DNA from: Terrirubrum flagellatum
Lineage (GTDB): Bacteria > Pseudomonadota > Alphaproteobacteria > Rhizobiales > Beijerinckiaceae
Assembly (NCBI RefSeq): GCF_022059845.1
Contig: NZ_CP091851.1
Location: forward strand, 434,001-498,000
Reading direction: 5' to 3'
Length of the DNA: 64,000 bases
Both the position numbers and the translations under genes were made by a program. The notes beneath the pieces are model-generated. The model saw only the letters and a program-made list of their open reading frames with translations, did not search any database and had not been told where the DNA came from. Below, piece after piece: positions 1 through 64,000 of the stretch (the first letter of the stretch is position 1; every line of letters starts with the position of its first letter).

Positions 1-106
1 CCTGCGGGTCATAGACTGTCGTTCCATCGACGCGATCGCTTTCGATCAGCGGCTTTCCGGTCACGACGCCGCTTGGCGGTGCAGGTTTGCGCATCTGGGT
101 GGCCAT
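1..106 (-). CDS. PRC-barrel domain protein, N-terminal part only
   Basis: Only the first 35 codons lie in the window; the gene continues beyond base 1. The peptide opens MATQMRKPAPPSGV and reaches RVDGTTVYDPQ. That stretch resembles the first strands of a PRC-barrel, where a 'G..VYD.qG' pattern is usual in small rhizobial proteins. The start is fixed by an AGGAGG Shine-Dalgarno five bases upstream, which is itself inside a small hairpin. No signal peptide is visible. Its role is unknown; PRC-barrel proteins in this group are often stress-related. The family call rests on a short fragment. Confidence 0.55.
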   Translation of the reverse strand, partial: MATQMRKPAPPSGVVTGKPLIESDRVDGTTVYDPQ

Positions 107-111
107 GTAGT

Positions 112-127
112 CCTCCTATTGAGGAGG
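112..127 (-). promoter_or_regulatory. hairpin masking the Shine-Dalgarno of the PRC-barrel gene
   Basis: On the minus strand CCTCCT-CAAT-AGGAGG forms a perfect 6-bp stem with a four-base loop. The 3' arm is the complete ribosome-binding site of the leftward gene that starts at 106. If the stem forms in the mRNA it would hide the site, as in RNA thermometers. The geometry is seen in sequence; a regulatory role is inference. Confidence 0.45.
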
Positions 128-231
128 AATGCGCGCGACTCCCTGACGTTCCCGGCGGGACCTGGTGGATGTCAAATGACATTCCACTTCTTCGATGACG
201 AAGCGGCCGCCCCGCGTCTCTGCGCCGCGCC

Positions 232-717
232 TCAGGCCCAGAGCGATTTCGATCTGAAACGCTCGCGGCGCTCTTCATCTTCATCGATCGCCTTTGGCGC
301 GGCCTGCGTCACGCCTTCCATGGCGCGGCGACGGCGGACGAAATCGGCGCCGCAGGACAGCTTCTGCGTCAGCGGCTCCTTTTCGTCGAGCACGCGCCAG
401 AAGGGCGTGATCTCGGCGATCGCGACGCCGGCGCCAAGCGATTCGTAGGCTGCTTCCGCGACCATGCGGAGCTGGATGTTCATCGCGATCGGGCAGGCGA
501 CATCGGCGCCGAACTTCGCCGCGAGAATCACGCGCAACTGTTCGATGTCGCGGCTTTCCCCTTCCGGAATGGCCTTGATCTCGTCGGCGATGATCTGCGG
601 CGAAGGGATCAGCAGCTTGTCGCCCTTCTTCGCCCCGCCGATCGCCATCGGCGCTTTCGTCACTTCATGCGGCTTTGCAGAATTCAGCTTCTCGACCCAG
701 GATTTCTTGTCGCTCAT
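232..717 (-). CDS. MGMT-family (alkyltransferase-fold) DNA-binding-like protein
   Basis: A 161-residue soluble protein starting MSDKKSWVEKLNSAKP. The middle part (about residues 35-115) reads 'IPEGESRDIEQLRVILAAKF...CPIAMNIQLRMVAEA...ITPFWRVL'. From memory this matches the short proteins usually annotated 'MGMT family', which keep the winged-helix fold of O6-alkylguanine transferases. The active PCHR cysteine motif is absent, so methyl transfer is not expected. The C-terminal 40 residues are very charged. It is a single gene, divergent from the aminotransferase across the MITE. The family call is from remembered similarity, hence moderate confidence. Confidence 0.5.
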   Translation of the reverse strand: MSDKKSWVEKLNSAKPHEVTKAPMAIGGAKKGDKLLIPSPQIIADEIKAIPEGESRDIEQLRVILAAKFGADVACPIAMNIQLRMVAEAAYESLGAGVAIAEITPFWRVLDEKEPLTQKLSCGADFVRRRRAMEGVTQAAPKAIDEDEERRERFRSKSLWA

Positions 718-734
718 TGCAACTCGTCCACTTA

Positions 735-1001
735 GAGCCTGTTTGGGAGTTCGGATGGGGCTGCGCTGCAGCCGATTTTCGTCGCTCCGGCAGGAGCCTG
801 ATCGAAGGGCGTGCAGGCCGCACGGCCGAGATCGGCGACGAACCGGGCGGCGAAAAGCGGCGCAGCCCTATGGGTTGAGCATCGAACGGCGACTGATGCG
901 TCGGAAGGCTCGCCAATGTCGTCAGACATTGGCGAGCCTCCTCCTGTCATCCGCTCGCTCGTCGCTCAACGCAGCACCCATCCCAATTCCCAAACAGGCT
1001 C
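735..1001. mobile_element. MITE-like element, probable IS5-family (IS1031/IS427-like) derivative
   Basis: This 267-bp segment begins GAGCCTGTTTGGGA and ends with its near-perfect inverse, TCCCAAACAGGCTC. The inverted similarity extends inward through a GGATGGG/CCCATCC block. A TTA triplet flanks each side (732-734 and 1002-1004), as expected for a 3-bp TNA target duplication. The inside has no transposase and is too short for one. It holds a perfect 15-bp stem with a GTCA loop at 906-939. It lies between the MGMT-like gene and the class IV aminotransferase and fills most of that 454-bp gap. The IS-family assignment is inferred from the ends and target site only. Confidence 0.7.
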
Positions 1002-1171
1002 TTACCCCAACCGAATCGTCTGCTCCATTTCTTACCGGGAAGTTAAGGGCGGGGGGAAGCGCCGCGCGCCTGTTGTCCGCAACAGCGCGTGGCGAGCTTC
1101 CGCTGAGTCATTTCGATCGTGACTCCGTGCGCATTCCGCGCACAATCAGCGCGATTGCGGAGGACGGCGGA

Positions 1172-2128
1172 ATGGACATCACGAGATTTCGCGACGGCGC
1201 GGCCTATATGCGCGGCCAATATGTTCCGATCGCCAAAGCCGCCATCCCGGTGACCGACTGGGCCTTCACGCGTTCGGACTGCGTCTATGACGTCGTGCAT
1301 GTCTTTCGCAACGGCTTCTTCCGGCTCGACGATCATCTCGATCGCTTCATGCGCTCGATGGCGGCGCGGCGCCTGCAGCCGCCGGAGGATCGCGCGGAAA
1401 TCGAATCGATCCTGCATCGATGCGTCGCGCTGTCCGGCCTCGCCGACGCCTATGTCGCCATGGTGGCGCTGCGGGGACGGCCGCGCGTCTATGGTTCGCG
1501 TCGCCCGGCCGACTGCGACAATCATCTCGTCTGCTACGCCATTCCCTGGATCGATGTGATTCCGAAAGACGTGCAGGAGCGCGGCGCGCATCTTTTCATC
1601 GGTTCGACGCCGCGCGTTCCCGACGCGTCGGTCGATCCCACGGTGAAGAATTATCAGTGGAGCGATCTGACGTCGGGCCTGTTCGAGGCGCACGACAACG
1701 GCTTCGATACGGCGGCGCTCTGCGACGCCGAGGGCTTCGTCACGGAAGGGCCGGGCTTCAACATCTTCGTGGTGAAGGATGGCAAGGTCATCACGCCCGA
1801 TCGCGGCAGCCTTGAAGGGATCACGCGCAAATCGGTCATCGAACTCTGCGCGATGATGGGGATCGAAGCGTCCGTTGCGCCTGTGCCGCGCGCGATGCTG
1901 GAGAACGCCGATGAAGTCTTCGCCGCGACGACCGCTGGCGGCGTGATGCCTGTTTCACGCGTGGGCAAGACGATCCTTGGCAATGATCGACCGGGGCCGA
2001 TCTCGATGAGATTAAAGGACGCCTACTGGAAGAAGCACGAAGAGGGGTGGAAAAGGGCGGAGGTGAGAGTGTTGGATGAGGTGATTGTCGGTCGCATGCA
2101 CGTTCATTCGTCAGCCGCCGCAAAGTAG
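1172..2128 (+). CDS. class IV PLP aminotransferase (branched-chain aminotransferase-like)
   Basis: A 318-residue fold-type IV PLP enzyme. Visible landmarks are the N-terminal 'GAAYMRGQYVPIAKAAIPVTDWAFTR' region, the PLP-lysine neighbourhood 'VKNYQWSDL', and 'TEGPGFNIFVVKDGKVITP' followed by 'SLEGITRKSVIEL', all typical of IlvE, D-amino-acid aminotransferase and PabC relatives. The open frame runs far upstream through the MITE, but similarity begins at MDITRFRDGAAY, preceded by GGACGGCGGA, so the start is placed there. It probably transfers amino groups to 2-oxo acids in the cytoplasm. Substrate specificity cannot be read from the sequence. It is transcribed alone. Confidence 0.85.
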   Translation: MDITRFRDGAAYMRGQYVPIAKAAIPVTDWAFTRSDCVYDVVHVFRNGFFRLDDHLDRFMRSMAARRLQPPEDRAEIESILHRCVALSGLADAYVAMVALRGRPRVYGSRRPADCDNHLVCYAIPWIDVIPKDVQERGAHLFIGSTPRVPDASVDPTVKNYQWSDLTSGLFEAHDNGFDTAALCDAEGFVTEGPGFNIFVVKDGKVITPDRGSLEGITRKSVIELCAMMGIEASVAPVPRAMLENADEVFAATTAGGVMPVSRVGKTILGNDRPGPISMRLKDAYWKKHEEGWKRAEVRVLDEVIVGRMHVHSSAAAK

Positions 2129-2201
2129 CTGTTCGCAGCGTGCTTTGCCGAGTGTTTGTGAAAAGCGGCAGACGTTACGTGGAAACTCTATCGCGCCGTG
2201 C

Positions 2202-2339
2202 GACACCCTCTCCCCTTGCGGGAGAGGGTGTCGCCGAAGGCGACGGGTGAGGGGGACATTGCGCGCTCCATATTGAGTTTCCCCCCTCATCCGTCGCTGC
2301 GCCGAGCGCAGCGACACCTTCTCCCGCAAGGGGAGAAGG
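2202..2339. repeat. pair of inverted palindromic intergenic repeats (REP/BIME-like)
   Basis: Two copies of one palindromic unit lie head to head. The first carries a perfect 13-bp stem (GACACCCTCTCCC, loop CTTGC) followed by a second GTCGCC/GGCGAC stem and TGAGGGGG. The second, at 2281-2339, is the same design in the opposite orientation. The same pair recurs at 39661-39790 and a related form at 33987-34160. They sit between convergent genes, where they may also end transcription in both directions. Confidence 0.8.
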
Positions 2340-2399
2340 AAGCGTGCCGATGTTGCATTTCATTCGAGAACTTTAATCATTCTCGCGCAGTGAGCAGCC

Positions 2400-3290
2400 T
2401 CACAACGCCGTCGTCGCTTCGCCCTTGTTGAGCACGGGACCCGTGGGTTTTCCGGTCGGCGAGCCGCCGGCTGATTCAAGCGTCATCTCAAAGACCTGGC
2501 CGGGCTTCGGCGTCGGCAATCCCTCAAGCTTCAGCGTCATGCGGCCAGTGCGGTCGAGCAGGCCGACCGAGCGCGGACCCAGCGCCTTGTCCCACAGCGT
2601 CCAGATCTCCACCACCTTGCCGGCGGGAATGTCGAACTGCACGAGCGGCGTCATGTCGGCGCGGCCATCGGAGAAGGCGTGCACGATGGCGGTCGGCTGG
2701 TTGCCGTCGGGTGACATCAGCACGGCGATCAGCACCGGCTGCCGCATCGCCTGCCGGTAGGTGTAGGCGAGACCGACAGCGAGCGCGATCGCGGCGAAGG
2801 AGCCGGCGAGACCAGCGAAGCGCCAGAAGGCGAGCGACGCCCACCAGCGAGCAAAAAATGACTCGCGGGTTTCGACGCGCATGGGTCGCGGCGGCGGCGC
2901 CGGCATGCGCGGCTCGATGGTCGGCAGGGCGGGCGCGACAGGAGGAGCGATGACAGGCGCAGCGGGAGCAGGCGGGGCCGGAGCCGGTTCGGGCGCCGGC
3001 GTCGCGGATTCGGCCGGCGCATGATGCGTCTGTTCTGTCGTCTTGATCTCGAGCTCCGCCAGCGCGGCCTCAACGCCGGCCCAGAGCGAGGCCGGCGCCT
3101 CGATCGGCGCGATGGTGAGATCGAGCGGCGCGAGCCGTCCGCGCCAGTTCGCCACCGCCGCAGCGAAACTGGAATCCCGCATGATCAGGGTTTCGACGCG
3201 CGGGAGATCGGCGGGCTCGGTCAGTCCGAGCACATATTCGGCGGCGAGCAGGTCGCGGGCGTCGGCGGGAGTGGGCGCGCGGTCGGTCAT
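2400..3290 (-). CDS. RskA-type anti-sigma factor
   Basis: A 296-residue membrane anti-sigma factor. An N-terminal cytosolic part (about 1-90, 'RDLLAAEYVLGLTEPADLPRVE') binds the sigma factor. A long Pro/Ala linker follows, then one transmembrane helix near residue 165 ('FAGLAGSFAAIALAVGLAY'). The periplasmic RskA domain contains 'DIPAGKVVEIWTLWDKALGPRSVGLLD'. The start is chosen at MTDRAPTP because its ATG overlaps the sigma stop as ATGA, with no room for another site. It is co-transcribed and translationally coupled with the upstream sigma gene. Release is presumably by regulated proteolysis; the signal is unknown. Confidence 0.88.
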   Translation of the reverse strand: MTDRAPTPADARDLLAAEYVLGLTEPADLPRVETLIMRDSSFAAAVANWRGRLAPLDLTIAPIEAPASLWAGVEAALAELEIKTTEQTHHAPAESATPAPEPAPAPPAPAAPVIAPPVAPALPTIEPRMPAPPPRPMRVETRESFFARWWASLAFWRFAGLAGSFAAIALAVGLAYTYRQAMRQPVLIAVLMSPDGNQPTAIVHAFSDGRADMTPLVQFDIPAGKVVEIWTLWDKALGPRSVGLLDRTGRMTLKLEGLPTPKPGQVFEMTLESAGGSPTGKPTGPVLNKGEATTAL

Positions 3291-3829
3291 CCCATGCACT
3301 CCCTGAGCGCGATGAGACTGCGCCGCAGCCATGATTTCACGGTGCCGAGCGGCATGCCGAGCTTCTCCGCCAGCTCGCTGTGGCTGAGGCCATTGACATA
3401 GGAGAGAACAATGGCGTTGCGACGGTCGGGCTCCAGCCCTTCGAGGCAGATGCGCAGCTTGGCGGCGTCGGAGAGGCGGCTGACCACGGTCTCAGGGTCC
3501 TCTTCTTCGCTCGCCTCGTTCTCGCCGATCGGTTCTTCCGACGTTTCGAGCCGGCTCTCGCCGCGCAGGATGTTGAGGGCGCGATGGCGTAAAATAGCAT
3601 AGAGCCAGGCGCGGCCGTCGCCCTTCAGCGGGTTGAAGCTGGCGGCATGAGTCCAGAGCAGCACGAAAGCGTCCTGCACCGCCTCTTCGGCCAGCGCGCG
3701 GCGGCGCAGCAGCCGCATAGCGACGCCCAGCATGCGTGGGCTTTCCCTGTCATAGATGGATTTCAACGCCTTGCGATCGCCGGCGGCGCAGCCGGCGATG
3801 GCTTTGGCGATGTCGATATCGTCCGCCAT
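3287..3829 (-). CDS. ECF RNA polymerase sigma factor (SigK-like)
   Basis: A 180-residue ECF sigma factor. Region 2 spans about residues 25-95 ('DRESPRMLGVAMRLLRRRALAEEAVQDAFVLLW') and region 4 about 120-178 ('LRICLEGLEPDRRNAIVLSYVNGLSHSELAEKLGMPLGTVKSWLRR'). The start MADDIDIA has GGGAGGATT upstream; the longer frame adds 48 residues without sigma similarity. It overlaps its anti-sigma gene by four bases, the usual arrangement for a membrane-controlled pair. Targets are not known; the nearby outer-membrane barrel on the same strand is a possible one, but this is only inferred from position. Confidence 0.9.
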   Translation of the reverse strand: MADDIDIAKAIAGCAAGDRKALKSIYDRESPRMLGVAMRLLRRRALAEEAVQDAFVLLWTHAASFNPLKGDGRAWLYAILRHRALNILRGESRLETSEEPIGENEASEEEDPETVVSRLSDAAKLRICLEGLEPDRRNAIVLSYVNGLSHSELAEKLGMPLGTVKSWLRRSLIALRECMG

Positions 3830-4042
3830 CCCGGCCGAATCCTCCCGAAGCGGCGAAGCTAACGCACGACCCGGCGCATAGGAAACCCGTCCGCCACCTG
3901 CGTTCAGCGCGATGAAGAGCTGAGAGGGCGCGAGACCGGGCATGGCGAAGCCGGGAAGGGCGTGAGCGCGCATGCAAGGGATACAGCGGGCGCGGCCTGC
4001 CGGATGCGCGTGGCTGCAAAGATTCGTGAGCGTCTTCGCGCG

Positions 4043-5203
4043 TCACGAGGCGGGCTTCGCACCCGCGATGTCGAAGCGCGTCTGCAGCCCGATCTGGAGG
4101 TTGAAGGCGTCGACGACGGGCGCGCCCGTTTCCTGCGTGCGCCGCCAGGAGCCGGCGAGAAGGGCGGTCAGATCCTTTGCGATCACGCGCTGATATTCGG
4201 CGCCCGCTGTCAGCGTGGTCGATTTCGCATCGAGCCCGACATAATCGTCGGTCTTGCGTCGGGCGAAGAGATCGAAGCTCGATTTGTCGTCGATCCTGAG
4301 CGATGCGCGCGCCTCGTGCGAGGTCGAGATGTTGATCACGGAGAAGGGCAGCGTCGTATCCTCGGCGCTGCGTCCCGACGAGGCGGTGAGAGTCACCCTG
4401 TCGATCGGCGCGGTGAGCTTCGCGGTGTAGAGGATGCGGCGCACGCCCTCGAAATCGCGGTCGGGGAATTTCGCGTTGAAGGCGGAGAGCGAGCCTTCGA
4501 GCTTCGCGCCCCAGAGAAGCGTCGAGGCGAAGAGATTGGGCTGCCAGCGATCGTTGCGGCGGCGCAGGCCGATATAGTCGAACTCTTCGAGATAGCGCGT
4601 CCGCGACGCGGCGAAGGAGACGCCGATCTCGGTTTCGCCTGTGCGCCAGGCGATTCCCGGAAGCAGCGTGAGCGTGGCGAAATTCTCGTCGCTCGGCAGA
4701 AAGCCGCCGAGCGCGAAGATGTTGCGCTCGTTGAGCGAAGTGAGTTTCGTATCGGCGCTGAGAAAGAGCCTGAGCTGGCCGCGCTCATAATCGAGACGCT
4801 CGCGCCAGGTGAGCGCGTTCTGCCGGCGCGACCATGTCTGCTCCTGCGTCGCCGACAATGTGCTGCGCAGGAGAAGATTGTCGCCGAGCGCGACGGCGTG
4901 ACGGAAGGTCGCCGCATTGTTCAGCGCCGCGGCGAGCACGCGCGGATCGTAGAAGGTCGCGGCGGCGTTCAGCGTGACGCCATAGCCGTCCTTGTCCGAG
5001 CCGCGCAGGAAATCCCAACTGGCGAATTGCGTCACGAACGCCGAGCCCTTGCCGCCTTCGATATTCGCCGGATTGGAATCATAGCCGCCGCGCAGGCCGA
5101 TCGAGGCGGCCGAGATATCGTCGGCGCGCGCGGAGGAAATGAAAATCGTCGCCACGCAGAGCGCCGCGGCGGCGCAGCGCGCCTTCATCAAACAAAGGAA
5201 CAT
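4043..5203 (-). CDS. outer-membrane beta-barrel protein
   Basis: A 386-residue protein with a signal peptide (cleavage near ISSARA-DD). The rest is alternating amphipathic strands with typical barrel phrases such as 'IGLRGGYDSNPAN', 'TLTLLPGIAWRTGETEIGVSF' and a final strand 'FNLQIGLQTRFDI'. This resembles the BBP2-type beta-barrel family whose members look like exopolysaccharide or outer-membrane porin components. Start M1 has GGAG about nine bases upstream; M6 is an alternative that gives a shorter leader. It lies upstream of the sigma/anti-sigma pair on the same strand, about 210 bp from the sigma start. Function unknown. Confidence 0.75.
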   Translation of the reverse strand: MFLCLMKARCAAAALCVATIFISSARADDISAASIGLRGGYDSNPANIEGGKGSAFVTQFASWDFLRGSDKDGYGVTLNAAATFYDPRVLAAALNNAATFRHAVALGDNLLLRSTLSATQEQTWSRRQNALTWRERLDYERGQLRLFLSADTKLTSLNERNIFALGGFLPSDENFATLTLLPGIAWRTGETEIGVSFAASRTRYLEEFDYIGLRRRNDRWQPNLFASTLLWGAKLEGSLSAFNAKFPDRDFEGVRRILYTAKLTAPIDRVTLTASSGRSAEDTTLPFSVINISTSHEARASLRIDDKSSFDLFARRKTDDYVGLDAKSTTLTAGAEYQRVIAKDLTALLAGSWRRTQETGAPVVDAFNLQIGLQTRFDIAGAKPAS

Positions 5204-5352
5204 GGGACGCTCCGCTGCTGAAATGGAGCATCAGACAATTAGGACTAACGTTCTGTTAAAGCGCGCTGCAACCGAAAGTATATATAACTATTAATCGCGC
5301 GATATCATGTATTCATTAGCGTTTGTCGGCGTGAATTTCGGAATTCAAACGA

Positions 5353-5412
5353 GGTAATATTACCCGTTATCATTAAAATATCGCTTTGGTTGTATAAAAA
5401 ATTTCATACAAC
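5353..5412. promoter_or_regulatory. AT-rich control region with two inverted repeats
   Basis: The gap 5204-5466 is much richer in A+T than its surroundings and separates divergent genes. It contains a perfect 12-bp palindrome GGTAATATTACC (5353-5364) and a GTTGTAT/ATACAAC inverted repeat with a 10-base loop (5389-5412), just upstream of the small secreted-protein gene. They look like regulator-binding sites, but no regulator can be named. Confidence 0.45.
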
Positions 5413-5466
5413 TATTTCGATCCTCACCGTTTCCGATGTCCGGAGGCGGCAACTGAGGAGGTTCCA

Positions 5467-5742
5467 ATGAAGTACGCTTTCGTTCTCGCCGCTGTTGCGG
5501 CGATCGCTTCTTCGCCGGCCTTCGCTGGCGGACGGGGTGGGCTGGTGAGCGGCGTCGTGATTCCCGTCACGACGGCGATCTCCAACGTGAAGGTGGCGCC
5601 CACGACCAATGTCGCGGTGCTGAGCGGCAACAGCATCGCCAGCGGCAACAAGGTCAACGCGCCAATCTCGATCGTCGGCAACAAGACGGGCGTTCTCAAC
5701 GGCCTCATCGGCGGTCTTGGTCACGGCTGCGGCTGCAACTGA
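5467..5742 (+). CDS. small secreted protein of unknown function
   Basis: A 91-residue protein with a clear signal peptide (MKYAFVLAAVAAIASSPAFA-GG). The mature part is rich in Gly, Asn, Val and Thr ('NVKVAPTTNVAVLSGNSIAS', 'NAPISIVGNKTGV'), giving a beta-repeat look, and ends in GHGCGCN with two cysteines. No family is recognised. A strong GAGGAGG ribosome site lies upstream, and two strong hairpins follow the stop, which suggests a highly expressed one-gene transcript. The mature protein probably acts in the periplasm or outside the cell. Confidence 0.7.
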   Translation: MKYAFVLAAVAAIASSPAFAGGRGGLVSGVVIPVTTAISNVKVAPTTNVAVLSGNSIASGNKVNAPISIVGNKTGVLNGLIGGLGHGCGCN

Positions 5743-5748
5743 GCCCGG

Positions 5749-5822
5749 GAAGGAGGGCCGGGTCGCCGGTCCTCCTTCACATTTCAACCGAGAAGGAGGG
5801 CTGGCGATGTCGCCCTCCTTCT
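5749..5822 (+). terminator. two tandem hairpins after the small secreted-protein gene
   Basis: GAAGGAGGGCCGG...CCGGTCCTCCTTC (5749-5778) and AGAAGGAGGGC...GCCCTCCTTCT (5791-5822) form two strong stems sharing the same arm sequence. Neither has a long U-tract. They probably stop transcription or protect the 3' end of the mRNA. Confidence 0.6.
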
Positions 5823-5966
5823 CTAGGAGATGAGCGATTTTTCATCAGACGTTGACGCCGGGTTCATTTCCGCCGTGCGAGGCTGCGACAACGACGTCGC
5901 GACCAGGCCATGCAAAAGTCTGAAATCGCGGCGAGCGTGAGCACGCGACGCGATCCGGAGCCTGAT

Positions 5967-7433
5967 ATGGCCGATCGAAATTCCGATGCGCGCAGCATCG
6001 CAGCGCTGCAGCGATTCGGCTTCGGGCCGCGCCCCGGCGATCTCGCCGCGCTTGGCGGCGATGCGCTCGATGCCATGCGGCAGATCGTGCGCGCGAAGGC
6101 GGTCGCGGAGCCGACAGGCGATCATCTCGTTTCAACGCCGCAGGCGTTGCGCGAGCTCGACGAATTCCGCACCGAGGTTCAGCGCAAGCGCGCCGCCGCC
6201 GTCGCCCTAGAGGAAGCGCGCCAGCAGCAACAGGCGATGCAGCCGCCGGTCGGACAGCCCGGCCAGAAGGTCGCTTCGATCGCAACGCCCGTTCCCGCGA
6301 TCAACAAGCCGCCGCCGATGGCGCAAATTCCGCAGCTCATTTTCCGCAACGAGGCCGATGCGCGGTTCCGCTGCGCGGTCGAAGCGCAAACCGGATTTGC
6401 GGAACGGCTCGTCTGGTTCTGGTCGAACCACTTTTGTGTCGCGGTGAGCAAGGGCCAGCCCAATCGCGTCACGGCGGGAAGTTTCGAGCGCGAGGCGATC
6501 CGGCCGCATGTGTTCGGCAAATTCGCGGACATGCTGCTCGCCGTCGAGAAGCATCCGGCGATGCTGATCTATCTCGACAACAGGCAGTCGGTGGGCGCGA
6601 ATTCGCGCGCCGGCGCGCGGCGCGGCCGCGGCCTCAATGAAAATCTGGCGCGCGAGATCATGGAGCTGCATACGCTCGGCGTCGGCGGCGGCTATTCCCA
6701 GACCGACGTCACCACGCTCGCGAAGATCATCACGGGGTGGACCGTCATCAATCAGTTCGATGAGGATGGCGAACTTGGCGAATTCCGCTTCAATGGCAAT
6801 CGCCATGAGCCTGGCGATCAGACTCTCCTCGGCAAGACCTATCGCGACGAAGGCGTGAAGCAGGGTGAAAAAGCGCTCATCGACATTGCGCGCCATCCCT
6901 CGACCGCGCTCTTCATTGCGCGCAAGCTGGCGCGACATTTCGTGGCTGATGATCCCCCGCAATCGCTCGTCGACAGGCTCGCGAGGACGTTTCGCGACAC
7001 GCAAGGCGATCTCGCCGCCGTGTCGCTCGCGCTGCTTGACTCGAAAGAAGCGCTCGAGACGCCGCCGATGAAGCTGCGCTCGCCGCAGGAATTCGTCGTC
7101 GCCGCGGTGCGCGCGACGGGTCGCAAATTCGATATCGGGCAGGCGCTCAACGTCTCGCGTCTCATGGGTCACGATCTCTGGAATCCTTCAGGCCCCAACG
7201 GTTTCGGCGATGCGGAGGCGCAATGGGCGACGCCTGACGGCATGAAGGTCAGGCTCGATTTCGCCTCCGCCATCGCGCGCCAGACGCCGGGCTCGCTCAA
7301 TCCGAGCGAACTGCTTGAGCAGACGATCGGCCCGATCGTTTCAACTGAAACGCGACAGGCCGTGGCGCGCGCGGAAAGCCGGCCGCAAGGCATCGCGCTA
7401 ATGCTGATGTCGCCCGAATTCCAGCGGCGATAG
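5967..7433 (+). CDS. DUF1800 family protein
   Basis: A 488-residue DUF1800 protein. Recognisable blocks are 'ALQRFGFGPRPGDLAAL', 'RLVWFWSNHFCVAV', 'NLAREIMELHTLGVGGGYSQ' followed by 'DVTTLAKIITGW', and 'SPQEFVVAAVRATG'. The start MADRNSD is preferred because GGAG lies six bases upstream; an ATG 57 bases earlier has no ribosome site. The gene is followed after ten bases by a DUF1501 gene, the usual partner. The pair is widespread in bacteria, and the role is not established. No clear signal peptide is seen. Confidence 0.88.
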   Translation: MADRNSDARSIAALQRFGFGPRPGDLAALGGDALDAMRQIVRAKAVAEPTGDHLVSTPQALRELDEFRTEVQRKRAAAVALEEARQQQQAMQPPVGQPGQKVASIATPVPAINKPPPMAQIPQLIFRNEADARFRCAVEAQTGFAERLVWFWSNHFCVAVSKGQPNRVTAGSFEREAIRPHVFGKFADMLLAVEKHPAMLIYLDNRQSVGANSRAGARRGRGLNENLAREIMELHTLGVGGGYSQTDVTTLAKIITGWTVINQFDEDGELGEFRFNGNRHEPGDQTLLGKTYRDEGVKQGEKALIDIARHPSTALFIARKLARHFVADDPPQSLVDRLARTFRDTQGDLAAVSLALLDSKEALETPPMKLRSPQEFVVAAVRATGRKFDIGQALNVSRLMGHDLWNPSGPNGFGDAEAQWATPDGMKVRLDFASAIARQTPGSLNPSELLEQTIGPIVSTETRQAVARAESRPQGIALMLMSPEFQRR

Positions 7434-7443
7434 GAGAGCGTCG

Positions 7444-8676
7444 ATGCTTCTGTGTGAAGACCGCATCCATCCCTCGCGCCGCGCGATCCTCGGCAGCGCC
7501 GGCGCTTTGTTCGCCTGGAGCTTCATCCCGAAATATGCGCACGCCGCCGGCGGGCGCGATCCGCGCTTCGTCGCGATCATTCTGCGCGGCGCGCTTGATG
7601 GGTTGTCGGCCGTCGCACCGATCGGCGATCCCGGTTACGCCGCGTTGCGCGAAGCGATCGCGCTGTCGACATCTGGCGATCATCCCGCGTTGCCGCTCGA
7701 TGGTTTTTTCGCGCTGCATCCGGCGATGCCGAATTTCGCGCGGCTCTACAAAGCGGGGCAGGCGCTTGTCGTGCATGCGGCCGCAACTGGCTATCGCGAA
7801 CGTTCGCATTTCGACGGGCAGGATGTGCTGGAGAGCGGCCAGCCCAAGGTCGGCCTGACGCAATCGGGCTGGCTCAATCGCGCGCTCGCCGCGCTGCCGC
7901 CGGGCGAACGCATTGCGCAGAAGGGCGCGCTTGGCGTTGGGCCGATCGCGCCGCTGGTCGCGCGCGGGCCGGCGCCGGTGCTTGGCTGGGCGCCGCAGAC
8001 GCTGCCGCGCGCCGATGATGATCTCGCCATGCGCGTGATGGATCTCTACGCGCGCAAGGATCAGGCGCTGGCGCGCGCTTTGTCGAAGGGTCTGGAAACC
8101 GACAAGCTCGCCACCCAATCCGGCATGGGCGACATGAAGCAGCAGGGCGGCCCCGCCGATCCCCAGGGCATGAAGATGATCGCAGCCGGCGCGGCGAAGC
8201 TGATGGCGGCGGATACCGGGCCCCGCGTCGCCGCGCTCGCCTTCGAAGGCTGGGATACGCATGCCAACGAAGGCGCGGCGACCGGCCAGCTCGCCAATCG
8301 ACTCGGCGGCCTCGACAGCGCCTTCGCCGAATTCGAAAGCGATCTCGGGCCTGCCTGGAAAGACACGATCATCGCCGTCATCACCGAGTTCGGCCGCACC
8401 GCGCGGGTCAACGGCACCACGGGCACCGACCATGGCACCGGCACCGTCGCTTTCCTCGTCGGCGGCGCGGTGAAGGGCGGTCGCGTAGTCGCGGACTGGC
8501 CGGGCCTCGCGCAGGGTCAGCTTTTCGAGGGCCGCGATCTCAAGCCGACGACGGATGTCCGGGCGATGCTGAAGGGCGTGATGATGGACCATCTTGGCCT
8601 CTCCGCCGCGATCCTGGCCGAGCAGGTTTTCCCCGGCACGGAGCAGCTCGCGCCGATGCGGGGGCTGGTGGCGTAA
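7444..8676 (+). CDS. DUF1501 family protein, Tat-exported
   Basis: A 410-residue DUF1501 protein of the alkaline-phosphatase-like superfamily. The N-terminus contains 'SRRAILGSAGALFAWSFIP', a twin-arginine leader ending near HAAG. Further landmarks are 'FVAIILRGALDGLSAVAP', 'SHFDGQDVLESG', 'WDTHANEG', 'FGRTARVNGTTGTDHGTGTV' and a C-terminal 'RAMLKGVMMDHLGL'. The Asp/His residues in these blocks match metal-binding positions of the superfamily. It is in an operon directly behind the DUF1800 gene. A substrate is unknown. Confidence 0.9.
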   Translation: MLLCEDRIHPSRRAILGSAGALFAWSFIPKYAHAAGGRDPRFVAIILRGALDGLSAVAPIGDPGYAALREAIALSTSGDHPALPLDGFFALHPAMPNFARLYKAGQALVVHAAATGYRERSHFDGQDVLESGQPKVGLTQSGWLNRALAALPPGERIAQKGALGVGPIAPLVARGPAPVLGWAPQTLPRADDDLAMRVMDLYARKDQALARALSKGLETDKLATQSGMGDMKQQGGPADPQGMKMIAAGAAKLMAADTGPRVAALAFEGWDTHANEGAATGQLANRLGGLDSAFAEFESDLGPAWKDTIIAVITEFGRTARVNGTTGTDHGTGTVAFLVGGAVKGGRVVADWPGLAQGQLFEGRDLKPTTDVRAMLKGVMMDHLGLSAAILAEQVFPGTEQLAPMRGLVA

Positions 8677-8782
8677 GGACAGTCCGCGCGGCGAATCCGC
8701 CGCTCTGCGATGCGCGGGCGGCGCTTGATCGCCTGCGCAACTCCGGCAATGACAGGCCTCGGTTCAGGCGACTGGAGCCTTC

Positions 8783-9835
8783 ATGATCGACGCAACCAAG
8801 CTCGCGCGCCTGCGCGCGCAGTTCGCCAACGGCAAGGGCGGCGACATCGCCAATCCCGAATTCGCGCGCGTGGCGAAGCTGCAATTCAAAGACGGCGACC
8901 GGCGCAAATGGCCGTTCGCCGATCCCGCGACGTTGCTCGGCGCGCCGTTCAAACCGGACGCGCTTGAAACGAATTTTGCTGGTCTCGATGTCGCGCTGAT
9001 CGGCGCTCCCATGGATCTCGGAGTGTCGAACCGCGCGGGTTCGCGGCTGGGTCCGCGCGCTGTGCGCGCGGTTGAGCGCATCGGCCCCTATGAGCACGCG
9101 CTGAAATGCGTACCCTTTGGTGAACTGACTGCGGCTGATGTCGGCGATATTCCCATGCGCAGCCGCTACAATCTGCAGGAGTGCCATCAGGACATCGAGG
9201 CGTTTCTCGCGAAGGTGGTCGAGGCCGGCGTGACGCCGCTGACCGTCGGCGGCGATCATTCGATCTCCTGGCCGATCCTGAAGGCGGTCGGCGCAAAGCG
9301 CCCTGTCGGCATGATCCATATCGATGCCCATTGCGACACCGGCGGCGAATATGATGGCTCGAAATTCCATCATGGCGGACCGTTCCGGCAGGCGGTGCTC
9401 GACGGCGTGCTTGATCCCGAACGCGTGATCCAGATCGGCATCCGCGGCGGCGCCGAATATCTCTGGGAGTTCTCCTACGCCTCCGGCATGACGGTGCTGC
9501 ATGCTGAAGAAGCCGCGGCGATGGGAATTCCCGCTGTGATCAGGAAAGCGCGCGAGGTCGCCGGCGACGGGCCGACCTATGTCAGCTTCGATGTGGATTC
9601 GCTCGACCCCGCCTTCGCGCCCGGCACAGGCACGCCCGAGGTCGGCGGGCTGACGCCGCGCGAGGCGCTCGAACTGCTGCGTGGCCTTGCTGGCCTCGAT
9701 ATCGTCGGCGGCGATGTGGTCGAGGTCGCGCCGCAATATGATTCAACGACGGTGACGGCGCAGAACGGCGCGCAGATGCTGTTTGAAATCCTCTGCCTCG
9801 TAGCGATGAATCCGAAACGGAAGGGCGCCAGGTGA
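8783..9835 (+). CDS. speB: agmatinase / ureohydrolase family protein
   Basis: A 350-residue ureohydrolase. All manganese-binding motifs are present: 'GGDHSISWP', 'HIDAHCDTGG' and 'FDVDSLDPAFAPGTGTPEVGG'. These enzymes hydrolyse the guanidino group of agmatine, guanidinobutyrate or similar compounds, releasing urea. The N-terminal extension of about 65 residues is seen in alphaproteobacterial members. It overlaps the next gene (SemiSWEET) as GTGA, so the group is probably one operon. Exact substrate cannot be told. An arginine/lysine-type decarboxylase, a possible source of agmatine, lies 44 kb away in this window. Confidence 0.88.
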   Translation: MIDATKLARLRAQFANGKGGDIANPEFARVAKLQFKDGDRRKWPFADPATLLGAPFKPDALETNFAGLDVALIGAPMDLGVSNRAGSRLGPRAVRAVERIGPYEHALKCVPFGELTAADVGDIPMRSRYNLQECHQDIEAFLAKVVEAGVTPLTVGGDHSISWPILKAVGAKRPVGMIHIDAHCDTGGEYDGSKFHHGGPFRQAVLDGVLDPERVIQIGIRGGAEYLWEFSYASGMTVLHAEEAAAMGIPAVIRKAREVAGDGPTYVSFDVDSLDPAFAPGTGTPEVGGLTPREALELLRGLAGLDIVGGDVVEVAPQYDSTTVTAQNGAQMLFEILCLVAMNPKRKGAR

Positions 9836-10092
9836 GCCTCGCCATCATTGAAATCCTGGGAACCATCGCCGCGATCCTGACAACGTCGAGCTGGATACCG
9901 CAGGCCTGGCGCACGATCAGCACGCGCGACACCACGGGCCTTTCGCTGCCGACCTATCTCGCGCTGCTGGTCGGCAACACGCTCTGGCTCATCTATGGCG
10001 TCGCCATCATCTCCTGGCCGCTGATCATCGCCAACATCATCGGCGTGCCGCTGCTCGGCGTCATCGTCGCGCTGAAGCTCAGGCATGGGTGA
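9832..10092 (+). CDS. SemiSWEET-type PQ-loop transporter
   Basis: An 86-residue, three-helix membrane protein of the SemiSWEET/PQ-loop family. It has the hallmark 'TTSSWIPQAWRTISTRDTTGLSLPTYLALLVGNTLWLIYG', with the PQ of helix 1 and the conserved Asn of helix 3. Such proteins dimerise to form sugar carriers. It starts at GTG, overlapping the agmatinase stop by four bases, so it is translated from the same mRNA. Its substrate is unknown. Confidence 0.88.
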   Translation: MSLAIIEILGTIAAILTTSSWIPQAWRTISTRDTTGLSLPTYLALLVGNTLWLIYGVAIISWPLIIANIIGVPLLGVIVALKLRHG

Positions 10093-10147
10093 CGCGATCG
10101 TGCAAAGCTTTCCCTTCTTCCGCCAAGATATTTGATCCGGGTTCCCG

Positions 10148-10507
10148 ATGTCCTTCTTCTCGTCACCTCTTGTCTTGCCGATCGTGATGCTTGTAGCGTC
10201 GAACGTCTTCATGACGTTCGCCTGGTACGGGCATCTCAACTACAAATCGTCGCCGATCTGGATCGCGGTGATGGTGAGCTGGGGGCTCGCCTTCTTTGAA
10301 TACTGGCTTGCGGTGCCGGCGAACCGCATCGGCTCGAAGGTCTATTCGACCGCGGAGCTCAAGACGATGCAGGAAGTGATCACGCTCATCGTCTTCGCCG
10401 GATTCTCCGTGCTATGGCTGAAAGAGCCGTTGGGCTGGAACCACGCCGTCGGCTTCGCTTTGATCGCGGCCGGCGCCTGGTTCATTTTTCAGGGACACAG
10501 CGCATGA
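10148..10507 (+). CDS. DUF486 family membrane protein
   Basis: A 119-residue, four-helix membrane protein matching DUF486 ('LVASNVFMTFAWYGHL', 'SWGLAFFEYWLAVPANRIG', 'LKTMQEVITLIVFAGFSVLWL', 'LIAAGAWFIF'). The family is related to small multidrug-resistance/EamA transporters, but its function is not established. It overlaps the next gene by ATGA, so the two are coupled. It follows the SemiSWEET gene by 55 bp. Confidence 0.85.
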   Translation: MSFFSSPLVLPIVMLVASNVFMTFAWYGHLNYKSSPIWIAVMVSWGLAFFEYWLAVPANRIGSKVYSTAELKTMQEVITLIVFAGFSVLWLKEPLGWNHAVGFALIAAGAWFIFQGHSA

Positions 10508-11274
10508 GCCGTCTCCTCGATCTTGATCTCAGAACCGGCGCCGGCGCGCTCGATCGTTATCTCGACGAAGGCTATACGCATGTGCGTGGCATGTCCTCGC
10601 GTTTCGCCGGCGCGATCTCTGCCTGGCTGATGCTGCATCAGAGCCAGAACGGGATCGAAGGAGATTTTGTCGAGATCGGCACGTTTCAGGGGCGTTATTT
10701 CATCGCGCTGGCGCTGGCGCTGAAAGCAAGCGAGCGCGCGATCGGCGTCGATAATTTTGAATGGCCGAGCGAGAAGACGCTTGAGCATTTCGAGGCGAAC
10801 TGCCGGCGCTACGGATTGTCGGCCGAACATTCGATTGCGTGGAAGACCGATGCGTCGTCGCTCCTTCCCGCCGATATGAAGGCGAAGCTTTCAGGGCCGG
10901 CGCGCTTCTATCACATCGACGGCGACCATACGCCGGAAGCCCTGTTGCATGATCTCTCGATCGCGGTCGAGGTGATGCATCCGAAGGGGCTGATTTGCCT
11001 CGACGATATGCTGCATCCCGGCTACCCTTTCCTCGTCACGGCCGTGAAGGATTTTCTCGTCGCTCATCGCGACTGGCGCGTGATGGCGATCATCGATCGC
11101 GAGGATATCGTCGCCGCGCCGAAATTCCTGCTCTGCCGCGCGGATGCGGTCGAGCTTTATGAAAAGCCGCTGATGGCGCGCTATCCCAAGCGCCACTGGG
11201 CGCTTGGCGGCGATGCGCTCGGTCATCACTGCGTGGTGCTGACGCTGGAGCCGCGTCTCGCAATCGTGGATTGA
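10504..11274 (+). CDS. class I SAM-dependent methyltransferase-like protein
   Basis: A 256-residue protein with a Rossmann methyltransferase core. Motif I is 'GDFVEIGTFQGRYFIALALAL', followed by 'AIGVDNF' as the second strand and 'FYHIDGDHTPEALLHDL' then 'GLICLDDMLHPGYP' later. This is the Methyltransf_24 type often linked to sugars or cephalosporin hydroxylase-like proteins. The ATG overlaps the DUF486 stop. The substrate is unknown. It is the last gene of the group starting with the agmatinase. Confidence 0.78.
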   Translation: MSRLLDLDLRTGAGALDRYLDEGYTHVRGMSSRFAGAISAWLMLHQSQNGIEGDFVEIGTFQGRYFIALALALKASERAIGVDNFEWPSEKTLEHFEANCRRYGLSAEHSIAWKTDASSLLPADMKAKLSGPARFYHIDGDHTPEALLHDLSIAVEVMHPKGLICLDDMLHPGYPFLVTAVKDFLVAHRDWRVMAIIDREDIVAAPKFLLCRADAVELYEKPLMARYPKRHWALGGDALGHHCVVLTLEPRLAIVD

Positions 11275-11314
11275 AAGGCGAAGGCTCGCTGTCGCTCGCA
11301 AGCCTTGCGCTAGG

Positions 11315-11352
11315 CCCCGGACACGGTTCCGCTTCGCTGCACCGTTCCGGGG
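11315..11352. repeat. near-perfect hairpin in the 11.27-11.48 kb gap
   Basis: CCCCGGACACGGT pairs with ACCGTTCCGGGG around a GC-rich loop. It lies between convergent genes and may act as a two-way terminator or a dispersed palindrome. No gene is seen in the 203-bp gap. Confidence 0.5.
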
Positions 11353-11477
11353 ACGGAGACAGCTTCAGCGCGGAACAAGGAGGCCTCGTCGTCCCCGGTT
11401 CCATGAAGCGAGACGTATGTCGAGCGGAATGGAGACCTGGGCCCAGTGCAAGAAACCTGCGCCGCAGGCGCACAACT

Positions 11478-12608
11478 TTAATCGGTGGGCTTCAGCCGCA
11501 ACACACGGCCCTGCGGGCTGTCGGTAAGCAGATAGATCAGCCCATCCGGCCCTTGCCTGACATCGCGGATGCGCTCACCGAAGCCGCGCAGCAATCGCTC
11601 TTCATGGACGATCCTGTCGCCGTCGAATTCGAGGCGCGAGAGCAATTGTCCCGCGAGCGCGCCGACGAAGGCGCTGCTTTTCCAATTGAGAAACGCATCG
11701 CCGGTGTAGAAGATCATGCCTGACGGCGCGATCGACGGATCCCAGTAGAACACGGGCTGCTCCATGCCCTCCTTGTGCGTGCCGACGCCGATCTTCGCGC
11801 CGGAATAATCGACGCCATAGGTGATCACGGGCCAGCCATAATTCCTGCCGGCCTCGGGATGATTGATCTCGTCGCCGCCGCGCGCGCCATGCTCCGCGGT
11901 CCAGAGCTGACCCGTCACGGGATGCAGCGCTGCGCCCTGCACGTTGCGATGGCCGATCGACCAGATGAAGGGATTCCAGCTTTTCGCCGCGCCGGGATTC
12001 CCGGGGCCGGGCTGGCCGTCGCTGGTGAGATGAATAATTTTCCCGAGCGTATTCGCCGGATTCTGCGCCTCGTCGCGCTGCGAATAACGCTCGCCGACGG
12101 TCAGAAAAATCGAGCCGTCGCGCGCGAACACGATGCGCGAGCCGAAATGCGCCGTGCTCGCGATGCTCGGTTCCTGCCGCCAGATCGTCGTCAGGCCTTC
12201 AAGCCCGTCACCCTTCTCGCTCAGCTTTGCGCGGGCGAGCGCGGTGTTGTTCTTTCCGCCGTCGCGCGGCTCCGCAAAGGAGAAATAGACGAAGCGGTTC
12301 TCCTGGAATTTCGGATCGAGCGCGACGTCGAGCAACCCGCCCTGGCCGCGTGCATCGACGCGCGGCGCGCCTGTGACCGCATTCGAGAGCGTTCCATCCC
12401 GCGCGACGATGCGCACGCGTCCGGCGCGCTCGGTGACGATCATGCGGCCGTCGGGAAGGAAGGCGAGACCCCAGGGATGCTCAAGCCCGCGCGCCACGGT
12501 CTCGACGGTGAAATTCGCTTTCTCGGACGTGAAGCGCTGCGGCTGCTGCGCCAGCGCGGGCGGCGCGAGAGCGAGCAGGGCGGCTGCGATCCTTGCGAGA
12601 CGCGTCAT
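11478..12608 (-). CDS. PQQ-dependent aldose sugar dehydrogenase-like protein (periplasmic)
   Basis: A 376-residue exported beta-propeller of the glucose/sorbosone dehydrogenase family (YliI/Asd-like). The signal peptide ends near PALAQQPQ. Landmarks are 'GLEHPWGLAFLPDGRMIVTERAGRVRIV', 'GQGGLLDVALDPKF', 'STAHFGSRIVFARDGSIFLTVGER' (with the catalytic His), 'GHRNVQGAALHPVTGQLW', 'EHGARGGDEIN' and 'NYGWPVITYGVDYSG'. It oxidises aldose sugars with PQQ and passes electrons to the respiratory chain. It is a single gene. No PQQ biosynthesis genes are in the window. Confidence 0.9.
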   Translation of the reverse strand: MTRLARIAAALLALAPPALAQQPQRFTSEKANFTVETVARGLEHPWGLAFLPDGRMIVTERAGRVRIVARDGTLSNAVTGAPRVDARGQGGLLDVALDPKFQENRFVYFSFAEPRDGGKNNTALARAKLSEKGDGLEGLTTIWRQEPSIASTAHFGSRIVFARDGSIFLTVGERYSQRDEAQNPANTLGKIIHLTSDGQPGPGNPGAAKSWNPFIWSIGHRNVQGAALHPVTGQLWTAEHGARGGDEINHPEAGRNYGWPVITYGVDYSGAKIGVGTHKEGMEQPVFYWDPSIAPSGMIFYTGDAFLNWKSSAFVGALAGQLLSRLEFDGDRIVHEERLLRGFGERIRDVRQGPDGLIYLLTDSPQGRVLRLKPTD

Positions 12609-12781
12609 CGAAATTCTCCACGCCCATCGTTGTCGGCGATCATGGCCGAACCGGGACGCGGGAGGAATGTTCCGGTTGGGCCAGTCATCCCGGAAGCGGG
12701 ATCATCTTCGCTTTCAACCTGTTTGTCTTGACAACCTGCCGGCGCCGGCGCCGATGATTTCAACGAAGGAGGAGCCCAGCG

Positions 12782-13426
12782 ATGACCATCACCATCACCG
12801 CCTTTGAACGGTCACCCGATGGCGGCAAGGGACTGGCGCGCGACACGCGCGTTCGCTGGGCGCTCGAAGAAGCGGGCCAACCCTACGAGGTTCGCCTCGT
12901 TTCGTTTCACGCGATGAAGGAGCCCGCGCATCTCGCGCTTCATCCCTTCGGTCAGATTCCGACTTATGAGGAAGGCGATCTTGCGCTATTCGAAACGGGC
13001 GCGATCGTGCTTCACATCGCCGAACGCCATGCAGGCTTGTTGCCGCAAGATTCCAATGCTCGGGCGCGCGCGATCACCTGGATGTTCGCCGCGGTGAACA
13101 CGGTGGAGCCGCCGATCCTTGAACTCGTCACGGCGAGAATTTTCGAGGGCGACAAGCCCTGGAGCAAGGAGCGCCTGCCTCTGGTCAAGGATCGTGTTCG
13201 AAGCCGGCTGACACAGCTCTCCGCTCGCCTTGGCGATGCGGACTGGCTCGACGGCGTATTCAGCGCTGGCGACCTGCTGATGGTTTCGGTGCTGCTCAGG
13301 TTGAGGCCTTCTGGCCTGCTCGATGAATTTTCAACTCTGGCCGCCTATGTCGCCCGCGGCGAGGCGCGGCCCGCTTATGTCAGGGCGTTCGCCGCGCAAT
13401 TGGCGATCAACGCTCCGGCCGGCTGA
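12782..13426 (+). CDS. glutathione S-transferase family protein
   Basis: A 214-residue GST. The N-terminal thioredoxin-like half shows 'RDTRVRWALEEAGQPYEVRLVSF', the cis-proline block 'HPFGQIPTYEEGDLALFETGAIVLHIAER', then an all-helical C-terminal half with 'LGDADWLDGVFSAGDLLMVSVL'. It probably conjugates glutathione to electrophiles or reduces peroxides in the cytoplasm. GGAGG lies upstream of the ATG, and the gene stands alone. A hairpin follows the stop. Confidence 0.9.
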   Translation: MTITITAFERSPDGGKGLARDTRVRWALEEAGQPYEVRLVSFHAMKEPAHLALHPFGQIPTYEEGDLALFETGAIVLHIAERHAGLLPQDSNARARAITWMFAAVNTVEPPILELVTARIFEGDKPWSKERLPLVKDRVRSRLTQLSARLGDADWLDGVFSAGDLLMVSVLLRLRPSGLLDEFSTLAAYVARGEARPAYVRAFAAQLAINAPAG

Positions 13427-13436
13427 TCAACGCCGC

Positions 13437-13473
13437 CCCGCGCGCTGCATCAGGTCGTGACGCAGCGCGCGGG
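13437..13473. terminator. perfect 12-bp hairpin between convergent genes
   Basis: CCCGCGCGCTGC pairs perfectly with GCAGCGCGCGGG across a 13-base loop. It sits between the GST gene and the leftward aldo/keto reductase and has no U-tract, so it may slow polymerase from either side. Confidence 0.6.
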
Positions 13474-13486
13474 ATGATGCGTTGAC

Positions 13487-14548
13487 TTATGGCGCCGGAT
13501 TGCCGCGCACCTGATGGATCGCATCGATGCGGCTTTCGATCTCGCGCGTGATCCTCACTTCAAGCGACGACAGAATGATCTTGAGCTGATCGAGCGAGGT
13601 CGCGCCGATGATGTTCGAGGTCAGGAAGGGTCGGCTCGTCACGAAGGCGATGGCGAGCGCCGCCGGTTCGACCTTGAGATCGCGCGCCAGCGCGACATAA
13701 TCGCGAATGGCGTCATCGACGCCGGGCTTTTCGTAACGCTGGCCGCGATTGAACAAAGTTGTGCGCGTTCCGGCCGGGCGCGCGCCGTCGAGATATTTGC
13801 CGGTGAGATAGCCTTGCCCAAGCGGGGAATAGGCGAGCAGGCCGACCTGCTCGCGCAGCCACACTTCGGCCAAGCCCGTCTCGAAAGTGCGGTTGAGGAG
13901 GTTGTAGGAATTCTGGATCGTCTGCACGCGCGCGAGGTTCTTCGTCTCATGCGCCTGCAGAAATTTCATCACGCCCCACGGGCTCTCGTTGGAGAGGCCG
14001 ACGAACCGGATTTTGCCCGCCTTCACGAGATCGTCGAGCGCGCCAAGCTGTTCCTCGAACGGCGTCTCGTCGCTCGCCGGCTTGAAGTCATTGACCCTAA
14101 ACTGCGTCGGGTTCGAGCCCCAGAAGGCGGGACGATCCGGCGCGTGAATCTGGTAGAGATCGAGATAGTCGGTCTGCAGCCGCTTCAGGCTGCCTTCCAC
14201 CGCTTCGTTGATCTGCTTGCGTGTGACGCGCGCCGGCGCCGGCGGATTGCGCATATAAGTGTCGTCGGAACGCCCCGCGACCTTCGACGCGAGGACAATC
14301 TTGTCGCGTTTGCCGCGCGACTTGAACCAGTTTCCGATGATGCGCTCGGTGGAGCCCTGGGTCTCCGGCTTCGGCGGGATCGAATAACGCTCGGCGGTGT
14401 CGAACATGGTGACGCCGTGATCGACGGCCATGTCCATCTGCGCATGGCCTTCGGCCTCGGTGTTCTGCTGGCCCCAGGTCATGGTGCCCAGGCAAATGGC
14501 CGAGACTTTCACGTCGCTGCGGCCGAGCGTCCTAAAATCCATCGTCAT
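13487..14548 (-). CDS. aldo/keto reductase (Tas-like)
   Basis: A 353-residue NADPH-dependent aldo/keto reductase. The catalytic tetrad is visible: Asp and Tyr in 'FDTAERYSIPP', Lys in 'VLASKVAG' and His in 'LYQIHAPD'. The cofactor-binding C-terminus includes 'TSRPFLTSNIIGATSLDQLKIIL'. Length and the 'GTMTWGQQNTE' and 'STERIIGNWF' features fit the Tas subgroup. It starts MTMDFRTLG; the second ATG two codons on is equally possible. It reduces carbonyl compounds; physiological substrate unknown. Confidence 0.88.
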   Translation of the reverse strand: MTMDFRTLGRSDVKVSAICLGTMTWGQQNTEAEGHAQMDMAVDHGVTMFDTAERYSIPPKPETQGSTERIIGNWFKSRGKRDKIVLASKVAGRSDDTYMRNPPAPARVTRKQINEAVEGSLKRLQTDYLDLYQIHAPDRPAFWGSNPTQFRVNDFKPASDETPFEEQLGALDDLVKAGKIRFVGLSNESPWGVMKFLQAHETKNLARVQTIQNSYNLLNRTFETGLAEVWLREQVGLLAYSPLGQGYLTGKYLDGARPAGTRTTLFNRGQRYEKPGVDDAIRDYVALARDLKVEPAALAIAFVTSRPFLTSNIIGATSLDQLKIILSSLEVRITREIESRIDAIHQVRGNPAP

Positions 14549-14656
14549 GCTCCGGAAATGCGCGCCGCGAGCGGGCGCGCCTTGAAAGTATGTCGGTTTG
14601 ATTCCGTGTTATCCGCGCGCTGGCAAGGGGCGCGGCTGCGATTTATGAGCGCGGAG

Positions 14657-15628
14657 CTACTCCGCCTTCACGCCGGCCGTTTTGATCACATCCGACCAGA
14701 CTTCCATCTCGTTGGCGAGGAAGGGGCGGAATGCAGAAGGCTCGCGCGGCTGGAGCGAGAAGCCGAGCTTGATGAGGCGCTCCTTCGTTTCCGGCTTGTT
14801 GAGCGAGGCGAGGATTTCCCTCGACAGCCGGTCGAGCACTGGCTGCGGCGTGGCGACGGGCGCGAAGAAGCCGGTCCAGGACGAGGCGTCGGCGTTGGTC
14901 ACGCCGCCTTCGCGGAGCGTCGGCACGTCGGACACCTGCGCGTTGCGCTGCGGGCTCGCGATGCCGAGAGCGCGCAATTCGCCGCCCTGGATCTGCGAGA
15001 TCACGGACGGAAGCGTCGAATTCGCGATGTCGATGCGGCCAGCGATCATCTCCTGCACCAGCGGAGCCGCGCCGCGGAACGGCACATGCTGCATCTTGAT
15101 GCCGGTGCGAGTCATGAAGAGCTCGGTCGAGAGATGTGAGCCGGAGCCGACGCCGGTCGAGCCGTAGTTCAACTCGCCGGGCTTGGATTTCGCCAGCGCG
15201 ATGAATTCCTGCAAATTCTTCGCCGGCAGGTCCTTGCGCACGACGAAGGCGTGTTCGAAAGCGCCAGCGCCGGCCAGCGGCGCGAAATCCTTGATCGCGT
15301 CGTAGCCAGGCTCCTTCAAGAGGAACATGTTGTTCCCATGGGTCTGGTTGTTGCCGAAGGTGATCACATGGCCGTCAGGCTCGGCGCGCGCGACGAAGCG
15401 CGTGCCGACCGCGCCGGAAGCGCCCGCCATGTTCTCGACGATGACGTTCTGGCCGAGCGCCGGGCCCATGTCCTGCGCGACGAAGCGGGCGATGGCGTCG
15501 GTTGGGCCGCCGGCGGGATAGGCGACGATCATGCGGATCGGCTTGACCGGGAAGGTCTGCGCCCGCGCGATCGACGGCGCGGTCAGCGCGCCGCCCAGGA
15601 GGGTCAGCGCCGAACGACGGCTAAGCAT
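14657..15628 (-). CDS. Bug-family tripartite tricarboxylate transporter binding protein
   Basis: A 323-residue periplasmic binding protein (TctC/Bug). The leader 'MLSRRSALTLLGGALTAPSIARAQ' looks like a Tat or Sec signal. The mature start 'FPVKPIRMIVAYPAGGPTDAIAR' and 'GQNVIVENMAGASGAVG' are hallmarks, as is 'LNYGSTGVGSGSHLSTELF'. These proteins capture small carboxylates. No TctA/TctB membrane genes are nearby, which is usual for orphan Bug proteins. Confidence 0.9.
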   Translation of the reverse strand: MLSRRSALTLLGGALTAPSIARAQTFPVKPIRMIVAYPAGGPTDAIARFVAQDMGPALGQNVIVENMAGASGAVGTRFVARAEPDGHVITFGNNQTHGNNMFLLKEPGYDAIKDFAPLAGAGAFEHAFVVRKDLPAKNLQEFIALAKSKPGELNYGSTGVGSGSHLSTELFMTRTGIKMQHVPFRGAAPLVQEMIAGRIDIANSTLPSVISQIQGGELRALGIASPQRNAQVSDVPTLREGGVTNADASSWTGFFAPVATPQPVLDRLSREILASLNKPETKERLIKLGFSLQPREPSAFRPFLANEMEVWSDVIKTAGVKAE

Positions 15629-15755
15629 TAAATTTTCTCCCAGCGCCTTCGGTTATCGAAGTTTTTCCTCTTAGGGGCCCGAGCGACCGCCGTCCACGTC
15701 AGCTCGCGGGGCTGCTTTACGGGAATTTTTACCTCGCTGTGGCCAGTTCCGCTCA

Positions 15756-16748
15756 ATGGCGCATGGAGCAAGGGCGGTGAGCGTAGCATCGGTTCAGGCG
15801 GCGGTCGCTGCGCGGCCTTCATCGCTTGTCTTGTCCTGGCTCAAGGGCGTTATCGCCGACCCGGGCGCGCGCGCCATCTGGGGCGTGATTCTCTTCCTTG
15901 CGCTCAGCGTCGCGGTCACATTTCCGATTGTCGGGCTGAGTCTCGTGGTGCGCGACGTTGCCTTCAACCTGACCGTCGCCGCGGCGGCGCTGGCGGGTTC
16001 CTGCGTTTACGGCGTCTTCCGCCCGGATCCGCGTCTCTCACGCCTGTTGCGCGGCGTGCCTGAGATCGTGCTCACGACTTACTTCGGCGGCGCCTTATCA
16101 TACGCGGCGACGGCGGCCGGATTGCCGCTGTGGGATGCGACTTTCGCGCGCTGGGATAGCGCGCTTGGCCTGGATTGGGTTTCGCTGTTGAAATTCTATG
16201 AGGCGCACCCTCGCTTCTATGCCGTACTCGCCTGCACCTACTATTCCATGCTGCCGCAGATCGCGCTGCTGCTGCTTGCGCTCGCGACCATGAGGGCGTT
16301 TCTGCGGCTTGACGCGTTCATCTTCAGTTTCGGGCTTGCGGCCATCGTCACCATGGCGATCGCGACGCTCATGCCGTCGGTCTGCGCCGGAGAATTTCAT
16401 GCGGCGTCGACCGGTTCATTGCTCAATATTCGCCCGAATTGGGATTTCGCGCAGTCCGTGCATGAGCTGCGCGCGGGATCGCTGACCAGCGTCAAGATGG
16501 CGGAAGCGAAGGGCCTCGTATCGTTTCCGAGCTTCCATGCGATCTGCGCGATTCTGATAACGATTGCGTTCTGGCGCGTTCCCTATCTGCGCTGGGCGGC
16601 GCTGGTGCTAAATCTTGCGATGCTCGCAGCGACGCCGATCGAAGGCGGCCATTATTTCGTCGACCTGATCGCCGGCGCCGTCATTGCGATCGTCGCGTGG
16701 GCGATTGCGCAACGGGTCGTCGGCGAGGAATCCGGCGTCACGCCGTGA
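15756..16748 (+). CDS. PAP2-superfamily membrane phosphatase-like protein
   Basis: A 330-residue polytopic membrane protein with about six helices. It contains 'GLVSFPSFHAICAIL' and 'IEGGHYFVDLIAGAVIAIVAWAI', which correspond to the SxxxH and H-x-x-x-D catalytic motifs of the PAP2 (PF14378-like) group. It probably acts on a lipid phosphate or transfers a phospholipid head group in the inner membrane. The first ATG is used; GTG 24 bases later is possible. Its 3' end overlaps the convergent aldo/keto reductase by 11 bp. Confidence 0.8.
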   Translation: MAHGARAVSVASVQAAVAARPSSLVLSWLKGVIADPGARAIWGVILFLALSVAVTFPIVGLSLVVRDVAFNLTVAAAALAGSCVYGVFRPDPRLSRLLRGVPEIVLTTYFGGALSYAATAAGLPLWDATFARWDSALGLDWVSLLKFYEAHPRFYAVLACTYYSMLPQIALLLLALATMRAFLRLDAFIFSFGLAAIVTMAIATLMPSVCAGEFHAASTGSLLNIRPNWDFAQSVHELRAGSLTSVKMAEAKGLVSFPSFHAICAILITIAFWRVPYLRWAALVLNLAMLAATPIEGGHYFVDLIAGAVIAIVAWAIAQRVVGEESGVTP

Positions 16749-17676
16749 TCTTGTCGATCTCGGCCACCTGCTCCGGCGTCAGCACAGTCTCGGCCGCCTT
16801 CACATTGGCGTCGATCTGCTCGGGCTTGGTCGCGCCGGCGATGACGCTCGACACGTAGGGGCGCGACAGGAGCCAGGCGAAGGCGATCTCGACCATGCTC
16901 TTGCCGCTCGTCTCGGCGAAGTCGCTGAGCTTCTCGACTTTCGGCCAGTTGCTGTCCGTGAGATAGCGATCGGCAAGGCGCTGCGTGTTGGCGAGACGCG
17001 TGCCTGAAGGCAGCGGCTTGTTGCGCTGGTATTTTCCGGTGAGCAGACCCGACGCCAGCGGGAAGTAGGGCAGGAGGCCGAGCCCGTATTGCACGAGCGC
17101 CGGCGCCAATTCCTTCTCAATGTCGCGCACGAGCAGGCTGTATTCGTCCTGCGCCGAGATGAAGCGGTTGAGGTGCTCAGTCTTTGCAGTCCATGCCGCT
17201 TCGACGACGCGCCAGGCCGCATGGTTCGAGCAGCCGATATAGCGCACCTTGCCCTGATGGATGAGATCATCGAGCGCGCGCAGCGTCTCTTCGATCGGCG
17301 TTTCGGCGTCGGTCTGGTGAATCTGATAGAGATCGATCCAGTCGGTCTTCAGGCGCTTCAGGCTGTCTTCGACGGCGTTCATGATGTAGCGGCGCGAGCC
17401 GCCTTTCTTGACGCCGACATCATCCATGGGCGAACAGAATTTCGTCGCCAGCACGATCTGCTTGCGACGGTCGCCGAGCAATTCGCCCATGACGGTCTCG
17501 GAGCCGCCGCGCTCGCCATAGACGTCGGCGGTGTCGAACAAGGTGATCCCCTGTTCGATCGCGCGATCGATCACCTTGCGCGACGATTCCTTGTCAATGC
17601 GCGCGCCGAAATTATTACAGCCGAGGCCGACAACGGACACGCGCAGGCCCGAACGGCCGAGAGTACGGAATTGCAT
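16738..17676 (-). CDS. aldo/keto reductase
   Basis: A 312-residue aldo/keto reductase with the tetrad in 'LFDTADVYGERGGSE' (Asp, Tyr), 'IVLATKFC' (Lys) and 'LYQIHQTD' (His), and cofactor motif 'SRPYVSSVIAGATKPEQI'. It opens with the classic 'MQFRTLGRSGLRVSVVGLGCNNFG'. It is a separate gene from the Tas-like reductase at 13.5 kb and only distantly similar to it. The cytoplasmic substrate is unknown. The stop lies inside the 3' end of the PAP2 gene. Confidence 0.88.
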   Translation of the reverse strand: MQFRTLGRSGLRVSVVGLGCNNFGARIDKESSRKVIDRAIEQGITLFDTADVYGERGGSETVMGELLGDRRKQIVLATKFCSPMDDVGVKKGGSRRYIMNAVEDSLKRLKTDWIDLYQIHQTDAETPIEETLRALDDLIHQGKVRYIGCSNHAAWRVVEAAWTAKTEHLNRFISAQDEYSLLVRDIEKELAPALVQYGLGLLPYFPLASGLLTGKYQRNKPLPSGTRLANTQRLADRYLTDSNWPKVEKLSDFAETSGKSMVEIAFAWLLSRPYVSSVIAGATKPEQIDANVKAAETVLTPEQVAEIDKITA

Positions 17677-17799
17677 GGGACGATTCCTGGAAGGGAGGCG
17701 GGCGGGAGCCTATCCCGCCTGCGCCGCAATTCCAGCGCGCCCCGCGGTCGCAGGCGAGGCGCGATCAGGCATGGCCGCCGTTCGCGCCACGCATGCGTG

Positions 17800-18024
17800 T
17801 CACCAGATCGGGCCGAGCCAGTTCGAGGGAACGCTCTTCCAGTCGGGCCGATCGTAGGCGCCCGACTGGAGGCCGAGATCGCGGAGCTGGCGATCATTGT
17901 TGGCGTCGAGCGGTCGGGCCGCGCGACGCGCCGGCCGGTCGGCGAAGAGAGAGGCGATGACGCCGACAAGCGACGGCAAGGCCGGGCGCGCTCCAGCCGG
18001 AGCGGCGCGCAGGGCGATATCCAT
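17800..18024 (-). CDS. small DUF1127-like protein
   Basis: A 74-residue basic protein. The segment 'RPLDANNDRQLRDLGLQSG' resembles the C-terminal half of DUF1127 (usual pattern 'L..L.DrqLrDIGL.r..i'), which in rhizobia includes small RNA-binding proteins. GAGGACATC lies upstream of the ATG. The N-terminal half is not typical, so the family call is tentative. It is divergent from the LysR gene that follows. Confidence 0.55.
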   Translation of the reverse strand: MDIALRAAPAGARPALPSLVGVIASLFADRPARRAARPLDANNDRQLRDLGLQSGAYDRPDWKSVPSNWLGPIW

Positions 18025-18145
18025 GATGATGTCCTCGGGTTTTGCGGCGATGCGCGCCGCTTTCGTGATCTGAATCTGGACCTTCCGACACCCGAAAACA
18101 AAGCCGAAGATTGCGGTCTGCGATAAAGACTGCTTATGTCAACCC

Positions 18146-19111
18146 ATGCCCGCCAGCCATGATCCGCCTGCGTCCCGCGTGCCGCCGCTGAGCGCCGTGC
18201 GCGCATTTGAGGCGGCGGCGCGCCATCAGAGCTTCACCCGCGCGGCGGAGGAGCTCGGCATGACGCAGGCGGCCGTGAGCTACCAGATCAGGCTGCTCGA
18301 AGACCGCATCGGCACGCCGCTCTTCGTGCGCCAGCCGCGGCAGGTGACGCTGACCGCGACGGGCCAGAAGCTCGCTGGCCCGGTGACGAAGGCGCTGAAC
18401 GCCCTCGCCAACGCCTTTGCCGAGGCGACGCGCAGCCAGCGCTCGGTTCTTTCGATTACCGCGCTGCATACGCTCGCCATGACCTGGCTGACGCCGCGCC
18501 TTGCAGATTTCCAAGCGGCGAATCCCGGCCTCGAAATCCGGGTCGACGCCAGCGAGCGCCTCGTCGATTTCGCCGACGAGCCATTCGATGTCGGCGTGCG
18601 GTTTGGAGCGGGCGGCTGGCCGGGGCTGATCGAGCACAAGCTGTTCAACACACGCTACACGCCGGTTTGCACGCCGGAGCTGCGCGACCAGTTCGATTTC
18701 AGGGAGCCGGCCGATCTTCTGAAAGCGCGGCTGCTCGGCGATGTCGATGGCGCCTGGCGTCGCTGGTTCGCGGAAGTCGGCGCGGCGGATGCTGCGACGG
18801 CGGCGAAGCCGTCGCTCACGCTCTACACCCAGACGATGGACGTGCAGGCGGCGCTGCGCAGTTACGGCGTCGCGCTTGTTATGCCGATGTTCTTCAATGA
18901 CGAATTGTCGTCAGGGCGACTCGTGCAGCCTTTCCCGCACATGATGATGGATGAAAAGGCTTACTGGCTGATCTATCCCGAAGGCCGCGCGAAAGAGCGC
19001 AAGATCCGTCTGTTTCGCGAGTGGCTGCTGGCCGAAGCCGCGACGGCGGAGATCGTTACTGACTCCTGCTCCGCCGAGGCGACGCCGAAGCTCGCTATTC
19101 CCCAGGCTTGA
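18146..19111 (+). CDS. LysR-family regulator, GcvA-like
   Basis: A 321-residue LysR regulator. The N-terminal helix-turn-helix is '[53 protein letters not shown]', matching the GcvA branch. The effector domain follows from about residue 100. Targets are unknown; GcvA-type regulators often control a divergent gene, here the DUF1127-like gene. Its 3' end overlaps msrB by 17 bp in convergent orientation. Confidence 0.9.
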
Positions 19112-19511
19112 AGTTCAGCGCCACGCCATTGATGCAATAGCGCAGGCCGGTCGGCGGCGGGCCATCCGGAAAAACGTGACCCATATGGCCGCCGCAGCGG
19201 CTGCAATGCACCTCGGTGCGGACCATGCCGTAGGAACGGTCGACATTCTCCTCGATCGCGCCTTCGACCGGCGTGTCGAAGCTCGGCCAGCCGGTGCCGC
19301 TCTCGAACTTTGTGCCGGACGCGAAGACGGGCTGGCCGCAGCCGGCGCATTCGAACACGCCCCGCCGCTTCTCGCGCAACAGCGAGCAGGAGCCCGGCCG
19401 CTCGGTGCCATGGCCGCGCAGCACGTCGTACTGTTCCGGCGTCAGCATCGCGCGCCACTCGGCGTCGGTATGGGTGACGGGAAAGGTCTTCTCGGCTGAC
19501 GTCGCGACCAT
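19095..19511 (-). CDS. msrB: peptide-methionine (R)-S-oxide reductase
   Basis: A 138-residue MsrB. Motifs are '[12 protein letters not shown]' and '[13 protein letters not shown]' (the two zinc CxxC pairs), 'GTGWPSF' and the catalytic '[11 protein letters not shown]'. It reduces methionine-R-sulfoxide in proteins using thioredoxin. The start MVATSAEK has GGGAGC upstream and gives a normal length; a longer frame would add a hydrophobic '[11 protein letters not shown]' segment that could be a membrane anchor. Zinc and catalytic residues are all present. Confidence 0.92.
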
Positions 19512-19674
19512 CGGCGGGCTCCCAAGGAAACGGTTGAGGAATGCGAAGAGCATGCGCCCTATATAGGCGCCGGCCGTGGTTTCGTCGCGGTCCCCGGGAT
19601 CACGCCTGATCACATCCCGGCCCGGGTTATGTGAGCCGGTTGCGGACGCGCGTCACCTCTCACGACCCAGCCGC

Positions 19675-21963
19675 TCACGACCCAGCCGCGCGAATGCGGG
19701 GCGTTTCCCGCGCGGTCTGTTCCTCGCTCTCCGCCGCGGCGATGCGGTTGCGGCCGTCGCGTTTGGCCGCATAGAGCGCCTTGTCGGCGCGCGAGATGAG
19801 CTGCCGCCTGAAATCGGAGCCGGGCGTCGGCGACACGCTGGCCACGCCCATGCTCAAGGTGACGACGCCGAAGGCTGATTTTTCATGCGGCAGCGCCAGC
19901 TTTCGCATCGCCTCGCCCAGGCGCTCCGCCAGTTCGCGCGCACCCGCCGCTGGCGTGTTCGGCAGAATGATCGCGAATTCCTCGCCGCCATAGCGGGCGA
20001 CGAAGTCGCCCGGCCTGCTCAGCGTGGCCTTGAGCATGGAGGCGGTCACTTTCAGACACTCGTCGCCGGCGAGATGGCCGTAGAAATCATTATAGGCTTT
20101 GAAATGATCGGTATCGATCATGATCAGGCTGACGGGCGTCCGGCTGCGGCTCGCGCGGCGAAGCTCCGTCGCCAGCGCTTCGTCGAAGGCGCGGCGGTTG
20201 GGAACGCCGGTCAGCCCGTCGAGTCGCGCGATCGATTCAAGGCGCCTGTTCGCGGCCTCAAGCAACAACTCGGCGTGTTTGCGCTTCGAGATGTCGCGGA
20301 TCGACAGCACATATTCGCCGATCTCCGACAGCCATTTCCGGTTTTCCTCGACCCATACGGCCGAGCCGTCCTTTCTCACCGCGCGATAAATGGTTTGGGC
20401 GACGGCGGCGTCTCTTGCGGGCGCATTCACCGCGCCGCTGAGCCAGAGCGGCCGTTCGGCGGCATGCACGATGTCGCTCGCATGCCGTCCGATCAGTTCG
20501 TCCGGCTGGTATCCGAGAATGTCGCGGCTTGCGGGAGACACATATTCGAAACGCCCTTCGCCGTTCAGACGCGCGACGATATCGGAAGTGTTGTCGGCGA
20601 GCAGCCGATATTCCTGCTCGCTGCGGCGCAATTGCTGTTCGAAGCGATTGCGTTCGGTGATGTCGGTGTAGGTCCGCACGACGCCGCCCTTGTCGAAGGG
20701 AATCGTGCGGATCTCCAGCATCGTTCCATTCGGCCGCACGCGTTCATAGACATGCTCCGTATCGCCATGGGTGCGCGGATTGACGCGCTGCCGCACTTCG
20801 GGCGGGACGTTGTCGAATTCGCCACGCTCAGTCTGATAATTGATGACGTCCGTCGCGGTCGGTCGGGATTCGATCAGCGACGGCGGCAAATCGAGCAATT
20901 CGCGCGCCCGGCGATTGCAGATCGGCAGCGTTCCCTTCTCGTCGACGACAATCAGACCCTGATTCATGTTGTCGAGTGTGGCGCGCAAGAGAGAGTCGCG
21001 TTTTGCGAGCGCGCGCGTGCGCATTCCCAACGCAAGTCCGAGCGCGATGATGATCGCGCCAAGCGCGCTCGCGCGGATGATGTCCACCCTGGTCGCGGCG
21101 CGCCAGGGGGCGAGAATCTCGTCGGTCTCTTCGGCGATCGCCAGCACAAGCGGATAGGCGTCGAGCTTGCGATAGCCGTTGATCCGCACCACGCCGTCGG
21201 TCGAGGACCGGATTTCTCCCACGCCTTCGAGGCTGTTGGGCAGCAGCTCCTTGAAGATGCCGCCATTGGCGACGCTGCGGCCGATGTTGGCCTCTAGGAA
21301 GGGGCGACGGACAAGAATGTCGCCGCTTGCGGTCGCGAGCAAAATCGCGCCGCGTTCGCCGATGTCGAAGCGATCATAGAAAGACTGGAAGTAGTCCATA
21401 TCGACGACCGCGGCGACGACTCCGGCGAACGCGCCGTCGGGCGCATCGACGCGGCGGGTCATCGGAATAACCCAGCGCCCCGTGCTTCTGCTGCGCACCG
21501 GCCGGTTGATACGGAGGAGCCGGCTCGCATCATTCTGATGATAATGGAAATAGTCCCGGTCGTGCAGATCCATCCCGTTGGGGGCCTGCGAGCCGCTCAA
21601 TGCGAGCAATCCGTTCCGGTCGATGAAGACGATGTTCGAGATCGGCGGCAGTCGCACGATCTGCTCGCGGACCAGAAGTTCCAGCCGCTGTGGCTCCTCG
21701 CCCTTCGCCGCGCCGTTTTCCAGTTGCCTGACCATATTGATGAGGACCGCGTCGACGGTCCTGACCGTATCCTCGGCGTGCTGCGCGATGGACCGGGACA
21801 GATTGAGCAGGTCCGTGCGCGCCTCACGCAGCGCGTGGGCGCGATTATCGAAAATCCGCCAGGCCTCATGGCCGACGAAGAGGACGCAGACCGCAGCCAG
21901 AAAAGCCGTCACTGCGAGGGACAGCGATCTGGCGAGAAAAGGCCGAAGGAGCTTGTCGAGCAT
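19675..21963 (-). CDS. membrane diguanylate cyclase with CACHE and PAS domains
   Basis: A 762-residue signalling protein. A transmembrane helix near the N-terminus and another near residue 310 enclose a periplasmic double-CACHE-like sensor ('SNIVFIDRNGLLALSGSQ', 'RDYFHYH', 'VDMDYFQSFYDRF'). Two PAS domains follow, then a GGDEF domain with 'LDGLTGVPNRRAFDEAL' and the active 'ARYGGEEFAIILPN'. RPGD five residues before GGEEF is a product-inhibition (I-site) motif, so it should make c-di-GMP under feedback control. The start MLDKLLRP is chosen near the first helix; an upstream ATG adds 31 residues. Single gene. Confidence 0.88.
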   Translation of the reverse strand: MLDKLLRPFLARSLSLAVTAFLAAVCVLFVGHEAWRIFDNRAHALREARTDLLNLSRSIAQHAEDTVRTVDAVLINMVRQLENGAAKGEEPQRLELLVREQIVRLPPISNIVFIDRNGLLALSGSQAPNGMDLHDRDYFHYHQNDASRLLRINRPVRSRSTGRWVIPMTRRVDAPDGAFAGVVAAVVDMDYFQSFYDRFDIGERGAILLATASGDILVRRPFLEANIGRSVANGGIFKELLPNSLEGVGEIRSSTDGVVRINGYRKLDAYPLVLAIAEETDEILAPWRAATRVDIIRASALGAIIIALGLALGMRTRALAKRDSLLRATLDNMNQGLIVVDEKGTLPICNRRARELLDLPPSLIESRPTATDVINYQTERGEFDNVPPEVRQRVNPRTHGDTEHVYERVRPNGTMLEIRTIPFDKGGVVRTYTDITERNRFEQQLRRSEQEYRLLADNTSDIVARLNGEGRFEYVSPASRDILGYQPDELIGRHASDIVHAAERPLWLSGAVNAPARDAAVAQTIYRAVRKDGSAVWVEENRKWLSEIGEYVLSIRDISKRKHAELLLEAANRRLESIARLDGLTGVPNRRAFDEALATELRRASRSRTPVSLIMIDTDHFKAYNDFYGHLAGDECLKVTASMLKATLSRPGDFVARYGGEEFAIILPNTPAAGARELAERLGEAMRKLALPHEKSAFGVVTLSMGVASVSPTPGSDFRRQLISRADKALYAAKRDGRNRIAAAESEEQTARETPRIRAAGS

Positions 21964-22133
21964 GGGCGGCGCCAAACGTCCGTCACCATGCAGCGCCTGT
22001 GATAAGCAATCGCTAAATTCCGCCGCACCCTTTTTAAGGGACGGGGCGAGTTGCAAATAAGGCTAGCGCTTCGTGAATCGCGCAGGAAATCAATGACCTA
22101 GAGGAAGTTGGGCGACTGTCGGCGCGCCGCTGC

Positions 22134-22535
22134 TCACGCCGCGCCACAATCTTCGTCGTTCACCTTCTCCATCCAGGTCACATGCGAGCCGTTCTCGTCC
22201 GCCTCCTGCATGGCGAGGTGAACCATCACCGCGTCGGGCGCGGCGCCGTGCCAGTGCTTCTCGCCGGGCGGAATCCAGATCGTGTCGCCGGGCCTGATCT
22301 CGACCGCTTTTTCGCCCCAGGTCTGGAAGCGGCCGACGCCGGAGAGGACATGAAGCGTCTGGCCGAGCGGATGCGCGTGCCACACGGTGCGCGCGCCGGG
22401 TTCGAAGGTCACCTTCAGTGCACGCACGCGCGCCGGCTGCGGCGCCTCGATGATCGGGTCCTGCCACACGGTTCCCGTGGCCCATTCGGGATTGGGACGA
22501 CGGCTCGGCCTCTCTCCGGCGCGGATGATCTTCAT
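22134..22535 (-). CDS. cupin-domain protein
   Basis: A 133-residue single cupin. The metal-binding motif 1 is 'GARTVWHAHPLGQTLHVLSGVG' and motif 2 'PGEKHWHGAAPDAVMVHLAM'. This resembles small cupins often annotated as carboxymuconolactone-associated or quercetinase-like proteins. It probably binds a metal ion through the three His. No enzymatic role can be assigned. It is transcribed alone. Confidence 0.82.
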   Translation of the reverse strand: MKIIRAGERPSRRPNPEWATGTVWQDPIIEAPQPARVRALKVTFEPGARTVWHAHPLGQTLHVLSGVGRFQTWGEKAVEIRPGDTIWIPPGEKHWHGAAPDAVMVHLAMQEADENGSHVTWMEKVNDEDCGAA

Positions 22536-22676
22536 CGCGGGCTCCTCGCATCAGATGCATTTGATCGATTGGTCTTGGCGTAAGATGGCGACTGTGGAGC
22601 GTGATGGCAAAGGCCGAATCGTCGCGACGCCACGCAGAGTTGACTCCCCTTCGCCGCCGCCGTTCATTCCGCCGCG

Positions 22677-23930
22677 ATGAGCGAGCGCGCCTTGGACGTC
22701 GAAGATCAACCTGAAACGCGCGCGCTGCACGCAGCGCTGCGCCGGCGAAGCATTCCGCGCGTCGGGTGCGCGCTCATTGTCGCGCTCATCATTGCGGGCT
22801 GCGCCAGCCGCGCTGAAAATGCTCTGACGCCGCTCGGCGATATCGCGCTCGTGCCCGGCGCGCATCGCGTCGACATGCTGGTCGCGACGACGCGGCAATC
22901 GACCAACGCGGTTCCGGGCGAGCTTTTCAGCGGCGAGCGCGCCAAGGAGCCTGCCTACGCCGAGGTTGCTATTTCCATTCCGCCTGACAGCGCGCGCAAG
23001 ATCGGCGAGGTGCAGTGGCCGCGCAGCACTCCCGGCGATCCCGCGCGCGAATTCGTCGCGCTGAAATCAGGCCGCCTCAATCGCGATGCGCTGCGTCTCA
23101 GGCTCAAGCAGGAAGCGTCGCGCCGTCAGGGCCGCGTGCTGGTGTTCGTTCATGGCTATAACAATCGCTATGACGATGCGGTGATGCGCTTTGCGCAATT
23201 CGCCTACGATTCGCGCGCGCCGGGCGCGCCGCTTCTCTTCACATGGCCGTCGCGCGGGAAGTTGCTCGCTTATGGCTATGATCATGAGAGCGCGAGCTAC
23301 AGCCGCGACGCGCTTGAGTCGCTGTTTGACATGCTGAACGCCGATCCATCCGTGCGCGAGATCGACGTCATCGCGCATTCCATGGGCAATTGGGTGACGC
23401 TCGAAGCCCTGCGGCAGAGCGCGATCCGGCGCGGCCGCGCGCCAGCCAAGATCAAGGATGTGATGCTCGCGGCGCCCGACGTCGATGTGGATGTGTTCCG
23501 ACGCCAGATCGCGGAGCTTGGCCCGCAGCGGCCGCGCCTCACCCTGTTCGTCTCGCGCGACGATCAGGCGCTCGGCTTTTCCAAACGCGTCTGGGGCAGC
23601 GTGGCGCGCATCGGCGCCGTCGATCCCGAGGCGGAGCCCTACAAGTCGGAATTCGTCGCCAACAAGATCGCGGTGTTCGATCTGACGGCGCTGAGCGGCG
23701 AGCGCGGCTCGTTCAATCACGACAAGTTCGCGACGAGCCCGGAGATCGTGCGCCTGATCGGCGGCCGGTTGGCTGAAGGCCAGTCGATCAATGACAGCCG
23801 TGTCGGCCTTGGCGACGGCATTCATCTCCTGACCGCGGACACCGTGAATGTGATCGGCGGCGTGGTCGGAGGCGTGGTCTCCGCGCCGGCGAAGATGCTC
23901 GAAGGCAAACCGCCGGTCGAGCTTGAATGA
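22677..23930 (+). CDS. alpha/beta hydrolase lipoprotein (DUF900)
   Basis: A 417-residue protein. A lipobox 'LIIAGC' near residue 40 follows a hydrophobic helix, so the mature protein is probably a lipoprotein. The DUF900 hydrolase core has 'VLVFVHGYNNRYDDAVMRFAQFAYD', the nucleophile elbow 'VIAHSMGNWVTLEAL' and 'VMLAAPDVDVDVF'. Catalytic Ser and the oxyanion motif are visible. Function is unknown; DUF900 proteins are esterase-like. The first ATG leaves a long pre-signal stretch, so the true start may be further in. Confidence 0.82.
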   Translation: MSERALDVEDQPETRALHAALRRRSIPRVGCALIVALIIAGCASRAENALTPLGDIALVPGAHRVDMLVATTRQSTNAVPGELFSGERAKEPAYAEVAISIPPDSARKIGEVQWPRSTPGDPAREFVALKSGRLNRDALRLRLKQEASRRQGRVLVFVHGYNNRYDDAVMRFAQFAYDSRAPGAPLLFTWPSRGKLLAYGYDHESASYSRDALESLFDMLNADPSVREIDVIAHSMGNWVTLEALRQSAIRRGRAPAKIKDVMLAAPDVDVDVFRRQIAELGPQRPRLTLFVSRDDQALGFSKRVWGSVARIGAVDPEAEPYKSEFVANKIAVFDLTALSGERGSFNHDKFATSPEIVRLIGGRLAEGQSINDSRVGLGDGIHLLTADTVNVIGGVVGGVVSAPAKMLEGKPPVELE

Positions 23931-24005
23931 TCCCGCCCGGCGCTCATCTGCAACTTCATTTGATGCGATCAGAGCCATGCAGGGCGCGCGGCCCCGCATC
24001 GTAGT

Positions 24006-25448
24006 TCAGATCGATTTGCGCGGCAGCGCGAGCGACGCCAGTCCTGCGAGAAGGCTGAGAGCGCCCGTGGCCAGGAAGGCGGCGCGATAGCCCGCGAGTT
24101 CGGCCAGGGCCGGCTCTCCGTTCCAGCCTGAGGTCGCCATATGCGCCACCGTCGCGCCGATTGCGACGCCAAGCGCGCCGCCGATCTGCCGCGACGTGTT
24201 GAGCAGGCCGGATGCGAGCCCCGCATCCTTCTGCGGCACGCCGTCGAGCGCCGCGCTGATCGCGGTTGCGATCTTCAGCCCGGCGCCGAGCCCGATCAGC
24301 ACGGTGGGGATCAGAAGATGCGTCGGAAAATCGGGCCGGAGCGGCAGGAAAGACAGCCAGCCAAGTCCGGCCGCGGCCATGAGCGCGCCGATCAATGGCG
24401 ACCGTCCGCCGAGACCGAGGCGTCGTCCGCCGATCGAGGCGATCGCGATCGCGATGGTCATCGGAAACATCGCCAGTCCGGCTTGCAGGGCGTCGTAGCC
24501 GGCGACCTGCTGCAGCGCGAGCGCGATCAGAAAGATCGACGTTGTCAGCACGGCGCCGACGCAAAGCAGCATCACGTTGCCCCATGAGACCTGCCGCAGA
24601 CGAAAGATGTCGAGCCTGATCAAGGGTTGCGCGGCGCGGCTTTCGATCGTGATGAACACGACCAGAAAAAAGACAGCCGCGCCGAGCGACGCCAGCGTCG
24701 TCGTCGACGTCCAGCCTGTTATCGGCGCCTGCGTCACGCCATAGGTCATTGTCGCGAGGGCAAGCGTGATCGCAACCGCGCCGGGAATATCGAGCTTCGG
24801 TAGCATTCCGTCATTGCGACGCGCGCTCAGGCATATCGCGACGAGCGCAATCAGAATGACGCCGACGGGCGCGTTGACGAACATCACCCAGCGCCAGTTG
24901 AGCGCGTGCGTAAGCATGCCGCCGATGGTGACGCCGAGCGCTGCGGCGATGGCGCTGGCGGCGATGAGAAACGAGACGGCGCGGCCGCGCCGATCAGGAT
25001 TCTGATAGACGGCGACGACGAGCGCGAGCGTCGAGGTGGCCAGCGCCGACGCGCCGAGTCCCTGCGCCGCGCGCGCCGCGATCAGCGCGGCGCCGTTCGA
25101 TGCGAAGCCGCCGATGACGCTCGCCGCGGTGAACAGGATGAGGCCCGCCTGCAGAATCGTGCGGCGGCCATAGAGATCGCCGGCGCGCGCCGCGAGCAGC
25201 ATCGCGCCGCCGAGCGCCAGCAGATAAGCGTCGACCACCCATTGCAGCGCCGCGGCCGAGAGGCCGAGATCGGCGCGCATCGATGGCAGCGCGACGTTCA
25301 CGATCGCGCCGTCCATGACCACCATGAACGAGGAGAGGGAAGCGATCGCGACTGCGATCCAGGGCGGGAAGCCGTCGCTCAGCAACGATGGTGGCGTGGG
25401 CGAGGTTGAGGCCGGCGCCGGGGCTGGCGCGGCGAGCGAGGCGGACAT
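24006..25448 (-). CDS. MFS multidrug transporter, DHA2 family
   Basis: A 480-residue, 14-helix drug:H+ antiporter of the EmrB/QacA type. Motif C-like 'ITIGGMLTHALNWRWVMFVNAPVG' and motif D1 'LDGAIVNVALPSMRADLG' style segments are visible ('VVMDGAIVNVALPSMRADLGLSAAALQWVVDAYLL'). It lies back to back with an AraC-family regulator across about 100 bp, so that regulator probably controls it. Substrates are unknown. No membrane-fusion partner is adjacent, unlike the EmrAB operon at 40-43 kb. Confidence 0.9.
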   Translation of the reverse strand: MSASLAAPAPAPASTSPTPPSLLSDGFPPWIAVAIASLSSFMVVMDGAIVNVALPSMRADLGLSAAALQWVVDAYLLALGGAMLLAARAGDLYGRRTILQAGLILFTAASVIGGFASNGAALIAARAAQGLGASALATSTLALVVAVYQNPDRRGRAVSFLIAASAIAAALGVTIGGMLTHALNWRWVMFVNAPVGVILIALVAICLSARRNDGMLPKLDIPGAVAITLALATMTYGVTQAPITGWTSTTTLASLGAAVFFLVVFITIESRAAQPLIRLDIFRLRQVSWGNVMLLCVGAVLTTSIFLIALALQQVAGYDALQAGLAMFPMTIAIAIASIGGRRLGLGGRSPLIGALMAAAGLGWLSFLPLRPDFPTHLLIPTVLIGLGAGLKIATAISAALDGVPQKDAGLASGLLNTSRQIGGALGVAIGATVAHMATSGWNGEPALAELAGYRAAFLATGALSLLAGLASLALPRKSI

Positions 25449-25549
25449 GAAAGCGCTCCGATAGCGACGCGCCTGGAAGCGGGCGCCGGCGGACTATGGC
25501 GAGGGCGGCGCTGTTGCGGTAACGACATCTGGACAATAAATGTGGTGAA

Positions 25550-26392
25550 ATGGCCAAACCTTCTCCTTTCGCGATCGACAAGACCGACCGGCCGGATGGG
25601 CCGGCGATCATCGCGCAACGGGGTTCGGATGATCCCGCCGCCGAATTTCGGCTGGGCACGCGCGAAACCCGCTGGCACAGCCATCTGCGCGGCCAGCTCA
25701 TCTGGATCGAGAGCGGTCTGCTCACCATCCGCACGCCGGATGGTTCCTGGACGTTGCCGCCGCATCGCGCCTGCTGGGTCCCGCCGCGGATGCGCCATCG
25801 TGGCGGCATGAGCGGCGCTCTCGCCGGCTGGAGCGCACATGTGCTGCCCGCAGCGTGCCGCGATCTGCCCGATCGCGCCCGCGTGATCGGAGTGAGCGAA
25901 CTGATGCGGGCGCTGGTGCGGCGCGCCGCCGGTTGGGCCGAGCGCGACGCGCTCTCGGTCGACGAGGCGCGCATGGCCGATGTGCTCATCAGCGAAATCC
26001 GTTGCGCGCCAATAGAGCCGTTGCATCTGCCGATGCCGACGGATCCGCGGCTCGTGCGGATCGCGACCGAAGCATCACGAAAGCTCGCCGATCAGCGCTC
26101 GCTTGAAGAATGGGCGGCGTGGGGCGGCGTCTCGCCGCGCACCTTGCGCCGCCTGTTCCGCGCTGAAACCGGGACGAGCTTCGCGCAATGGCGCACGCAG
26201 GCGCGATTGCTGCGCGCCATGGAGATGCTGGCTGGGGGCGCGCAAGTCGCGATCGTTGCGGACGCGGTGGGCTATGCCAGTCCGAGCAATTTCATCGCCG
26301 TCTTCAAACGCAGCTTCGGCGCTCCGCCGGCGCGTTACTTCGCCGCGCGCGGGGCGACTGCGGCGAACGTTTCCGCGCGGACGATTGGCTAA
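25550..26392 (+). CDS. AraC-family regulator
   Basis: A 280-residue regulator. The N-terminal half is a cupin-like sensor ('WHSHLRGQLIWIESGLLTIRTPDGSW', 'PPHRACWVPPRMRH') and the C-terminal half holds two helix-turn-helix motifs ('EEWAAWGGVSPRTLRRLFRAETG', 'VAIVADAVGYASPSNFIAVFKRSFG'). It is divergent from the MFS transporter and most likely its regulator. The stop overlaps the stop of the leftward PAAR gene by four bases. Confidence 0.9.
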   Translation: MAKPSPFAIDKTDRPDGPAIIAQRGSDDPAAEFRLGTRETRWHSHLRGQLIWIESGLLTIRTPDGSWTLPPHRACWVPPRMRHRGGMSGALAGWSAHVLPAACRDLPDRARVIGVSELMRALVRRAAGWAERDALSVDEARMADVLISEIRCAPIEPLHLPMPTDPRLVRIATEASRKLADQRSLEEWAAWGGVSPRTLRRLFRAETGTSFAQWRTQARLLRAMEMLAGGAQVAIVADAVGYASPSNFIAVFKRSFGAPPARYFAARGATAANVSARTIG

Positions 26393-26937
26393 CCTCCGAC
26401 GAGGACCGTCGTCAGCGCCATCGCGATCTTGTCGGGCCCGCCCAGCGCTTCAATCAGGGTGTCGCCTTGGCGCGACACAGGCAGGCCGTTGCACATGACG
26501 GTTGTCGAGCCGTCGATGACCATGCCGGGTCCGTGCGGCGCCGGCACGGGCGCGACGAGAGGAACTGTGCAGAGATGGGTGTCAGACATGCCGGGCTTCG
26601 AGCCCATGGCGGCTGCCACGCCAGTCGACGCGCTCGCCGCCGCCGACATGGCCGAGGTCATTGCGGCCGTGGCGGCCGTTTTCGCCGCCGTCTCGGCGGC
26701 GAGAGCGGCAGGCGCGCCGGGCGTGCCCATCGCGGCTTTGGTCGCCGTTTCCGCCGCCTTGACTGCGACGTCAGCGGCCTGCTGAGCCGCCTGAAGCGCC
26801 GCGCCGGCGCCCGTGGGCAGCGCGCGCCAGACCGGCATGTTTCCGGCGAGCACGTTCAGGCTGCCAGGGCCGGGGGCCAGCGGGGGGCCGTGGCTCGTGG
26901 CGTCGCCGGCGACCGCGCGCGCTATGGGTTTGCCCAT
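26389..26937 (-). CDS. PAAR-domain-like protein with alanine-rich insert
   Basis: A 182-residue protein. The N-terminus ('MGKPIARAVAGDATSHGPPLAPGPGSLNVLAGNMPVWRA') and the C-terminus ('CTVPLVAPVPAPHGPGMVIDGSTTVMCNGLPVSRQGDTLIEALGG') are the split halves of a PAAR-like fold, separated by about 70 Ala-rich residues likely to be helical. PAAR proteins tip type VI secretion spikes. GGAG nine bases upstream fixes the start. No other type VI gene or effector is nearby, so it is an orphan. The Ala-rich stretch inside the domain is unusual. Confidence 0.72.
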   Translation of the reverse strand: MGKPIARAVAGDATSHGPPLAPGPGSLNVLAGNMPVWRALPTGAGAALQAAQQAADVAVKAAETATKAAMGTPGAPAALAAETAAKTAATAAMTSAMSAAASASTGVAAAMGSKPGMSDTHLCTVPLVAPVPAPHGPGMVIDGSTTVMCNGLPVSRQGDTLIEALGGPDKIAMALTTVLVGG

Positions 26938-27107
26938 GAATCTGGCTCCAAATCGTCCACGAGATGATCGTCCGGCTGCGGCCAGGCCGCAAGCCGTTTG
27001 CGTGATGATGGCTTGAGGCGCAGGGATCGATGGTGCGGCGGCGCACGCGCCTCGCTGATCATGGCCATTCGCAAACGTCATTTGCTGCGGCGCTTTCAGG
27101 CCTGTAG

Positions 27108-28361
<1,254 letters not shown>

Positions 28362-28384
28362 AGTCCGAAGCTTCATGAGCAATC

Positions 28385-28416
28385 AAGAAGGCCCGCCTCT
28401 GGCGGGCCTTTTTATT
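28385..28416 (+). terminator. rho-independent terminator after aatA
   Basis: AAGGCCCGCC-TCT-GGCGGGCCTT is a perfect 10-bp stem with a three-base loop followed by TTTATTT. It ends the aspartate aminotransferase transcript. Confidence 0.9.
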
Positions 28417-28487
28417 TGGCCGGCGCGAGGGCGGTTTGGGCGATATGATATCGCTTGGAGTTAACCGCGCTTGGACGAAAGCATCGC

Positions 28488-28886
28488 ATGAGCCTTCGCG
28501 ACATCCACAATCTCGATTACGCCGTGATCCTCTGCAGCAAGATGGCGGAGACGCGCGCGTTCTATCGCGACGTGATGAAGTTCCCGATCGAGATCGATCG
28601 CGAGAACTGGGTCAGCTTCCGCATCGGCGCGACCTTGCTGACTTTGCGGCCGCGCGGAATCTGGCCCGTCTGCGATGACGGGAAACTGCCGACGGGGACG
28701 GCGGCGATGCAACTCGCCTTTCGCGTTCCCCCGTCCGCCATCGACGCGTGCCATGCCGAACTTGTCGCTGCTGGTGCTGGCGTGACCATTCTGAGAGCGC
28801 CGACTGACCTCCCGCAGTGGCGTCACCGCACGCTGTTCTTCCGCGATCCCGAAGACAACATCATCGAAATCTACGCGGAATATTGA
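28488..28886 (+). CDS. VOC-family (glyoxalase/dioxygenase-fold) protein
   Basis: A 132-residue VOC protein with the paired beta-alpha-beta-beta-beta layout: 'NLDYAVILCSKMAETRAFYRDVMKFPIEID' and 'WRHRTLFFRDPEDNIIEIYAEY'. The terminal Glu ('IEIY') is a usual metal ligand. The start MSLRDIHN is chosen because the upstream extension is not conserved-looking. No catalytic activity can be assigned. Confidence 0.85.
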   Translation: MSLRDIHNLDYAVILCSKMAETRAFYRDVMKFPIEIDRENWVSFRIGATLLTLRPRGIWPVCDDGKLPTGTAAMQLAFRVPPSAIDACHAELVAAGAGVTILRAPTDLPQWRHRTLFFRDPEDNIIEIYAEY

Positions 28887-28915
28887 TCGGGCAAAGGCGC
28901 GACGCGGCGCACCCT

Positions 28916-29395
28916 TCAAAGCGTTTTCTCCATGAAGACGCTGAGCGGGTCCGGTCCGTACCCCTCGAACGGCCCGCGCTCCTTAAATCCCGCGCCGCGA
29001 TAAAGAGCCAGCGCCGCATGGCTGACATTTCCGGTTTCAAGCCGCAGCATGCGCGCGCCTTCCGCCTGCGCGGTCGAGACCAGCATCGCGAGGATCGTCT
29101 TTGACAGCCCGCGTCCGCGCGCCTCCTCGATCACCCACATGCGTTTCACCTCGGCCCAGTCGCCTTTCAACACGACCGCGCCGGTTCCCAGCGCCCGGCC
29201 CTCGGCGTCGCGCGCCACGAAGAAGCGAACTTCAGGCGCGCGCAGCGCGTCGAGCGGCAAATGGTGGTTGCTTTCGGCGGGATAGAGGCGGGCGGAATTC
29301 GCCTCGCCCTGTCGCAGCAATTCGACGATGTCGGGCTGGGCCGGGTCTTCCAGCCGGATGAAGATATCAGGCGCGGTTGCAACGGGATTTCTCAT
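28916..29395 (-). CDS. GNAT-family N-acetyltransferase
   Basis: A 159-residue GNAT. The acetyl-CoA pyrophosphate loop is 'RMWVIEEARGRGLSKTILAMLVSTA', followed by 'MLRLETGNVSHAALALYRGAGFKERGPFEGY'. The start MRNPVATAP is a choice between two ATGs with poor ribosome sites; an upstream one adds 12 residues. The substrate is unknown. It converges on the VOC gene. Confidence 0.82.
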   Translation of the reverse strand: MRNPVATAPDIFIRLEDPAQPDIVELLRQGEANSARLYPAESNHHLPLDALRAPEVRFFVARDAEGRALGTGAVVLKGDWAEVKRMWVIEEARGRGLSKTILAMLVSTAQAEGARMLRLETGNVSHAALALYRGAGFKERGPFEGYGPDPLSVFMEKTL

Positions 29396-29533
29396 TTCGG
29401 GAGTGAAGACAATCCTTTGGCCCCTGTCCATTGGCGACGATCCCGGGCCCCCGTCCCCACATCAGCAAATTGGCGCCCATGTCGGGAACGTTTCGCGCCG
29501 CTGGGAATTTCCCTGTCGAACATGGAGGGTCAC

Positions 29534-30022
29534 ATGACATCGCTTGCTAAAATGTTCGCCATTGCGGCTGTGTCCGGCGCTTCTCTGACAACGACCGGCG
29601 CGCTGGCGGCTTCGCGCATCGGCACGTTGGATTGCGATGTGTCGGCCGGAGTCGGCATGATCATCGGCTCCAACAAGGACGTCACCTGCCGTTATGTCGA
29701 TCGCGCCGGGCGGCGTGAAACCTATATCGGCAATGTCTCCAAGCTCGGCCTTGATGTCGGCGTGACGCAGCGAGCACGCATGGTGTGGGCGGTGGTCGCG
29801 GAAACGGGACGTCTCGGCCGTGGGGCGCTCGCCGGGAACTATGGCGGCGCGGCGGCGGATGCGTCGCTCGGCGTTGGCGGCGGCGGAAAGCTTCTCGTCG
29901 GCGGCAACAACAATACCGTGACGCTGCAGCCGCTCTCCGTGCAGGCGCAGACTGGCGTCAATGTCGCGGTGGGCGTCGAGTCGATGTCGCTCACGCCGGC
30001 GGCGGTGGCGCGCAGGCGCTGA
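29534..30022 (+). CDS. DUF992 secreted protein
   Basis: A 162-residue DUF992 protein, a family typical of Rhizobiales. A signal peptide (MTSLAKMFAIAAVSGASL...GALAA) is followed by 'IGTLDCDVSAGVGMIIGSNKDVTCRYV', 'YIGNVSKLGLDVGVT', 'ALAGNYGGAAADASLGVGGGGKLLVGG' and 'LQPLSVQAQTGVNVAVGVESMSL'. The ATG after GGAGGGTCAC is used. The role is unknown; it is probably periplasmic. Confidence 0.92.
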   Translation: MTSLAKMFAIAAVSGASLTTTGALAASRIGTLDCDVSAGVGMIIGSNKDVTCRYVDRAGRRETYIGNVSKLGLDVGVTQRARMVWAVVAETGRLGRGALAGNYGGAAADASLGVGGGGKLLVGGNNNTVTLQPLSVQAQTGVNVAVGVESMSLTPAAVARRR

Positions 30023-30116
30023 CGTCACAACAGAGCTATTGGTTGCGGAGCGTTTGAAATATTCGCAGAGGCGTGGCTTTCCCCCCTCCATTCTTCTGCG
30101 CCAGCGCTTCGCGTAA

Positions 30117-30157
30117 GCTCGCCTCACGGCTTTCCAGCCGTGGGGCGAGTGCTTTTT
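30117..30157 (+). terminator. rho-independent terminator after the DUF992 gene
   Basis: GCTCGCCTCACGGCT pairs with AGCCGTGGGGCGAGT and is followed by TTTTT. It ends the DUF992 transcript before the convergent decarboxylase. Confidence 0.8.
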
Positions 30158-30184
30158 CGCCCGAACAGTGCGAGCAATTGTCGC

Positions 30185-31609
30185 TCAGCGTGCATTTTTC
30201 AGCCTCACGCGCGCATAGGCCGACAGGATCGCATCGACCGACGCGTCGATGTCGCTCTCCGTCGTCGCCCATGAGATGACGGAGACGCGCATCACCTGCC
30301 GTCCGCGCCAGGCGCCGCCGCCGAGGAAGCAGACGCCGTCGCGCTGAATTTCAGAGATGACGGCTTTCGTCATCGCGTCCGACTCCTCAGGCGAGAGATC
30401 GGCGCCGAAACGCGCAACGAACTGATTGAGATCGAGCGCGCCGATCACTTCGACGCCTTCGGCCTTGCGCAGTTTTTCGGCCATGCGACGCGCCAGCGCG
30501 CAATGGCGCTCGATCATATCTGCGATTCCGTCGCGGCCGAGCGCCTTGATCATCGCCCACGTGGGAAAACCGCGGGCGCGACGCGACAGTTCCGGGACAT
30601 AATGCGCGGGATCGCGCTCATGCGCGGCGCTCGCGGGCAAATAGCTTGCAGCGATCGCCATGGCGCTGCGATGCGCGTCCGCGTCTTTTACGATCGCATA
30701 GCCGCAATCATAAGGCGTCTGCAGCCATTTGTGGCCGTCCGTCGCCCAGGAATCCGCCAGTTCCATTCCATCGGCGAGATGCGCCCGCGACGGGCAGGCG
30801 CGCGCCCACAGGCCGAACGCGCCATCGACATGCAGCCAGGCGCTGCGCGCGCGGGTCATCTTCGCCATTTCGCCGATGGGGTCGAACGCGCCGGTGTTGA
30901 TCTGTCCGGCCTGCGCGATCGCGATCACCGGGCCTCTGCATTTTTCCAGCGCGTCGCGAAACGCCGCGATTTGAATGCGGCCCTGATCGTCTGTCGCCAC
31001 GCGCGCCACGCGCTCATATCCCAGCCCGAGAAATTGCAGCGCCGAGAAAACAGTCGCGTGCGCATCCTCGCCAATCAGCACGGTGATCTCAGGCGCGCCG
31101 AACAGGCCATTGCGTTCGACATCCCATCCCTGCTTTCGCAGCACGGCGCCGCGCGCCGCGGCGAGGCCGACGAAATTCGCCACCGTCGCGCCGGTGACAA
31201 AACCAATGGAGCTTTCGCGCGGCAGATTGAGGAGATCGAGCAGCCAGTTCGCGGCGACATCTTCCGCAGCGGCGCCCGCGGGCGAAGCCTGCAGGTTGCC
31301 GCAATTCTGTCCCCACGCGCTTGTCAGCCAGTCCGCGGCGACGCCGGCGGGATGCGAGCCGCCGATCACCCAGCCGAAAAAGCGCGCGCCCGACATGGCG
31401 TTGAGCCCGCCATCGGCGCGGCGCACGAGATCGGCGATGACGGCGTCGCTTGCGGCGCCATGTTCCGGCGTCGGTTCGGAGAAAATTTTTCGCATCGCCG
31501 CGAAGTCGTGCAACGGCGCTTGCCGCGACGCCGGAAGCTGCTCGCGATAGCGAAGCGCTTCGTCGGCGGCGCGCCGCAGCGTGGACGCCTGATCCGGATC
31601 GCCTGACAT
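30185..31609 (-). CDS. group II PLP-dependent decarboxylase
   Basis: A 474-residue PLP enzyme of the aromatic-L-amino-acid/glutamate decarboxylase class. It shows 'GFVTGATVANFVGLAAARGAVL', 'IAIAQAGQINTGAFDPIGEMAKM', 'WLHVDGAFGLWA' and the PLP-lysine region 'DSWATDGHKWLQTPYDCGYAIV'. Such enzymes make amines from amino acids; the exact amino acid cannot be told. It is a single gene, divergent from the EF-G-like gene. Confidence 0.85.
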   Translation of the reverse strand: MSGDPDQASTLRRAADEALRYREQLPASRQAPLHDFAAMRKIFSEPTPEHGAASDAVIADLVRRADGGLNAMSGARFFGWVIGGSHPAGVAADWLTSAWGQNCGNLQASPAGAAAEDVAANWLLDLLNLPRESSIGFVTGATVANFVGLAAARGAVLRKQGWDVERNGLFGAPEITVLIGEDAHATVFSALQFLGLGYERVARVATDDQGRIQIAAFRDALEKCRGPVIAIAQAGQINTGAFDPIGEMAKMTRARSAWLHVDGAFGLWARACPSRAHLADGMELADSWATDGHKWLQTPYDCGYAIVKDADAHRSAMAIAASYLPASAAHERDPAHYVPELSRRARGFPTWAMIKALGRDGIADMIERHCALARRMAEKLRKAEGVEVIGALDLNQFVARFGADLSPEESDAMTKAVISEIQRDGVCFLGGGAWRGRQVMRVSVISWATTESDIDASVDAILSAYARVRLKNAR

Positions 31610-31922
31610 CAGCTCGTTTCCATTGTCGTTTATTGTTGCAGTGCAATTGGCGGAAGTCGGAACCGCAAATTCCGAAAATGCAATGTGTTCGGCCGCACAT
31701 CCGATTGGCGAAGCGGCAAATCCTGTGCAGCGGATTTGTCAGCCCTGCTGACCCTCATTTTCACTTTACTTCGCCGCGTCACGGCGCGACGCTCTCTGCC
31801 ACCAAACCCTTCGGCGCATGCCTCGGCGGCCGTCGAGGCTGATGCGCCATCCGCGATCGCCCGGTCGCGTCATGCGACCTGACGACTGACAGCCCGCAAC
31901 GGGCGCAGCGAAGGAGGAGCGC
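31610..31922. other. intergenic gap, no gene seen
   Basis: This 313-bp gap lies between the divergent decarboxylase and EF-G-like genes. It is locally AT-rich near 31620-31760 and should hold both promoters. No RNA, repeat or small gene with a ribosome site could be supported. A GAAGGAGGAGC ribosome site for the EF-G-like gene is at its right end. Confidence 0.6.
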
Positions 31923-33986
31923 ATGTCTGGTTCGGTTGCCAATGGCAGACAATCCGCGGGTCCACGATGCATCGCCCTCGTGGGCCCGTTTCAAAGCGGC
32001 AAGACCAGTTTGATGGAGGCGCTGCTGGCGCGCATGGGCGCGATCCAGCGGCAGGGCAGCGTGACCGACGGTTCGAGCGTCGGCGACAGTTCGGCGGAAG
32101 CGCGATCGCACGCCATGAGCGTCGAGCCCAATATCGCCACCGCCGATTTCATGGGCGAGCGCTTCACCTTTATCGATTGTCCCGGTTCGATCGAATTCCT
32201 GCATGAGATGCGTCACATCGCGCCGGCGTGCGACGCGGCCGTCGTCGTCTGCGAAGCGGACGAGAAGAAAATTCCCCAGCTCGCGTTGATCCTGCGCGAA
32301 CTTGAAGAAGCCGGCGTGCCGCGCTTCCTGTTCCTCAACAAGATCGACGCGGCGCAGCGCCGCGTGCGCGAGACCCTGCAGATGCTGCAGCCTGCGTCCC
32401 GCACGCCTTTGTTGTTGCGCCAGATTCCGATCTGGAAGAACGGCATCGCTGTCGGCTTCATCGATCTCGCGCTCGAACGCGCCTTCATCTATCGCGAGCA
32501 TGCGCCAAGCGAGGTGCTGGAGATTCCAGGCGATGAATCCCCGCGCGAAAAGGAAGCGCGCTATTCCATGCTGGAAAAGCTCGCCGATTATGACGACGCG
32601 CTGATGGAGGATCTGCTGTCCGACATCGAGCCGCCGCGCGACCGCGTGTTCGATGATCTCTCTCGCGAATTGCGCGAGGGCCATGTGGCGCCGGTGCTGA
32701 TCGGCGCGGCCGAGCGCGGCAATGGCGTGACGCGTCTTTTGAAAGCGCTGCGCCATGAGGCGCCCGACGTGATGGCGACGCGCGGCCGTCTTGGCGTCGA
32801 CGAGAATGGCGAGCCTTTGGCGCAGGTGATGCGCACGCTGCACACGAGCCATGGCGGCAAATTGTCGATTGCGCGCGTGCTGCGTGGGACGTTTCGGGAC
32901 AATGACACGATCGTCGGTTCGGGCGGGCAGGAGGCGCGCATCGCCGGCGTGTCGCGTCTGACAGGCGCGAGCGTCGCAAAAGTCGGGACAGCGGAGGCCG
33001 GCGACACCGTCGCGTTCGGGCGGCTCGATCCCGCAGCGACCGGCGACGCCATCGCCGTATCATCGCAGCGGCCTTCGGCGATCCTGTCGATCGCGCCGCC
33101 GGAGGCGGTGCATACGATCACCGTCGCCGCGAAGGATCGGAAGGACGAGGTGCGTCTGTCCGCCGCGCTCAACAAGCTTGTCGAGGAGGACACATCGCTG
33201 TCGACGCAGCATGTGCCGGAGCTTGGCGAATTCAGGCTGCACGGGCAGGGCGAGATGCATCTGCGCGTCGCCATGGAGCGGCTCGAAGGGCGCTTCGGCG
33301 TGACGGTCACGACGGGCAAACCCAGCGTCGGCTATCGCGAGACCATCCGGCACAAGGTCAGCGAGCGCGGGCGCCATCGCAAGCAGTCGGGCGGGCACGG
33401 CCAGTTCGGCGATGTGGTGATGACGGTCGAGCCGCTGGCGCGCGGCGAGGGCGTGCAGTTCAAGGACACGATCACGGGCGGCGTGGTGCCGAAGCAATAT
33501 ATCCCGTCGGTCGAGGAGGGCTTCCGCGCCTATTGCGCGCGCGGGCCGCTGGGATTCCCCGTGGTCGACGTGCAGGCGACGCTGACGGACGGCTCCTATC
33601 ACACCGTCGATTCCTCCGACATGGCGTTCCAGCAGGCGGCGCGGCTTGCGATGACGGAAGCGATGCCGAAGGCGAAGCCGGTGCTGCTCGAACCGATCAT
33701 GGCGGTCGAGATTCTGACGCCGTCGGAAGGCCTGTCGCGCGCGAGCGCGATGATCACGGCCAGGCGCGGCCAGATCCTCGGCTATGATTCACGGCCGGGC
33801 TGGGAAGGCTGGGACGTGCTGCGCGGCCTGGTGCCGGAGTCCGAGATGGGCGGGCTGATCGTCGAACTGCGTTCGGCGACATCGGGCGTCGCGACCTTCA
33901 CGGCGCAGTTCGATCATCTCGCGGAGCTGACGGGCAAGCCGGCCGATCATGTGGTGCAGGCCCGCGCGCAGGAGCGGGCGCATTGA
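31923..33986 (+). CDS. EF-G-like translational GTPase paralogue
   Basis: A 687-residue elongation factor G-like protein. G1 is GPFQSGKT (residues 21-28) and G4 NKID (139-142). The G3 motif reads DCPGS (85-89), where canonical EF-G has DTPGH, so the catalytic-type histidine is replaced by Ser. Domains III to V are present ('SVGYRETIRHKV', 'GGHGQFGDVVMTVEPL', 'LSRASAMITARRGQILGYDSR'). It is a known alphaproteobacterial paralogue whose role is not settled; it is probably not the main EF-G. A GAAGGAGGAG ribosome site lies upstream. Confidence 0.88.
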   Translation: MSGSVANGRQSAGPRCIALVGPFQSGKTSLMEALLARMGAIQRQGSVTDGSSVGDSSAEARSHAMSVEPNIATADFMGERFTFIDCPGSIEFLHEMRHIAPACDAAVVVCEADEKKIPQLALILRELEEAGVPRFLFLNKIDAAQRRVRETLQMLQPASRTPLLLRQIPIWKNGIAVGFIDLALERAFIYREHAPSEVLEIPGDESPREKEARYSMLEKLADYDDALMEDLLSDIEPPRDRVFDDLSRELREGHVAPVLIGAAERGNGVTRLLKALRHEAPDVMATRGRLGVDENGEPLAQVMRTLHTSHGGKLSIARVLRGTFRDNDTIVGSGGQEARIAGVSRLTGASVAKVGTAEAGDTVAFGRLDPAATGDAIAVSSQRPSAILSIAPPEAVHTITVAAKDRKDEVRLSAALNKLVEEDTSLSTQHVPELGEFRLHGQGEMHLRVAMERLEGRFGVTVTTGKPSVGYRETIRHKVSERGRHRKQSGGHGQFGDVVMTVEPLARGEGVQFKDTITGGVVPKQYIPSVEEGFRAYCARGPLGFPVVDVQATLTDGSYHTVDSSDMAFQQAARLAMTEAMPKAKPVLLEPIMAVEILTPSEGLSRASAMITARRGQILGYDSRPGWEGWDVLRGLVPESEMGGLIVELRSATSGVATFTAQFDHLAELTGKPADHVVQARAQERAH

Positions 33987-34254
33987 TCCTTCCCTTCTCC
34001 CCGTGACAACGGGGAGAAGGCAGCCCGAAGGGCCGGATGAGGGGCTTTGCGTTGAGAAGCGCTCTTTGCCCCTCACGGCTTCGCTTTCGCGGCGATGCTG
34101 CACATCGCGCCGCGCAAGCCATCCTCTTCCCGCTTTGCGGGGAGAGGGAAGCCGCTGCGCACAGCGCTTTCGCGTTCGCCGCCTTGTCAAAACCCCTCTT
34201 CCCCATATGTTCGGCTCATGAGGCCGCCAGAGCCTTGGAAAGAGGAGGGAAACC
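33987..34254. repeat. palindromic intergenic repeats between the GTPase and acyl-CoA ligase genes
   Basis: CCTTCTCCCCGTGACAACGGGGAGAAGG is the first hairpin, just after the GTPase stop. It is followed by GCCCGAAGGGC and a TGAGGGG tail, then a second, more diverged inverted unit ending with TTCCCGCTTTGCGGGGAGAGGGAA. It belongs to the same repeat family as 2202-2339 and 39661-39790. No gene is seen. Confidence 0.7.
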
Positions 34255-35949
34255 ATGAGCGCCGCGCCGTCCCTGACAGGAGAAGCCGCCCGGGCCTGGT
34301 TCGCCTCCTATCCCCAGGGCGTGCCGCACGAGATCGACGTCGTCGGCGCCGGCACCATCGTCGATCGGCTGAACCAGAGCTTCGTCACTTACGCCGGCCG
34401 CGAGGCCTATGAGAGCTTCGGCGTCTCCGTCACCTTCGGCTTCATCGCGGCGGAGGCGAAGAAATTCGCGGGCTATTTGCAGGCGCAGGGGCTTGAGAAG
34501 GGCGACCGCGTCGCGCTGATGATGCCGAACGTGATGGCCTATCCCATCGCGCTGTTCGGCACGCTGCTCGCCGGCTGCACCGTGGTCAACGTCAACCCGC
34601 TCTACACGCCGCGCGAGCTCATCCACCAGCTCAATGATTCCGGCGCGCGCATCCTCGTCGTGCTGGAGAATTTCGCCCATGTCGCCGAGGAGGCTCTCAC
34701 CGAAACCAAGCTCGACCGCGTGGTGATCGCATCCGCCGGCGACGCCATCGGCTTCAAGGGCGTGATCGTTTCCCTCGTCGCGCGCTATGTGAAGAAGCTG
34801 GTGCCGGCCTATTCAATTTCCATCGCCACGAGCTTCAAGAAGGCGCTCGCCGATGGCGCGAAGCGCGGCTTCAAACCCGTCGCAATCGAGCGCGAGGACG
34901 TCGCCTTCCTGCAATATACCGGCGGCACCACGGGCGTCTCCAAGGGCGCGACGCTGACCCATTCCAACGTCGCCTCCAACATCGCGCAGACCGGCGCCTG
35001 GTTCTCGGCCGCGATGGGCAAGACCGACGGCCAGCCCGTGATGGTGACCGCGCTGCCGCTCTATCACATCTATGCGCTGACCTGCTGCTGCTTCTATCTC
35101 CTGTCGCTTGGCGGCAAGTGCCTGCTGATCGCCAATCCGCGCGATATTCCCGGCTTCATCGCGACGCTGAGACATTCGCGCTTCACCTGCTTCTCCGGCG
35201 TCAACACGCTCTACAACGCGCTCGCCAATCACCCCGACATCGGCAAGGTGGACTTCTCGAAGCTGGTGATGTGCTCGGCCGGCGGCATGGCGATGCAGTC
35301 GGCTGTCGCGAAGAAATGGAAGGAGATTTCGGGCGTTCCCGTCGTCGAGGGCTACGGCCTCTCCGAGACCTCGCCGGTGCTGACCACCAACCGGCCCGAC
35401 ATCGCCGATTTCACCGGCGGCATCGGCTTTCCCTTACCCTCCACCGACATCGTGATCCGCGACGAGGCGGGCGAAGACTGCGCAATCGGCGTCGCCGGCG
35501 AACTCTGCGCCAAGGGCCCGCAGGTGATGAAGGGCTACTGGAACCGGCCCGACGAGACCGCGAAGGCGATGACGCCGGACGGTTATTTCAGGACCGGCGA
35601 CATCGCGCTGATGAATGCGGACGGCTCGTTCAGGATCGTCGATCGCCTCAAAGACATGATCATCGTGTCGGGCTTTAACGTCTATCCCAACGAGGTGGAG
35701 GAGGTGATCGCGCAGAATCCCTCGGTGCTTGAGGTGGCGGTGGTCGGCGCGCCCGATCCGCATTCGGGCGAGACGGTCGTGGCGCATGTGGTCAAGCGCG
35801 AGCCTACGCTCACCGAGCAGGAGCTGCGCGACTTCTGCAAGGAGAACCTCACGCCCTACAAGGTGCCGCGACGCGTGGTGTTCCACGACGCGCTGCCGAA
35901 GACGAATGTGGGGAAGGTGTTGAGGCGCGCGTTGCGGGAGAAGGCGTGA
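34255..35949 (+). CDS. long-chain fatty-acid-CoA ligase (AMP-forming)
   Basis: A 564-residue ANL-superfamily ligase. ATP-binding core 'YTGGTTGVSKGATLTHSN', the 'GYGLSETSPVLTT' motif and the hinge block 'YFRTGDIALMNADGSFRIVDRLKDMIIVSGFNVYPNEVEEV' are complete, and the C-terminal Lys is in 'PKTNVGKVLRRAL'. Sequence and length fit FadD. It activates fatty acids to acyl-CoA for beta-oxidation or lipid synthesis. GAGGAGGG lies upstream. It is transcribed alone. Confidence 0.9.
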   Translation: MSAAPSLTGEAARAWFASYPQGVPHEIDVVGAGTIVDRLNQSFVTYAGREAYESFGVSVTFGFIAAEAKKFAGYLQAQGLEKGDRVALMMPNVMAYPIALFGTLLAGCTVVNVNPLYTPRELIHQLNDSGARILVVLENFAHVAEEALTETKLDRVVIASAGDAIGFKGVIVSLVARYVKKLVPAYSISIATSFKKALADGAKRGFKPVAIEREDVAFLQYTGGTTGVSKGATLTHSNVASNIAQTGAWFSAAMGKTDGQPVMVTALPLYHIYALTCCCFYLLSLGGKCLLIANPRDIPGFIATLRHSRFTCFSGVNTLYNALANHPDIGKVDFSKLVMCSAGGMAMQSAVAKKWKEISGVPVVEGYGLSETSPVLTTNRPDIADFTGGIGFPLPSTDIVIRDEAGEDCAIGVAGELCAKGPQVMKGYWNRPDETAKAMTPDGYFRTGDIALMNADGSFRIVDRLKDMIIVSGFNVYPNEVEEVIAQNPSVLEVAVVGAPDPHSGETVVAHVVKREPTLTEQELRDFCKENLTPYKVPRRVVFHDALPKTNVGKVLRRALREKA

Positions 35950-35995
35950 GGCTCGCCTTTCACCACGGCATTCTCATTCTCCCTCCAGATGTCGT

Positions 35996-36014
35996 CGCCG
36001 GGCTTGACCCGGCG
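35996..36014. repeat. CGCCGGG-CTTGA-CCCGGCG palindrome
   Basis: A perfect 7-bp stem-loop in the 204-bp gap before the methyltransferase. It belongs to a palindrome commonly seen in rhizobial intergenic DNA. It is the last high-GC feature before the AT-richer cassette, so it marks its left edge approximately. Confidence 0.55.
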
Positions 36015-36153
36015 ATCCAGTCATTCGTGCCAAAGATGCTATCATCAAGGCTGATTCGGGGGCTTCTTTCATCTAGATAGCCAATACGAAAATTTTGAAG
36101 GCTGACAGCTCTGGAATTTGTAGCAGTCGGATACCGCGGGCAGGGGAATCAAA

Positions 36154-37104
36154 GTGGGGCGAAAGAAAGCTGGTTTGGCCGAGAACTCGCTAAAGCATCG
36201 ATTCTTGCAAGGCGACGCTCTTAAGGCGCTTGATAAAGTCGACAACAACTCTTGTCGGTTGGTCATAACATCGCCTCCTTACAATATCGGGAAAGAGTAT
36301 GAGCGAGATCGCCGTCGCTCATTAGAGGAGTACGTTGAGTGGCTGAAACCGATTGTCGAAAAAGCCTGCAAGAAAGTGGCCGATGATGGTCACCTTTGCT
36401 GGCAAGTTGGGAACTATGTGAACAACGGAGAAGTCTTCCCACTGGACTATTATTTCTACCAGATGATCACCGCACAGGGGTTTCGCCTTCGCAATAGAAT
36501 AATTTGGCATTTCAATTTCGGTTTGCATGCGACAAAGCGATTTTCTGGGCGTTACGAAACGCTGCTCTGGTTTACGAGGTCGGAGAAGTACCATTTTAAT
36601 TTGGAGTCTGTGCGAATCCCTCAGTTGTACCCGGGCAAACGTCATTCGAAGGGGCGCGCGGGCAAGGCAGGTCTACCAAGTGGCAATCCTCGTGGAAAAA
36701 ATCCCTCCGACTTTTGGGTTTTTGACCCTGAAGAAGCGCTGAAGAACAACGCTGTTTGGGAGCTTCCGAATGTAAAGGCAAATCATCCGGAGAAAACTTT
36801 TCACCCTTGCCAATTTCCAAGCGAACTCGTCGAGCGGTGCTTGCTGGCGCTGACGGAGCAGGGAGACACGATTTTGGATCCATTTGTGGGAGTTGGTACA
36901 ACCGTTCTCGCTGCTGCTAAGCATAGTCGCAGTGCAATTGGCATCGATCAAAGCGAGAAATATCTCAAGTTGGCGCGCAAACGACTCTCTGATCTTCGCG
37001 CTGGTCGTTTGATCACGCGTCCTCTCGGCAAGCCCGTAAGGAGGCCGAAAGCCGGCGAGCGGGTCGCGACCATACCTACAGAGTGGAAAGTCGCTGCTGA
37101 GTAG
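36154..37104 (+). CDS. beta-class DNA methyltransferase (N6-adenine or N4-cytosine)
   Basis: A 316-residue site-specific DNA methyltransferase. Motif IV TSPPYN is at residues 39-44 and the SAM-binding motif I DPFVGVGTT at 242-250. This is the beta-class order, and the Thr-Ser-Pro-Pro-Tyr form allows either N4-cytosine or N6-adenine methylation. It starts at GTG behind CAGGGGAATCAA. Base composition is clearly lower in GC than in neighbours. It is followed after 18 bp by the DGQHR protein, so they form one unit. No matching restriction endonuclease is recognised. Confidence 0.9.
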   Translation: MGRKKAGLAENSLKHRFLQGDALKALDKVDNNSCRLVITSPPYNIGKEYERDRRRSLEEYVEWLKPIVEKACKKVADDGHLCWQVGNYVNNGEVFPLDYYFYQMITAQGFRLRNRIIWHFNFGLHATKRFSGRYETLLWFTRSEKYHFNLESVRIPQLYPGKRHSKGRAGKAGLPSGNPRGKNPSDFWVFDPEEALKNNAVWELPNVKANHPEKTFHPCQFPSELVERCLLALTEQGDTILDPFVGVGTTVLAAAKHSRSAIGIDQSEKYLKLARKRLSDLRAGRLITRPLGKPVRRPKAGERVATIPTEWKVAAE

Positions 37105-37122
37105 TCGATTTGGGGGCAGGGA

Positions 37123-38853
37123 ATGGCGACAAAGAGAGCAGCAAAAAAGAAACGCAAGCCGAAATTGAGCGTAGAGGAATTGAAAGCTCGCAAGCTTAAG
37201 CGAGATCATATTCGCGCGGCGCGAACAATTTTTCGAAACTTAGGATTTGATAGAGTAAGCGAGGTAGCAGGGGCGGAAGTCGCTTTTGAAAATCAGCGAG
37301 GTGAATTTGACGATGCTTACATTCGTGAGAATGTAATCATTCTTCTCGAATACACCACCTCGAAGTCGGAAAACGTCAAAGACCACTTAAAGAAGAAGAA
37401 AATATTTTTTTCAAAAATTGCGCAGAATCCTGTGGGGTTCATTGCGGAATTGAGATCGCGGCTTCCAAAATTTGAGGCGCGCCTAGCTGATAAATTTCAC
37501 GATGACAAATATATCCTTAAGATGCTGTATTGCTCGCGCAACTCTTTCGATGACGGCGTGAAGAAAGTTGTCGACGAACCGGTTTATCTCGACTTCCCGA
37601 TTTTGAAGTATTTTGAGAAGCTCGCCAGCACGATCAAGATATCCGCTCTAAACGAATTTCTAGAGTTTGTCGGGATCGCCAATGGCCAGATCGCCGAAAA
37701 CGGGAAATTTCCGAAGAGAGATTCCTCTGATGTTTACGAGGGCTCCATTCTTCCAGAATCATCTTCGGGTTTCCCGCGCGGATACAAAGTGGTGTCATTT
37801 TACGCTGATCCTGCAGCTCTTCTCTTGCGCGCGTATGTTCTTCGGAGCTCTGGCTGGCGGGGCTCGCGACAGGCATATCAGCGGATGCTGCGCGGTTCGA
37901 AGATAGAGGCGATCAGAAAGAATTTGAAAGCTGAGAAACGTGTCTTTGTAAACAACTTGATTGCGACCTTGCCTAATGATGCCCATCCCGTCGATCAAAG
38001 CGGCAAAACAATCGACATCACGAAGCTAACCAATACCTCTAAGGTTACGATACGTCTTCCATCTTGCACAAATTCTGTGGGCTTAATTGACGGACAGCAC
38101 AGGCTTTATTCTTACTATGAGTCTAGAAATGACGACCTGAGAATTGCGACTTTAAGGCATCAACAAAATCTCTTGGTGACTGGGATCATTTATCCGCCCC
38201 AAATTACTCAGTCGGAAAAAGATCGGTTTGAAGCGGATTTGTTTTTGTCGATCAACGCCAATCAAACAAACGCGTCGACTGCGCTAAAGCAAGATATTGA
38301 GGTAGTGCTTCGGCCATTTAGTCCGACAGCGATCGGTCGGGAAATAATGAGACGGCTGGCAGGCAGCAGCCCGCTCGCGGGCCACGTTGAGACTTATTTT
38401 TTTGACAAGGGAAAACTCAAGACTAGCTCGATAGTTAGCTATGGTCTCGGGCCGTTGATCAAACTTGGCGGTGAAGATTCCTTATTCAGAATATTCAAGC
38501 ATCCGGAGAAAGATAATATCGCCAGCGGCGGTTCGGAGGCCGGCCTCGAAGCTTATTTGCAGTTCGCAACAAGCACGATCAATGCGTTTCTCGGAGCTGT
38601 AAAAGATAATGTTGATCAGTCTCGTTGGACATCCGATAGGGCGGTCAATGATCGCTTGCTGACTGTGACATATGTGAACAGCTTCTTGATTGTGCTGCGC
38701 TTGCTAATTCAGGCTCGCCAAAAGATACGACACGACTCTCTAAAGGAATCTCTGAAGGGGCTGAACAGCTTCAATTTCAAGTCTTATCGGTCTAGCCAAT
38801 ATGGAAGAATGGCCGAGAAGATATTCGAAAAGTATTTTGATGAGGCGACGTGA
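37123..38853 (+). CDS. DGQHR-domain protein with nuclease-like N-terminus
   Basis: A 576-residue protein. The DGQHR signature (residues 323-327, within 'LIDGQHRLYSYYES') and the later 'INANQTNASTALKQDI' are typical of the DGQHR/DndB-like family found with DNA-modification and phage-defence genes. The N-terminal part (about 40-100) has 'GEFDDAYIRENVIILLEYTTSK', which has the layout of a PD-(D/E)XK nuclease core, but with E-Y-T instead of E-x-K. A Lys-rich stretch follows. AT-rich codons mark it as acquired. Together with the methyltransferase it may form a modification-linked defence pair; this is inference. Confidence 0.8.
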   Translation: MATKRAAKKKRKPKLSVEELKARKLKRDHIRAARTIFRNLGFDRVSEVAGAEVAFENQRGEFDDAYIRENVIILLEYTTSKSENVKDHLKKKKIFFSKIAQNPVGFIAELRSRLPKFEARLADKFHDDKYILKMLYCSRNSFDDGVKKVVDEPVYLDFPILKYFEKLASTIKISALNEFLEFVGIANGQIAENGKFPKRDSSDVYEGSILPESSSGFPRGYKVVSFYADPAALLLRAYVLRSSGWRGSRQAYQRMLRGSKIEAIRKNLKAEKRVFVNNLIATLPNDAHPVDQSGKTIDITKLTNTSKVTIRLPSCTNSVGLIDGQHRLYSYYESRNDDLRIATLRHQQNLLVTGIIYPPQITQSEKDRFEADLFLSINANQTNASTALKQDIEVVLRPFSPTAIGREIMRRLAGSSPLAGHVETYFFDKGKLKTSSIVSYGLGPLIKLGGEDSLFRIFKHPEKDNIASGGSEAGLEAYLQFATSTINAFLGAVKDNVDQSRWTSDRAVNDRLLTVTYVNSFLIVLRLLIQARQKIRHDSLKESLKGLNSFNFKSYRSSQYGRMAEKIFEKYFDEAT

Positions 38854-38877
38854 TTTCGATGAGGCCGTATCGCGGCC

Positions 38878-38906
38878 TTGACATCCTCAGAATAAATTCC
38901 TATACT
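38878..38906 (+). promoter_or_regulatory. near-consensus sigma-70 promoter
   Basis: TTGACA (38878-38883), exactly 17 bp, then TATACT (38901-38906). It is the best promoter match seen in the window. It starts 25 bp after the DGQHR stop and no ORF with a ribosome site begins within 300 bp, so it likely drives an RNA. Confidence 0.85.
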
Positions 38907-38912
38907 CGCTCC

Positions 38913-39180
38913 TGTCTCTGCTCGCTCAAGGGCCGTCCGGGTCAGGACCGCGCGGGAGCAGGGAGCGGATCTTGCGGGTTTTCGCCATGACCTGGCGGCG
39001 AGAACTCTCGAGGGCCTCGGACAGCACGCCCGCCTGACACTAGGATCAGGCCGCCCGAACGGGCCTTAAGCGGTACGCCGCGGAGAGCGTGCGACTCAGG
39101 GGTCGAAAACCGCGCCGGGAGCGCAGCGAAGCGTTCCCAACTTACCTCTGGCCTTCGCGCCTCGCGGCGCTCCCGGCCTC
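38913..39180 (+). ncRNA. structured non-coding RNA candidate
   Basis: Downstream of the near-consensus promoter the sequence folds into nested stems. GCGGGTTTTCG (38974-38984) pairs with CGAAAACCGC (39104-39113). Inside, GCACGC (39024-39029) pairs with GCGTGC (39087-39092) and encloses three hairpins: CCTGA/TCAGG, GCCC/GGGC and GCGG-TACG-CCGC. Immediately after comes a perfect 11-bp stem (39114-39124 with 39167-39177). No Rfam family was recognised. It fills most of the 395-bp gap between 38854 and 39248. Ends are approximate. It could also be a long leader of the following gene. Confidence 0.6.
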
Positions 39181-39248
39181 CCGATTTCGGCGTCTCAGGC
39201 CCGCTGGCGCGGGGACGATCCCGCGCGCCCGCCGCAACTGAAGGAGAG

Positions 39249-39635
39249 ATGATGAAACGCTCAGTCCCCGGTGAAATGTCCGAAGCGCAGTTCCGGCGCT
39301 TAAGCGATCAACTCGGCCTCGCGGAGGTCTGTCCACGCGGCCCCTGCCTGCGCCACAAAAATTGTCGCGGCGCCGGGAATGCGCTCGATGATTACGCCTG
39401 CTGGCGCATCGTGCGCGACATGAAGCGCGCGCGGCTGGAAAAGCGGGACGGGGAGGAGGATGTGGAGGCGATGGCGGCGGACTATCAGCGCCAGCTCATG
39501 CGGATGCTCGATGGCCTGCGCGCGGAATCGCAGCCGGGACGGAGCGAGGAGGCCGCGCCGGAGGTGGCCGATGAAGCGCTTTGCGAAGAGCGCGTTGAAG
39601 CAACGCGCGAGGGGCCAATGGTGAGGGGATTGTGA
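39249..39635 (+). CDS. hypothetical protein with cysteine-rich motif
   Basis: A 128-residue protein starting MMKRSVPGEMSEAQFRRL behind GAAGGAGAG. A compact 'CPRGPCLRHKNCRG' motif and a later Cys ('YACWRIV') could bind zinc. The rest is acidic and disordered at the end. No family is recognised. It lies downstream of the structured RNA and may share its transcript. The second ATG three bases later is an equal start. Followed by dispersed repeats. Confidence 0.65.
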   Translation: MMKRSVPGEMSEAQFRRLSDQLGLAEVCPRGPCLRHKNCRGAGNALDDYACWRIVRDMKRARLEKRDGEEDVEAMAADYQRQLMRMLDGLRAESQPGRSEEAAPEVADEALCEERVEATREGPMVRGL

Positions 39636-39660
39636 GGGCGTCTGCGCTTGTGATTGGCGC

Positions 39661-39975
39661 CCTCTCCCCTCGCGGGAGAGGGTGTCGCGCGAATGCGCGA
39701 CGGGTGAGGGGGCAACGCCATATGTCGAGGTTCCCCCTCATCCGTCGCTGCGCCAAGCGCAGCGACACCTTCTCCCGCGAGGGGAGAAGGAGGGCTGTAT
39801 CTGGAAGTGCGAGGAGAGTTGTGAGCGGGCGTGAGAAGCGGCTCACCCTCCCCTTGAGGGGGAGGGTCGATCCGAGCGTCAGCGAGGATCGGGGTGGGGT
39901 GAGCGAGGCTCATACACCCCACCCCGCTCGTCGTCGCGCTGCGCGCGCCGTCTCGCGACCCTCCCCCCGGAGGGT
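39661..39975. repeat. cluster of palindromic intergenic repeats
   Basis: The first two units (39661-39715 and 39733-39790) are the same inverted pair as at 2202-2339, with CCTCTCCC...GGGAGAGG and CGCGCGAATGCGCG stems. A third, different unit follows (39841-39975) built on CACCCTCCCC...GGGGAGGGT and TGGGGTG/CACCCCA arms. It fills the 348-bp gap; no gene is seen. Confidence 0.78.
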
Positions 39976-39983
39976 GGGCGCGT

Positions 39984-41537
39984 TCAATCCAGCGCCGCGG
40001 CCGCCGAATGCCCGTCAGCCTGAGGCTTCTTCGCCTTGCTGAGCAGCAGCACCAGCGGCAGGCAGCAGAGCGCCAGCGCCATCATGAGATAGTAATCGTT
40101 GGCGTAGGCGATGATCGTCGCCTGGCGCGTGATCTCGTTGTCGAGCGATGCGCGGCCGGCGGTCGTCGCGAGGTCCCAGTATTTGCTCACCGTCGCGTCG
40201 CGCAGCGCGCTGTTGAACGGCGTGACATGCTCGACGAGCTGCGCATGCATCACCTGCGTCGAGCGGCCGAGCAGGAAGATCACGATCGAGATGCCGATCG
40301 AGGAGCCGATGTTGCGGATGAGGCTGAACAACGCCGCGCCCTGCACGCGATATTTGGGATCGAGCGTGGAGAAGGCGACTGTCGAGAGCGGCACGAACAG
40401 AAAGCCCAGACCGAAGCCCTGCATGACGCCGGTGCGGATGATCGTCCATTTGTCGACGTCGGGCGTGAAGCCGGACGTCTCATAGAGCGATGTTGCGAGC
40501 AGGCAGAGGCCGAGAGTGAGAAACACACGCGGATCGACCTTGCCGGTCAACCGGCCGATGATGCTCATCGCGACCATGGTGCCAAGCCCGCGCGGGGCGA
40601 CGATCAATCCCGCCTGCAGCACGGGATAACCCATCAAGGATTGCAGGAACGGCGTCTGCAGCGCGAGCGTCGAGAACAGAATCATGCCGACGACGAACAT
40701 GAAGCCGACGCCGACCGCATAGTTGCGGTCGCGGAACATGGCGGGATCGATGTAGGGCTCTCTCGACGTGAAGGTGTGGACGATGAAGAGATAGAAGGCG
40801 AGCGCCGCGATCGCGCCTTCGACGATGATCTCGAGCGAGGAGAACCAGTCGAGCTGTTCGCCGCGGTCGAGCATCATCTGCAGCGAGCCGATGAAGATGG
40901 AAAGCGTGAGGAAGCCGGTCCAGTCGAGCGGCGCGCGCGACAGTTTCGACTCGGAGAGCGCGGCCGACAGTCCGACCATCGTCAGAATGCCGACCGGCAG
41001 GTTGATGTAGAAGACGTAGCGCCAGTTGTAGCTCTCGGTGAGCAGGCCGCCGAGCGTGGGCCCAAGGATCGGGCCGACCATCACGCCCATGCCCCACAGC
41101 GCCATGGCCGAGCCGTGCCGCTCCTTGGGATAGGAATCGAGCAGCACCGATTGCGACAGCGGCACGAGCGGCGCGCCGAAGATTCCCTGCAGCAGACGGA
41201 ACAGCACCATCTGTTCGAGCGTCTGCGCCGCGCCGCAGAGCAGCGACGCGAAGGTGAATCCGCCGACCGCGATGAGAAAGATCTTCTTGCGGCCGAAGCG
41301 GGCGGTGAGAAATCCCGTCAGCGGCATCGCGATCGCCGACGACACGATATAGGAGGTGAGCACCCAGGAAATCTGATCCTGCGTCGCTGACAGCGACCCC
41401 TGCATGTAGGGCAGCGCGACATTGGCGATCGTCGTATCGAGCGCCTGCATGATCGTCGCGAGCATCACGCACGCCGTGATGACGGCGCGGTTCGGTTCGG
41501 CCTTGGCGGGCGTCTGCGTGATCGCCGCGGTGGACAT
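39984..41537 (-). CDS. emrB: EmrB/QacA-type multidrug efflux transporter
   Basis: A 517-residue, 14-helix DHA2 pump. Hallmarks are 'IMQALDTTIANVALPYMQGSLSATQDQISWVLTSYIV', 'LCGAAQTLEQMVLFRLLQGIFGAPLVPLSQ' and 'GPTLGGLLTESYNWRYVFYINLPVG'. It is the inner-membrane part of a tripartite pump. It follows the emrA-like gene by 22 bp and the marR gene further upstream, giving the order marR-emrA-emrB on the minus strand. An outer-membrane channel is expected elsewhere. Confidence 0.92.
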   Translation of the reverse strand: MSTAAITQTPAKAEPNRAVITACVMLATIMQALDTTIANVALPYMQGSLSATQDQISWVLTSYIVSSAIAMPLTGFLTARFGRKKIFLIAVGGFTFASLLCGAAQTLEQMVLFRLLQGIFGAPLVPLSQSVLLDSYPKERHGSAMALWGMGVMVGPILGPTLGGLLTESYNWRYVFYINLPVGILTMVGLSAALSESKLSRAPLDWTGFLTLSIFIGSLQMMLDRGEQLDWFSSLEIIVEGAIAALAFYLFIVHTFTSREPYIDPAMFRDRNYAVGVGFMFVVGMILFSTLALQTPFLQSLMGYPVLQAGLIVAPRGLGTMVAMSIIGRLTGKVDPRVFLTLGLCLLATSLYETSGFTPDVDKWTIIRTGVMQGFGLGFLFVPLSTVAFSTLDPKYRVQGAALFSLIRNIGSSIGISIVIFLLGRSTQVMHAQLVEHVTPFNSALRDATVSKYWDLATTAGRASLDNEITRQATIIAYANDYYLMMALALCCLPLVLLLSKAKKPQADGHSAAAALD

Positions 41538-41559
41538 GTTGGCGCGTCAGAAACCGATG

Positions 41560-42816
41560 TCAGAATCCGACCGTGCGGCGGATGCTCTTCCAGAGCCCTT
41601 CGAGGCTGCGCTTCTCGCCGGTCGCGATGTCGACATTCGCGCTCATGCCGGAGCGCAGCTCCGGTCCGTCGGCGGGATGATCGACATGCAGGCGCACCGT
41701 GATGCGCTGCACGATCTTGATCCAGTTGCCTGATGTGTTCTGCGCCGGCAGCACCGAGAATTCCGCGCCCGTCGCCGGCGAGATGCTGGCGACCGTCGCG
41801 TCCCATTCGCGGCCGGGATAGGCGTCGACGGTGACGCGCGCCTTGGCGCCGACCTTCACCGCGGCAAGATCGGTTTCTTTCGGATTGGCGTCGACCCAGA
41901 CATCGTCGAGCCCGACGATCGAGACCGCCTGCTGCGCGGCGGAGAGATACTGGCCGATCTGCAGCGAGCTGACATTGGCGACGACGCCGTTCATCGGCGC
42001 GTAGATCGTGGTCAGCGCAAGATCGCGCTTGGCCTTGTCGATCTGCGACTGCGCCGCCTGCACGCGCGGATTCTTCGCGACGTCTTCATCGGCTTTGCCG
42101 CCAAGCTGCGAAAGGATCATGTCGGCTGCGCGCTGCGCCACGACCACGCGTTCGCGCGAGGCGTCGAGATCATGCTTCGCCTGATCGAACGTGGTCTGCG
42201 TGGAGACCTTGCGATTGATAAGATCGAGCTGGCGGTTATAGACCGTGTCGTAATAGCCGACGTCGATTTTCGCCTGCTCGATCTGCGCCATGCTCTGGCG
42301 ATAGCTCGCCTGCAGCGTGAGAATCTCGTTGCGCACCGAGCCGAGCTGCGCCTCGGCGCCGGCGAGCGTGATGCGATAGGGCTCGTCATCGATGCGGAAG
42401 ATCGGCTGGCCGCGCTTTACGCGCTCATTCTCGCGCACGTCGATCGCCTTCACCTTGCCGGCGACTTCGGTTGCGATGTTGAGCTTGTCGGCCTTCACAT
42501 AGGCGTTGTCGGTCGAGACGGTGCGGCCGCCGAGGAGATAGAAGCCGAGCGCGGCGGCGATCAGCGCCACCGGGCCGAGCAGCAGCAGGATGCGGCGAAG
42601 CGCGCCGCTCTTCGCCGCGGGCTTTGGCGCAGGCGCAACGGGAGCTGGCGGCGGGGCGTCGTTGGCGGGAGCGGGGCGCGGCGGCGCGCGATCGGGCGCC
42701 GGCTGGGCCTTGGCGGTCGGCAGTTCGTGGATCTTGGCGCCGCCTGCAGGCGCGGCGGCCTCGGTCGGAGCTGACGCCGAAACTTCGTTCGCGTCCTCGA
42801 TCGCCTTCTCACGCAT
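41560..42816 (-). CDS. emrA: HlyD/EmrA-type membrane fusion protein
   Basis: A 418-residue periplasmic adaptor. One N-terminal membrane helix ('RILLLLGPVALIAAALGFYLLGG') follows a Pro/Ala-rich cytosolic stretch of about 75 residues. Next come the lipoyl half 'ADKLNIATEVAGKVKAIDVRENERVKRGQPIFRID', a coiled-coil hairpin and 'LTTIYAPMNGVVANVSSLQIGQYL'. It couples the EmrB pump to an outer-membrane channel. MREKAIED is used as start because it overlaps the marR stop by eight bases. The operon is probably controlled by MarR. Confidence 0.9.
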   Translation of the reverse strand: MREKAIEDANEVSASAPTEAAAPAGGAKIHELPTAKAQPAPDRAPPRPAPANDAPPPAPVAPAPKPAAKSGALRRILLLLGPVALIAAALGFYLLGGRTVSTDNAYVKADKLNIATEVAGKVKAIDVRENERVKRGQPIFRIDDEPYRITLAGAEAQLGSVRNEILTLQASYRQSMAQIEQAKIDVGYYDTVYNRQLDLINRKVSTQTTFDQAKHDLDASRERVVVAQRAADMILSQLGGKADEDVAKNPRVQAAQSQIDKAKRDLALTTIYAPMNGVVANVSSLQIGQYLSAAQQAVSIVGLDDVWVDANPKETDLAAVKVGAKARVTVDAYPGREWDATVASISPATGAEFSVLPAQNTSGNWIKIVQRITVRLHVDHPADGPELRSGMSANVDIATGEKRSLEGLWKSIRRTVGF

Positions 42817-43306
42817 GCTCCGCCTCAAACTCTTCTGTCTCGGCAGGACGCGAGCAGGCGTCCGCCAGATTACCGCGCACCACTTCCAAAATCCTAAAGA
42901 GATGCGCGCGATCTTCTTCGGACAGGCTGTTCATCGCCTCTTCCCGGGTCGCGGCGCCGATCCCCTGCATGATCTCCAGCATGGGATGGGCCTCTTCCGT
43001 CAGGAACAGCCGCCAGGCGCGGCGGTCCTTCGGATCGGGCCTGCGCTCGACCAGGCCCGCCTTCTGGCTGCGGTCCAGCAGCCGGACGAGCGTGATCGGC
43101 TCGATATCCATGAGATCAGCGAGAGCGCCCTGCTGGATGCCCTCATTGTGCTTCAGCGCCGCGATGAGCTGCCATTGCGAGCGCGACAGCCCGAAGGCGC
43201 GGGCGCGTTGCTCGAAGCGCTTGCGCATCAGCCGGGCGCTGTCGTGCAGCAGGAAGCCGACCGTGGGGTGGGCCGGCATCTTGGAGACTCCGGAAGCTGT
43301 GCTCAT
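42809..43306 (-). CDS. MarR-family regulator of the emrAB operon
   Basis: A 165-residue MarR regulator with the winged helix 'GLSRSQWQLIAALKHNEGIQQGALADLMDIEPITLVRLLDRSQKAGLVERRPDPKDRRAWRLFLT'. It opens the marR-emrA-emrB operon and presumably represses it until a drug or phenolic ligand binds. The ATGAGCATGCTCAT palindrome 12 bp upstream of the start is its likely operator. Confidence 0.92.
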   Translation of the reverse strand: MSTASGVSKMPAHPTVGFLLHDSARLMRKRFEQRARAFGLSRSQWQLIAALKHNEGIQQGALADLMDIEPITLVRLLDRSQKAGLVERRPDPKDRRAWRLFLTEEAHPMLEIMQGIGAATREEAMNSLSEEDRAHLFRILEVVRGNLADACSRPAETEEFEAEHA

Positions 43307-43317
43307 GGCGGCTAAAT

Positions 43318-43331
43318 ATGAGCATGCTCAT
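43318..43331. promoter_or_regulatory. probable MarR operator
   Basis: ATGAGCATGCTCAT is a perfect 14-bp palindrome in an AT-rich setting just before the marR start. Its position and symmetry suit autoregulation. The assignment to MarR is inferred from position. Confidence 0.65.
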
Positions 43332-43409
43332 TATATGGCAAGCTTGTAATGAGATTGCTGCCATGCAGCATTTGCGGAACGATGCAATCAGCCGCCGAAT
43401 TGAAAGCCG

Positions 43410-43437
43410 TTGACTTTAATACGGACGTACGTATTAT
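43410..43437 (+). promoter_or_regulatory. promoter with built-in TetR operator
   Basis: TTGACT (43410-43415), 16 bp, TATTAT (43432-43437). The spacer and the start of the -10 box hold AATACGGACGTACGTATT (43418-43435), an 18-bp near-palindrome that matches the symmetric form of TetR-family sites. Six bases separate the -10 box from the ATG of the TetR gene, so the transcript may start at that A and be leaderless. Confidence 0.7.
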
Positions 43438-43443
43438 TCTCTC

Positions 43444-44046
43444 ATGGCAAAAGAATCTCTCCGCGACAAAATCCTCGAAGCCGGACTGAAGGTGATGTTC
43501 CGGTCCGGCTATTCCGGCTCCGGCGTTCGCGACATCGTCGCCGAGGCTGGCGCGCCGCAGGGTTCCTTCACCAACCATTTCCGATCGAAGGAGGCCTTCG
43601 CGGGCGCGGTGCTCGACCGCTACTTCGCTCATACGCGCGAGCTTGTGAGCCAGGCGCTCGATGATCGCAGCCTGACGCCGCGCGCGCGTATCAGGCGCTA
43701 TCTCGACATCATCGCCTTGCGCCTCGAAGGCGATGCTTACGCCCGCGGCTGCCTCATCGGCGATTTGAGTCTGGAGACGTCGGCGACCAGCGAGGCGCTG
43801 CGCGAACGTCTCGCCGCGATCTTCCTCGAATGGCGTCAGCCTTTCGCCGCCTGCATCGCCGAAGCGCAGATGGCCGGCGAAATCGATGCGGCGTTCGCTC
43901 CTGATGATCTCGCCGATTTCCTCCTTTCGTCATGGCAGGGCGCAATCCTGCGCATGAAGGTCGATCGCGGGCCGCAGGCGCTCGAACGATTCAAGACCAT
44001 CGCATTCCAGACTGTCTTCAGGGAGGTGAACAATGAACGCTCATGA
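43444..44046 (+). CDS. TetR-family regulator
   Basis: A 200-residue TetR regulator. The N-terminal DNA-binding domain is 'LRDKILEAGLKVMFRSGYSGSGVRDIVAEAGAPQGSFTNHFRSKEAFAGAVLDRYF'. The ligand domain resembles the AcuR/YxaF-like group. It overlaps the haloalkane dehalogenase gene by 14 bp, so it probably regulates that operon and itself through the palindrome upstream. No ribosome site can exist if the transcript begins at the ATG. Confidence 0.9.
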   Translation: MAKESLRDKILEAGLKVMFRSGYSGSGVRDIVAEAGAPQGSFTNHFRSKEAFAGAVLDRYFAHTRELVSQALDDRSLTPRARIRRYLDIIALRLEGDAYARGCLIGDLSLETSATSEALRERLAAIFLEWRQPFAACIAEAQMAGEIDAAFAPDDLADFLLSSWQGAILRMKVDRGPQALERFKTIAFQTVFREVNNERS

Positions 44047-44938
44047 AATCAATTTGTCGTCGCGCGCTATCCTCGGTTCGACGATGGCCTGGCGCGAAGC
44101 CGGCGAGAAAGACGCGCCGGTCGCGCTCTTCCTGCACGGCAATCCGGCATCGTCCTATATCTGGCGCAATATCATCCCGCATGTTGCAGGCGTTGCCCAT
44201 TGTATCGCGCCCGATCTCATCGGTTTCGGTGCGTCGGCTAAGCCCGACATCGATTATCGCTTCGTCGATCATGTCCGCTATCTCGACGCTTTCATCGAAG
44301 AAATGGGCGTTTCATCGGCCTATCTCGTCGGGCAGGACTGGGGTTCGGCGCTTGCGTTTCATCTTGCGGCGCGTCGCCCCGATTTCGTGCGCGGCCTCGC
44401 CTTCATGGAATTCATCTGGCCGACGCCGACATGGGACGACTTCCATCAGGCGCCCGTCGCGCGCGAGATGTTTCAGCAATTCCGGACGCCGGGCCTTGGC
44501 GAAGAGCTGATCATGGACGGTAACGCCTTCATTGAACGCATCCTGCCGCGCACGACGGCGCGCAAGCTGAGCGACGAAGAATTGGAAGCCTATCGCGCGC
44601 CGTTCCGGACGCGTGAATCGCGCAAGCCGGTCTGGCGCTTTCCCAACGAGTTGCCGATCGCTGGCCAACCCGCCGACGTCTGGGCCTTGATGACGGAAGC
44701 TCATCGCGCGCTCGCACGCTCGACCTATCCGAAGCTGCTGTTCGCTGTTTCGCCCGGCGCGCTCGTGTCGCCCGACTTCGCCAAAGGTTTCGCAGCCGCG
44801 CTGACGAATTGCAGGTTGGTTCAGCTCGGAGCCGGCGCCCATAATCTCCAGGAGGACCATCCCCAAGCGATCGGAACGCATGTCGCACGTTGGATCGAAG
44901 CGGCGGAGCGCGGCGCGCCGGCGACCCTGGCGGCCTGA
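44033..44938 (+). CDS. dhaA: haloalkane dehalogenase
   Basis: A 301-residue alpha/beta hydrolase of the haloalkane dehalogenase HLD-II type (DhaA/LinB-like). The catalytic Asp102 is in 'VGQDWGSAL', the acid Glu126 in 'FMEFIWP' and the base His near 270 in 'GAHNLQEDHP'. The halide-binding pair Asn37 ('HGNPASSYIWRN') and Trp103 is present. It hydrolyses carbon-halogen bonds to alcohols. The native substrate is unknown. It is translationally overlapping with the TetR gene, suggesting substrate-controlled expression. Confidence 0.85.
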   Translation: MNAHEINLSSRAILGSTMAWREAGEKDAPVALFLHGNPASSYIWRNIIPHVAGVAHCIAPDLIGFGASAKPDIDYRFVDHVRYLDAFIEEMGVSSAYLVGQDWGSALAFHLAARRPDFVRGLAFMEFIWPTPTWDDFHQAPVAREMFQQFRTPGLGEELIMDGNAFIERILPRTTARKLSDEELEAYRAPFRTRESRKPVWRFPNELPIAGQPADVWALMTEAHRALARSTYPKLLFAVSPGALVSPDFAKGFAAALTNCRLVQLGAGAHNLQEDHPQAIGTHVARWIEAAERGAPATLAA

Positions 44939-44964
44939 CCAACGATTCCGGACTCCCGTTTGCT

Positions 44965-45101
44965 GGAGCATGGCGCGAAAGGTGGGAACCGGTTTTTCCG
45001 CGACGAACGCAAGCGTTCGCTCTGCAAAAGCCATGCTCCAAGCTTTTGAAATCGATCACGTTCCCGCACTTTGATTGATTCAATCAAAGTGCGGCGTGAT
45101 C
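44965..45101. repeat. mosaic palindromic repeat element
   Basis: Two adjacent palindromic modules. The first is closed by GGAGCATGGC (44965-44974) and GCCATGCTCC (45030-45039) and contains the GGGAACCGGTTTTTC core familiar from rhizobial dispersed repeats plus CGAACGC/GCGTTCG. The second (45054-45101) pairs GATCACG/CGTGATC around a 14-bp palindrome CGCACTTTGATTGA with a one-base centre. It sits between the dehalogenase and msrP. It could fold as a BIME-like RNA hairpin. Confidence 0.75.
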
Positions 45102-45184
45102 TAAGCCTTCACGGAGTTGTCGCCGTCTCGTGACTTGGATGCGAGGCGGGGCTCGCATAGGCTTGGCGTGAACGGGAGTCCGCC

Positions 45185-46138
45185 ATGCATTTCATTCGTC
45201 GCCGGGGCTGGGAGATCGCGGAGCGCGAGGCCACGCCCGAAGGCGTTTTCCTCAACCGGCGGCAATGGGTCGTCGGCGCCGGCGCGATCGGCGGAGCGCT
45301 GGCGACGGGCGCCGCGAGCGCGCAGGAGAAGGATCCGAGCGCCGATCTCTATCCGGCGAAGCGGAACGAGAAATACGTTCTCGATCGCGATGTGACGCCG
45401 GAACAGATCAACGCCAACTACAACAACTTCTACGAGTTCGGCAGCTATAAACGCGTCGCCGCTGAAGCCCAGGCGCTGAAGACACGGCCCTGGACGGTGA
45501 AGATCGGCGGCATGGTCGAGAAGCCGGTCGAAATCGGCATCGACGACATCGTGCGCAAGATGAAGATCGAGGAGCGTCTCTATCGCCATCGCTGCGTCGA
45601 AGCCTGGTCGATGGCCGTGCCGTGGTCGGGCTTTCCGCTGAAGGATCTGCTCGCGCTCGCCAATCCTCTGGGCTCGGCGAAATATGTCGAGTTCAAGACA
45701 TTCCATGATCCGAAGAGCGCGCCGGGCCAGCGGCAGACCTGGTATCCCTGGCCCTACACCGAAGGCCTCACGATCGAGGAAGCCGGCAACGAGCTCGCTT
45801 TCCTGGTGACGGGCGCCTACGGCAAGCCGCTGCTGAAACAGTTCGGCGCCCCGATCCGTCTCGCGCTGCCGTGGAAGTATGGCTTCAAGCACATCAAATC
45901 GATCGTGCAGATCACGCTCACCGACAAGCGGCCGAAGAGCTATTGGGAAGCGCTGCAGGACAGCGAATACGGATTCTGGGCCAATGTGAATCCGGCCGTG
46001 CCGCATCCGCGCTGGAGTCAGGCGAGCGAAGAGGTGCTTGGCGCCGGCAAGCGCGTGCCGACTCAGATATTCAACGGCTACGGCGAATATGTCGCGCAGC
46101 TCTACAAGGGCCTCGAGAACGAGCGCCTGTTTGTATAG
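45185..46138 (+). CDS. msrP: protein-methionine-sulfoxide reductase catalytic subunit MsrP
   Basis: A 317-residue periplasmic molybdoenzyme. The Tat leader contains 'NRRQWVVGAGAIGGALATG'. The molybdopterin domain shows 'RCVEAWSMAVPWSGFPL' (Mo-coordinating Cys) and the MsrP hallmarks 'NNFYEFG' and 'LPWKYGFKHIKSIV'. It repairs oxidised methionines in periplasmic proteins, taking electrons from the membrane haem protein MsrQ. MsrQ is usually the next gene, but here it lies at 58.5 kb. GGGAG precedes the ATG. Confidence 0.93.
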   Translation: MHFIRRRGWEIAEREATPEGVFLNRRQWVVGAGAIGGALATGAASAQEKDPSADLYPAKRNEKYVLDRDVTPEQINANYNNFYEFGSYKRVAAEAQALKTRPWTVKIGGMVEKPVEIGIDDIVRKMKIEERLYRHRCVEAWSMAVPWSGFPLKDLLALANPLGSAKYVEFKTFHDPKSAPGQRQTWYPWPYTEGLTIEEAGNELAFLVTGAYGKPLLKQFGAPIRLALPWKYGFKHIKSIVQITLTDKRPKSYWEALQDSEYGFWANVNPAVPHPRWSQASEEVLGAGKRVPTQIFNGYGEYVAQLYKGLENERLFV

Positions 46139-46146
46139 GTAGGCGC

Positions 46147-46273
46147 AAAAGAAAAGGCCGGACATGGGGGATGTCCGGCCAAAGGTAAGGATAGCCTTTG
46201 CAGGCTTCCTTCGAGGGGAACGATCGAAGCAACACTCGACGCCGGGAGGGAGTGCGGAGCAGTCGCTTCGGTC
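46147..46273 (-). ncRNA. abcR: AbcR/alpha-r15-type small RNA candidate
   Basis: On the minus strand a transcript starting near 46273 would hold three stem-loops. The first is CACTC/GAGTG with CCTCCCGG in the loop, an anti-Shine-Dalgarno motif. The second is CTTCGA/TCGAAG. The last is a perfect rho-independent terminator (GGCCGGACAT-CCCCC-ATGTCCGGCC-TTTTCTTTT). The size (about 127 nt), the three-hairpin plan and the position beside a VtlR/LsrB gene match the AbcR family, which trans-regulates ABC transporter mRNAs with Hfq in Rhizobiales. The family name is inferred from structure and neighbourhood. Confidence 0.65.
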
Positions 46274-46279
46274 GCTCAC

Positions 46280-46308
46280 ATATTGAGATGATCGCGGCGC
46301 CGCAGCAA
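46280..46308 (-). promoter_or_regulatory. promoter of the AbcR-like small RNA
   Basis: On the minus strand TTGCTG (46308-46303), 17 bp, CAATAT (46285-46280). Each box matches the consensus at four positions. Spacing is ideal and the start would fall at about 46273. In other Rhizobiales VtlR activates abcR2; a binding site could lie just upstream but is not proved here. Confidence 0.55.
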
Positions 46309-46364
46309 CATGCTGCGCCTCATGGCAGCTATGCGCATGACTGGCCGCTGCGAGAAAATCATTC

Positions 46365-46378
46365 TTCACATATGTGAA
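46365..46378. promoter_or_regulatory. TTCACATATGTGAA palindrome
   Basis: A perfect 14-bp palindrome lying 57 bp upstream of the small-RNA -35 box and within the 405-bp gap between msrP and vtlR. It looks like a dimeric regulator site. The factor is unknown. Confidence 0.5.
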
Positions 46379-46505
46379 AGGCGCGGGGAGCGCGCATGAT
46401 TGCGCTATCAGCAGCAAGCTTTTCGGCGTGCGCAACGGCCAATTGCGAGATTGCGCGCCGCCGCTTCAAATCACTCCGGAATCGGGCGATCTAAAAGTTT
46501 AGCGA

Positions 46506-46533
46506 AGCGTGAAGCGACGAAATGTTTCACGCT
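46506..46533 (-). terminator. hairpin after the VtlR/LsrB gene
   Basis: AGCGTGAA pairs with TTCACGCT just behind the LysR stop, followed on the minus strand by TCGCTAAACTTTTA. A weak terminator separating the regulator from the small RNA. Confidence 0.55.
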
Positions 46534-46543
46534 CGTCGCGGCG

Positions 46544-47434
46544 CTAATAGGTCCAGCGCTGCGCCTTGCTGACGAGGAAGTCGCGGAAGACCTGAACACG
46601 CGCGACATTCTTCATCTCGGAGGGATAGACGAGATAGCTTTCGAGCGCCGGCATTTCCGCAAACTGCAACACTTGCACCAGCGTGCTCGACTGATCGACG
46701 AGATAATCGGGCAGCACCGCGATGCCCATCGATTTCTCGACCGCGATCTTCAGCGCCGTCACACTGTTGACCGTGAGCACCGCCTGACGCGCGTCGCGCG
46801 CGTCGCGACCGAGCGTCGGCAGCCAGTTGATCTGCGCGAGATAGCTCGGTTCGGCGCCGCCGAAGGCGATGATGCGATGCTCGTCCAGCGCTTCGAGATT
46901 GTCAGGACGGCCGTAGCTCTTGATGTAGTCCTGCGACGCATAGGCGTGGAAATGCACCGTGAACAGGCGTCGCTGGATGAGGTCCGGCTGAGTCGGCTGG
47001 CGCAAGCGAAGCGCGACGTCGGCCTCGCGCATGGCGAGATCGAGCTCCTCGTTGGTGAGGATCACCTCGATGCGGATGTCAGGATATTGCTGCGTGAATT
47101 CGACGAGCCGCGGCGTCAGCCAATGCGTGCCGAGGCCAAGCGTCGTCGTGACCTTGAGATCGCCGTTCGGTTGCTCGCGGCTGTCATGCAGGCGGGCGCG
47201 CGTGGCGTCGAGCTTCTGCACCATCTCCTTGGCGGCGCGATAGAGAAGCTCGCCCTGTTCGGTCAGGATCAGGCCGCGGGCGTGACGATGGAACAGCGGC
47301 GCCTTGAGATCGCGCTCCAGCGCGGACACCTGACGGCTGACCGCTGACTGCGACAGGGACAGTTGGTCGCCGGCATGGGTGAAGCTGCCCGCTTCCGCGG
47401 CGACGTAGAAAACGCGTAATCGATCCCAATCCAC
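46544..47434 (-). CDS. lsrB: LysR-family regulator of the VtlR/LsrB type
   Basis: A 296-residue LysR protein. The HTH region 'DWDRLRVFYVAAEAGSFTHAGDQLSLSQSAVSRQVSALERDLKAPLFHRHARGLILTEQGELLYRAA' and the effector part 'LNDEELDLAMREADVALRLRQPTQPDLIQRRLF'-like segments match VtlR (Brucella) and LsrB (Sinorhizobium, Agrobacterium). The true start is the GTG at 47432-47434 behind GGGGGG; the 58 extra residues of the longer frame lack LysR similarity. LsrB/VtlR regulators control abcR sRNAs and envelope or oxidative-stress genes. Here a candidate abcR lies directly downstream. Confidence 0.88.
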   Translation of the reverse strand: MDWDRLRVFYVAAEAGSFTHAGDQLSLSQSAVSRQVSALERDLKAPLFHRHARGLILTEQGELLYRAAKEMVQKLDATRARLHDSREQPNGDLKVTTTLGLGTHWLTPRLVEFTQQYPDIRIEVILTNEELDLAMREADVALRLRQPTQPDLIQRRLFTVHFHAYASQDYIKSYGRPDNLEALDEHRIIAFGGAEPSYLAQINWLPTLGRDARDARQAVLTVNSVTALKIAVEKSMGIAVLPDYLVDQSSTLVQVLQFAEMPALESYLVYPSEMKNVARVQVFRDFLVSKAQRWTY

Positions 47435-47799
47435 GTTCGTACCCCCCAAAATTTTGGACGCGGTCGACACGGACAGGCAGGTCCGAGAAACCTTAAGCCT
47501 GCGTGCAAGCCGACATCGTTCTCGTTGAAGCAGCCGGTCTCCAGAGACTCGGACGCCTGTATGCGTTGTCCGCATAAGTGCGCCTCCAGCGATGCAAAGG
47601 TCAATCAAGAATTTGCATTTCCTTCGGAATTTCCGCTGGCATCACGCAGTTTGATGGCCTATGTCACGGCCGTTGATTGGTCTGCTTTTCGGCAACGCGC
47701 TGTTTTTCCGGCCTTTTCACGCTAAGGAAGGGGAGCCGTCAGGCGAGGGGCGCCTGAAGGCCGTTTGTATTCGTCCAAGGCTGGAGTCTGGCCAAGCTG
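47435..47799. other. intergenic gap, divergent promoters
   Basis: This 365-bp gap separates the divergent LysR and adenylate-cyclase genes. It contains a modest AT-rich stretch and a TCAGGC/GCCTGA stem around 47739-47757 close to the cyclase start. No gene or RNA could be supported. Confidence 0.55.
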
Positions 47800-49626
47800 A
47801 TGTGGAGATCGACCGGGGCGACGGCGGTTCATCGGCGGCTGGCGGCGATCGTCGCCGCCGACGTGGTTGGATTCGGCCGCCTGATCAGCCGGGATGAGCT
47901 CGGCACGCTTCGGCGTTTCCGGGCTGTCCGGGATCACCTCGTCGATCCCATGATCGCCAGCCATCACGGCCGCATCGTGAAGACCGCCGGCGACGGGCTT
48001 CTCGCCGAATTCGGCAGCGTCGTCGACGCGGTCGCGTGCTCGCTCGAAATCCAGCGCGACATGATCGAGCGCAACGAGGGCTTCGCCGTCGACATGCGGA
48101 TGGTGTTCCGCATCGGCGTCAATGTCGGCGACATCATCATCGATGGCGACGACATCCATGGCGACGGCGTGAACGTCGCGGCGCGGCTCGAAGCCCTGTG
48201 CGAGCCGGGCGGCGTCTGCATTTCGAGCGCGGTCTCCGATCACATCCGCGACGCGCTGCTGTTCTCCTTCGCCGATCGCGGCGAGCACAAGGTCAAGAAC
48301 ATCGCGCGGCCGATCCGCATCTTCGGGCTGTCCGAGGAAGATATAGCGGATCTGCCGCGGCGCGCGTCCGAGCCGCGCGCCGGCGCACGCGCAGCCGTCC
48401 GCAGCGGTCCGCCGCTGCTCTCGATCGTCGTCCTGCCCTTCACGAATTTCAGCAACGATCCCGAGCAGGAATTTCTCGCCGACGGCATCACCGAGGATCT
48501 GACGACTGATCTCTCGCGCATCACCGGCAGCTTCGTCATCGCGCGCAACACGGCCTTCACCTACAAGGGCCAGAATGTCGATGTGCGCCAGGTCGGACGC
48601 GAACTCGGCGTGCGCTATGTGCTCGAAGGCAGCGTGCGCCGCGCCGGCCAGCATGTGCGGCTCACGGTCCAGCTCATCGAGGCCGACACGGGCGCGCATA
48701 TCTGGGCCGAACGTTTCGACGGCGATCGCCAGAACATGATCGAAATCCAGAACGAGGTGACCGGCCGCATTGCGCGCACGCTCAATCTTGAACTGGTGCA
48801 GGCCGACGCCAGGCGAACCATGCGCCAGCAGGCGCTCGCGCCGACCATTCTCGATCACATCGCGCTTGGCCGCGCCTATATGAACAAGCCGTTCTCGATG
48901 GAGAATGTCCGCGCCGCGCGGCGCCATTTCAAGGACGCGCTCGCGCTCGACAATGACGCGGTCGAAGCCATGTCGGGTCTTGCGATGGTGATCGCGCGCG
49001 ACCTCGCCGACGGCTGGAGCGACAATCCGGGCGAGGACATGACGTTGTGCGATTCATTGCTGAAGCGCGCGCTCGATCTTGATTCGCGCAACGCCGACGC
49101 GCATTACGCCCAGGGGCAGCTCTGGCGCACGCGCGGCTATATGGACGATGCCATCGCATCGACGGAAACAGCGCTGCAGATCAGCCCGAACCATTATTAT
49201 GCGATGCGCGCGCTGGGCTATCTCTATTATTTCTCGGGCGACCTCGAGAAAGCGCTGGCCTTCGCCAACGACTATGTGCGCGTCAGCCCGCGCGATCCCG
49301 AGCTTGCGGTGCTGAACTGGGTGAAGGGCAGCTCCAACCTCCAGCTTGGCAATGTCGAGGAGGCGATAGGCTATCTCAGCCAGGCCCGCGCGCTCAATCG
49401 CAATCTCTGGTTCGTCCATTATTCGCTGGCCGGCGCGCTCGGGCTTTCCGGCCGGATCGAAGAGGCGCAGGAGTCGGTCGCCGCCTTCCGCGCGCTGAAG
49501 CCGGATTACACCTCGCTCGCCAAGGTGCATGCGGCGCTGCCCTATCTCACCGATAAGCGCTATCAGGCGAGGGCGTCCCAGACCGTCGAGAAAGGCCTGC
49601 AGGCGGCCGGCTTCCCGCGCGAGTAA
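47800..49626 (+). CDS. class III adenylate cyclase with TolB-like and TPR regions
   Basis: A 608-residue soluble protein. The class III cyclase domain (1-180) has the metal-binding Asp in 'AAIVAADVVGFGRLI', 'KTAGDGLLAEFGSVVDAV' and 'RIGVNVGDIIIDGDDIHGDGVNVAARLEALCEPGG'. A TolB/FlgO-like segment follows ('SIVVLPFTNFSNDPEQEFLADGITEDL', about 208-235). Six or so TPR repeats occupy 420-600. Such proteins are abundant in rhizobia and make cAMP; the input signal is unknown. Confidence 0.9.
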   Translation: MWRSTGATAVHRRLAAIVAADVVGFGRLISRDELGTLRRFRAVRDHLVDPMIASHHGRIVKTAGDGLLAEFGSVVDAVACSLEIQRDMIERNEGFAVDMRMVFRIGVNVGDIIIDGDDIHGDGVNVAARLEALCEPGGVCISSAVSDHIRDALLFSFADRGEHKVKNIARPIRIFGLSEEDIADLPRRASEPRAGARAAVRSGPPLLSIVVLPFTNFSNDPEQEFLADGITEDLTTDLSRITGSFVIARNTAFTYKGQNVDVRQVGRELGVRYVLEGSVRRAGQHVRLTVQLIEADTGAHIWAERFDGDRQNMIEIQNEVTGRIARTLNLELVQADARRTMRQQALAPTILDHIALGRAYMNKPFSMENVRAARRHFKDALALDNDAVEAMSGLAMVIARDLADGWSDNPGEDMTLCDSLLKRALDLDSRNADAHYAQGQLWRTRGYMDDAIASTETALQISPNHYYAMRALGYLYYFSGDLEKALAFANDYVRVSPRDPELAVLNWVKGSSNLQLGNVEEAIGYLSQARALNRNLWFVHYSLAGALGLSGRIEEAQESVAAFRALKPDYTSLAKVHAALPYLTDKRYQARASQTVEKGLQAAGFPRE

Positions 49627-49750
49627 AAAACTTCGCGCCACGTCCCGTGCGACATTGCGCCGGTCGACATCCGCCCGTCATGATGCGACGCAATGAGGCA
49701 AGGGTCACGCCGCAGGCATCAGCCCGGCGGCTTCCAATGGGAGAAGATCG

Positions 49751-50536
49751 ATGTCTCTTGCCGGAAAAGTCGCTGTCGTCACGGGCTCCACCAGCGGGAT
49801 CGGGCTGTCGCTCGCCCGCACCTTCGCTGGAGACGGCGCCAATATCGTCATCAATGGCTTCGGCGACGCCGCCGCGATCGAGAAGGAGCGGGCGTCGATC
49901 GAGGCCGACTTCAAGGTGAAGTGCCTCTATTCGCCGGCCGACATGTCCAAGGGCGCGGAAGTGACCGGCATGATCCAGATGGCCGAGAAGGAGTTTGGCC
50001 GGGTCGACGTGCTCGTCAACAATGCTGGCATCCAGCATGTGGCGCCGATCGAGGAGTTTCCCGACGACAAATGGGAAGCCATCATCCGCATCAACCTGCT
50101 CGCCGCCTTCTACGCCACCAAGGCCGTCGTGCCCGGCATGAAGGCGCGCGGCTGGGGCCGCATCATCAACACGGCGTCGGCCCACGCCCTCGTCGCCTCG
50201 CCCTTCAAGTCGGCCTATGTCGCAGCCAAGCACGGCATCGCCGGCCTGACCAAGACGGTCGCGCTTGAAGTCGCGACCAACCACATCACCTGTAACGCGA
50301 TCTGCCCCGGCTATGTCTGGACGCCGCTCGTCGAGAAGCAGATTCCGGACACGATGGCGGCGCGTCATATGACCAAGGAACAGGTCATCCATGACGTGCT
50401 GCTCGAAGCGCAGCCAACCAAGGAATTCGTCACCGTCGAGCAGGTCGCGGCGTTGGCGCTGTTCCTTGCATCCGACGCGGCCGCCTCGATCACCGGCGCC
50501 ATCCTGCCGATCGACGGCGGCTGGACGGCGCATTGA
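49751..50536 (+). CDS. bdhA: D-3-hydroxybutyrate dehydrogenase
   Basis: A 261-residue short-chain dehydrogenase. The NAD-binding motif is 'VTGSTSGIGLSLARTF', the active-site set is 'NNAGIQ', 'NTASAHALVASPFKSAYVAAKHG' (Ser-Tyr-Lys), and the BdhA-specific 'CNAICPGYVWTPLVEKQIPD' and 'FVTVEQVAALALFLASDAAASITGAILPIDGGW' are present. It interconverts 3-hydroxybutyrate and acetoacetate in polyhydroxybutyrate use. It overlaps the patatin gene by four bases, so both are on one mRNA. Confidence 0.95.
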   Translation: MSLAGKVAVVTGSTSGIGLSLARTFAGDGANIVINGFGDAAAIEKERASIEADFKVKCLYSPADMSKGAEVTGMIQMAEKEFGRVDVLVNNAGIQHVAPIEEFPDDKWEAIIRINLLAAFYATKAVVPGMKARGWGRIINTASAHALVASPFKSAYVAAKHGIAGLTKTVALEVATNHITCNAICPGYVWTPLVEKQIPDTMAARHMTKEQVIHDVLLEAQPTKEFVTVEQVAALALFLASDAAASITGAILPIDGGWTAH

Positions 50537-51552
50537 GCGAGCCGACAAAATCAATCTCACTTGCGCTCCAGGGCGGCGGCGCACATGGCGCCTTCACCTG
50601 GGGCGTGCTCGACGCCTTTCTCGCTGACGGCCGCATCAGGATCGATGCGATCTCGGGAACCAGCGCCGGCGCGGTGAATGGCGCGCTGGTGGTGGACGGT
50701 TTCCAGGAAGGCGGCGCGGAAGGCGCGCGCAAGCAACTCGATGTGTTCTGGCGCGCGATCAGCGGCGACTCCTCGTGGACGTCCTCGCAGCGCGATCTGC
50801 TCGGACGTTTTCTTTCCGGCGTCGATCCCGGCCGCATGTTCGCCAACGCCTGGTTCGACTGGTTTTCAAGTTTCGCCAGCCCTTACGATTTCAATCCGCT
50901 CAATCTCAATCCGCTGCGCGATCTCCTCGATGAGCAGATCGATTTCAAACGCTTGCGCGCCCATGACGAGATCAAGCTCTTCGTCACGGCGACGAATGTG
51001 CGCAGCGGCAAGATCAAGGTGTTCGAAGGCAAGGAATTGACCGCCGATCATGTGATGGCGTCGGCTTGTCTGCCGCTGCTGTTTCACGCCGTCGAAATCA
51101 ACGGCGAGGCCTATTGGGACGGTGGCTATATGGGAAACCCCGCGCTGTTTCCCCTGTTCTATGGCGGCAAGTCAGCCGACGTGCTGCTGGTGCAGCTCAA
51201 TCCTATCTTTCGCAACCATGTGCCGACCACGGCGCAGGATATTCAGGATCGCCTGAACGAGATTACTTTCAATTCGAGCCTGCTGCGCGAATTTCGCGCC
51301 GTGGATTTCGTGCAGCGGCTCGTCGATCAGGGTTTGCTGCCGCAGGACAAATATATGCGCGTCCGCATGCACCGCATCGATGCAGACAAGGCGCTGAAGG
51401 ATTTCGACGCCTCGACCAAAATGGATTCAGGTTTCGATTTTCTGCTGAAGCTGAAGCAATCGGGCCAGCGCGCCGCCCGCGCCTGGCTGAAGAAACATTT
51501 CGATGATCTCGGCGTGCGCGAAACGCTGATTTTGCGGGATGAGATCACTTGA
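50533..51552 (+). CDS. patatin-like phospholipase
   Basis: A 339-residue patatin-fold lipase. The oxyanion loop is 'LALQGGGAHGAFTWGVLDAF', the nucleophile 'GTSAGAVNGALV', and the Asp of the dyad is in 'YWDGGYMGNPALFPLF'. It starts at TTG, which overlaps the bdhA TGA, so its translation is coupled to bdhA. The link to 3-hydroxybutyrate metabolism suggests a role in storage-granule or lipid turnover, but substrate is unproven. Confidence 0.88.
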   Translation: MSEPTKSISLALQGGGAHGAFTWGVLDAFLADGRIRIDAISGTSAGAVNGALVVDGFQEGGAEGARKQLDVFWRAISGDSSWTSSQRDLLGRFLSGVDPGRMFANAWFDWFSSFASPYDFNPLNLNPLRDLLDEQIDFKRLRAHDEIKLFVTATNVRSGKIKVFEGKELTADHVMASACLPLLFHAVEINGEAYWDGGYMGNPALFPLFYGGKSADVLLVQLNPIFRNHVPTTAQDIQDRLNEITFNSSLLREFRAVDFVQRLVDQGLLPQDKYMRVRMHRIDADKALKDFDASTKMDSGFDFLLKLKQSGQRAARAWLKKHFDDLGVRETLILRDEIT

Positions 51553-51662
51553 TTGTTCGCGGGCTCTCGGCGACGCCCGGACGCAATAAGACAGCGTGAC
51601 ATCTGCTTACACCAGCAGCGTCACGCTGTCAAGACTAAATTCCTAGATTTTTCACCCGCCCC

Positions 51663-51905
51663 TCAGGCGGCCGGGTGGGCAAGCCGTTCGTGGCCGCCAG
51701 CGCCGTCAAGCCGGTTCGCTGTCGCGTGCAGCAGGCGCGCCACGCCGTTACGCAACGCGGCAAGGCCGATCGCGAGCCCCTTGGCGACGATATGGGCGTT
51801 GTGCTGGCGGGCGACCTGGTCGGTCGCGATGACGTCGATCGTTCCGGCGGAGGTGTAGATCACCTGCTGGAAGTTGTCCGAACGGGGGAAGGGATATCGG
51901 TCCAT
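51663..51905 (-). CDS. small hypothetical protein
   Basis: An 80-residue protein behind a good AGGAG ribosome site eight bases before ATG. The first half 'RSDNFQQVIYTSAGTIDVIATDQVARQHNAHIVAKGLAI' looks folded; no family is recognised. It is divergent from the LysR regulator 103 bp away and may be its target. Confidence 0.55.
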   Translation of the reverse strand: MDRYPFPRSDNFQQVIYTSAGTIDVIATDQVARQHNAHIVAKGLAIGLAALRNGVARLLHATANRLDGAGGHERLAHPAA

Positions 51906-52008
51906 GGCTGGCTCCTTTGAGCTCTCCGTGTCGATGGTTGATTTATTCTACTTTCCTGGCCTGATAATCTGGCTTGCAGGACAAATACTCCTGAAATAAA
52001 TTCACGAA

Positions 52009-52920
52009 ATGGAAGCGGGTCATGACCTCGCCGCCTTTGTGAAAGTCGCCGACCGCGGCGGCTTCTCGGCCGCGGCCGAGGATCTCGGCCTGACGCCGTC
52101 GGCCCTGTCGAAACTGGTGTCTCGTCTTGAGGAGAGGCTGGGCGCCCGGCTCTTCGCCCGCTCGACGCGCAAGGTGTCGTTGACGCCGGAAGGCGAAGTC
52201 TATCTCGCCCATTGCCGCGACATCCTCGCCGCCATGGAGGCGGCCGACGCCGAAATCTCCGCCGCCGGCGGCAGGCCGCAGGGCGTGGTGCGGGTCAATG
52301 TCGGCTCCGCCTTCGCGAGACACCAGCTCGACAGCTTCGTCCCCGACTTCTGCGCCCGCTATCCCGACGTGCATCTCGACATCGCCGTGACCGATCGCCT
52401 GATCGATGTGCTGACCGAAGGCGTTGACGTCGCGATCAGGACAGGAACGTTGAGCGACAGCCGGTTGGTGGCGCGCAAGATCGGCGAAAGCCGCCGCTAT
52501 ATCTGCGCCAGTCCGGACTATCTCGCGCGGAACGGAACGCCGCGGCTGCCGGCCGATCTCGTCAGCCATAACTGCCTGCTGCTGTCGAACTTTTCGGCGC
52601 TGGCGCGCTGGCCGTTCATGACGCCGGAAGGCCTCAACCGCATGCAGGTGTCGGGACGCATGACCTGCGACTCCGCCGATTTGCTGCTCGACTACGCCGT
52701 GCGCGGCTTCGGCATCGTGCGTCTCGGCGACATGCTTGTCGGCGATGCAATCCGGCGTGGCGACCTCGTCACGCTGCTTGAAGATCACCATGTCGAGGAG
52801 CCCTATGGCATCTGGGCGGTGATGCCGCCGGGCCGCAACCGCGCGCTGCGCGTGCGCGTGTTCGTCGATGCGCTGGCGGAGGCGTTCAAGGATTCGCCCT
52901 GGAATATCGCGAAGGATTGA
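52009..52920 (+). CDS. LysR-family regulator
   Basis: A 303-residue LysR protein. The HTH is 'DLAAFVKVADRGGFSAAAEDLGLTPSALSKLVSRLEERLGARLFARSTRKVSLTPEGEVYL'. The effector domain resembles the DmlR/AaeR-like set ('DIAVTDRLIDVLTEGVDVAIRTGTLSDSRLVARKIGESRRYICASPDYL'). No ribosome site is obvious before ATG. Its target could be the small divergent gene on the left. Confidence 0.88.
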   Translation: MEAGHDLAAFVKVADRGGFSAAAEDLGLTPSALSKLVSRLEERLGARLFARSTRKVSLTPEGEVYLAHCRDILAAMEAADAEISAAGGRPQGVVRVNVGSAFARHQLDSFVPDFCARYPDVHLDIAVTDRLIDVLTEGVDVAIRTGTLSDSRLVARKIGESRRYICASPDYLARNGTPRLPADLVSHNCLLLSNFSALARWPFMTPEGLNRMQVSGRMTCDSADLLLDYAVRGFGIVRLGDMLVGDAIRRGDLVTLLEDHHVEEPYGIWAVMPPGRNRALRVRVFVDALAEAFKDSPWNIAKD

Positions 52921-52980
52921 GAACGCGACGCCTCGATCTGCGTTAGTCTTGCCGCATCGCTTTGCTCGAAGGAGCGATCC

Positions 52981-53769
52981 ATGTCCGATCAGCAAATCCG
53001 CTTCGAAGACGGCGCGGCCTATGAAGAGATCATGGGCAAATGGAGCCGGCTCGCGGGCGATGTCTTTCTCGACTGGCTTGCGCCTGCAAAAGGGCTGAGC
53101 TGGATCGATGTCGGCTGCGGCAACGGCGCCTTCACTGAGCTTGCGATCGAGCGCTGCGCCCCGTCCGAAATCACAGGCGTCGATCCTTCCGAGGGACAGC
53201 TTGCATACGCGCGCTCGCGGCCCGGAGCGCGCGGCGCGCGATTCCAGCCCGGCGACGCCATGGCGCTTTCATTCGATGCGGATCGCTTTGACGTCGCCGT
53301 GATGGCGCTGGTGATCTTCTTCGTGCCCGATCCGGCGAAAGGCGTCGCCGAGATGCTCCGTGTCACGAAGCCCGGCGGCCTCGTCGCCGCCTACGCTTGG
53401 GATATTCCAGGCGGCGGATTTCCGCTCGAGCCGGTGCAGGCGGAGATGCGCGCCGCCGGGTTGAAGCCGCCGCGGCCGCCGAGCTTCGAGATTTCATCGA
53501 TCGAGCCCTTGCGCAAGCTCTGGTCTGACGCCGTCCTTCTGGACGTCGATGCGCGCGCGATCAGCGTGCGTCGGATTTTCGATGATTTCGATGCGTTCTG
53601 GCGCGCGATGATGATGGGATCGGCCTTGCGCGCTGCGATCGAGCAGATGCCGCCGGCCGACGCCGCTGCGTTGAGAGAACGGGTGAGGGCGCGGCTCTCC
53701 ACGGACGGCGAGCGGCGCATCTCCTACGAGGCGCGCGCCAATGCAGTGCGAGGCCGCGTTCCCGGATAG
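52981..53769 (+). CDS. class I SAM-dependent methyltransferase
   Basis: A 262-residue methyltransferase with motif I 'LSWIDVGCGNGAFTELAIER', post-I 'ITGVDPSEGQLAYAR' and 'RFQPGDAMALSFDADRFDVAVMALVIFFVPDPAKGVAEMLRVTKPGGLVAAYAWD'. It belongs to the UbiE/Methyltransf_11 type. Substrate unknown. AAGGAGCG lies upstream. Transcribed alone. Confidence 0.87.
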   Translation: MSDQQIRFEDGAAYEEIMGKWSRLAGDVFLDWLAPAKGLSWIDVGCGNGAFTELAIERCAPSEITGVDPSEGQLAYARSRPGARGARFQPGDAMALSFDADRFDVAVMALVIFFVPDPAKGVAEMLRVTKPGGLVAAYAWDIPGGGFPLEPVQAEMRAAGLKPPRPPSFEISSIEPLRKLWSDAVLLDVDARAISVRRIFDDFDAFWRAMMMGSALRAAIEQMPPADAAALRERVRARLSTDGERRISYEARANAVRGRVPG

Positions 53770-53851
53770 AATGTGAATGTTGCAGCGGTAATCGTCACAG
53801 GATTGTCACATAAGGCGCTGACACGTCGCCTCAACGACGATCGGATGCGAC

Positions 53852-56230
53852 ATGGACTACTTCAGACGCTTCAATTTTCTGTTCGCGACGCCATCGTTCG
53901 AGGCGGACGATCTCGAAGGCATCAGGTTCAACGAGATCATCAAGGAGATCGAGCGCTCAGGGTTCGAGGTCGTCCGGGCGCGCAAGCTCGAAGACGCGGA
54001 GATCGCCGTGCAGACCGATGCGGCGATCGGCTGCATGGTGGTCGACTGGGGCAAGAAGGGGCTTGAGGGAAAGACCGCCGCGCTGATCAATCTGATGCGC
54101 CGACGCGGCCTCGAATTTCCGATCGTGCTGCTGATCCGCCGCAAGCGCTTCGAGGACCTTCCTGTCGAGGTGCTCGATTTCATCGACGGCTATATCTTTC
54201 TCTCCGAAGAGACGCCGGCCTTCATCGCCAAGAATCTCGTCAGCCGGCTCAAGCAATACGCCGAAACGTTGAAGACGCCGTTCTTCGGCGCGCTCGTGGA
54301 TTATGCGGAAGAAGGCAACCAGCTCTGGACCTGCCCGGGCCATAATGGCGGCGTGTTCTACAGCCGCAGCCCGATCGGACGCGTCTTCATGGAGCATCTC
54401 GGCGAAGCCGTGTTCCGCGACGATCTCGACAATTCGGTGCTCGATCTCGGCGACCTCCTGACGCATGAGGGACCGGCGCTCAGGGCGCAGAAGGAGGCCG
54501 CGCAGATCTTCGGCGCGGAGAAGACCTATTTCGTCCTCAATGGCACCTCGACCTCGAACAAGGTCGCGCTCACCGCGCTCGTCGCCGACGGCGATCTCGT
54601 CCTGTTCGATCGCAACAATCACAAGGCGGCCCATCACGGCGCGCTGCTGATCAGCGGCGGAATTCCCGTCTATGTTCCGACCGTGCGCAACGCCTGGGGC
54701 CTGATCGGGCCGATGCGCTGGGACGCCTTCGACGAAGAGGCTCTACGGGAGCGCATTCGCACGCATCCGCTGGTGAAAGATCCCGCGGCCTGGCGCAGGC
54801 CGCGGCCGTTCCGCGTCGCCGTCGTCGAGCAATGCACCTATGACGGCACGATCCATTCCGCCGAGATGATCCTGAAAAAGATCGGCCATCTCTGCGACTA
54901 CATCCTGTTCGATGAAGCCTGGGCCGGCTTCATGAAATTTCATCCGATCTATGCCGGCCGCTTCGCCATGGGACTGTCCGATCTCGGACCTGACGCGCCG
55001 GGCGTCATCGCGACGCAATCGACGCACAAGCAGCTCGCGAGCTTCAGCCAGGCGTCGCAGATTCACATGAAGGATCGTCACATCCGCGGGCAGAAGCGCC
55101 GCATCGAGCATCGGCGCTTCAATGAGAGCTTCATGCAGCATGCGTCGACCTCGCCCTTCTATCCCCTGTTCGCGTCGCTCGATGTCGGCGCGCAGATGAT
55201 GAAGGGCCGCTCCGGCGAAGTGCTGTGGGACGACACGATCAGGCTCGGCATCGAGCTGCGCAAGAAAATCCGCGCCGTGCGTCGCGAATTCGAGGAGAAG
55301 GAGACAAGGGCGGAGCGCCGCTGGTTCTTCGAGCCTTTCGTGCCCGACAGGATCGCGATCCCCGACGTCTCGCGCGAAGGCGCGACGCATGACGTCGCCT
55401 GGGAGACGATCAGCACCGACCTGCTCGCGACCAATCCGCTCTACTGGCGGCTGGAGCCGGGCGCCGCATGGCACGGATTCCCTGATATGGCGCCGGGCTT
55501 CGCCATGACCGATCCGAACAAGCTGACGCTGCTCACGCCCGGATTCGATCGCGCCGCCGGCGAATATGCGGAGCATGGAATCCCGGCGCCCGTCGTCGCG
55601 CAATATCTGCGCGAGAACAGGATCGTCGCGGAAAAGAACGACCTCAATTCGCTGCTGTTCCTGCTGACGCCCGGCGTCGAGGCGAGCAAGGCCGGCACGC
55701 TGGTGAGCGGCCTTGTCGCGTTCAAGAAACTGCATGACGACAACGCGCTGCTTGAGGATGCGATCCCGGAATTCTATCGCAAGCGCGCGCAACGCTATGC
55801 CGGCGTGCGCTTGCGCGATCTCTGCGGCGAGATGCATCGCTTCTTTCGCGCCGCCGATGTCAGCGCGCTGCAAGCGAAGCAGTTCGCGCCTGAGCATCTG
55901 CCCGAGATCGCGATGTCGCCGCATGACGCGGCGCGCTGTCTCGTGCGCAACGATGTCGATTATCTCCCGATCGGCGAGATATCGGGACGCGTCGCGGTGA
56001 CGCCGTTCGTTGTCTATCCGCCCGGGATTGCGACGATTGTTCCCGGCGAGAGGCTCACCGAGCGGGCGAAGCCGATGATTGACTATCTCAAGATGTTCGA
56101 GACGAGCTTCAACACATTCCCCGGCTTTGATGTCGAAATCCAGGGCGTCTACAAGGAGATCGACGCGTCCGGCCGCATCACGCTTCACACCTATGTCGCG
56201 TCGGAGCCAACCGAGCGCCGGAGCCTCTGA
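53852..56230 (+). CDS. Orn/Lys/Arg decarboxylase, inducible type
   Basis: A 792-residue fold-type I decarboxylase of the large AdiA/CadA class. An N-terminal receiver-like wing domain (about 1-130) is followed by the PLP core with 'TYFVLNGTSTSNKVALTALV', 'FDRNNHKAAHHGALL', 'DYILFDEAWAGFMKFHP' and PLP-lysine motif 'TQSTHKQLASFSQASQIH', then the C-terminal domain. It decarboxylates arginine, lysine or ornithine, giving agmatine, cadaverine or putrescine and consuming protons. The specificity cannot be told. It is followed after five bases by a GNAT, probably the same operon. Confidence 0.9.
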   Translation: MDYFRRFNFLFATPSFEADDLEGIRFNEIIKEIERSGFEVVRARKLEDAEIAVQTDAAIGCMVVDWGKKGLEGKTAALINLMRRRGLEFPIVLLIRRKRFEDLPVEVLDFIDGYIFLSEETPAFIAKNLVSRLKQYAETLKTPFFGALVDYAEEGNQLWTCPGHNGGVFYSRSPIGRVFMEHLGEAVFRDDLDNSVLDLGDLLTHEGPALRAQKEAAQIFGAEKTYFVLNGTSTSNKVALTALVADGDLVLFDRNNHKAAHHGALLISGGIPVYVPTVRNAWGLIGPMRWDAFDEEALRERIRTHPLVKDPAAWRRPRPFRVAVVEQCTYDGTIHSAEMILKKIGHLCDYILFDEAWAGFMKFHPIYAGRFAMGLSDLGPDAPGVIATQSTHKQLASFSQASQIHMKDRHIRGQKRRIEHRRFNESFMQHASTSPFYPLFASLDVGAQMMKGRSGEVLWDDTIRLGIELRKKIRAVRREFEEKETRAERRWFFEPFVPDRIAIPDVSREGATHDVAWETISTDLLATNPLYWRLEPGAAWHGFPDMAPGFAMTDPNKLTLLTPGFDRAAGEYAEHGIPAPVVAQYLRENRIVAEKNDLNSLLFLLTPGVEASKAGTLVSGLVAFKKLHDDNALLEDAIPEFYRKRAQRYAGVRLRDLCGEMHRFFRAADVSALQAKQFAPEHLPEIAMSPHDAARCLVRNDVDYLPIGEISGRVAVTPFVVYPPGIATIVPGERLTERAKPMIDYLKMFETSFNTFPGFDVEIQGVYKEIDASGRITLHTYVASEPTERRSL

Positions 56231-56235
56231 TCGCA

Positions 56236-56796
56236 ATGGATCATCAACACGCAATCGTCGTCCGTCCGTCGCGGGATGACGATGTCGAGCCGATGCTCGC
56301 GATCTATCGCCGCCATATCAGGCGCGGCGTCGATGACGCGGTGGAGGATTCAGGCGCGCCGGAGCCGGATGATCTGCGCGACCGGCGCAAGAATTTGCGC
56401 AGTCGCCGCCTGCCGCATCTCGTGGCGACGCTTCGCGGCGAAGTCGTGGGCTACGCCTATGTGGTGCTGTTCCGCAAACGGCCGGCCTATCGCTTCACGG
56501 TCAAGCATTCGATCTATGTGCATCATGATCATCTCGGGCGCGGCGTTGGCCGCGTGCTCATGCAGGGATTGATCGACGCCTGCGCCGCCGCCGGCTTCCG
56601 GCAGATGATCGGCTATATCGACGCCGACAATGCGGCCTCGCTTGGTCTGCATGAGAAGTTCGGATTTTCGCGCGTCGGTCGTCTGCCCGCGGTCGCCTGG
56701 CGCTATGGCAAATGGTCCGACAGCGTGATGGTGCAGCGCTCGCTCGGGCCAGGCGCGACCGAGCCGCCGCCGCCGGAGCCGCTGTCGCGGCGATGA
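56236..56796 (+). CDS. GNAT-family acetyltransferase, phosphinothricin-acetyltransferase-like
   Basis: A 186-residue GNAT with 'IVVRPSRDDDVEPMLAIYRRHI', 'GEVVGYAYVVLFRKRPAYRFTVKHSIYVHHDHLGRGVGRVLMQGLID' and 'MIGYIDADNAASLGLHEKFGFSRVGRL', a pattern of the Pat/MddA group that acetylates amino acids or methionine sulfoximine. It lies five bases after the decarboxylase, so it might acetylate the amine product, though this is only suggested by position. Its stop is just before rnpB's 3' end. Confidence 0.85.
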   Translation: MDHQHAIVVRPSRDDDVEPMLAIYRRHIRRGVDDAVEDSGAPEPDDLRDRRKNLRSRRLPHLVATLRGEVVGYAYVVLFRKRPAYRFTVKHSIYVHHDHLGRGVGRVLMQGLIDACAAAGFRQMIGYIDADNAASLGLHEKFGFSRVGRLPAVAWRYGKWSDSVMVQRSLGPGATEPPPPEPLSRR

Positions 56797-56799
56797 TAA

Positions 56800-57202
56800 A
56801 AGCGCCAGTCGGCCTGTAAGCCGGGTTCTGGATGGCCGTCGGGCGAGCCCGACAACGTGGCGGCCATTCCTCTGGGACGCCTCTCGCGAGGCGCCTCAAG
56901 CAACCAACCCGGACGGCGGGCCGGAGAGCCCTGCGACGGTTTCCCGCCGCGCGCCGTCCCTATTCGGTCTTGCTCCCGACGGGGCTTGCCGTGCCGCTTC
57001 CGTTGCCGGTCGCGCGGTGCGCTCTTGCCGCACCGTTTCACCCTTACCTGCGCAAGCGCAGGCGGTCTGATCTCTGTGGCGCTTTCCCTGGGGTCGCCCC
57101 CGCCGGATGTTATCCGGCGCCGTATCTCCGTGGAGCCCGGACTTTCCTCGATCCAGGAGTTTCCCCCTTGGGATCGCGGCCGCCCGGCCGACTGGCGCGG
57201 GC
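56800..57202 (-). ncRNA. rnpB: RNase P RNA, bacterial type A
   Basis: On the minus strand the full set of conserved blocks is present in order: GAGGAAAGTCCGGGCTCC, AGGGTGAAACGGTGCGGCAA, GACCGAATAGGGA and CAGAACCCGGCTTACAG near the 3' end. CGCCAGTCGG at the 5' end pairs with CGACTGGCG at the 3' end to form stem P1. This is the catalytic RNA that trims 5' leaders from pre-tRNA. Ends are placed by P1 and may be a few bases off. It fills the gap between the GNAT and transglycosylase genes. Confidence 0.96.
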
Positions 57203-57250
57203 GTGATGACCGCGCCGCCGCTTCAGGTCAAGGGTTCGAGGTGGAGGGCG

Positions 57251-57856
57251 TCAGGACGGCGAGGACGCGTAAGCCATCAGCGCCTTGACGCGGGTGCAGT
57301 AGACCCGGTTCGCGCCTGACATATGGGTGGCGCGCAGGCCGCTCTGGTAGCGCATGATCGCGCCGCAGGCGTCGCCATTCGCCATGCGATAGGCGCGGGC
57401 GAGCAGCTTCACGCCGAAATGGGCGTTGGTCTCGGCGTCGAGCAACCCTTGCGCGGAGCCGGTGTAGCCTTCGCCGCGGGCGGTCTGCAGCCTGATCTGC
57501 ATCAGGCCGAAATTGCCGGCATGGGCGGCTCTCGGATTGAAGCGGCTTTCGATGCGAGCGACCGCTTCGGCGAGCGCGAAAGGCACGCCATGCTCCGCCG
57601 CCTTCCGCTCCAGGATCACCTTGATCTCGGACGGCGCCCTGTCGCTGCGGGCGATGCGGCCCCGGCGTCCGCCGCGCGGCTCCGGCGCCGGCGCTTCCAC
57701 GACCTTGCTTTCGGGCGCGGCGTCCTCGGCTTCTTGCGGACGCTGCGCGCTGGCGGCGATGTCATGCATGGTCTCTGATTCGTTTCCGGCCCAGGCCGCC
57801 ATTGGCGCGCACAGCAGGAACACACCGGTCGCGAGCGCGACAGGGAGCTTCGTCAT
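57251..57856 (-). CDS. SLT-type lytic transglycosylase
   Basis: A 201-residue exported protein. The signal peptide ends near AAWAGNE. A linker (about 25-75) precedes the SLT domain, with the catalytic Glu in 'AEAVARIESRFNPRA', the 'GLMQIR' strand, and 'AHFGVKLLARAYR...GDACGAIMRYQSG'. It cleaves peptidoglycan to anhydro-muropeptides. The domain is short but complete. It is single, with rnpB downstream on the same strand. Confidence 0.88.
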   Translation of the reverse strand: MTKLPVALATGVFLLCAPMAAWAGNESETMHDIAASAQRPQEAEDAAPESKVVEAPAPEPRGGRRGRIARSDRAPSEIKVILERKAAEHGVPFALAEAVARIESRFNPRAAHAGNFGLMQIRLQTARGEGYTGSAQGLLDAETNAHFGVKLLARAYRMANGDACGAIMRYQSGLRATHMSGANRVYCTRVKALMAYASSPS

Positions 57857-58102
57857 TCGTGGCTTTCCCGTTTCTGTCTCCGGCGCGATTGCAGGCGCAA
57901 TGCGGCGAGGATGGGGCGGCGAGCCGTTTTGCGCGCATGCGGGCAGGCCGGGCGAGGGCGGAACCTTGTTGAGAAAATGGCGTTATTTTCTCCAGATGTG
58001 CGCCAGCGCACATCCCGGAAAATTTGAACGACGGACTTCAGTAAGTTACCATCACCCGGCGTCAGGAGTCTGCTTGGCGTCGTCAACCTCCTGGGGAGTT
58101 CC

Positions 58103-58384
58103 ATGAAGAAACTTGTCACCCTCGCCTCCGTCGCGCTCGTGGGGCTCTCCGTGGCGGCGTGCAACACGCCGAGCGAGCGGGCTGCGGGCGGCGCGATCCT
58201 GGGCGGCGCGACCGGCGCAGCGATCGGCGGTCTTGCGACCGGCCGGGCCGGCGGCGCGGTGGTTGGCGGCCTGATCGGCGCGGCGGCCGGCGGTGTGCTC
58301 GGCGCGGCGACGGCGGCGTGCCCGGATGGCTATCTGCTGGTCCGCGACCGCTATGGCCGCGACGTCTGCGCTCCGCGCTATTGA
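58103..58384 (+). CDS. small glycine-zipper lipoprotein
   Basis: A 93-residue lipoprotein. The signal ends in lipobox LSVAAC. The middle is a glycine zipper ('GGAILGGATGAAIGGLATGRAGGAVVGGLIGAAAGGVLGAA') that would insert into or pack against membrane, and the end 'CPDGYLLVRDRYGRDVCAPRY' has two Cys. Similar small proteins are common in Rhizobiales envelopes; function unknown. GGGGAG precedes the ATG. Confidence 0.85.
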   Translation: MKKLVTLASVALVGLSVAACNTPSERAAGGAILGGATGAAIGGLATGRAGGAVVGGLIGAAAGGVLGAATAACPDGYLLVRDRYGRDVCAPRY

Positions 58385-58544
58385 TCGCTTCCTCGCGTTC
58401 CTTTCGAGGGCGCGAATGGTTTGGAAGGCCGCGCGGCGACGCGCGGCTTTCGCTTTTCAAGGCGCTCGCCATCGCCTTGCGCTCACGGCAATGTGCATCT
58501 GAGTTTTGCAGCCAGTCGCGCGATGGCGCGCTATCCGCAGCGTG

Positions 58545-59462
58545 ATGTCAGCTCAACCGCTTTCGAAATCCCGCCCGTTTCCCTGGCCCTGGCTTGATCG
58601 CGCCGGGCGGCTGTCGCCCTTGAAGACGATCGTCTTCATCGGGCTTTTTCTGCCGGCGGGATGGATCGCGCTACAGGGCGCGCTGTCGATGCTCGGGCCG
58701 AAGCCGGTCACCGAGGCGCTGCATCAGTTCGGCGACTGGACGGTGAGGTTTCTGGCGCTGACGCTCGCCGTGACGCCGTTCCGCTTCATCGGCAATTGGC
58801 CGAAACTCTTTCTCGTCAGGCGCATGCTCGGCCTCGCCGCGCTCGCCTACGTCCTCGTCCACCTGACGCTTTATGTCGTGCAGGAAGCCTACGACATTCC
58901 GAAGGTGATCTGGGAGATCATACTCCGCTTCTATCTCACCATCGGCTTCATCGCGCTCGCTGGCCTCATCGCGCTCGGCCTGACCTCGACCGACAAGATG
59001 ATCAGCCGCATGGGCGCGGCCTGGCATCGCCTGCACCAACTCATCTACCCCATCGTGTTCCTCGCGCTGGCGCACTACTTCATCCAGTCGAAAATCAATG
59101 TCGATCAGGCCGTGCTCATGAGCGGGCTGTTTCTGCTGCTCTTCATCTATCGGCTGATGCGCCGCTTCGGCGTGGCCTATGGCGTGCTGTCGCTGGCGGC
59201 TGCGGCTATTGTCGGCGGCGTCGGCACGATGCTGATCGAGAGCGCGTGGTACGGGCTCGCGACCGGCGTGCCGGCCTTCGCCGTGCTCCAGGCGAACCTC
59301 GACTTCTCCTATGTCATCCGGCCCGGCTGGTGGGTGATGGCGGCCGGCTTCGGCGTCGCGCTCGTCAAAGCGCTGCGTCCGTCGCCATCCCGGTCGCGCG
59401 CGCCGACGGAGCGGAAGGCGCCTCGGGACAGCGTCGCCAACGCCGCCTCACAAGCATCGTAA
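58545..59462 (+). CDS. msrQ: MsrQ-type membrane haem protein (partner of MsrP)
   Basis: A 305-residue inner-membrane protein with about six helices in the ferric-reductase-like fold. Key blocks are 'TGDWTVRFLALTLAVTPFR'-like segment, 'RRMLGLAALAYVLVHLTLYVVQEAYD', 'AWHRLHQLIYPIVFLALAHYFIQSK', with the haem His residues. It passes electrons from the quinone pool to MsrP. The first ATG after the TTG-initiated frame is used. It has lost linkage with msrP (45.2 kb). The C-terminal tail is longer than usual. Confidence 0.88.
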   Translation: MSAQPLSKSRPFPWPWLDRAGRLSPLKTIVFIGLFLPAGWIALQGALSMLGPKPVTEALHQFGDWTVRFLALTLAVTPFRFIGNWPKLFLVRRMLGLAALAYVLVHLTLYVVQEAYDIPKVIWEIILRFYLTIGFIALAGLIALGLTSTDKMISRMGAAWHRLHQLIYPIVFLALAHYFIQSKINVDQAVLMSGLFLLLFIYRLMRRFGVAYGVLSLAAAAIVGGVGTMLIESAWYGLATGVPAFAVLQANLDFSYVIRPGWWVMAAGFGVALVKALRPSPSRSRAPTERKAPRDSVANAASQAS

Positions 59463-59599
59463 GGGCCGTTTTGGCCGCTGGCGCGCCATGTTGGCGCCGC
59501 TCTCAACCCTTCATTAACCCTAAAGGATTCTGATCCGGGAGAGCTTTGCGGTTGCGCCGCGGGCCCTGTCGACTCGCGCCGGGAAGTATGAACGTTTTA

Positions 59600-59639
59600 T
59601 TGACGCCCAAATTATCCCATGATATCCCAAATCATCCCG
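59600..59639. promoter_or_regulatory. mraZ promoter with four MraZ-type repeats
   Basis: Four NCCCA/G pentamers begin at 59605, 59615, 59625 and 59635, exactly 10 bp apart. Read on the minus strand they are TGGGN (C/TGGGA) repeats with 5-bp spacers, the known MraZ binding pattern. TTGACG (59600-59605), 17 bp and TATCCC (59623-59628) overlap them as a possible promoter. They are in the 310-bp gap between msrQ and mraZ, which holds no gene. Autorepression of the division cluster by MraZ is expected. Confidence 0.78.
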
Positions 59640-59772
59640 CCCAGGAATGAACGCCGCCCACGCGCGTCCGGCTCTGTCGGATCGTGGTCGCTCGCGTCTT
59701 TCGCGTTCGGGATGCATGAGCCGACGGCGAGCGGGGGGCTCCCGTCCGTTGTGAGCGGCTTGTTGGAGTGGC

Positions 59773-60258
59773 GTGGCGTCTCAGGGCATGGATCTCTTCG
59801 TGTCCCATGTGACGATGCGCCTCGACGCGAAGGGTCGGGTGTCTATTCCAGCTTCTTTCCGCGCCGTTCTGGCCAAGGATGGGTACGAGGGGATCTATCT
59901 GCATCCCTCGCTCGACCGGCCGGCTCTGGACGCGGGCGGCCACGCCCTGATCCACGAGATCGAAGCTCTTCTCTCCCAATACGATCCCTTCTCCGATGCG
60001 TGGGAGGTCTTCTCGACCGCGCTGCATGGAGAGAGCGAGCAGGTGAAGATGGATGGCGAGGGCCGCGTGCAGCTCCCCGAGCGCCTGAAGACGTCAGCCT
60101 TCATCAAGGACGAGGCGACCTTCGTCGGCCTCGGACACAAGTTCCAGATCTGGGAGCCCCAGCGTTTCGCCGCGCACCGATCCGAGGCCACGGAGAAGGT
60201 GCGGGCGTTCCGGCGCGAGCTTGGCTCGCGCTCCCCCTCCGGAGCGCGGGATCGATGA
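59773..60258 (+). CDS. mraZ: transcriptional regulator MraZ
   Basis: A 161-residue MraZ with both SpoVT-AbrB-like repeats: '[21 protein letters not shown]' and '[21 protein letters not shown]'. It begins the division/cell-wall cluster and regulates it. The GTG at 59773 is chosen because GGAG lies four bases upstream; the ATG at 59788 has no site. It overlaps rsmH by ATGA. The C-terminal tail is basic. Confidence 0.92.
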
Positions 60259-61301
60259 CGGACCGCGGCGCGGAGCCGGGCTCCGTCGCCGCAGGTGGAC
60301 CGGTTCGTCACGTTCCCGTGCTCCGGGAGGAGTCGGTGAAGGCGCTCGGCGTCAAATCCGGCGGCGTCTATCTCGACGGCACCTTCGGCGCAGGCGGATA
60401 TACGCGCGCCATCCTTGCAGCCTCGCCCGACGCGCGCGTGATCGCGATCGATCGCGATCCCGATGCGATCCGCGACGGCGCTTCGCTCGTCGCCGAAGCG
60501 CAGGGCCGGCTCATTCTCGTGAAGGGCCGCTTCGGCGATCTCGACGAGATCGCGAGAGAGCATGGCTTTGATGCGATCGACGGCGTCGCGCTCGATGTCG
60601 GCGTGTCATCGATGCAGTTCGACGAAGCGCAGCGCGGCTTCTCCTTCCGTCACGACGCGCCGCTCGACATGCGCATGGAGAGCCAAGGCCGCTCCGCCGC
60701 CGACATCCTCGCCGAGGATGACGAAGCCCAAATCGCCGACATTCTCTATCACTATGGCGAGGAGCGCCGCTCGCGCGCCATCGCGCGCGCCATCGTCGCG
60801 CGCCGCAATTCATCGCCGGTGACGACGACGAAACAACTCGCCGATCTCATTGCGACGATCGAGCGGCCGCGTCCGAACATGATCCATCCCGCGACGCGCT
60901 CATTCCAGGCGCTGCGCATCGCGGTGAATGACGAGCTCGGCGAACTCGCGCGCGCATTGCATGCGGCCGAGCGCATTCTGAAGCCCGGCGGCAAGCTTGC
61001 GATCGTCAGCTTCCATTCGCTTGAAGACCGCATCGTGAAGCAGTTTCTCAGCGTCCGTTCCGGCCGCGGCGAATCCGCGTCGCGGCGATTGCCCGGCGAA
61101 CCGCTGGCGGAAACGCCGACCTTCATGCTGACGACGCGCAAGCCGATTGAACCATCCGACTCCGAAATTGCCGCCAATCCGCGCGCGCGCTCGGCGCGCC
61201 TGCGCGCAGCGGAGCGGACGGACGCAGCCGCGCGTGGCGAAGACAGCGACATCATGGCGCTCGCGGCTTTGCCGCAGCGCGGCGAAACGAGGCGCGCATG
61301 A
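60255..61301 (+). CDS. rsmH: 16S rRNA m4C1402 methyltransferase RsmH
   Basis: A 348-residue RsmH (MraW). Motifs are '[17 protein letters not shown]', 'IAIDRDPDA', '[32 protein letters not shown]', '[15 protein letters not shown]' and '[19 protein letters not shown]'. It methylates N4 of cytidine 1402 in the small ribosomal RNA. It overlaps both neighbours by ATGA, so translation is coupled across mraZ-rsmH-ftsL. Confidence 0.96.
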
Positions 61302-61708
61302 TCCTGCGTTTGTTCCATGTCGCGGCGATCGGCGCGTTGCTATCGTCGGCGCTCTATGCGTACTCGATCAAGTACGACACGACGCTGCGCTCCGAGCAGC
61401 TCGTGAAACTGAAGCACAAGGTGCAGCGCGAGAAGGACGCCATCGCGATCCTGCGCGCGGAGTGGCAGCTTCTCAATCGGCCCGAGCGCGTGCAGGAGCT
61501 CGCCAAACAATTCCCCGATCTCCAGCAATTGCAGTCGCATCAGATCGGCACGATCGCGGAATTGCCGATGAAGTCCGACAAGGGCGATGAACTCGGCAAG
61601 AAGCTCGATCTCTTGGGGCTCGCCGCGCCGACGGCTACCCCGCGTGATATGACCGGCTCGATCACGGCGCCGAAACCAGGCGCCGGGCGCACGCCGACGG
61701 CGAGGTGA
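61298..61708 (+). CDS. ftsL: cell division protein FtsL
   Basis: A 136-residue bitopic protein. One N-terminal helix ('[21 protein letters not shown]') is followed by a coiled coil ('[43 protein letters not shown]'). It joins FtsB and FtsQ at the septum and activates FtsWI. Position directly after rsmH with an ATGA overlap supports the call. It has a longer C-terminal tail than in E. coli. Confidence 0.9.
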
Positions 61709-61710
61709 TC

Positions 61711-61956
61711 ATGTCGCGCCGCAACTTGTTTTCGCTGTTGTCTTCCGACAAGACGCCAAAGGATCGTGGCGGCTTGAGCGCCGATCATCTCATGAGAACC
61801 GTCATTCTCGCAGCGCTTGTTTTCGTCGCCGCCTATGGCGCGGCGTCGGCGCGCCGCATGCATCGCGCCGCAGAAGCGGCCGAACTCGCTGTCACGCGGC
61901 ATGTGGCCTACCATCTCCGCCTCGACCATCATCACGGATGGAAGGCGATCCAATGA
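61711..61956 (+). CDS. small single-TM protein in the ftsI position
   Basis: An 81-residue protein with one transmembrane helix ('LMRTVILAALVFVAAYGAASA') near residues 28-50 and a His-rich end. It has GAGG five bases before the ATG (61711) and overlaps murE by ATGA, so it is a real, coupled gene. In related genomes ftsI (penicillin-binding protein 3) is between ftsL and murE. No PBP motif (SxxK, SxN, KTG) is present. It may be an ftsI remnant or an unrelated small division gene. A GTG at 61705 is a possible alternative start. Confidence 0.7.
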   Translation: MSRRNLFSLLSSDKTPKDRGGLSADHLMRTVILAALVFVAAYGAASARRMHRAAEAAELAVTRHVAYHLRLDHHHGWKAIQ

Positions 61957-63398
61957 AGCTCGCCGCGCTCATTCCGGACGTTCCTCCTCGCCAAGCTGAC
62001 GTCGACATCGCCGAGGTGACTGCGGACAGCCGCAAGGTGAAGGCTGGCTTTCTGTTCGTCGCCATTCCCGGCGTGAAGGCGGATGGTTCGCAATTCATTC
62101 ACGATGCGATCGCGCGCGGCGCATCCGCAGTGCTGACGGAAAGCGAAAGCGCCGCTGCAATTGCTGAGTCCGCGCCCATCATTCGCGTCGCTGATACGCG
62201 CGCGGCCTTGTCGCGCGCTGCGGCCGCTCTGCATCCACGCCAGCCCGAAACGATCGTCGCGGTGACCGGCACGAGCGGCAAGACGTCCGTCGCCGATTTC
62301 GCGCGCCAGATCTTCGCGGCCGACGGAAAAATCTCCGCAAGCGTGGGAACGCTCGGCGTCATCAAAAGCGACGGGACAAGCTATGGCTCGCTCACGACGC
62401 CTGATCCCGTGACATTGCATAAGACGCTCGACTCGCTCGCGGGCGAGGGCGTCACGCATCTCGCGATGGAGGCGTCCTCGCACGGGCTCGACCAGAAGCG
62501 TCTCGACGGCGTGAAGCTGAAGAGCGCCGCTTTCACCAATCTCGGCCGCGATCATCTCGATTATCATCCGACTGTCGAAGATTATCTCGTGGCGAAGCTG
62601 AGACTGTTCACGACGCTTCTGCCCGCCGATGGCGTCGCGATGATCAACAGGGACGGCGATCGCGCGGGTGATGTCGAACGCACGGCGCGCGCACGAGGAT
62701 TGCGCATCGTCACGGTTGGTCGTGCGGGCAAGGATATTCGTCTCGTCTCCGCGCGTCGCGAGGGCTTCGCGCAGGCGTTGGCGATCGAACATGCCGGACG
62801 AACGTTCGAAGCGCGCCTTCCTCTCATCGGCGAATTCCAGGTTTCGAATGCGCTGACGGCGGCGGGGCTGGCGCTTTCCGTTGGCGCGAGCGCTGATCGC
62901 GTATTCGCGGCGTTCGACAGCTTGCGCGGCGTTCCCGGTCGTCTCGAAACCATCGGCGAAGCGCGCGGCGGCGTCGCGCTCGTGGATTATTCGCACAAGC
63001 CGGATGCGCTCGCGACCGTGCTCGGCGCTTTGCGTCCCTTCGCGAGCGGCAGGCTCGTCGTCGTGTTCGGTTGCGGCGGTGATCGCGATCGCGGCAAGCG
63101 GCCATTGATGGGCTCAATTGCTGTAGAGAAGGCCGACCGCGTGATCGTGACCGATGATAATCCGCGCAGTGAGGAGCCGGCCGAAATCCGTCGTCAGGTT
63201 CTCGCTGCGGCGCCAGGCGCGATCGAGATCGGCGACCGCGCCGAAGCCATCCACGCGGCGGTCGCGGACATGAGCGCCGGCGATGTTGTGTTGATCGCGG
63301 GAAAGGGGCATGAGACCGGCCAAATCATCGGCGACCGCGTCCTGCCTTTCTCTGATCACGAGGTTGTTCGTGCGGCGCTCCGGGAGTTGGGCGCATGA
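61953..63398 (+). CDS. murE: UDP-MurNAc-tripeptide ligase MurE (meso-DAP type)
   Basis: A 481-residue Mur ligase. The ATP motif is 'VTGTSGKTSVADFARQIF', then 'GSLTTPDPVTLHKTL', 'HLAMEASSHGLDQKRLDGV' and 'VVFGCGGDRDRGKRPLM'. The 'DNPRSEEP' motif marks a meso-diaminopimelate-adding enzyme. It builds the third residue of the stem peptide. ATGA overlaps join it to the small TM gene and murF. Confidence 0.96.
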   Translation: MKLAALIPDVPPRQADVDIAEVTADSRKVKAGFLFVAIPGVKADGSQFIHDAIARGASAVLTESESAAAIAESAPIIRVADTRAALSRAAAALHPRQPETIVAVTGTSGKTSVADFARQIFAADGKISASVGTLGVIKSDGTSYGSLTTPDPVTLHKTLDSLAGEGVTHLAMEASSHGLDQKRLDGVKLKSAAFTNLGRDHLDYHPTVEDYLVAKLRLFTTLLPADGVAMINRDGDRAGDVERTARARGLRIVTVGRAGKDIRLVSARREGFAQALAIEHAGRTFEARLPLIGEFQVSNALTAAGLALSVGASADRVFAAFDSLRGVPGRLETIGEARGGVALVDYSHKPDALATVLGALRPFASGRLVVVFGCGGDRDRGKRPLMGSIAVEKADRVIVTDDNPRSEEPAEIRRQVLAAAPGAIEIGDRAEAIHAAVADMSAGDVVLIAGKGHETGQIIGDRVLPFSDHEVVRAALRELGA

Positions 63399-64000
63399 GC
63401 CAGGCGTTGTGGACAGGCGAAGAGATTGCGCAAGCGACGGGCGCGCGCATCGTTGGCGCCAGTCCTGCCGATGTGACTGGCGTCTCAATCGACTCGCGCA
63501 CGGTCAAGCCGGGCGAACTCTATGTCGCGATCAAGGGCGACGTACATGACGGGCACGATTTCGTCGCCGCGGCGCTGAAGGCAGGCGCCGCAGCGGCGCT
63601 GGTGAGCGAAGAAAAACTCGCGTCGCTTGGCGACGCCGCGCCTCTCTTTGTTGTCACAGATGCGCTCAAGGAGCTTGAGTTGCTCGGCCGCGCGGCGCGC
63701 GCGCGCAGCAACGCGAAGATCGTCGCGGTGACGGGATCAGCGGGCAAGACCGGCGTGAAGGAAGCGCTCGCAACCGTGCTGGGCAAACAGGCGGAGACGC
63801 ATTTCTCCGTCGCCTCCTTCAACAATCATTGGGGCGTGCCGCTGACGCTCGCGCGCATGAACGCGAGCGCCGTCTTCGGCGTGTTCGAGATCGGCATGAA
63901 CCATGTCGGCGAGATCACGCCGCTGACGGCGATGGTGCGCCCGCATGTGGCCATCGTCACCACCATCGCGCCCGTGCATCTCGCTTTTTTCGAATCCATC
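63395..64000 (+). CDS. murF: UDP-MurNAc-pentapeptide synthetase MurF, N-terminal part
   Basis: The first 202 codons; the gene runs off the window. It shows the MurF start 'ALWTGEEIAQATGARIVG', 'VSIDSRTVKPGELYVAIKGDVHDGHDFVAAALKAGA' and the ATP motif 'VAVTGSAGKTGVKEAL', then 'SFNNHWGVPLTLARMNASAVFGVFEIGMNHVGEI'. It adds D-Ala-D-Ala to the peptidoglycan precursor. Overlaps murE by ATGA. The rest is outside the window. Confidence 0.95.
   Translation, partial: MSQALWTGEEIAQATGARIVGASPADVTGVSIDSRTVKPGELYVAIKGDVHDGHDFVAAALKAGAAAALVSEEKLASLGDAAPLFVVTDALKELELLGRAARARSNAKIVAVTGSAGKTGVKEALATVLGKQAETHFSVASFNNHWGVPLTLARMNASAVFGVFEIGMNHVGEITPLTAMVRPHVAIVTTIAPVHLAFFESI

What the first reader, a model, noticed from the sequence alone, without database searches (positions are those of the whole stretch)
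36154..38853. Possible two-gene modification/defence cassette: beta-class DNA methyltransferase plus DGQHR protein with nuclease-like N-terminus
The two genes are 18 bp apart, visibly richer in A+T than the high-GC surroundings, and have no integrase or endonuclease beside them. The second protein combines a DGQHR signature (residues 323-327) with an N-terminal stretch laid out like a PD-(D/E)XK core, but with E-Y-T in place of E-x-K. A methyltransferase that protects and a DGQHR/nuclease-like protein that senses or cuts unmodified DNA would be a compact defence unit. That pairing as a system is inference; the domains are seen in the sequence.
Basis: partly seen in the sequence, partly recalled or inferred. 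Interest (0 to 1): 0.8.

Follow-up and report, generated by a model that had tools for sequence, protein, structure and literature searches.

The report
Methylase paired with ParB-like restriction nuclease
Two neighbouring genes appear to form a compact, mobile anti-virus unit in which one protein marks the cell's own DNA and the other, an unrecognised kind of DNA-cutting enzyme with a ParB-like switch domain, probably cuts DNA that lacks the mark.

Summary
In detail: an intact beta-class DNA methyltransferase gene (36154-37104) and a 576-aa DGQHR gene (37123-38853) lie 18 bp apart, in a stretch absent from the same site of a same-genus genome. (1) Co-occurrence: 60 of 64 evaluable homologue loci have a methyltransferase within 50 bp. 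(2) The N-terminus is predicted to fold as PD-(D/E)XK (pLDDT 95); D63, N70, E76, T78, H88 are invariant in 67 of 67 rows, K92 in 66. ExT replaces ExK; a helix lysine may substitute. (3) GC3 is 0.51-0.54 against 0.82-0.89 in five longer flanking genes. The centre looks ParB/Srx-like. Main new evidence: among close relatives of the methyltransferase, 39 of 79 loci have a BglII-type restriction gene adjacent and 5 of 79 the DGQHR gene; on the methyltransferase tree the partner label changes at least twice. The DGQHR protein therefore seems to occupy the restriction-enzyme slot. Best reading: a two-gene restriction-modification system with a new restriction-protein architecture, possibly nucleotide-gated. 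Cleavage, NTP use, target site and defence are untested.

The parts
36154..37104 (+). beta-class amino-methyltransferase (GTG start, 316 aa), N6_N4_Mtase; predicted N4-cytosine from its SPPY motif (recalled rule, inference)
36271..36282 (+). catalytic motif SPPY (residues 40-43)
36877..36903 (+). SAM-binding motif DPFVGVGTT (residues 242-250), C-terminal to SPPY
37123..38853 (+). 576-aa DGQHR protein, proposed restriction endonuclease of the pair
37156..37680 (+). N-terminal domain (residues 12-186), predicted PD-(D/E)XK nuclease fold
37309..37311 (+). D63, invariant in 67 of 67
37348..37356 (+). E76-Y77-T78 (E and T invariant in 67 of 67), in the place of canonical ExK
37384..37398 (+). H88 (67 of 67) to K92 (66 of 67) on the helix after the strand that holds E76; K92 is the candidate displaced catalytic lysine
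37750..38268 (+). ParB/Srx-like DGQHR domain, about residues 210-382
37879..37884 (+). QR pair (Q253, R254), invariant in 67 of 67
38089..38103 (+). DGQHR (residues 323-327), invariant in 67 of 67
38242..38256 (+). FxxxN (F374 and N378 invariant in 67 of 67)
38269..38853 (+). helical C-terminal region (residues 383-576), candidate DNA-binding part
   Evidence: weak matches to ParB-N and KorB reaching residues 551 and 534
35947..40041 (.). stretch without counterpart in the same-genus genome G385, where about 290 bp lie between the matching flanks

Best explanation
It is a mobile two-gene restriction-modification system. SHOWN: gene adjacency across phyla; domain folds by prediction; invariant catalytic-type residues; the DGQHR gene sits where BglII-type restriction genes sit beside relatives of the same methyltransferase; the pair is absent from the matching site of a same-genus genome. 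INFERRED: the methyltransferase marks a short site in host DNA, probably at N4 of cytosine. The DGQHR protein reads unmarked copies of that site through its ParB/Srx-like domain and helical C-terminus, binds a nucleoside triphosphate at the DGQHR/QR/FxxxN pocket, and this licenses the N-terminal PD-(D/E)XK domain (D63, E76 and a lysine, K92, supplied from the helix instead of ExK) to cut the incoming DNA. Estimated chances: that the DGQHR protein is the restriction half, about 0.75; that nucleotide binding controls it, about 0.55; that K92 is the catalytic lysine, about 0.6.
For: Pairing: of 66 genome loci found with a DGQHR-protein profile, 64 are evaluable (L069 and L071 start at a contig edge); 60 of 64 have a methyltransferase within 50 bp or overlapping, L033 has it next to the first piece of a split DGQHR gene, L032 in the same operon two genes away, and 2 (L056, L059) have none adjacent. 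7 of 7 viral contig loci carry one beside the gene, three of them copies of loci already counted; 4 of 4 plasmid and phage hits carry one, in the Spirosoma plasmid with one gene between. Methyltransferase type changes beside the DGQHR protein: 13 label changes on its tree, least possible 4. Distances of the two proteins correlate, r 0.774 (18 pairs) and 0.863 (34 pairs), 0 of 2000 permutations as high. Slot: of 81 loci with a methyltransferase score over 300 bits, L113 and L114 came through the DGQHR profile; of the other 79, 39 have a BglII-type gene within 300 bp, 5 the DGQHR gene (the window's own among them), 35 neither. 10 of 10 such genes given to Pfam pass PF09195's cut-off (L116 and L118 were seeds of my profile). 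On a methyltransferase tree the DGQHR label needs 3 changes, at least 2 forced by well-supported branches. Nuclease: model pLDDT 95.2, pTM 0.90; best matches Nt.BspD6I Z 9.0 (rmsd 3.6, 146 aligned), R.BspD6I small subunit 8.9 (3.3, 132), BstEII 8.2 (4.0, 135). Centre: PadC Z 7.2, Noc 7.2, ParB 7.0. A helix-borne catalytic lysine has a precedent in viral endonucleases (PMC4909276, passages).
Against: No activity was measured. The canonical ExK lysine is missing, and I could not measure whether K92 reaches the active site (no coordinates). Foldseek found no match with E at or below 0.001 for either model; Z of 7 to 9 is near the level of common arrangements, and RNA polymerase subunits follow at Z 5 to 6. 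One plasmid (Spirosoma, L006) has methyltransferase, BglII-type gene and the start of a DGQHR gene together, so there the DGQHR protein is not the only nuclease. 2 of 64 loci have no methyltransferase beside the DGQHR gene. 35 of 79 methyltransferase relatives have neither partner in reach. The partner tree is unrooted, so which partner replaced which is not shown. The described DGQHR proteins DndB and DpdB are reported as regulator and ATPase, not as restriction nucleases.
Confidence: 0.75

Rival explanations
1. The DGQHR protein is an accessory or regulator of the methyltransferase (as DndB is said to regulate phosphorothioation and DpdB to power base insertion); its nuclease-like domain only binds DNA.
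For: The DGQHR domain is shared with DndB-like TIGR04172 and DpdB NF041060, which matched 53 and 41 of 64 members at E 1e-5 or better; DndB is described as an ATP-dependent repressor and DpdB as an ATPase for base insertion (PMC10853773 and PMC12839542, passages). ExK is not intact.
Against: The window protein scores far under those families' cut-offs (23.2 against 450, 21.2 against 300). Invariant D63, E76, T78 and H88 in 67 of 67 is more than binding needs. It takes the place of a BglII-type nuclease gene beside related methyltransferases.
Confidence: 0.12
2. A modification-sensing nuclease like SspE or GmrSD: it is activated by methylated host DNA or attacks otherwise modified phage DNA, rather than simply cutting unmethylated sites.
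For: A ParB/Srx-fold NTPase joined to a nuclease is the plan of GmrSD (PMC4619093, passages) and, by the abstract of PMC13251355, SspE couples recognition of its mark to GTP hydrolysis and licensing of an HNH nuclease.
Against: No DUF262 or HNH match in Pfam at E up to 1. A methyltransferase is within 50 bp in 60 of 64 loci. The exchange with a BglII-type enzyme fits an enzyme that cuts unmodified sites.
Confidence: 0.1
3. Hitch-hiking: an orphan methyltransferase and a DGQHR gene travel together on mobile DNA without working together.
For: The pair is on plasmids, viral contigs and a low-GC stretch missing in a relative.
Against: Adjacency within 50 bp survives changes of methyltransferase type and of gene order, across phyla; among 121 nearest neighbours no Pfam family matched more than 4.
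Confidence: 0.03

Closest known systems
Type II restriction-modification with BglII/BstYI-family endonuclease (PF09195)
   Same: The methyltransferase belongs to the same family, with the partner gene directly adjacent.
   Different: The partner is a 576-aa protein with a PD-(D/E)XK-fold N-terminus and a DGQHR/ParB-like domain, not an enzyme of about 200 aa.
GmrSD and SspE (ParB/Srx-like NTPase domain with HNH nuclease)
   Same: A ParB/Srx-like domain with a DGQ(Q/H)R signature joined to a nuclease (GmrSD; SspE: abstract).
   Different: The nuclease domain is N-terminal and PD-(D/E)XK-like, not HNH; no DUF262 match; a base methyltransferase is the partner.
DndB and DpdB (DGQHR proteins of phosphorothioation and 7-deazaguanine systems)
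   Same: DGQHR, QR and FxxxN motifs; weak profile matches within residues 247-384.
   Different: Scores far below the family cut-offs; an extra N-terminal nuclease-fold domain; the partner is a base methyltransferase.
PD-(D/E)XK-type enzymes with the catalytic lysine on the helix (influenza A and Hantaan virus cap-snatching endonucleases)
   Same: Acidic residues on the strands, lysine supplied from the following helix (PMC4909276, passages).
   Different: RNA endonucleases of viral polymerases; only weak Foldseek matches to arenavirus domains; no common descent is claimed.

Membership tests
Type II restriction-modification system | DNA methyltransferase gene adjacent to a restriction endonuclease gene | tested here: inconclusive
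   A methyltransferase lies within 50 bp of the nuclease-fold gene in 60 of 64 loci; that this gene makes a restriction enzyme is inferred
Type II restriction-modification system | endonuclease cuts the same site that the methyltransferase protects | not testable with these tools
   needs biochemistry or methylome data
Type II restriction-modification system | no NTP needed for cleavage | not testable with these tools
   conserved NTP-type motifs in the DGQHR domain make this uncertain
beta-class amino-methyltransferase (N6_N4_Mtase, PF01555) | profile match and motif order SPPY then DPFxGxG | tested here: met
   173.5 bits, cut-off 26.7; residues 40-43, then 242-250
PD-(D/E)XK nuclease superfamily | alpha-beta-beta-beta-alpha-beta core fold | tested here: met
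   on a predicted model only: pLDDT 95.2; top VIA-align matches are restriction enzymes and nucleases of this fold, Z 8 to 9; Foldseek E over 0.001
PD-(D/E)XK nuclease superfamily | canonical D...(D/E)xK motif | tested here: not met
   ExT in 67 of 67; helix lysine K92 in 66 of 67
DGQHR domain (TIGR03187) | QR pair, DGQHR and FxxxN motifs | tested here: met
   all invariant in 67 of 67; motif list from PMC4619093 (passages)
DGQHR domain (TIGR03187) | curated score cut-off 58.85 bits | tested here: not met
   58.6 bits for the window protein; 64 of 64 members of A3 match at E 1e-5 or better
DndB-like TIGR04172 or DpdB NF041060 | curated cut-off (450 and 300 bits) | tested here: not met
   23.2 and 21.2 bits
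GmrSD / SspE | DUF262 and DUF1524/HNH domains | tested here: not met
   no such Pfam match at E up to 1
ParB/Srx fold | fold match of the central domain | tested here: inconclusive
   PadC 7.2, Noc 7.2, ParB 7.0, Srx 5.2; such Z is in the range of common arrangements, though the motifs agree

The most novel reading that the evidence does not exclude
A new class of nucleotide-switched restriction enzyme: a ParB-like NTP-dependent clamp carrying its own PD-(D/E)XK nuclease, which loads at unmethylated target sites and cuts, and which has exchanged places with ordinary Type II restriction enzymes beside existing methyltransferases more than once.
Probability: 0.35. Interest if true: 0.85.

Novelty: new variant of a known kind. 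Interest (0 to 1): 0.66.

Why it matters
Proteins annotated 'DGQHR domain-containing' beside apparently orphan methyltransferases would become the missing restriction halves of restriction-modification systems in many phyla, on plasmids and on phages. PADLOC 2.0.0 labels the methyltransferase MTase_II and gives the partner only a weak DpdB hit (22.4 bits), so defence surveys built on it would probably miss the pair. The exchange with BglII-type genes beside one methyltransferase family makes a direct test possible: the same kind of mark with two unrelated candidate cutters. It would also extend ParB-fold nucleotide switches to restriction of unmethylated DNA.

Tried and rejected
Single-sequence scans with the DGQHR protein found nothing; searches of 385 class genomes found the own copy and two distant DGQHR proteins (L002, L003) with no methyltransferase-profile hit in the 3.3-3.5 kb held around them. 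The alignment scan worked. Sequence search of the PDB with the DGQHR protein gave nothing usable, best E 0.37.

Target guess RGATCY from BglII kinship (the BglII and BstYI sites are recalled, from no call): in 424 kb of the own genome AGATCT has 46 against 125.9 expected (0.37), but the ratio is 0.40, 0.49 and 0.52 in three relatives that lack the DGQHR gene, so the test says nothing about this pair.

Border repeats of the inserted stretch: none convincing. A third conserved gene: 121 of the 122 nearest neighbours of at least 150 aa were scanned (one, a piece of L033's own DGQHR gene, was left out); no Pfam family matched more than 4 (phage integrase), no PADLOC family more than 3; only 25 families were shown per scan. 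The most recurrent neighbour in a BLAST clustering is a protein family of 192-254 aa near 5 loci. Repeating the slot argument with the 425-aa methyltransferase type gave only 5 viral loci, the two closest with the DGQHR gene: no information. Papers on TaqIII, paraMORC and halobacterial systems do not describe the pair in the passages seen.

Caveats. Genes were called by a simple longest-ORF script, so neighbours in GC-rich loci may be false. The DGQHR loci were found by DGQHR motifs: pairing is not selected for, but divergent relatives are missed. Methyltransferase types were labelled by motif and length, eight rows by hand. The 79-locus survey holds near copies (five of the 39 are from genome G300), viral hits were the best 80 of 297, and some 'neither' loci are cut by contig ends; in one (L123) a BglII-type gene is next door across the start of the circular plasmid. 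Of 13 plasmid records eight were fetched for the survey, three (H5, H6, H8) were already known as DGQHR loci, H13 and H16 were not looked at. Left out of the 67-row alignment: distant L002, L003; fragments L006, L033, L064, L069, L071; copies L001, L008, L075-L077. Left out of the 81-row methyltransferase tree: L016, L020, L031, L117, L123, repeats of the same contigs, and 13 near copies. While holding the report against the calls I replaced '7 of 81' by '5 of 79' and 'arises at least twice' by 'changes at least twice'; the odds did not need to change.
Full report
OBSERVATION. Both genes are real and intact. The methyltransferase ORF (36154-37104, GTG start) and the DGQHR ORF (37123-38853) are separated by 18 bp on the + strand. 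GC is 0.511 and 0.464 against 0.638 for the window; GC3 is 0.543 and 0.513, against 0.885, 0.886, 0.824, 0.844 and 0.833 in five longer flanking genes and 0.752 in the 128-aa ORF at 39249.

GENOMIC SETTING. The window lies in a 6.38-Mb genome of 4 contigs. The DGQHR protein has one match in it; Pfam N6_N4_Mtase has two, this one and one elsewhere. Of 60 genomes searched with the DGQHR profile (the own genome and 59 relatives) only the own has it. In the one other genome of the genus among them (G385), the ligase gene upstream and the MFS gene downstream are neighbours: DNA matches end at window 35946 and resume at 40042, while in G385 they are about 290 bp apart. The pair therefore lies in a stretch of about 4.1 kb without counterpart there; a gain here is the likelier reading, a loss there is not excluded. 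No convincing direct repeat marks the borders.

CONSERVED PAIR. A profile from four DGQHR relatives found 66 loci in genome contigs. L069 and L071 start at a contig edge, so 64 are evaluable: 60 have a methyltransferase within 50 bp or overlapping; in L033 the DGQHR gene is split but its first piece follows the methyltransferase; in L032 the methyltransferase is in the same operon two genes away; L056 and L059 have none adjacent. In 56 of the 60 it is upstream on the same strand; in L057 and L073 downstream on the same strand; in L048 and L054 convergent. Loci come from Pseudomonadota, Bacteroidota, Planctomycetota, Bacillota, Thermodesulfobacteriota, Nitrospirota and a Nanoarchaeota MAG, among others. 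Seven of 7 viral contig loci carry a methyltransferase beside the gene; L075, L076 and L077 match L019, L012 and the phage locus L007 in length and score. Two rhizobial plasmids, one Spirosoma plasmid (one gene between) and Akkermansia phage Chantilly (convergent) have it too. Of 884 genes called in the 66 loci, 3 matched the methyltransferase profile beyond the nearest one of each locus, one of them the other half of L016's split gene.

PARTNER TYPES. The methyltransferases fall into types, labelled by me from motif and length, eight rows by hand: SPPYN of about 315 aa (as here), SPPYF of about 425 aa, DPPYN of about 280 aa, and others. On a 67-row tree of the DGQHR protein these labels, with 'none', need 13 changes (least possible 4; shuffled mean 28.8), yet adjacency persists. 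Within types the distances of the two proteins correlate (r 0.774 for 18 pairs, 0.863 for 34; 0 of 2000 permutations as high); shared descent alone can cause part of this.

THE RESTRICTION-ENZYME SLOT. Relatives of the window methyltransferase were then collected without regard to the DGQHR gene: 13 plasmid records (eight fetched), 16 of 385 class genomes, and the best 80 of 297 viral hits. The count covers 81 loci with a score above 300 bits; two of them, L113 and L114, had come through the DGQHR profile and repeat L145 and L146. Of the other 79, 39 have a BglII-type gene within 300 bp, 5 the DGQHR gene (the window's own, and L144, L145, L146, L153), 35 neither. Near copies are not removed, and L123, counted as 'neither', has its BglII-type gene across the start of a circular record. 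Ten of the BglII-type genes were given to Pfam; 10 of 10 pass the cut-off of PF09195, two of them (L116, L118) being seeds of my profile. On an 81-row methyltransferase tree (34 BglII, 21 DGQHR, 25 neither, 1 both; near copies removed) the DGQHR label needs 3 changes, at least 2 forced by well-supported branches; the window's clade of 18 is purely DGQHR-paired (100/99). The Spirosoma plasmid, with methyltransferase, BglII-type gene (PF09195) and a DGQHR gene cut by the record end, groups with the DGQHR-only rows L066 and L078, next to the BglII-paired L147. The tree is unrooted, so direction is not shown, but this looks like one restriction gene replacing another with an intermediate. It is the main reason to call the DGQHR protein the restriction half.

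STRUCTURE. AlphaFold2 with the 64-row alignment gives pLDDT 90.6, pTM 0.87 for the full protein, and 95.2, 0.90 for residues 12-186 alone. VIA-align's best matches for the N-terminal domain are Nt.BspD6I (Z 9.0, rmsd 3.6, 146 aligned), R.BspD6I small subunit (8.9, 3.3, 132), AF1548 (8.8, 3.2, 115), BstEII (8.2, 4.0, 135) and, lower, FokI (7.6, 5.1, 145); RNA polymerase subunits follow at Z 5 to 6. Foldseek E-values are all above 0.001, so this is a divergent member. Residues 214-382 match PadC (Z 7.2, rmsd 2.9, 99 aligned), Noc (7.2, 2.6, 96) and ParB (7.0, 2.9, 96); looser matches to ParB-N and KorB (Z 6.2 each, rmsd 6.0 and 5.7) extend to residues 551 and 534, a hint that the C-terminal helices correspond to ParB's DNA-binding part.

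ACTIVE SITE. In 67 of 67 aligned proteins D63, N70, E76, T78 and H88 are invariant; K92 in 66. D63 and E76 fit the acidic pair of the fold; T78 stands where lysine is expected; H88 and K92 lie on the next helix (82-101). In cap-snatching endonucleases the lysine can come from a helix (Hantaan K124, influenza K134) or from the strand (La Crosse K94) (PMC4909276, passages). So ExT with a helix lysine is compatible with catalysis; I had no coordinates to check the distance. In the DGQHR domain Q253, R254, D323-R327, F374 and N378 are invariant, the three motifs listed for this domain in PMC4619093 (passages), which proposes that the like motif DGQQR of GmrS binds NTP. A DndB-like protein bound ATP and GTP in PMC12704722 (passages).

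MECHANISM. Best reading: the methyltransferase marks a site, probably as N4-methylcytosine (from SPPY, a recalled rule); the DGQHR protein finds unmarked sites, its ParB-like domain switches with a nucleotide, and the N-terminal nuclease cuts. The closest working analogy is SspE, where recognition triggers GTP hydrolysis and licenses an HNH nuclease (PMC13251355, abstract). NTP control is inferred from motifs only.

KNOWN OR NEW. Searches of an open-licence PMC library for DGQHR, DGQHR domain, DndB-like, and combinations with restriction-modification, ParB, nuclease and DNA methyltransferase gave no paper that, in the listings and passages seen, describes this pair; subscription journals and REBASE were not searched. 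For the DGQHR protein, PADLOC gave only a weak DpdB hit and NCBIfam only DGQHR-domain models under their cut-offs; PHROGs gave none. As a two-gene restriction-modification system it is a known kind; its restriction protein is, as far as these searches show, a new architecture.

Noticed in passing
L030:3061-9486, L046:3002-9484, L032:3423-9452: In three Bacteroidota loci the pair sits in a five-gene cluster with a GHKL ATPase (HATPase_c_3 in L030), a 291-300-aa protein and a 248-254-aa protein; the two smaller ones have no Pfam match in L030. In L032 the methyltransferase is of another type and in another place. Relatives of the 254-aa protein are near L021 and L055 too.
   Followed up: partly
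L006:15173-17271: Spirosoma plasmid with methyltransferase, BglII-type gene and the start of a DGQHR gene in a row: a possible intermediate in enzyme replacement.
   Followed up: partly
L004:7884-9710: PLSDB labels the Phyllobacterium DGQHR gene as an lmrP efflux pump (predicted resistance gene); this looks like a false call.
   Followed up: no
L126, L140, L141, L142, L143 (genome G300): Five methyltransferase genes of equal score in one chromosome, each with a BglII-type gene beside it, the one in L141 shortened.
   Followed up: no
window and L229-L254: CACGTG (3 against 35.7 expected) and CAGCTG (14 against 99.7) are strongly avoided in the own genome sample; G385 of the same genus shows it too (2 against 13.8; 13 against 46.4), two other family members much less.
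   Followed up: partly
window 39114-39974: High-GC stretch after the pair with several inverted repeats (arms of 19-29 nt) and a 128-aa ORF (39249-39635) without Pfam match.
   Followed up: no
L038:8975-11235, L040:8920-11799, L046:9472-11760: Neighbours of the pair elsewhere include an AAA_21 ATPase followed by a gene with a sub-threshold endonuclease VII match, an MmeI-type enzyme, and an nSTAND3 protein with Mrr_cat.
   Followed up: partly
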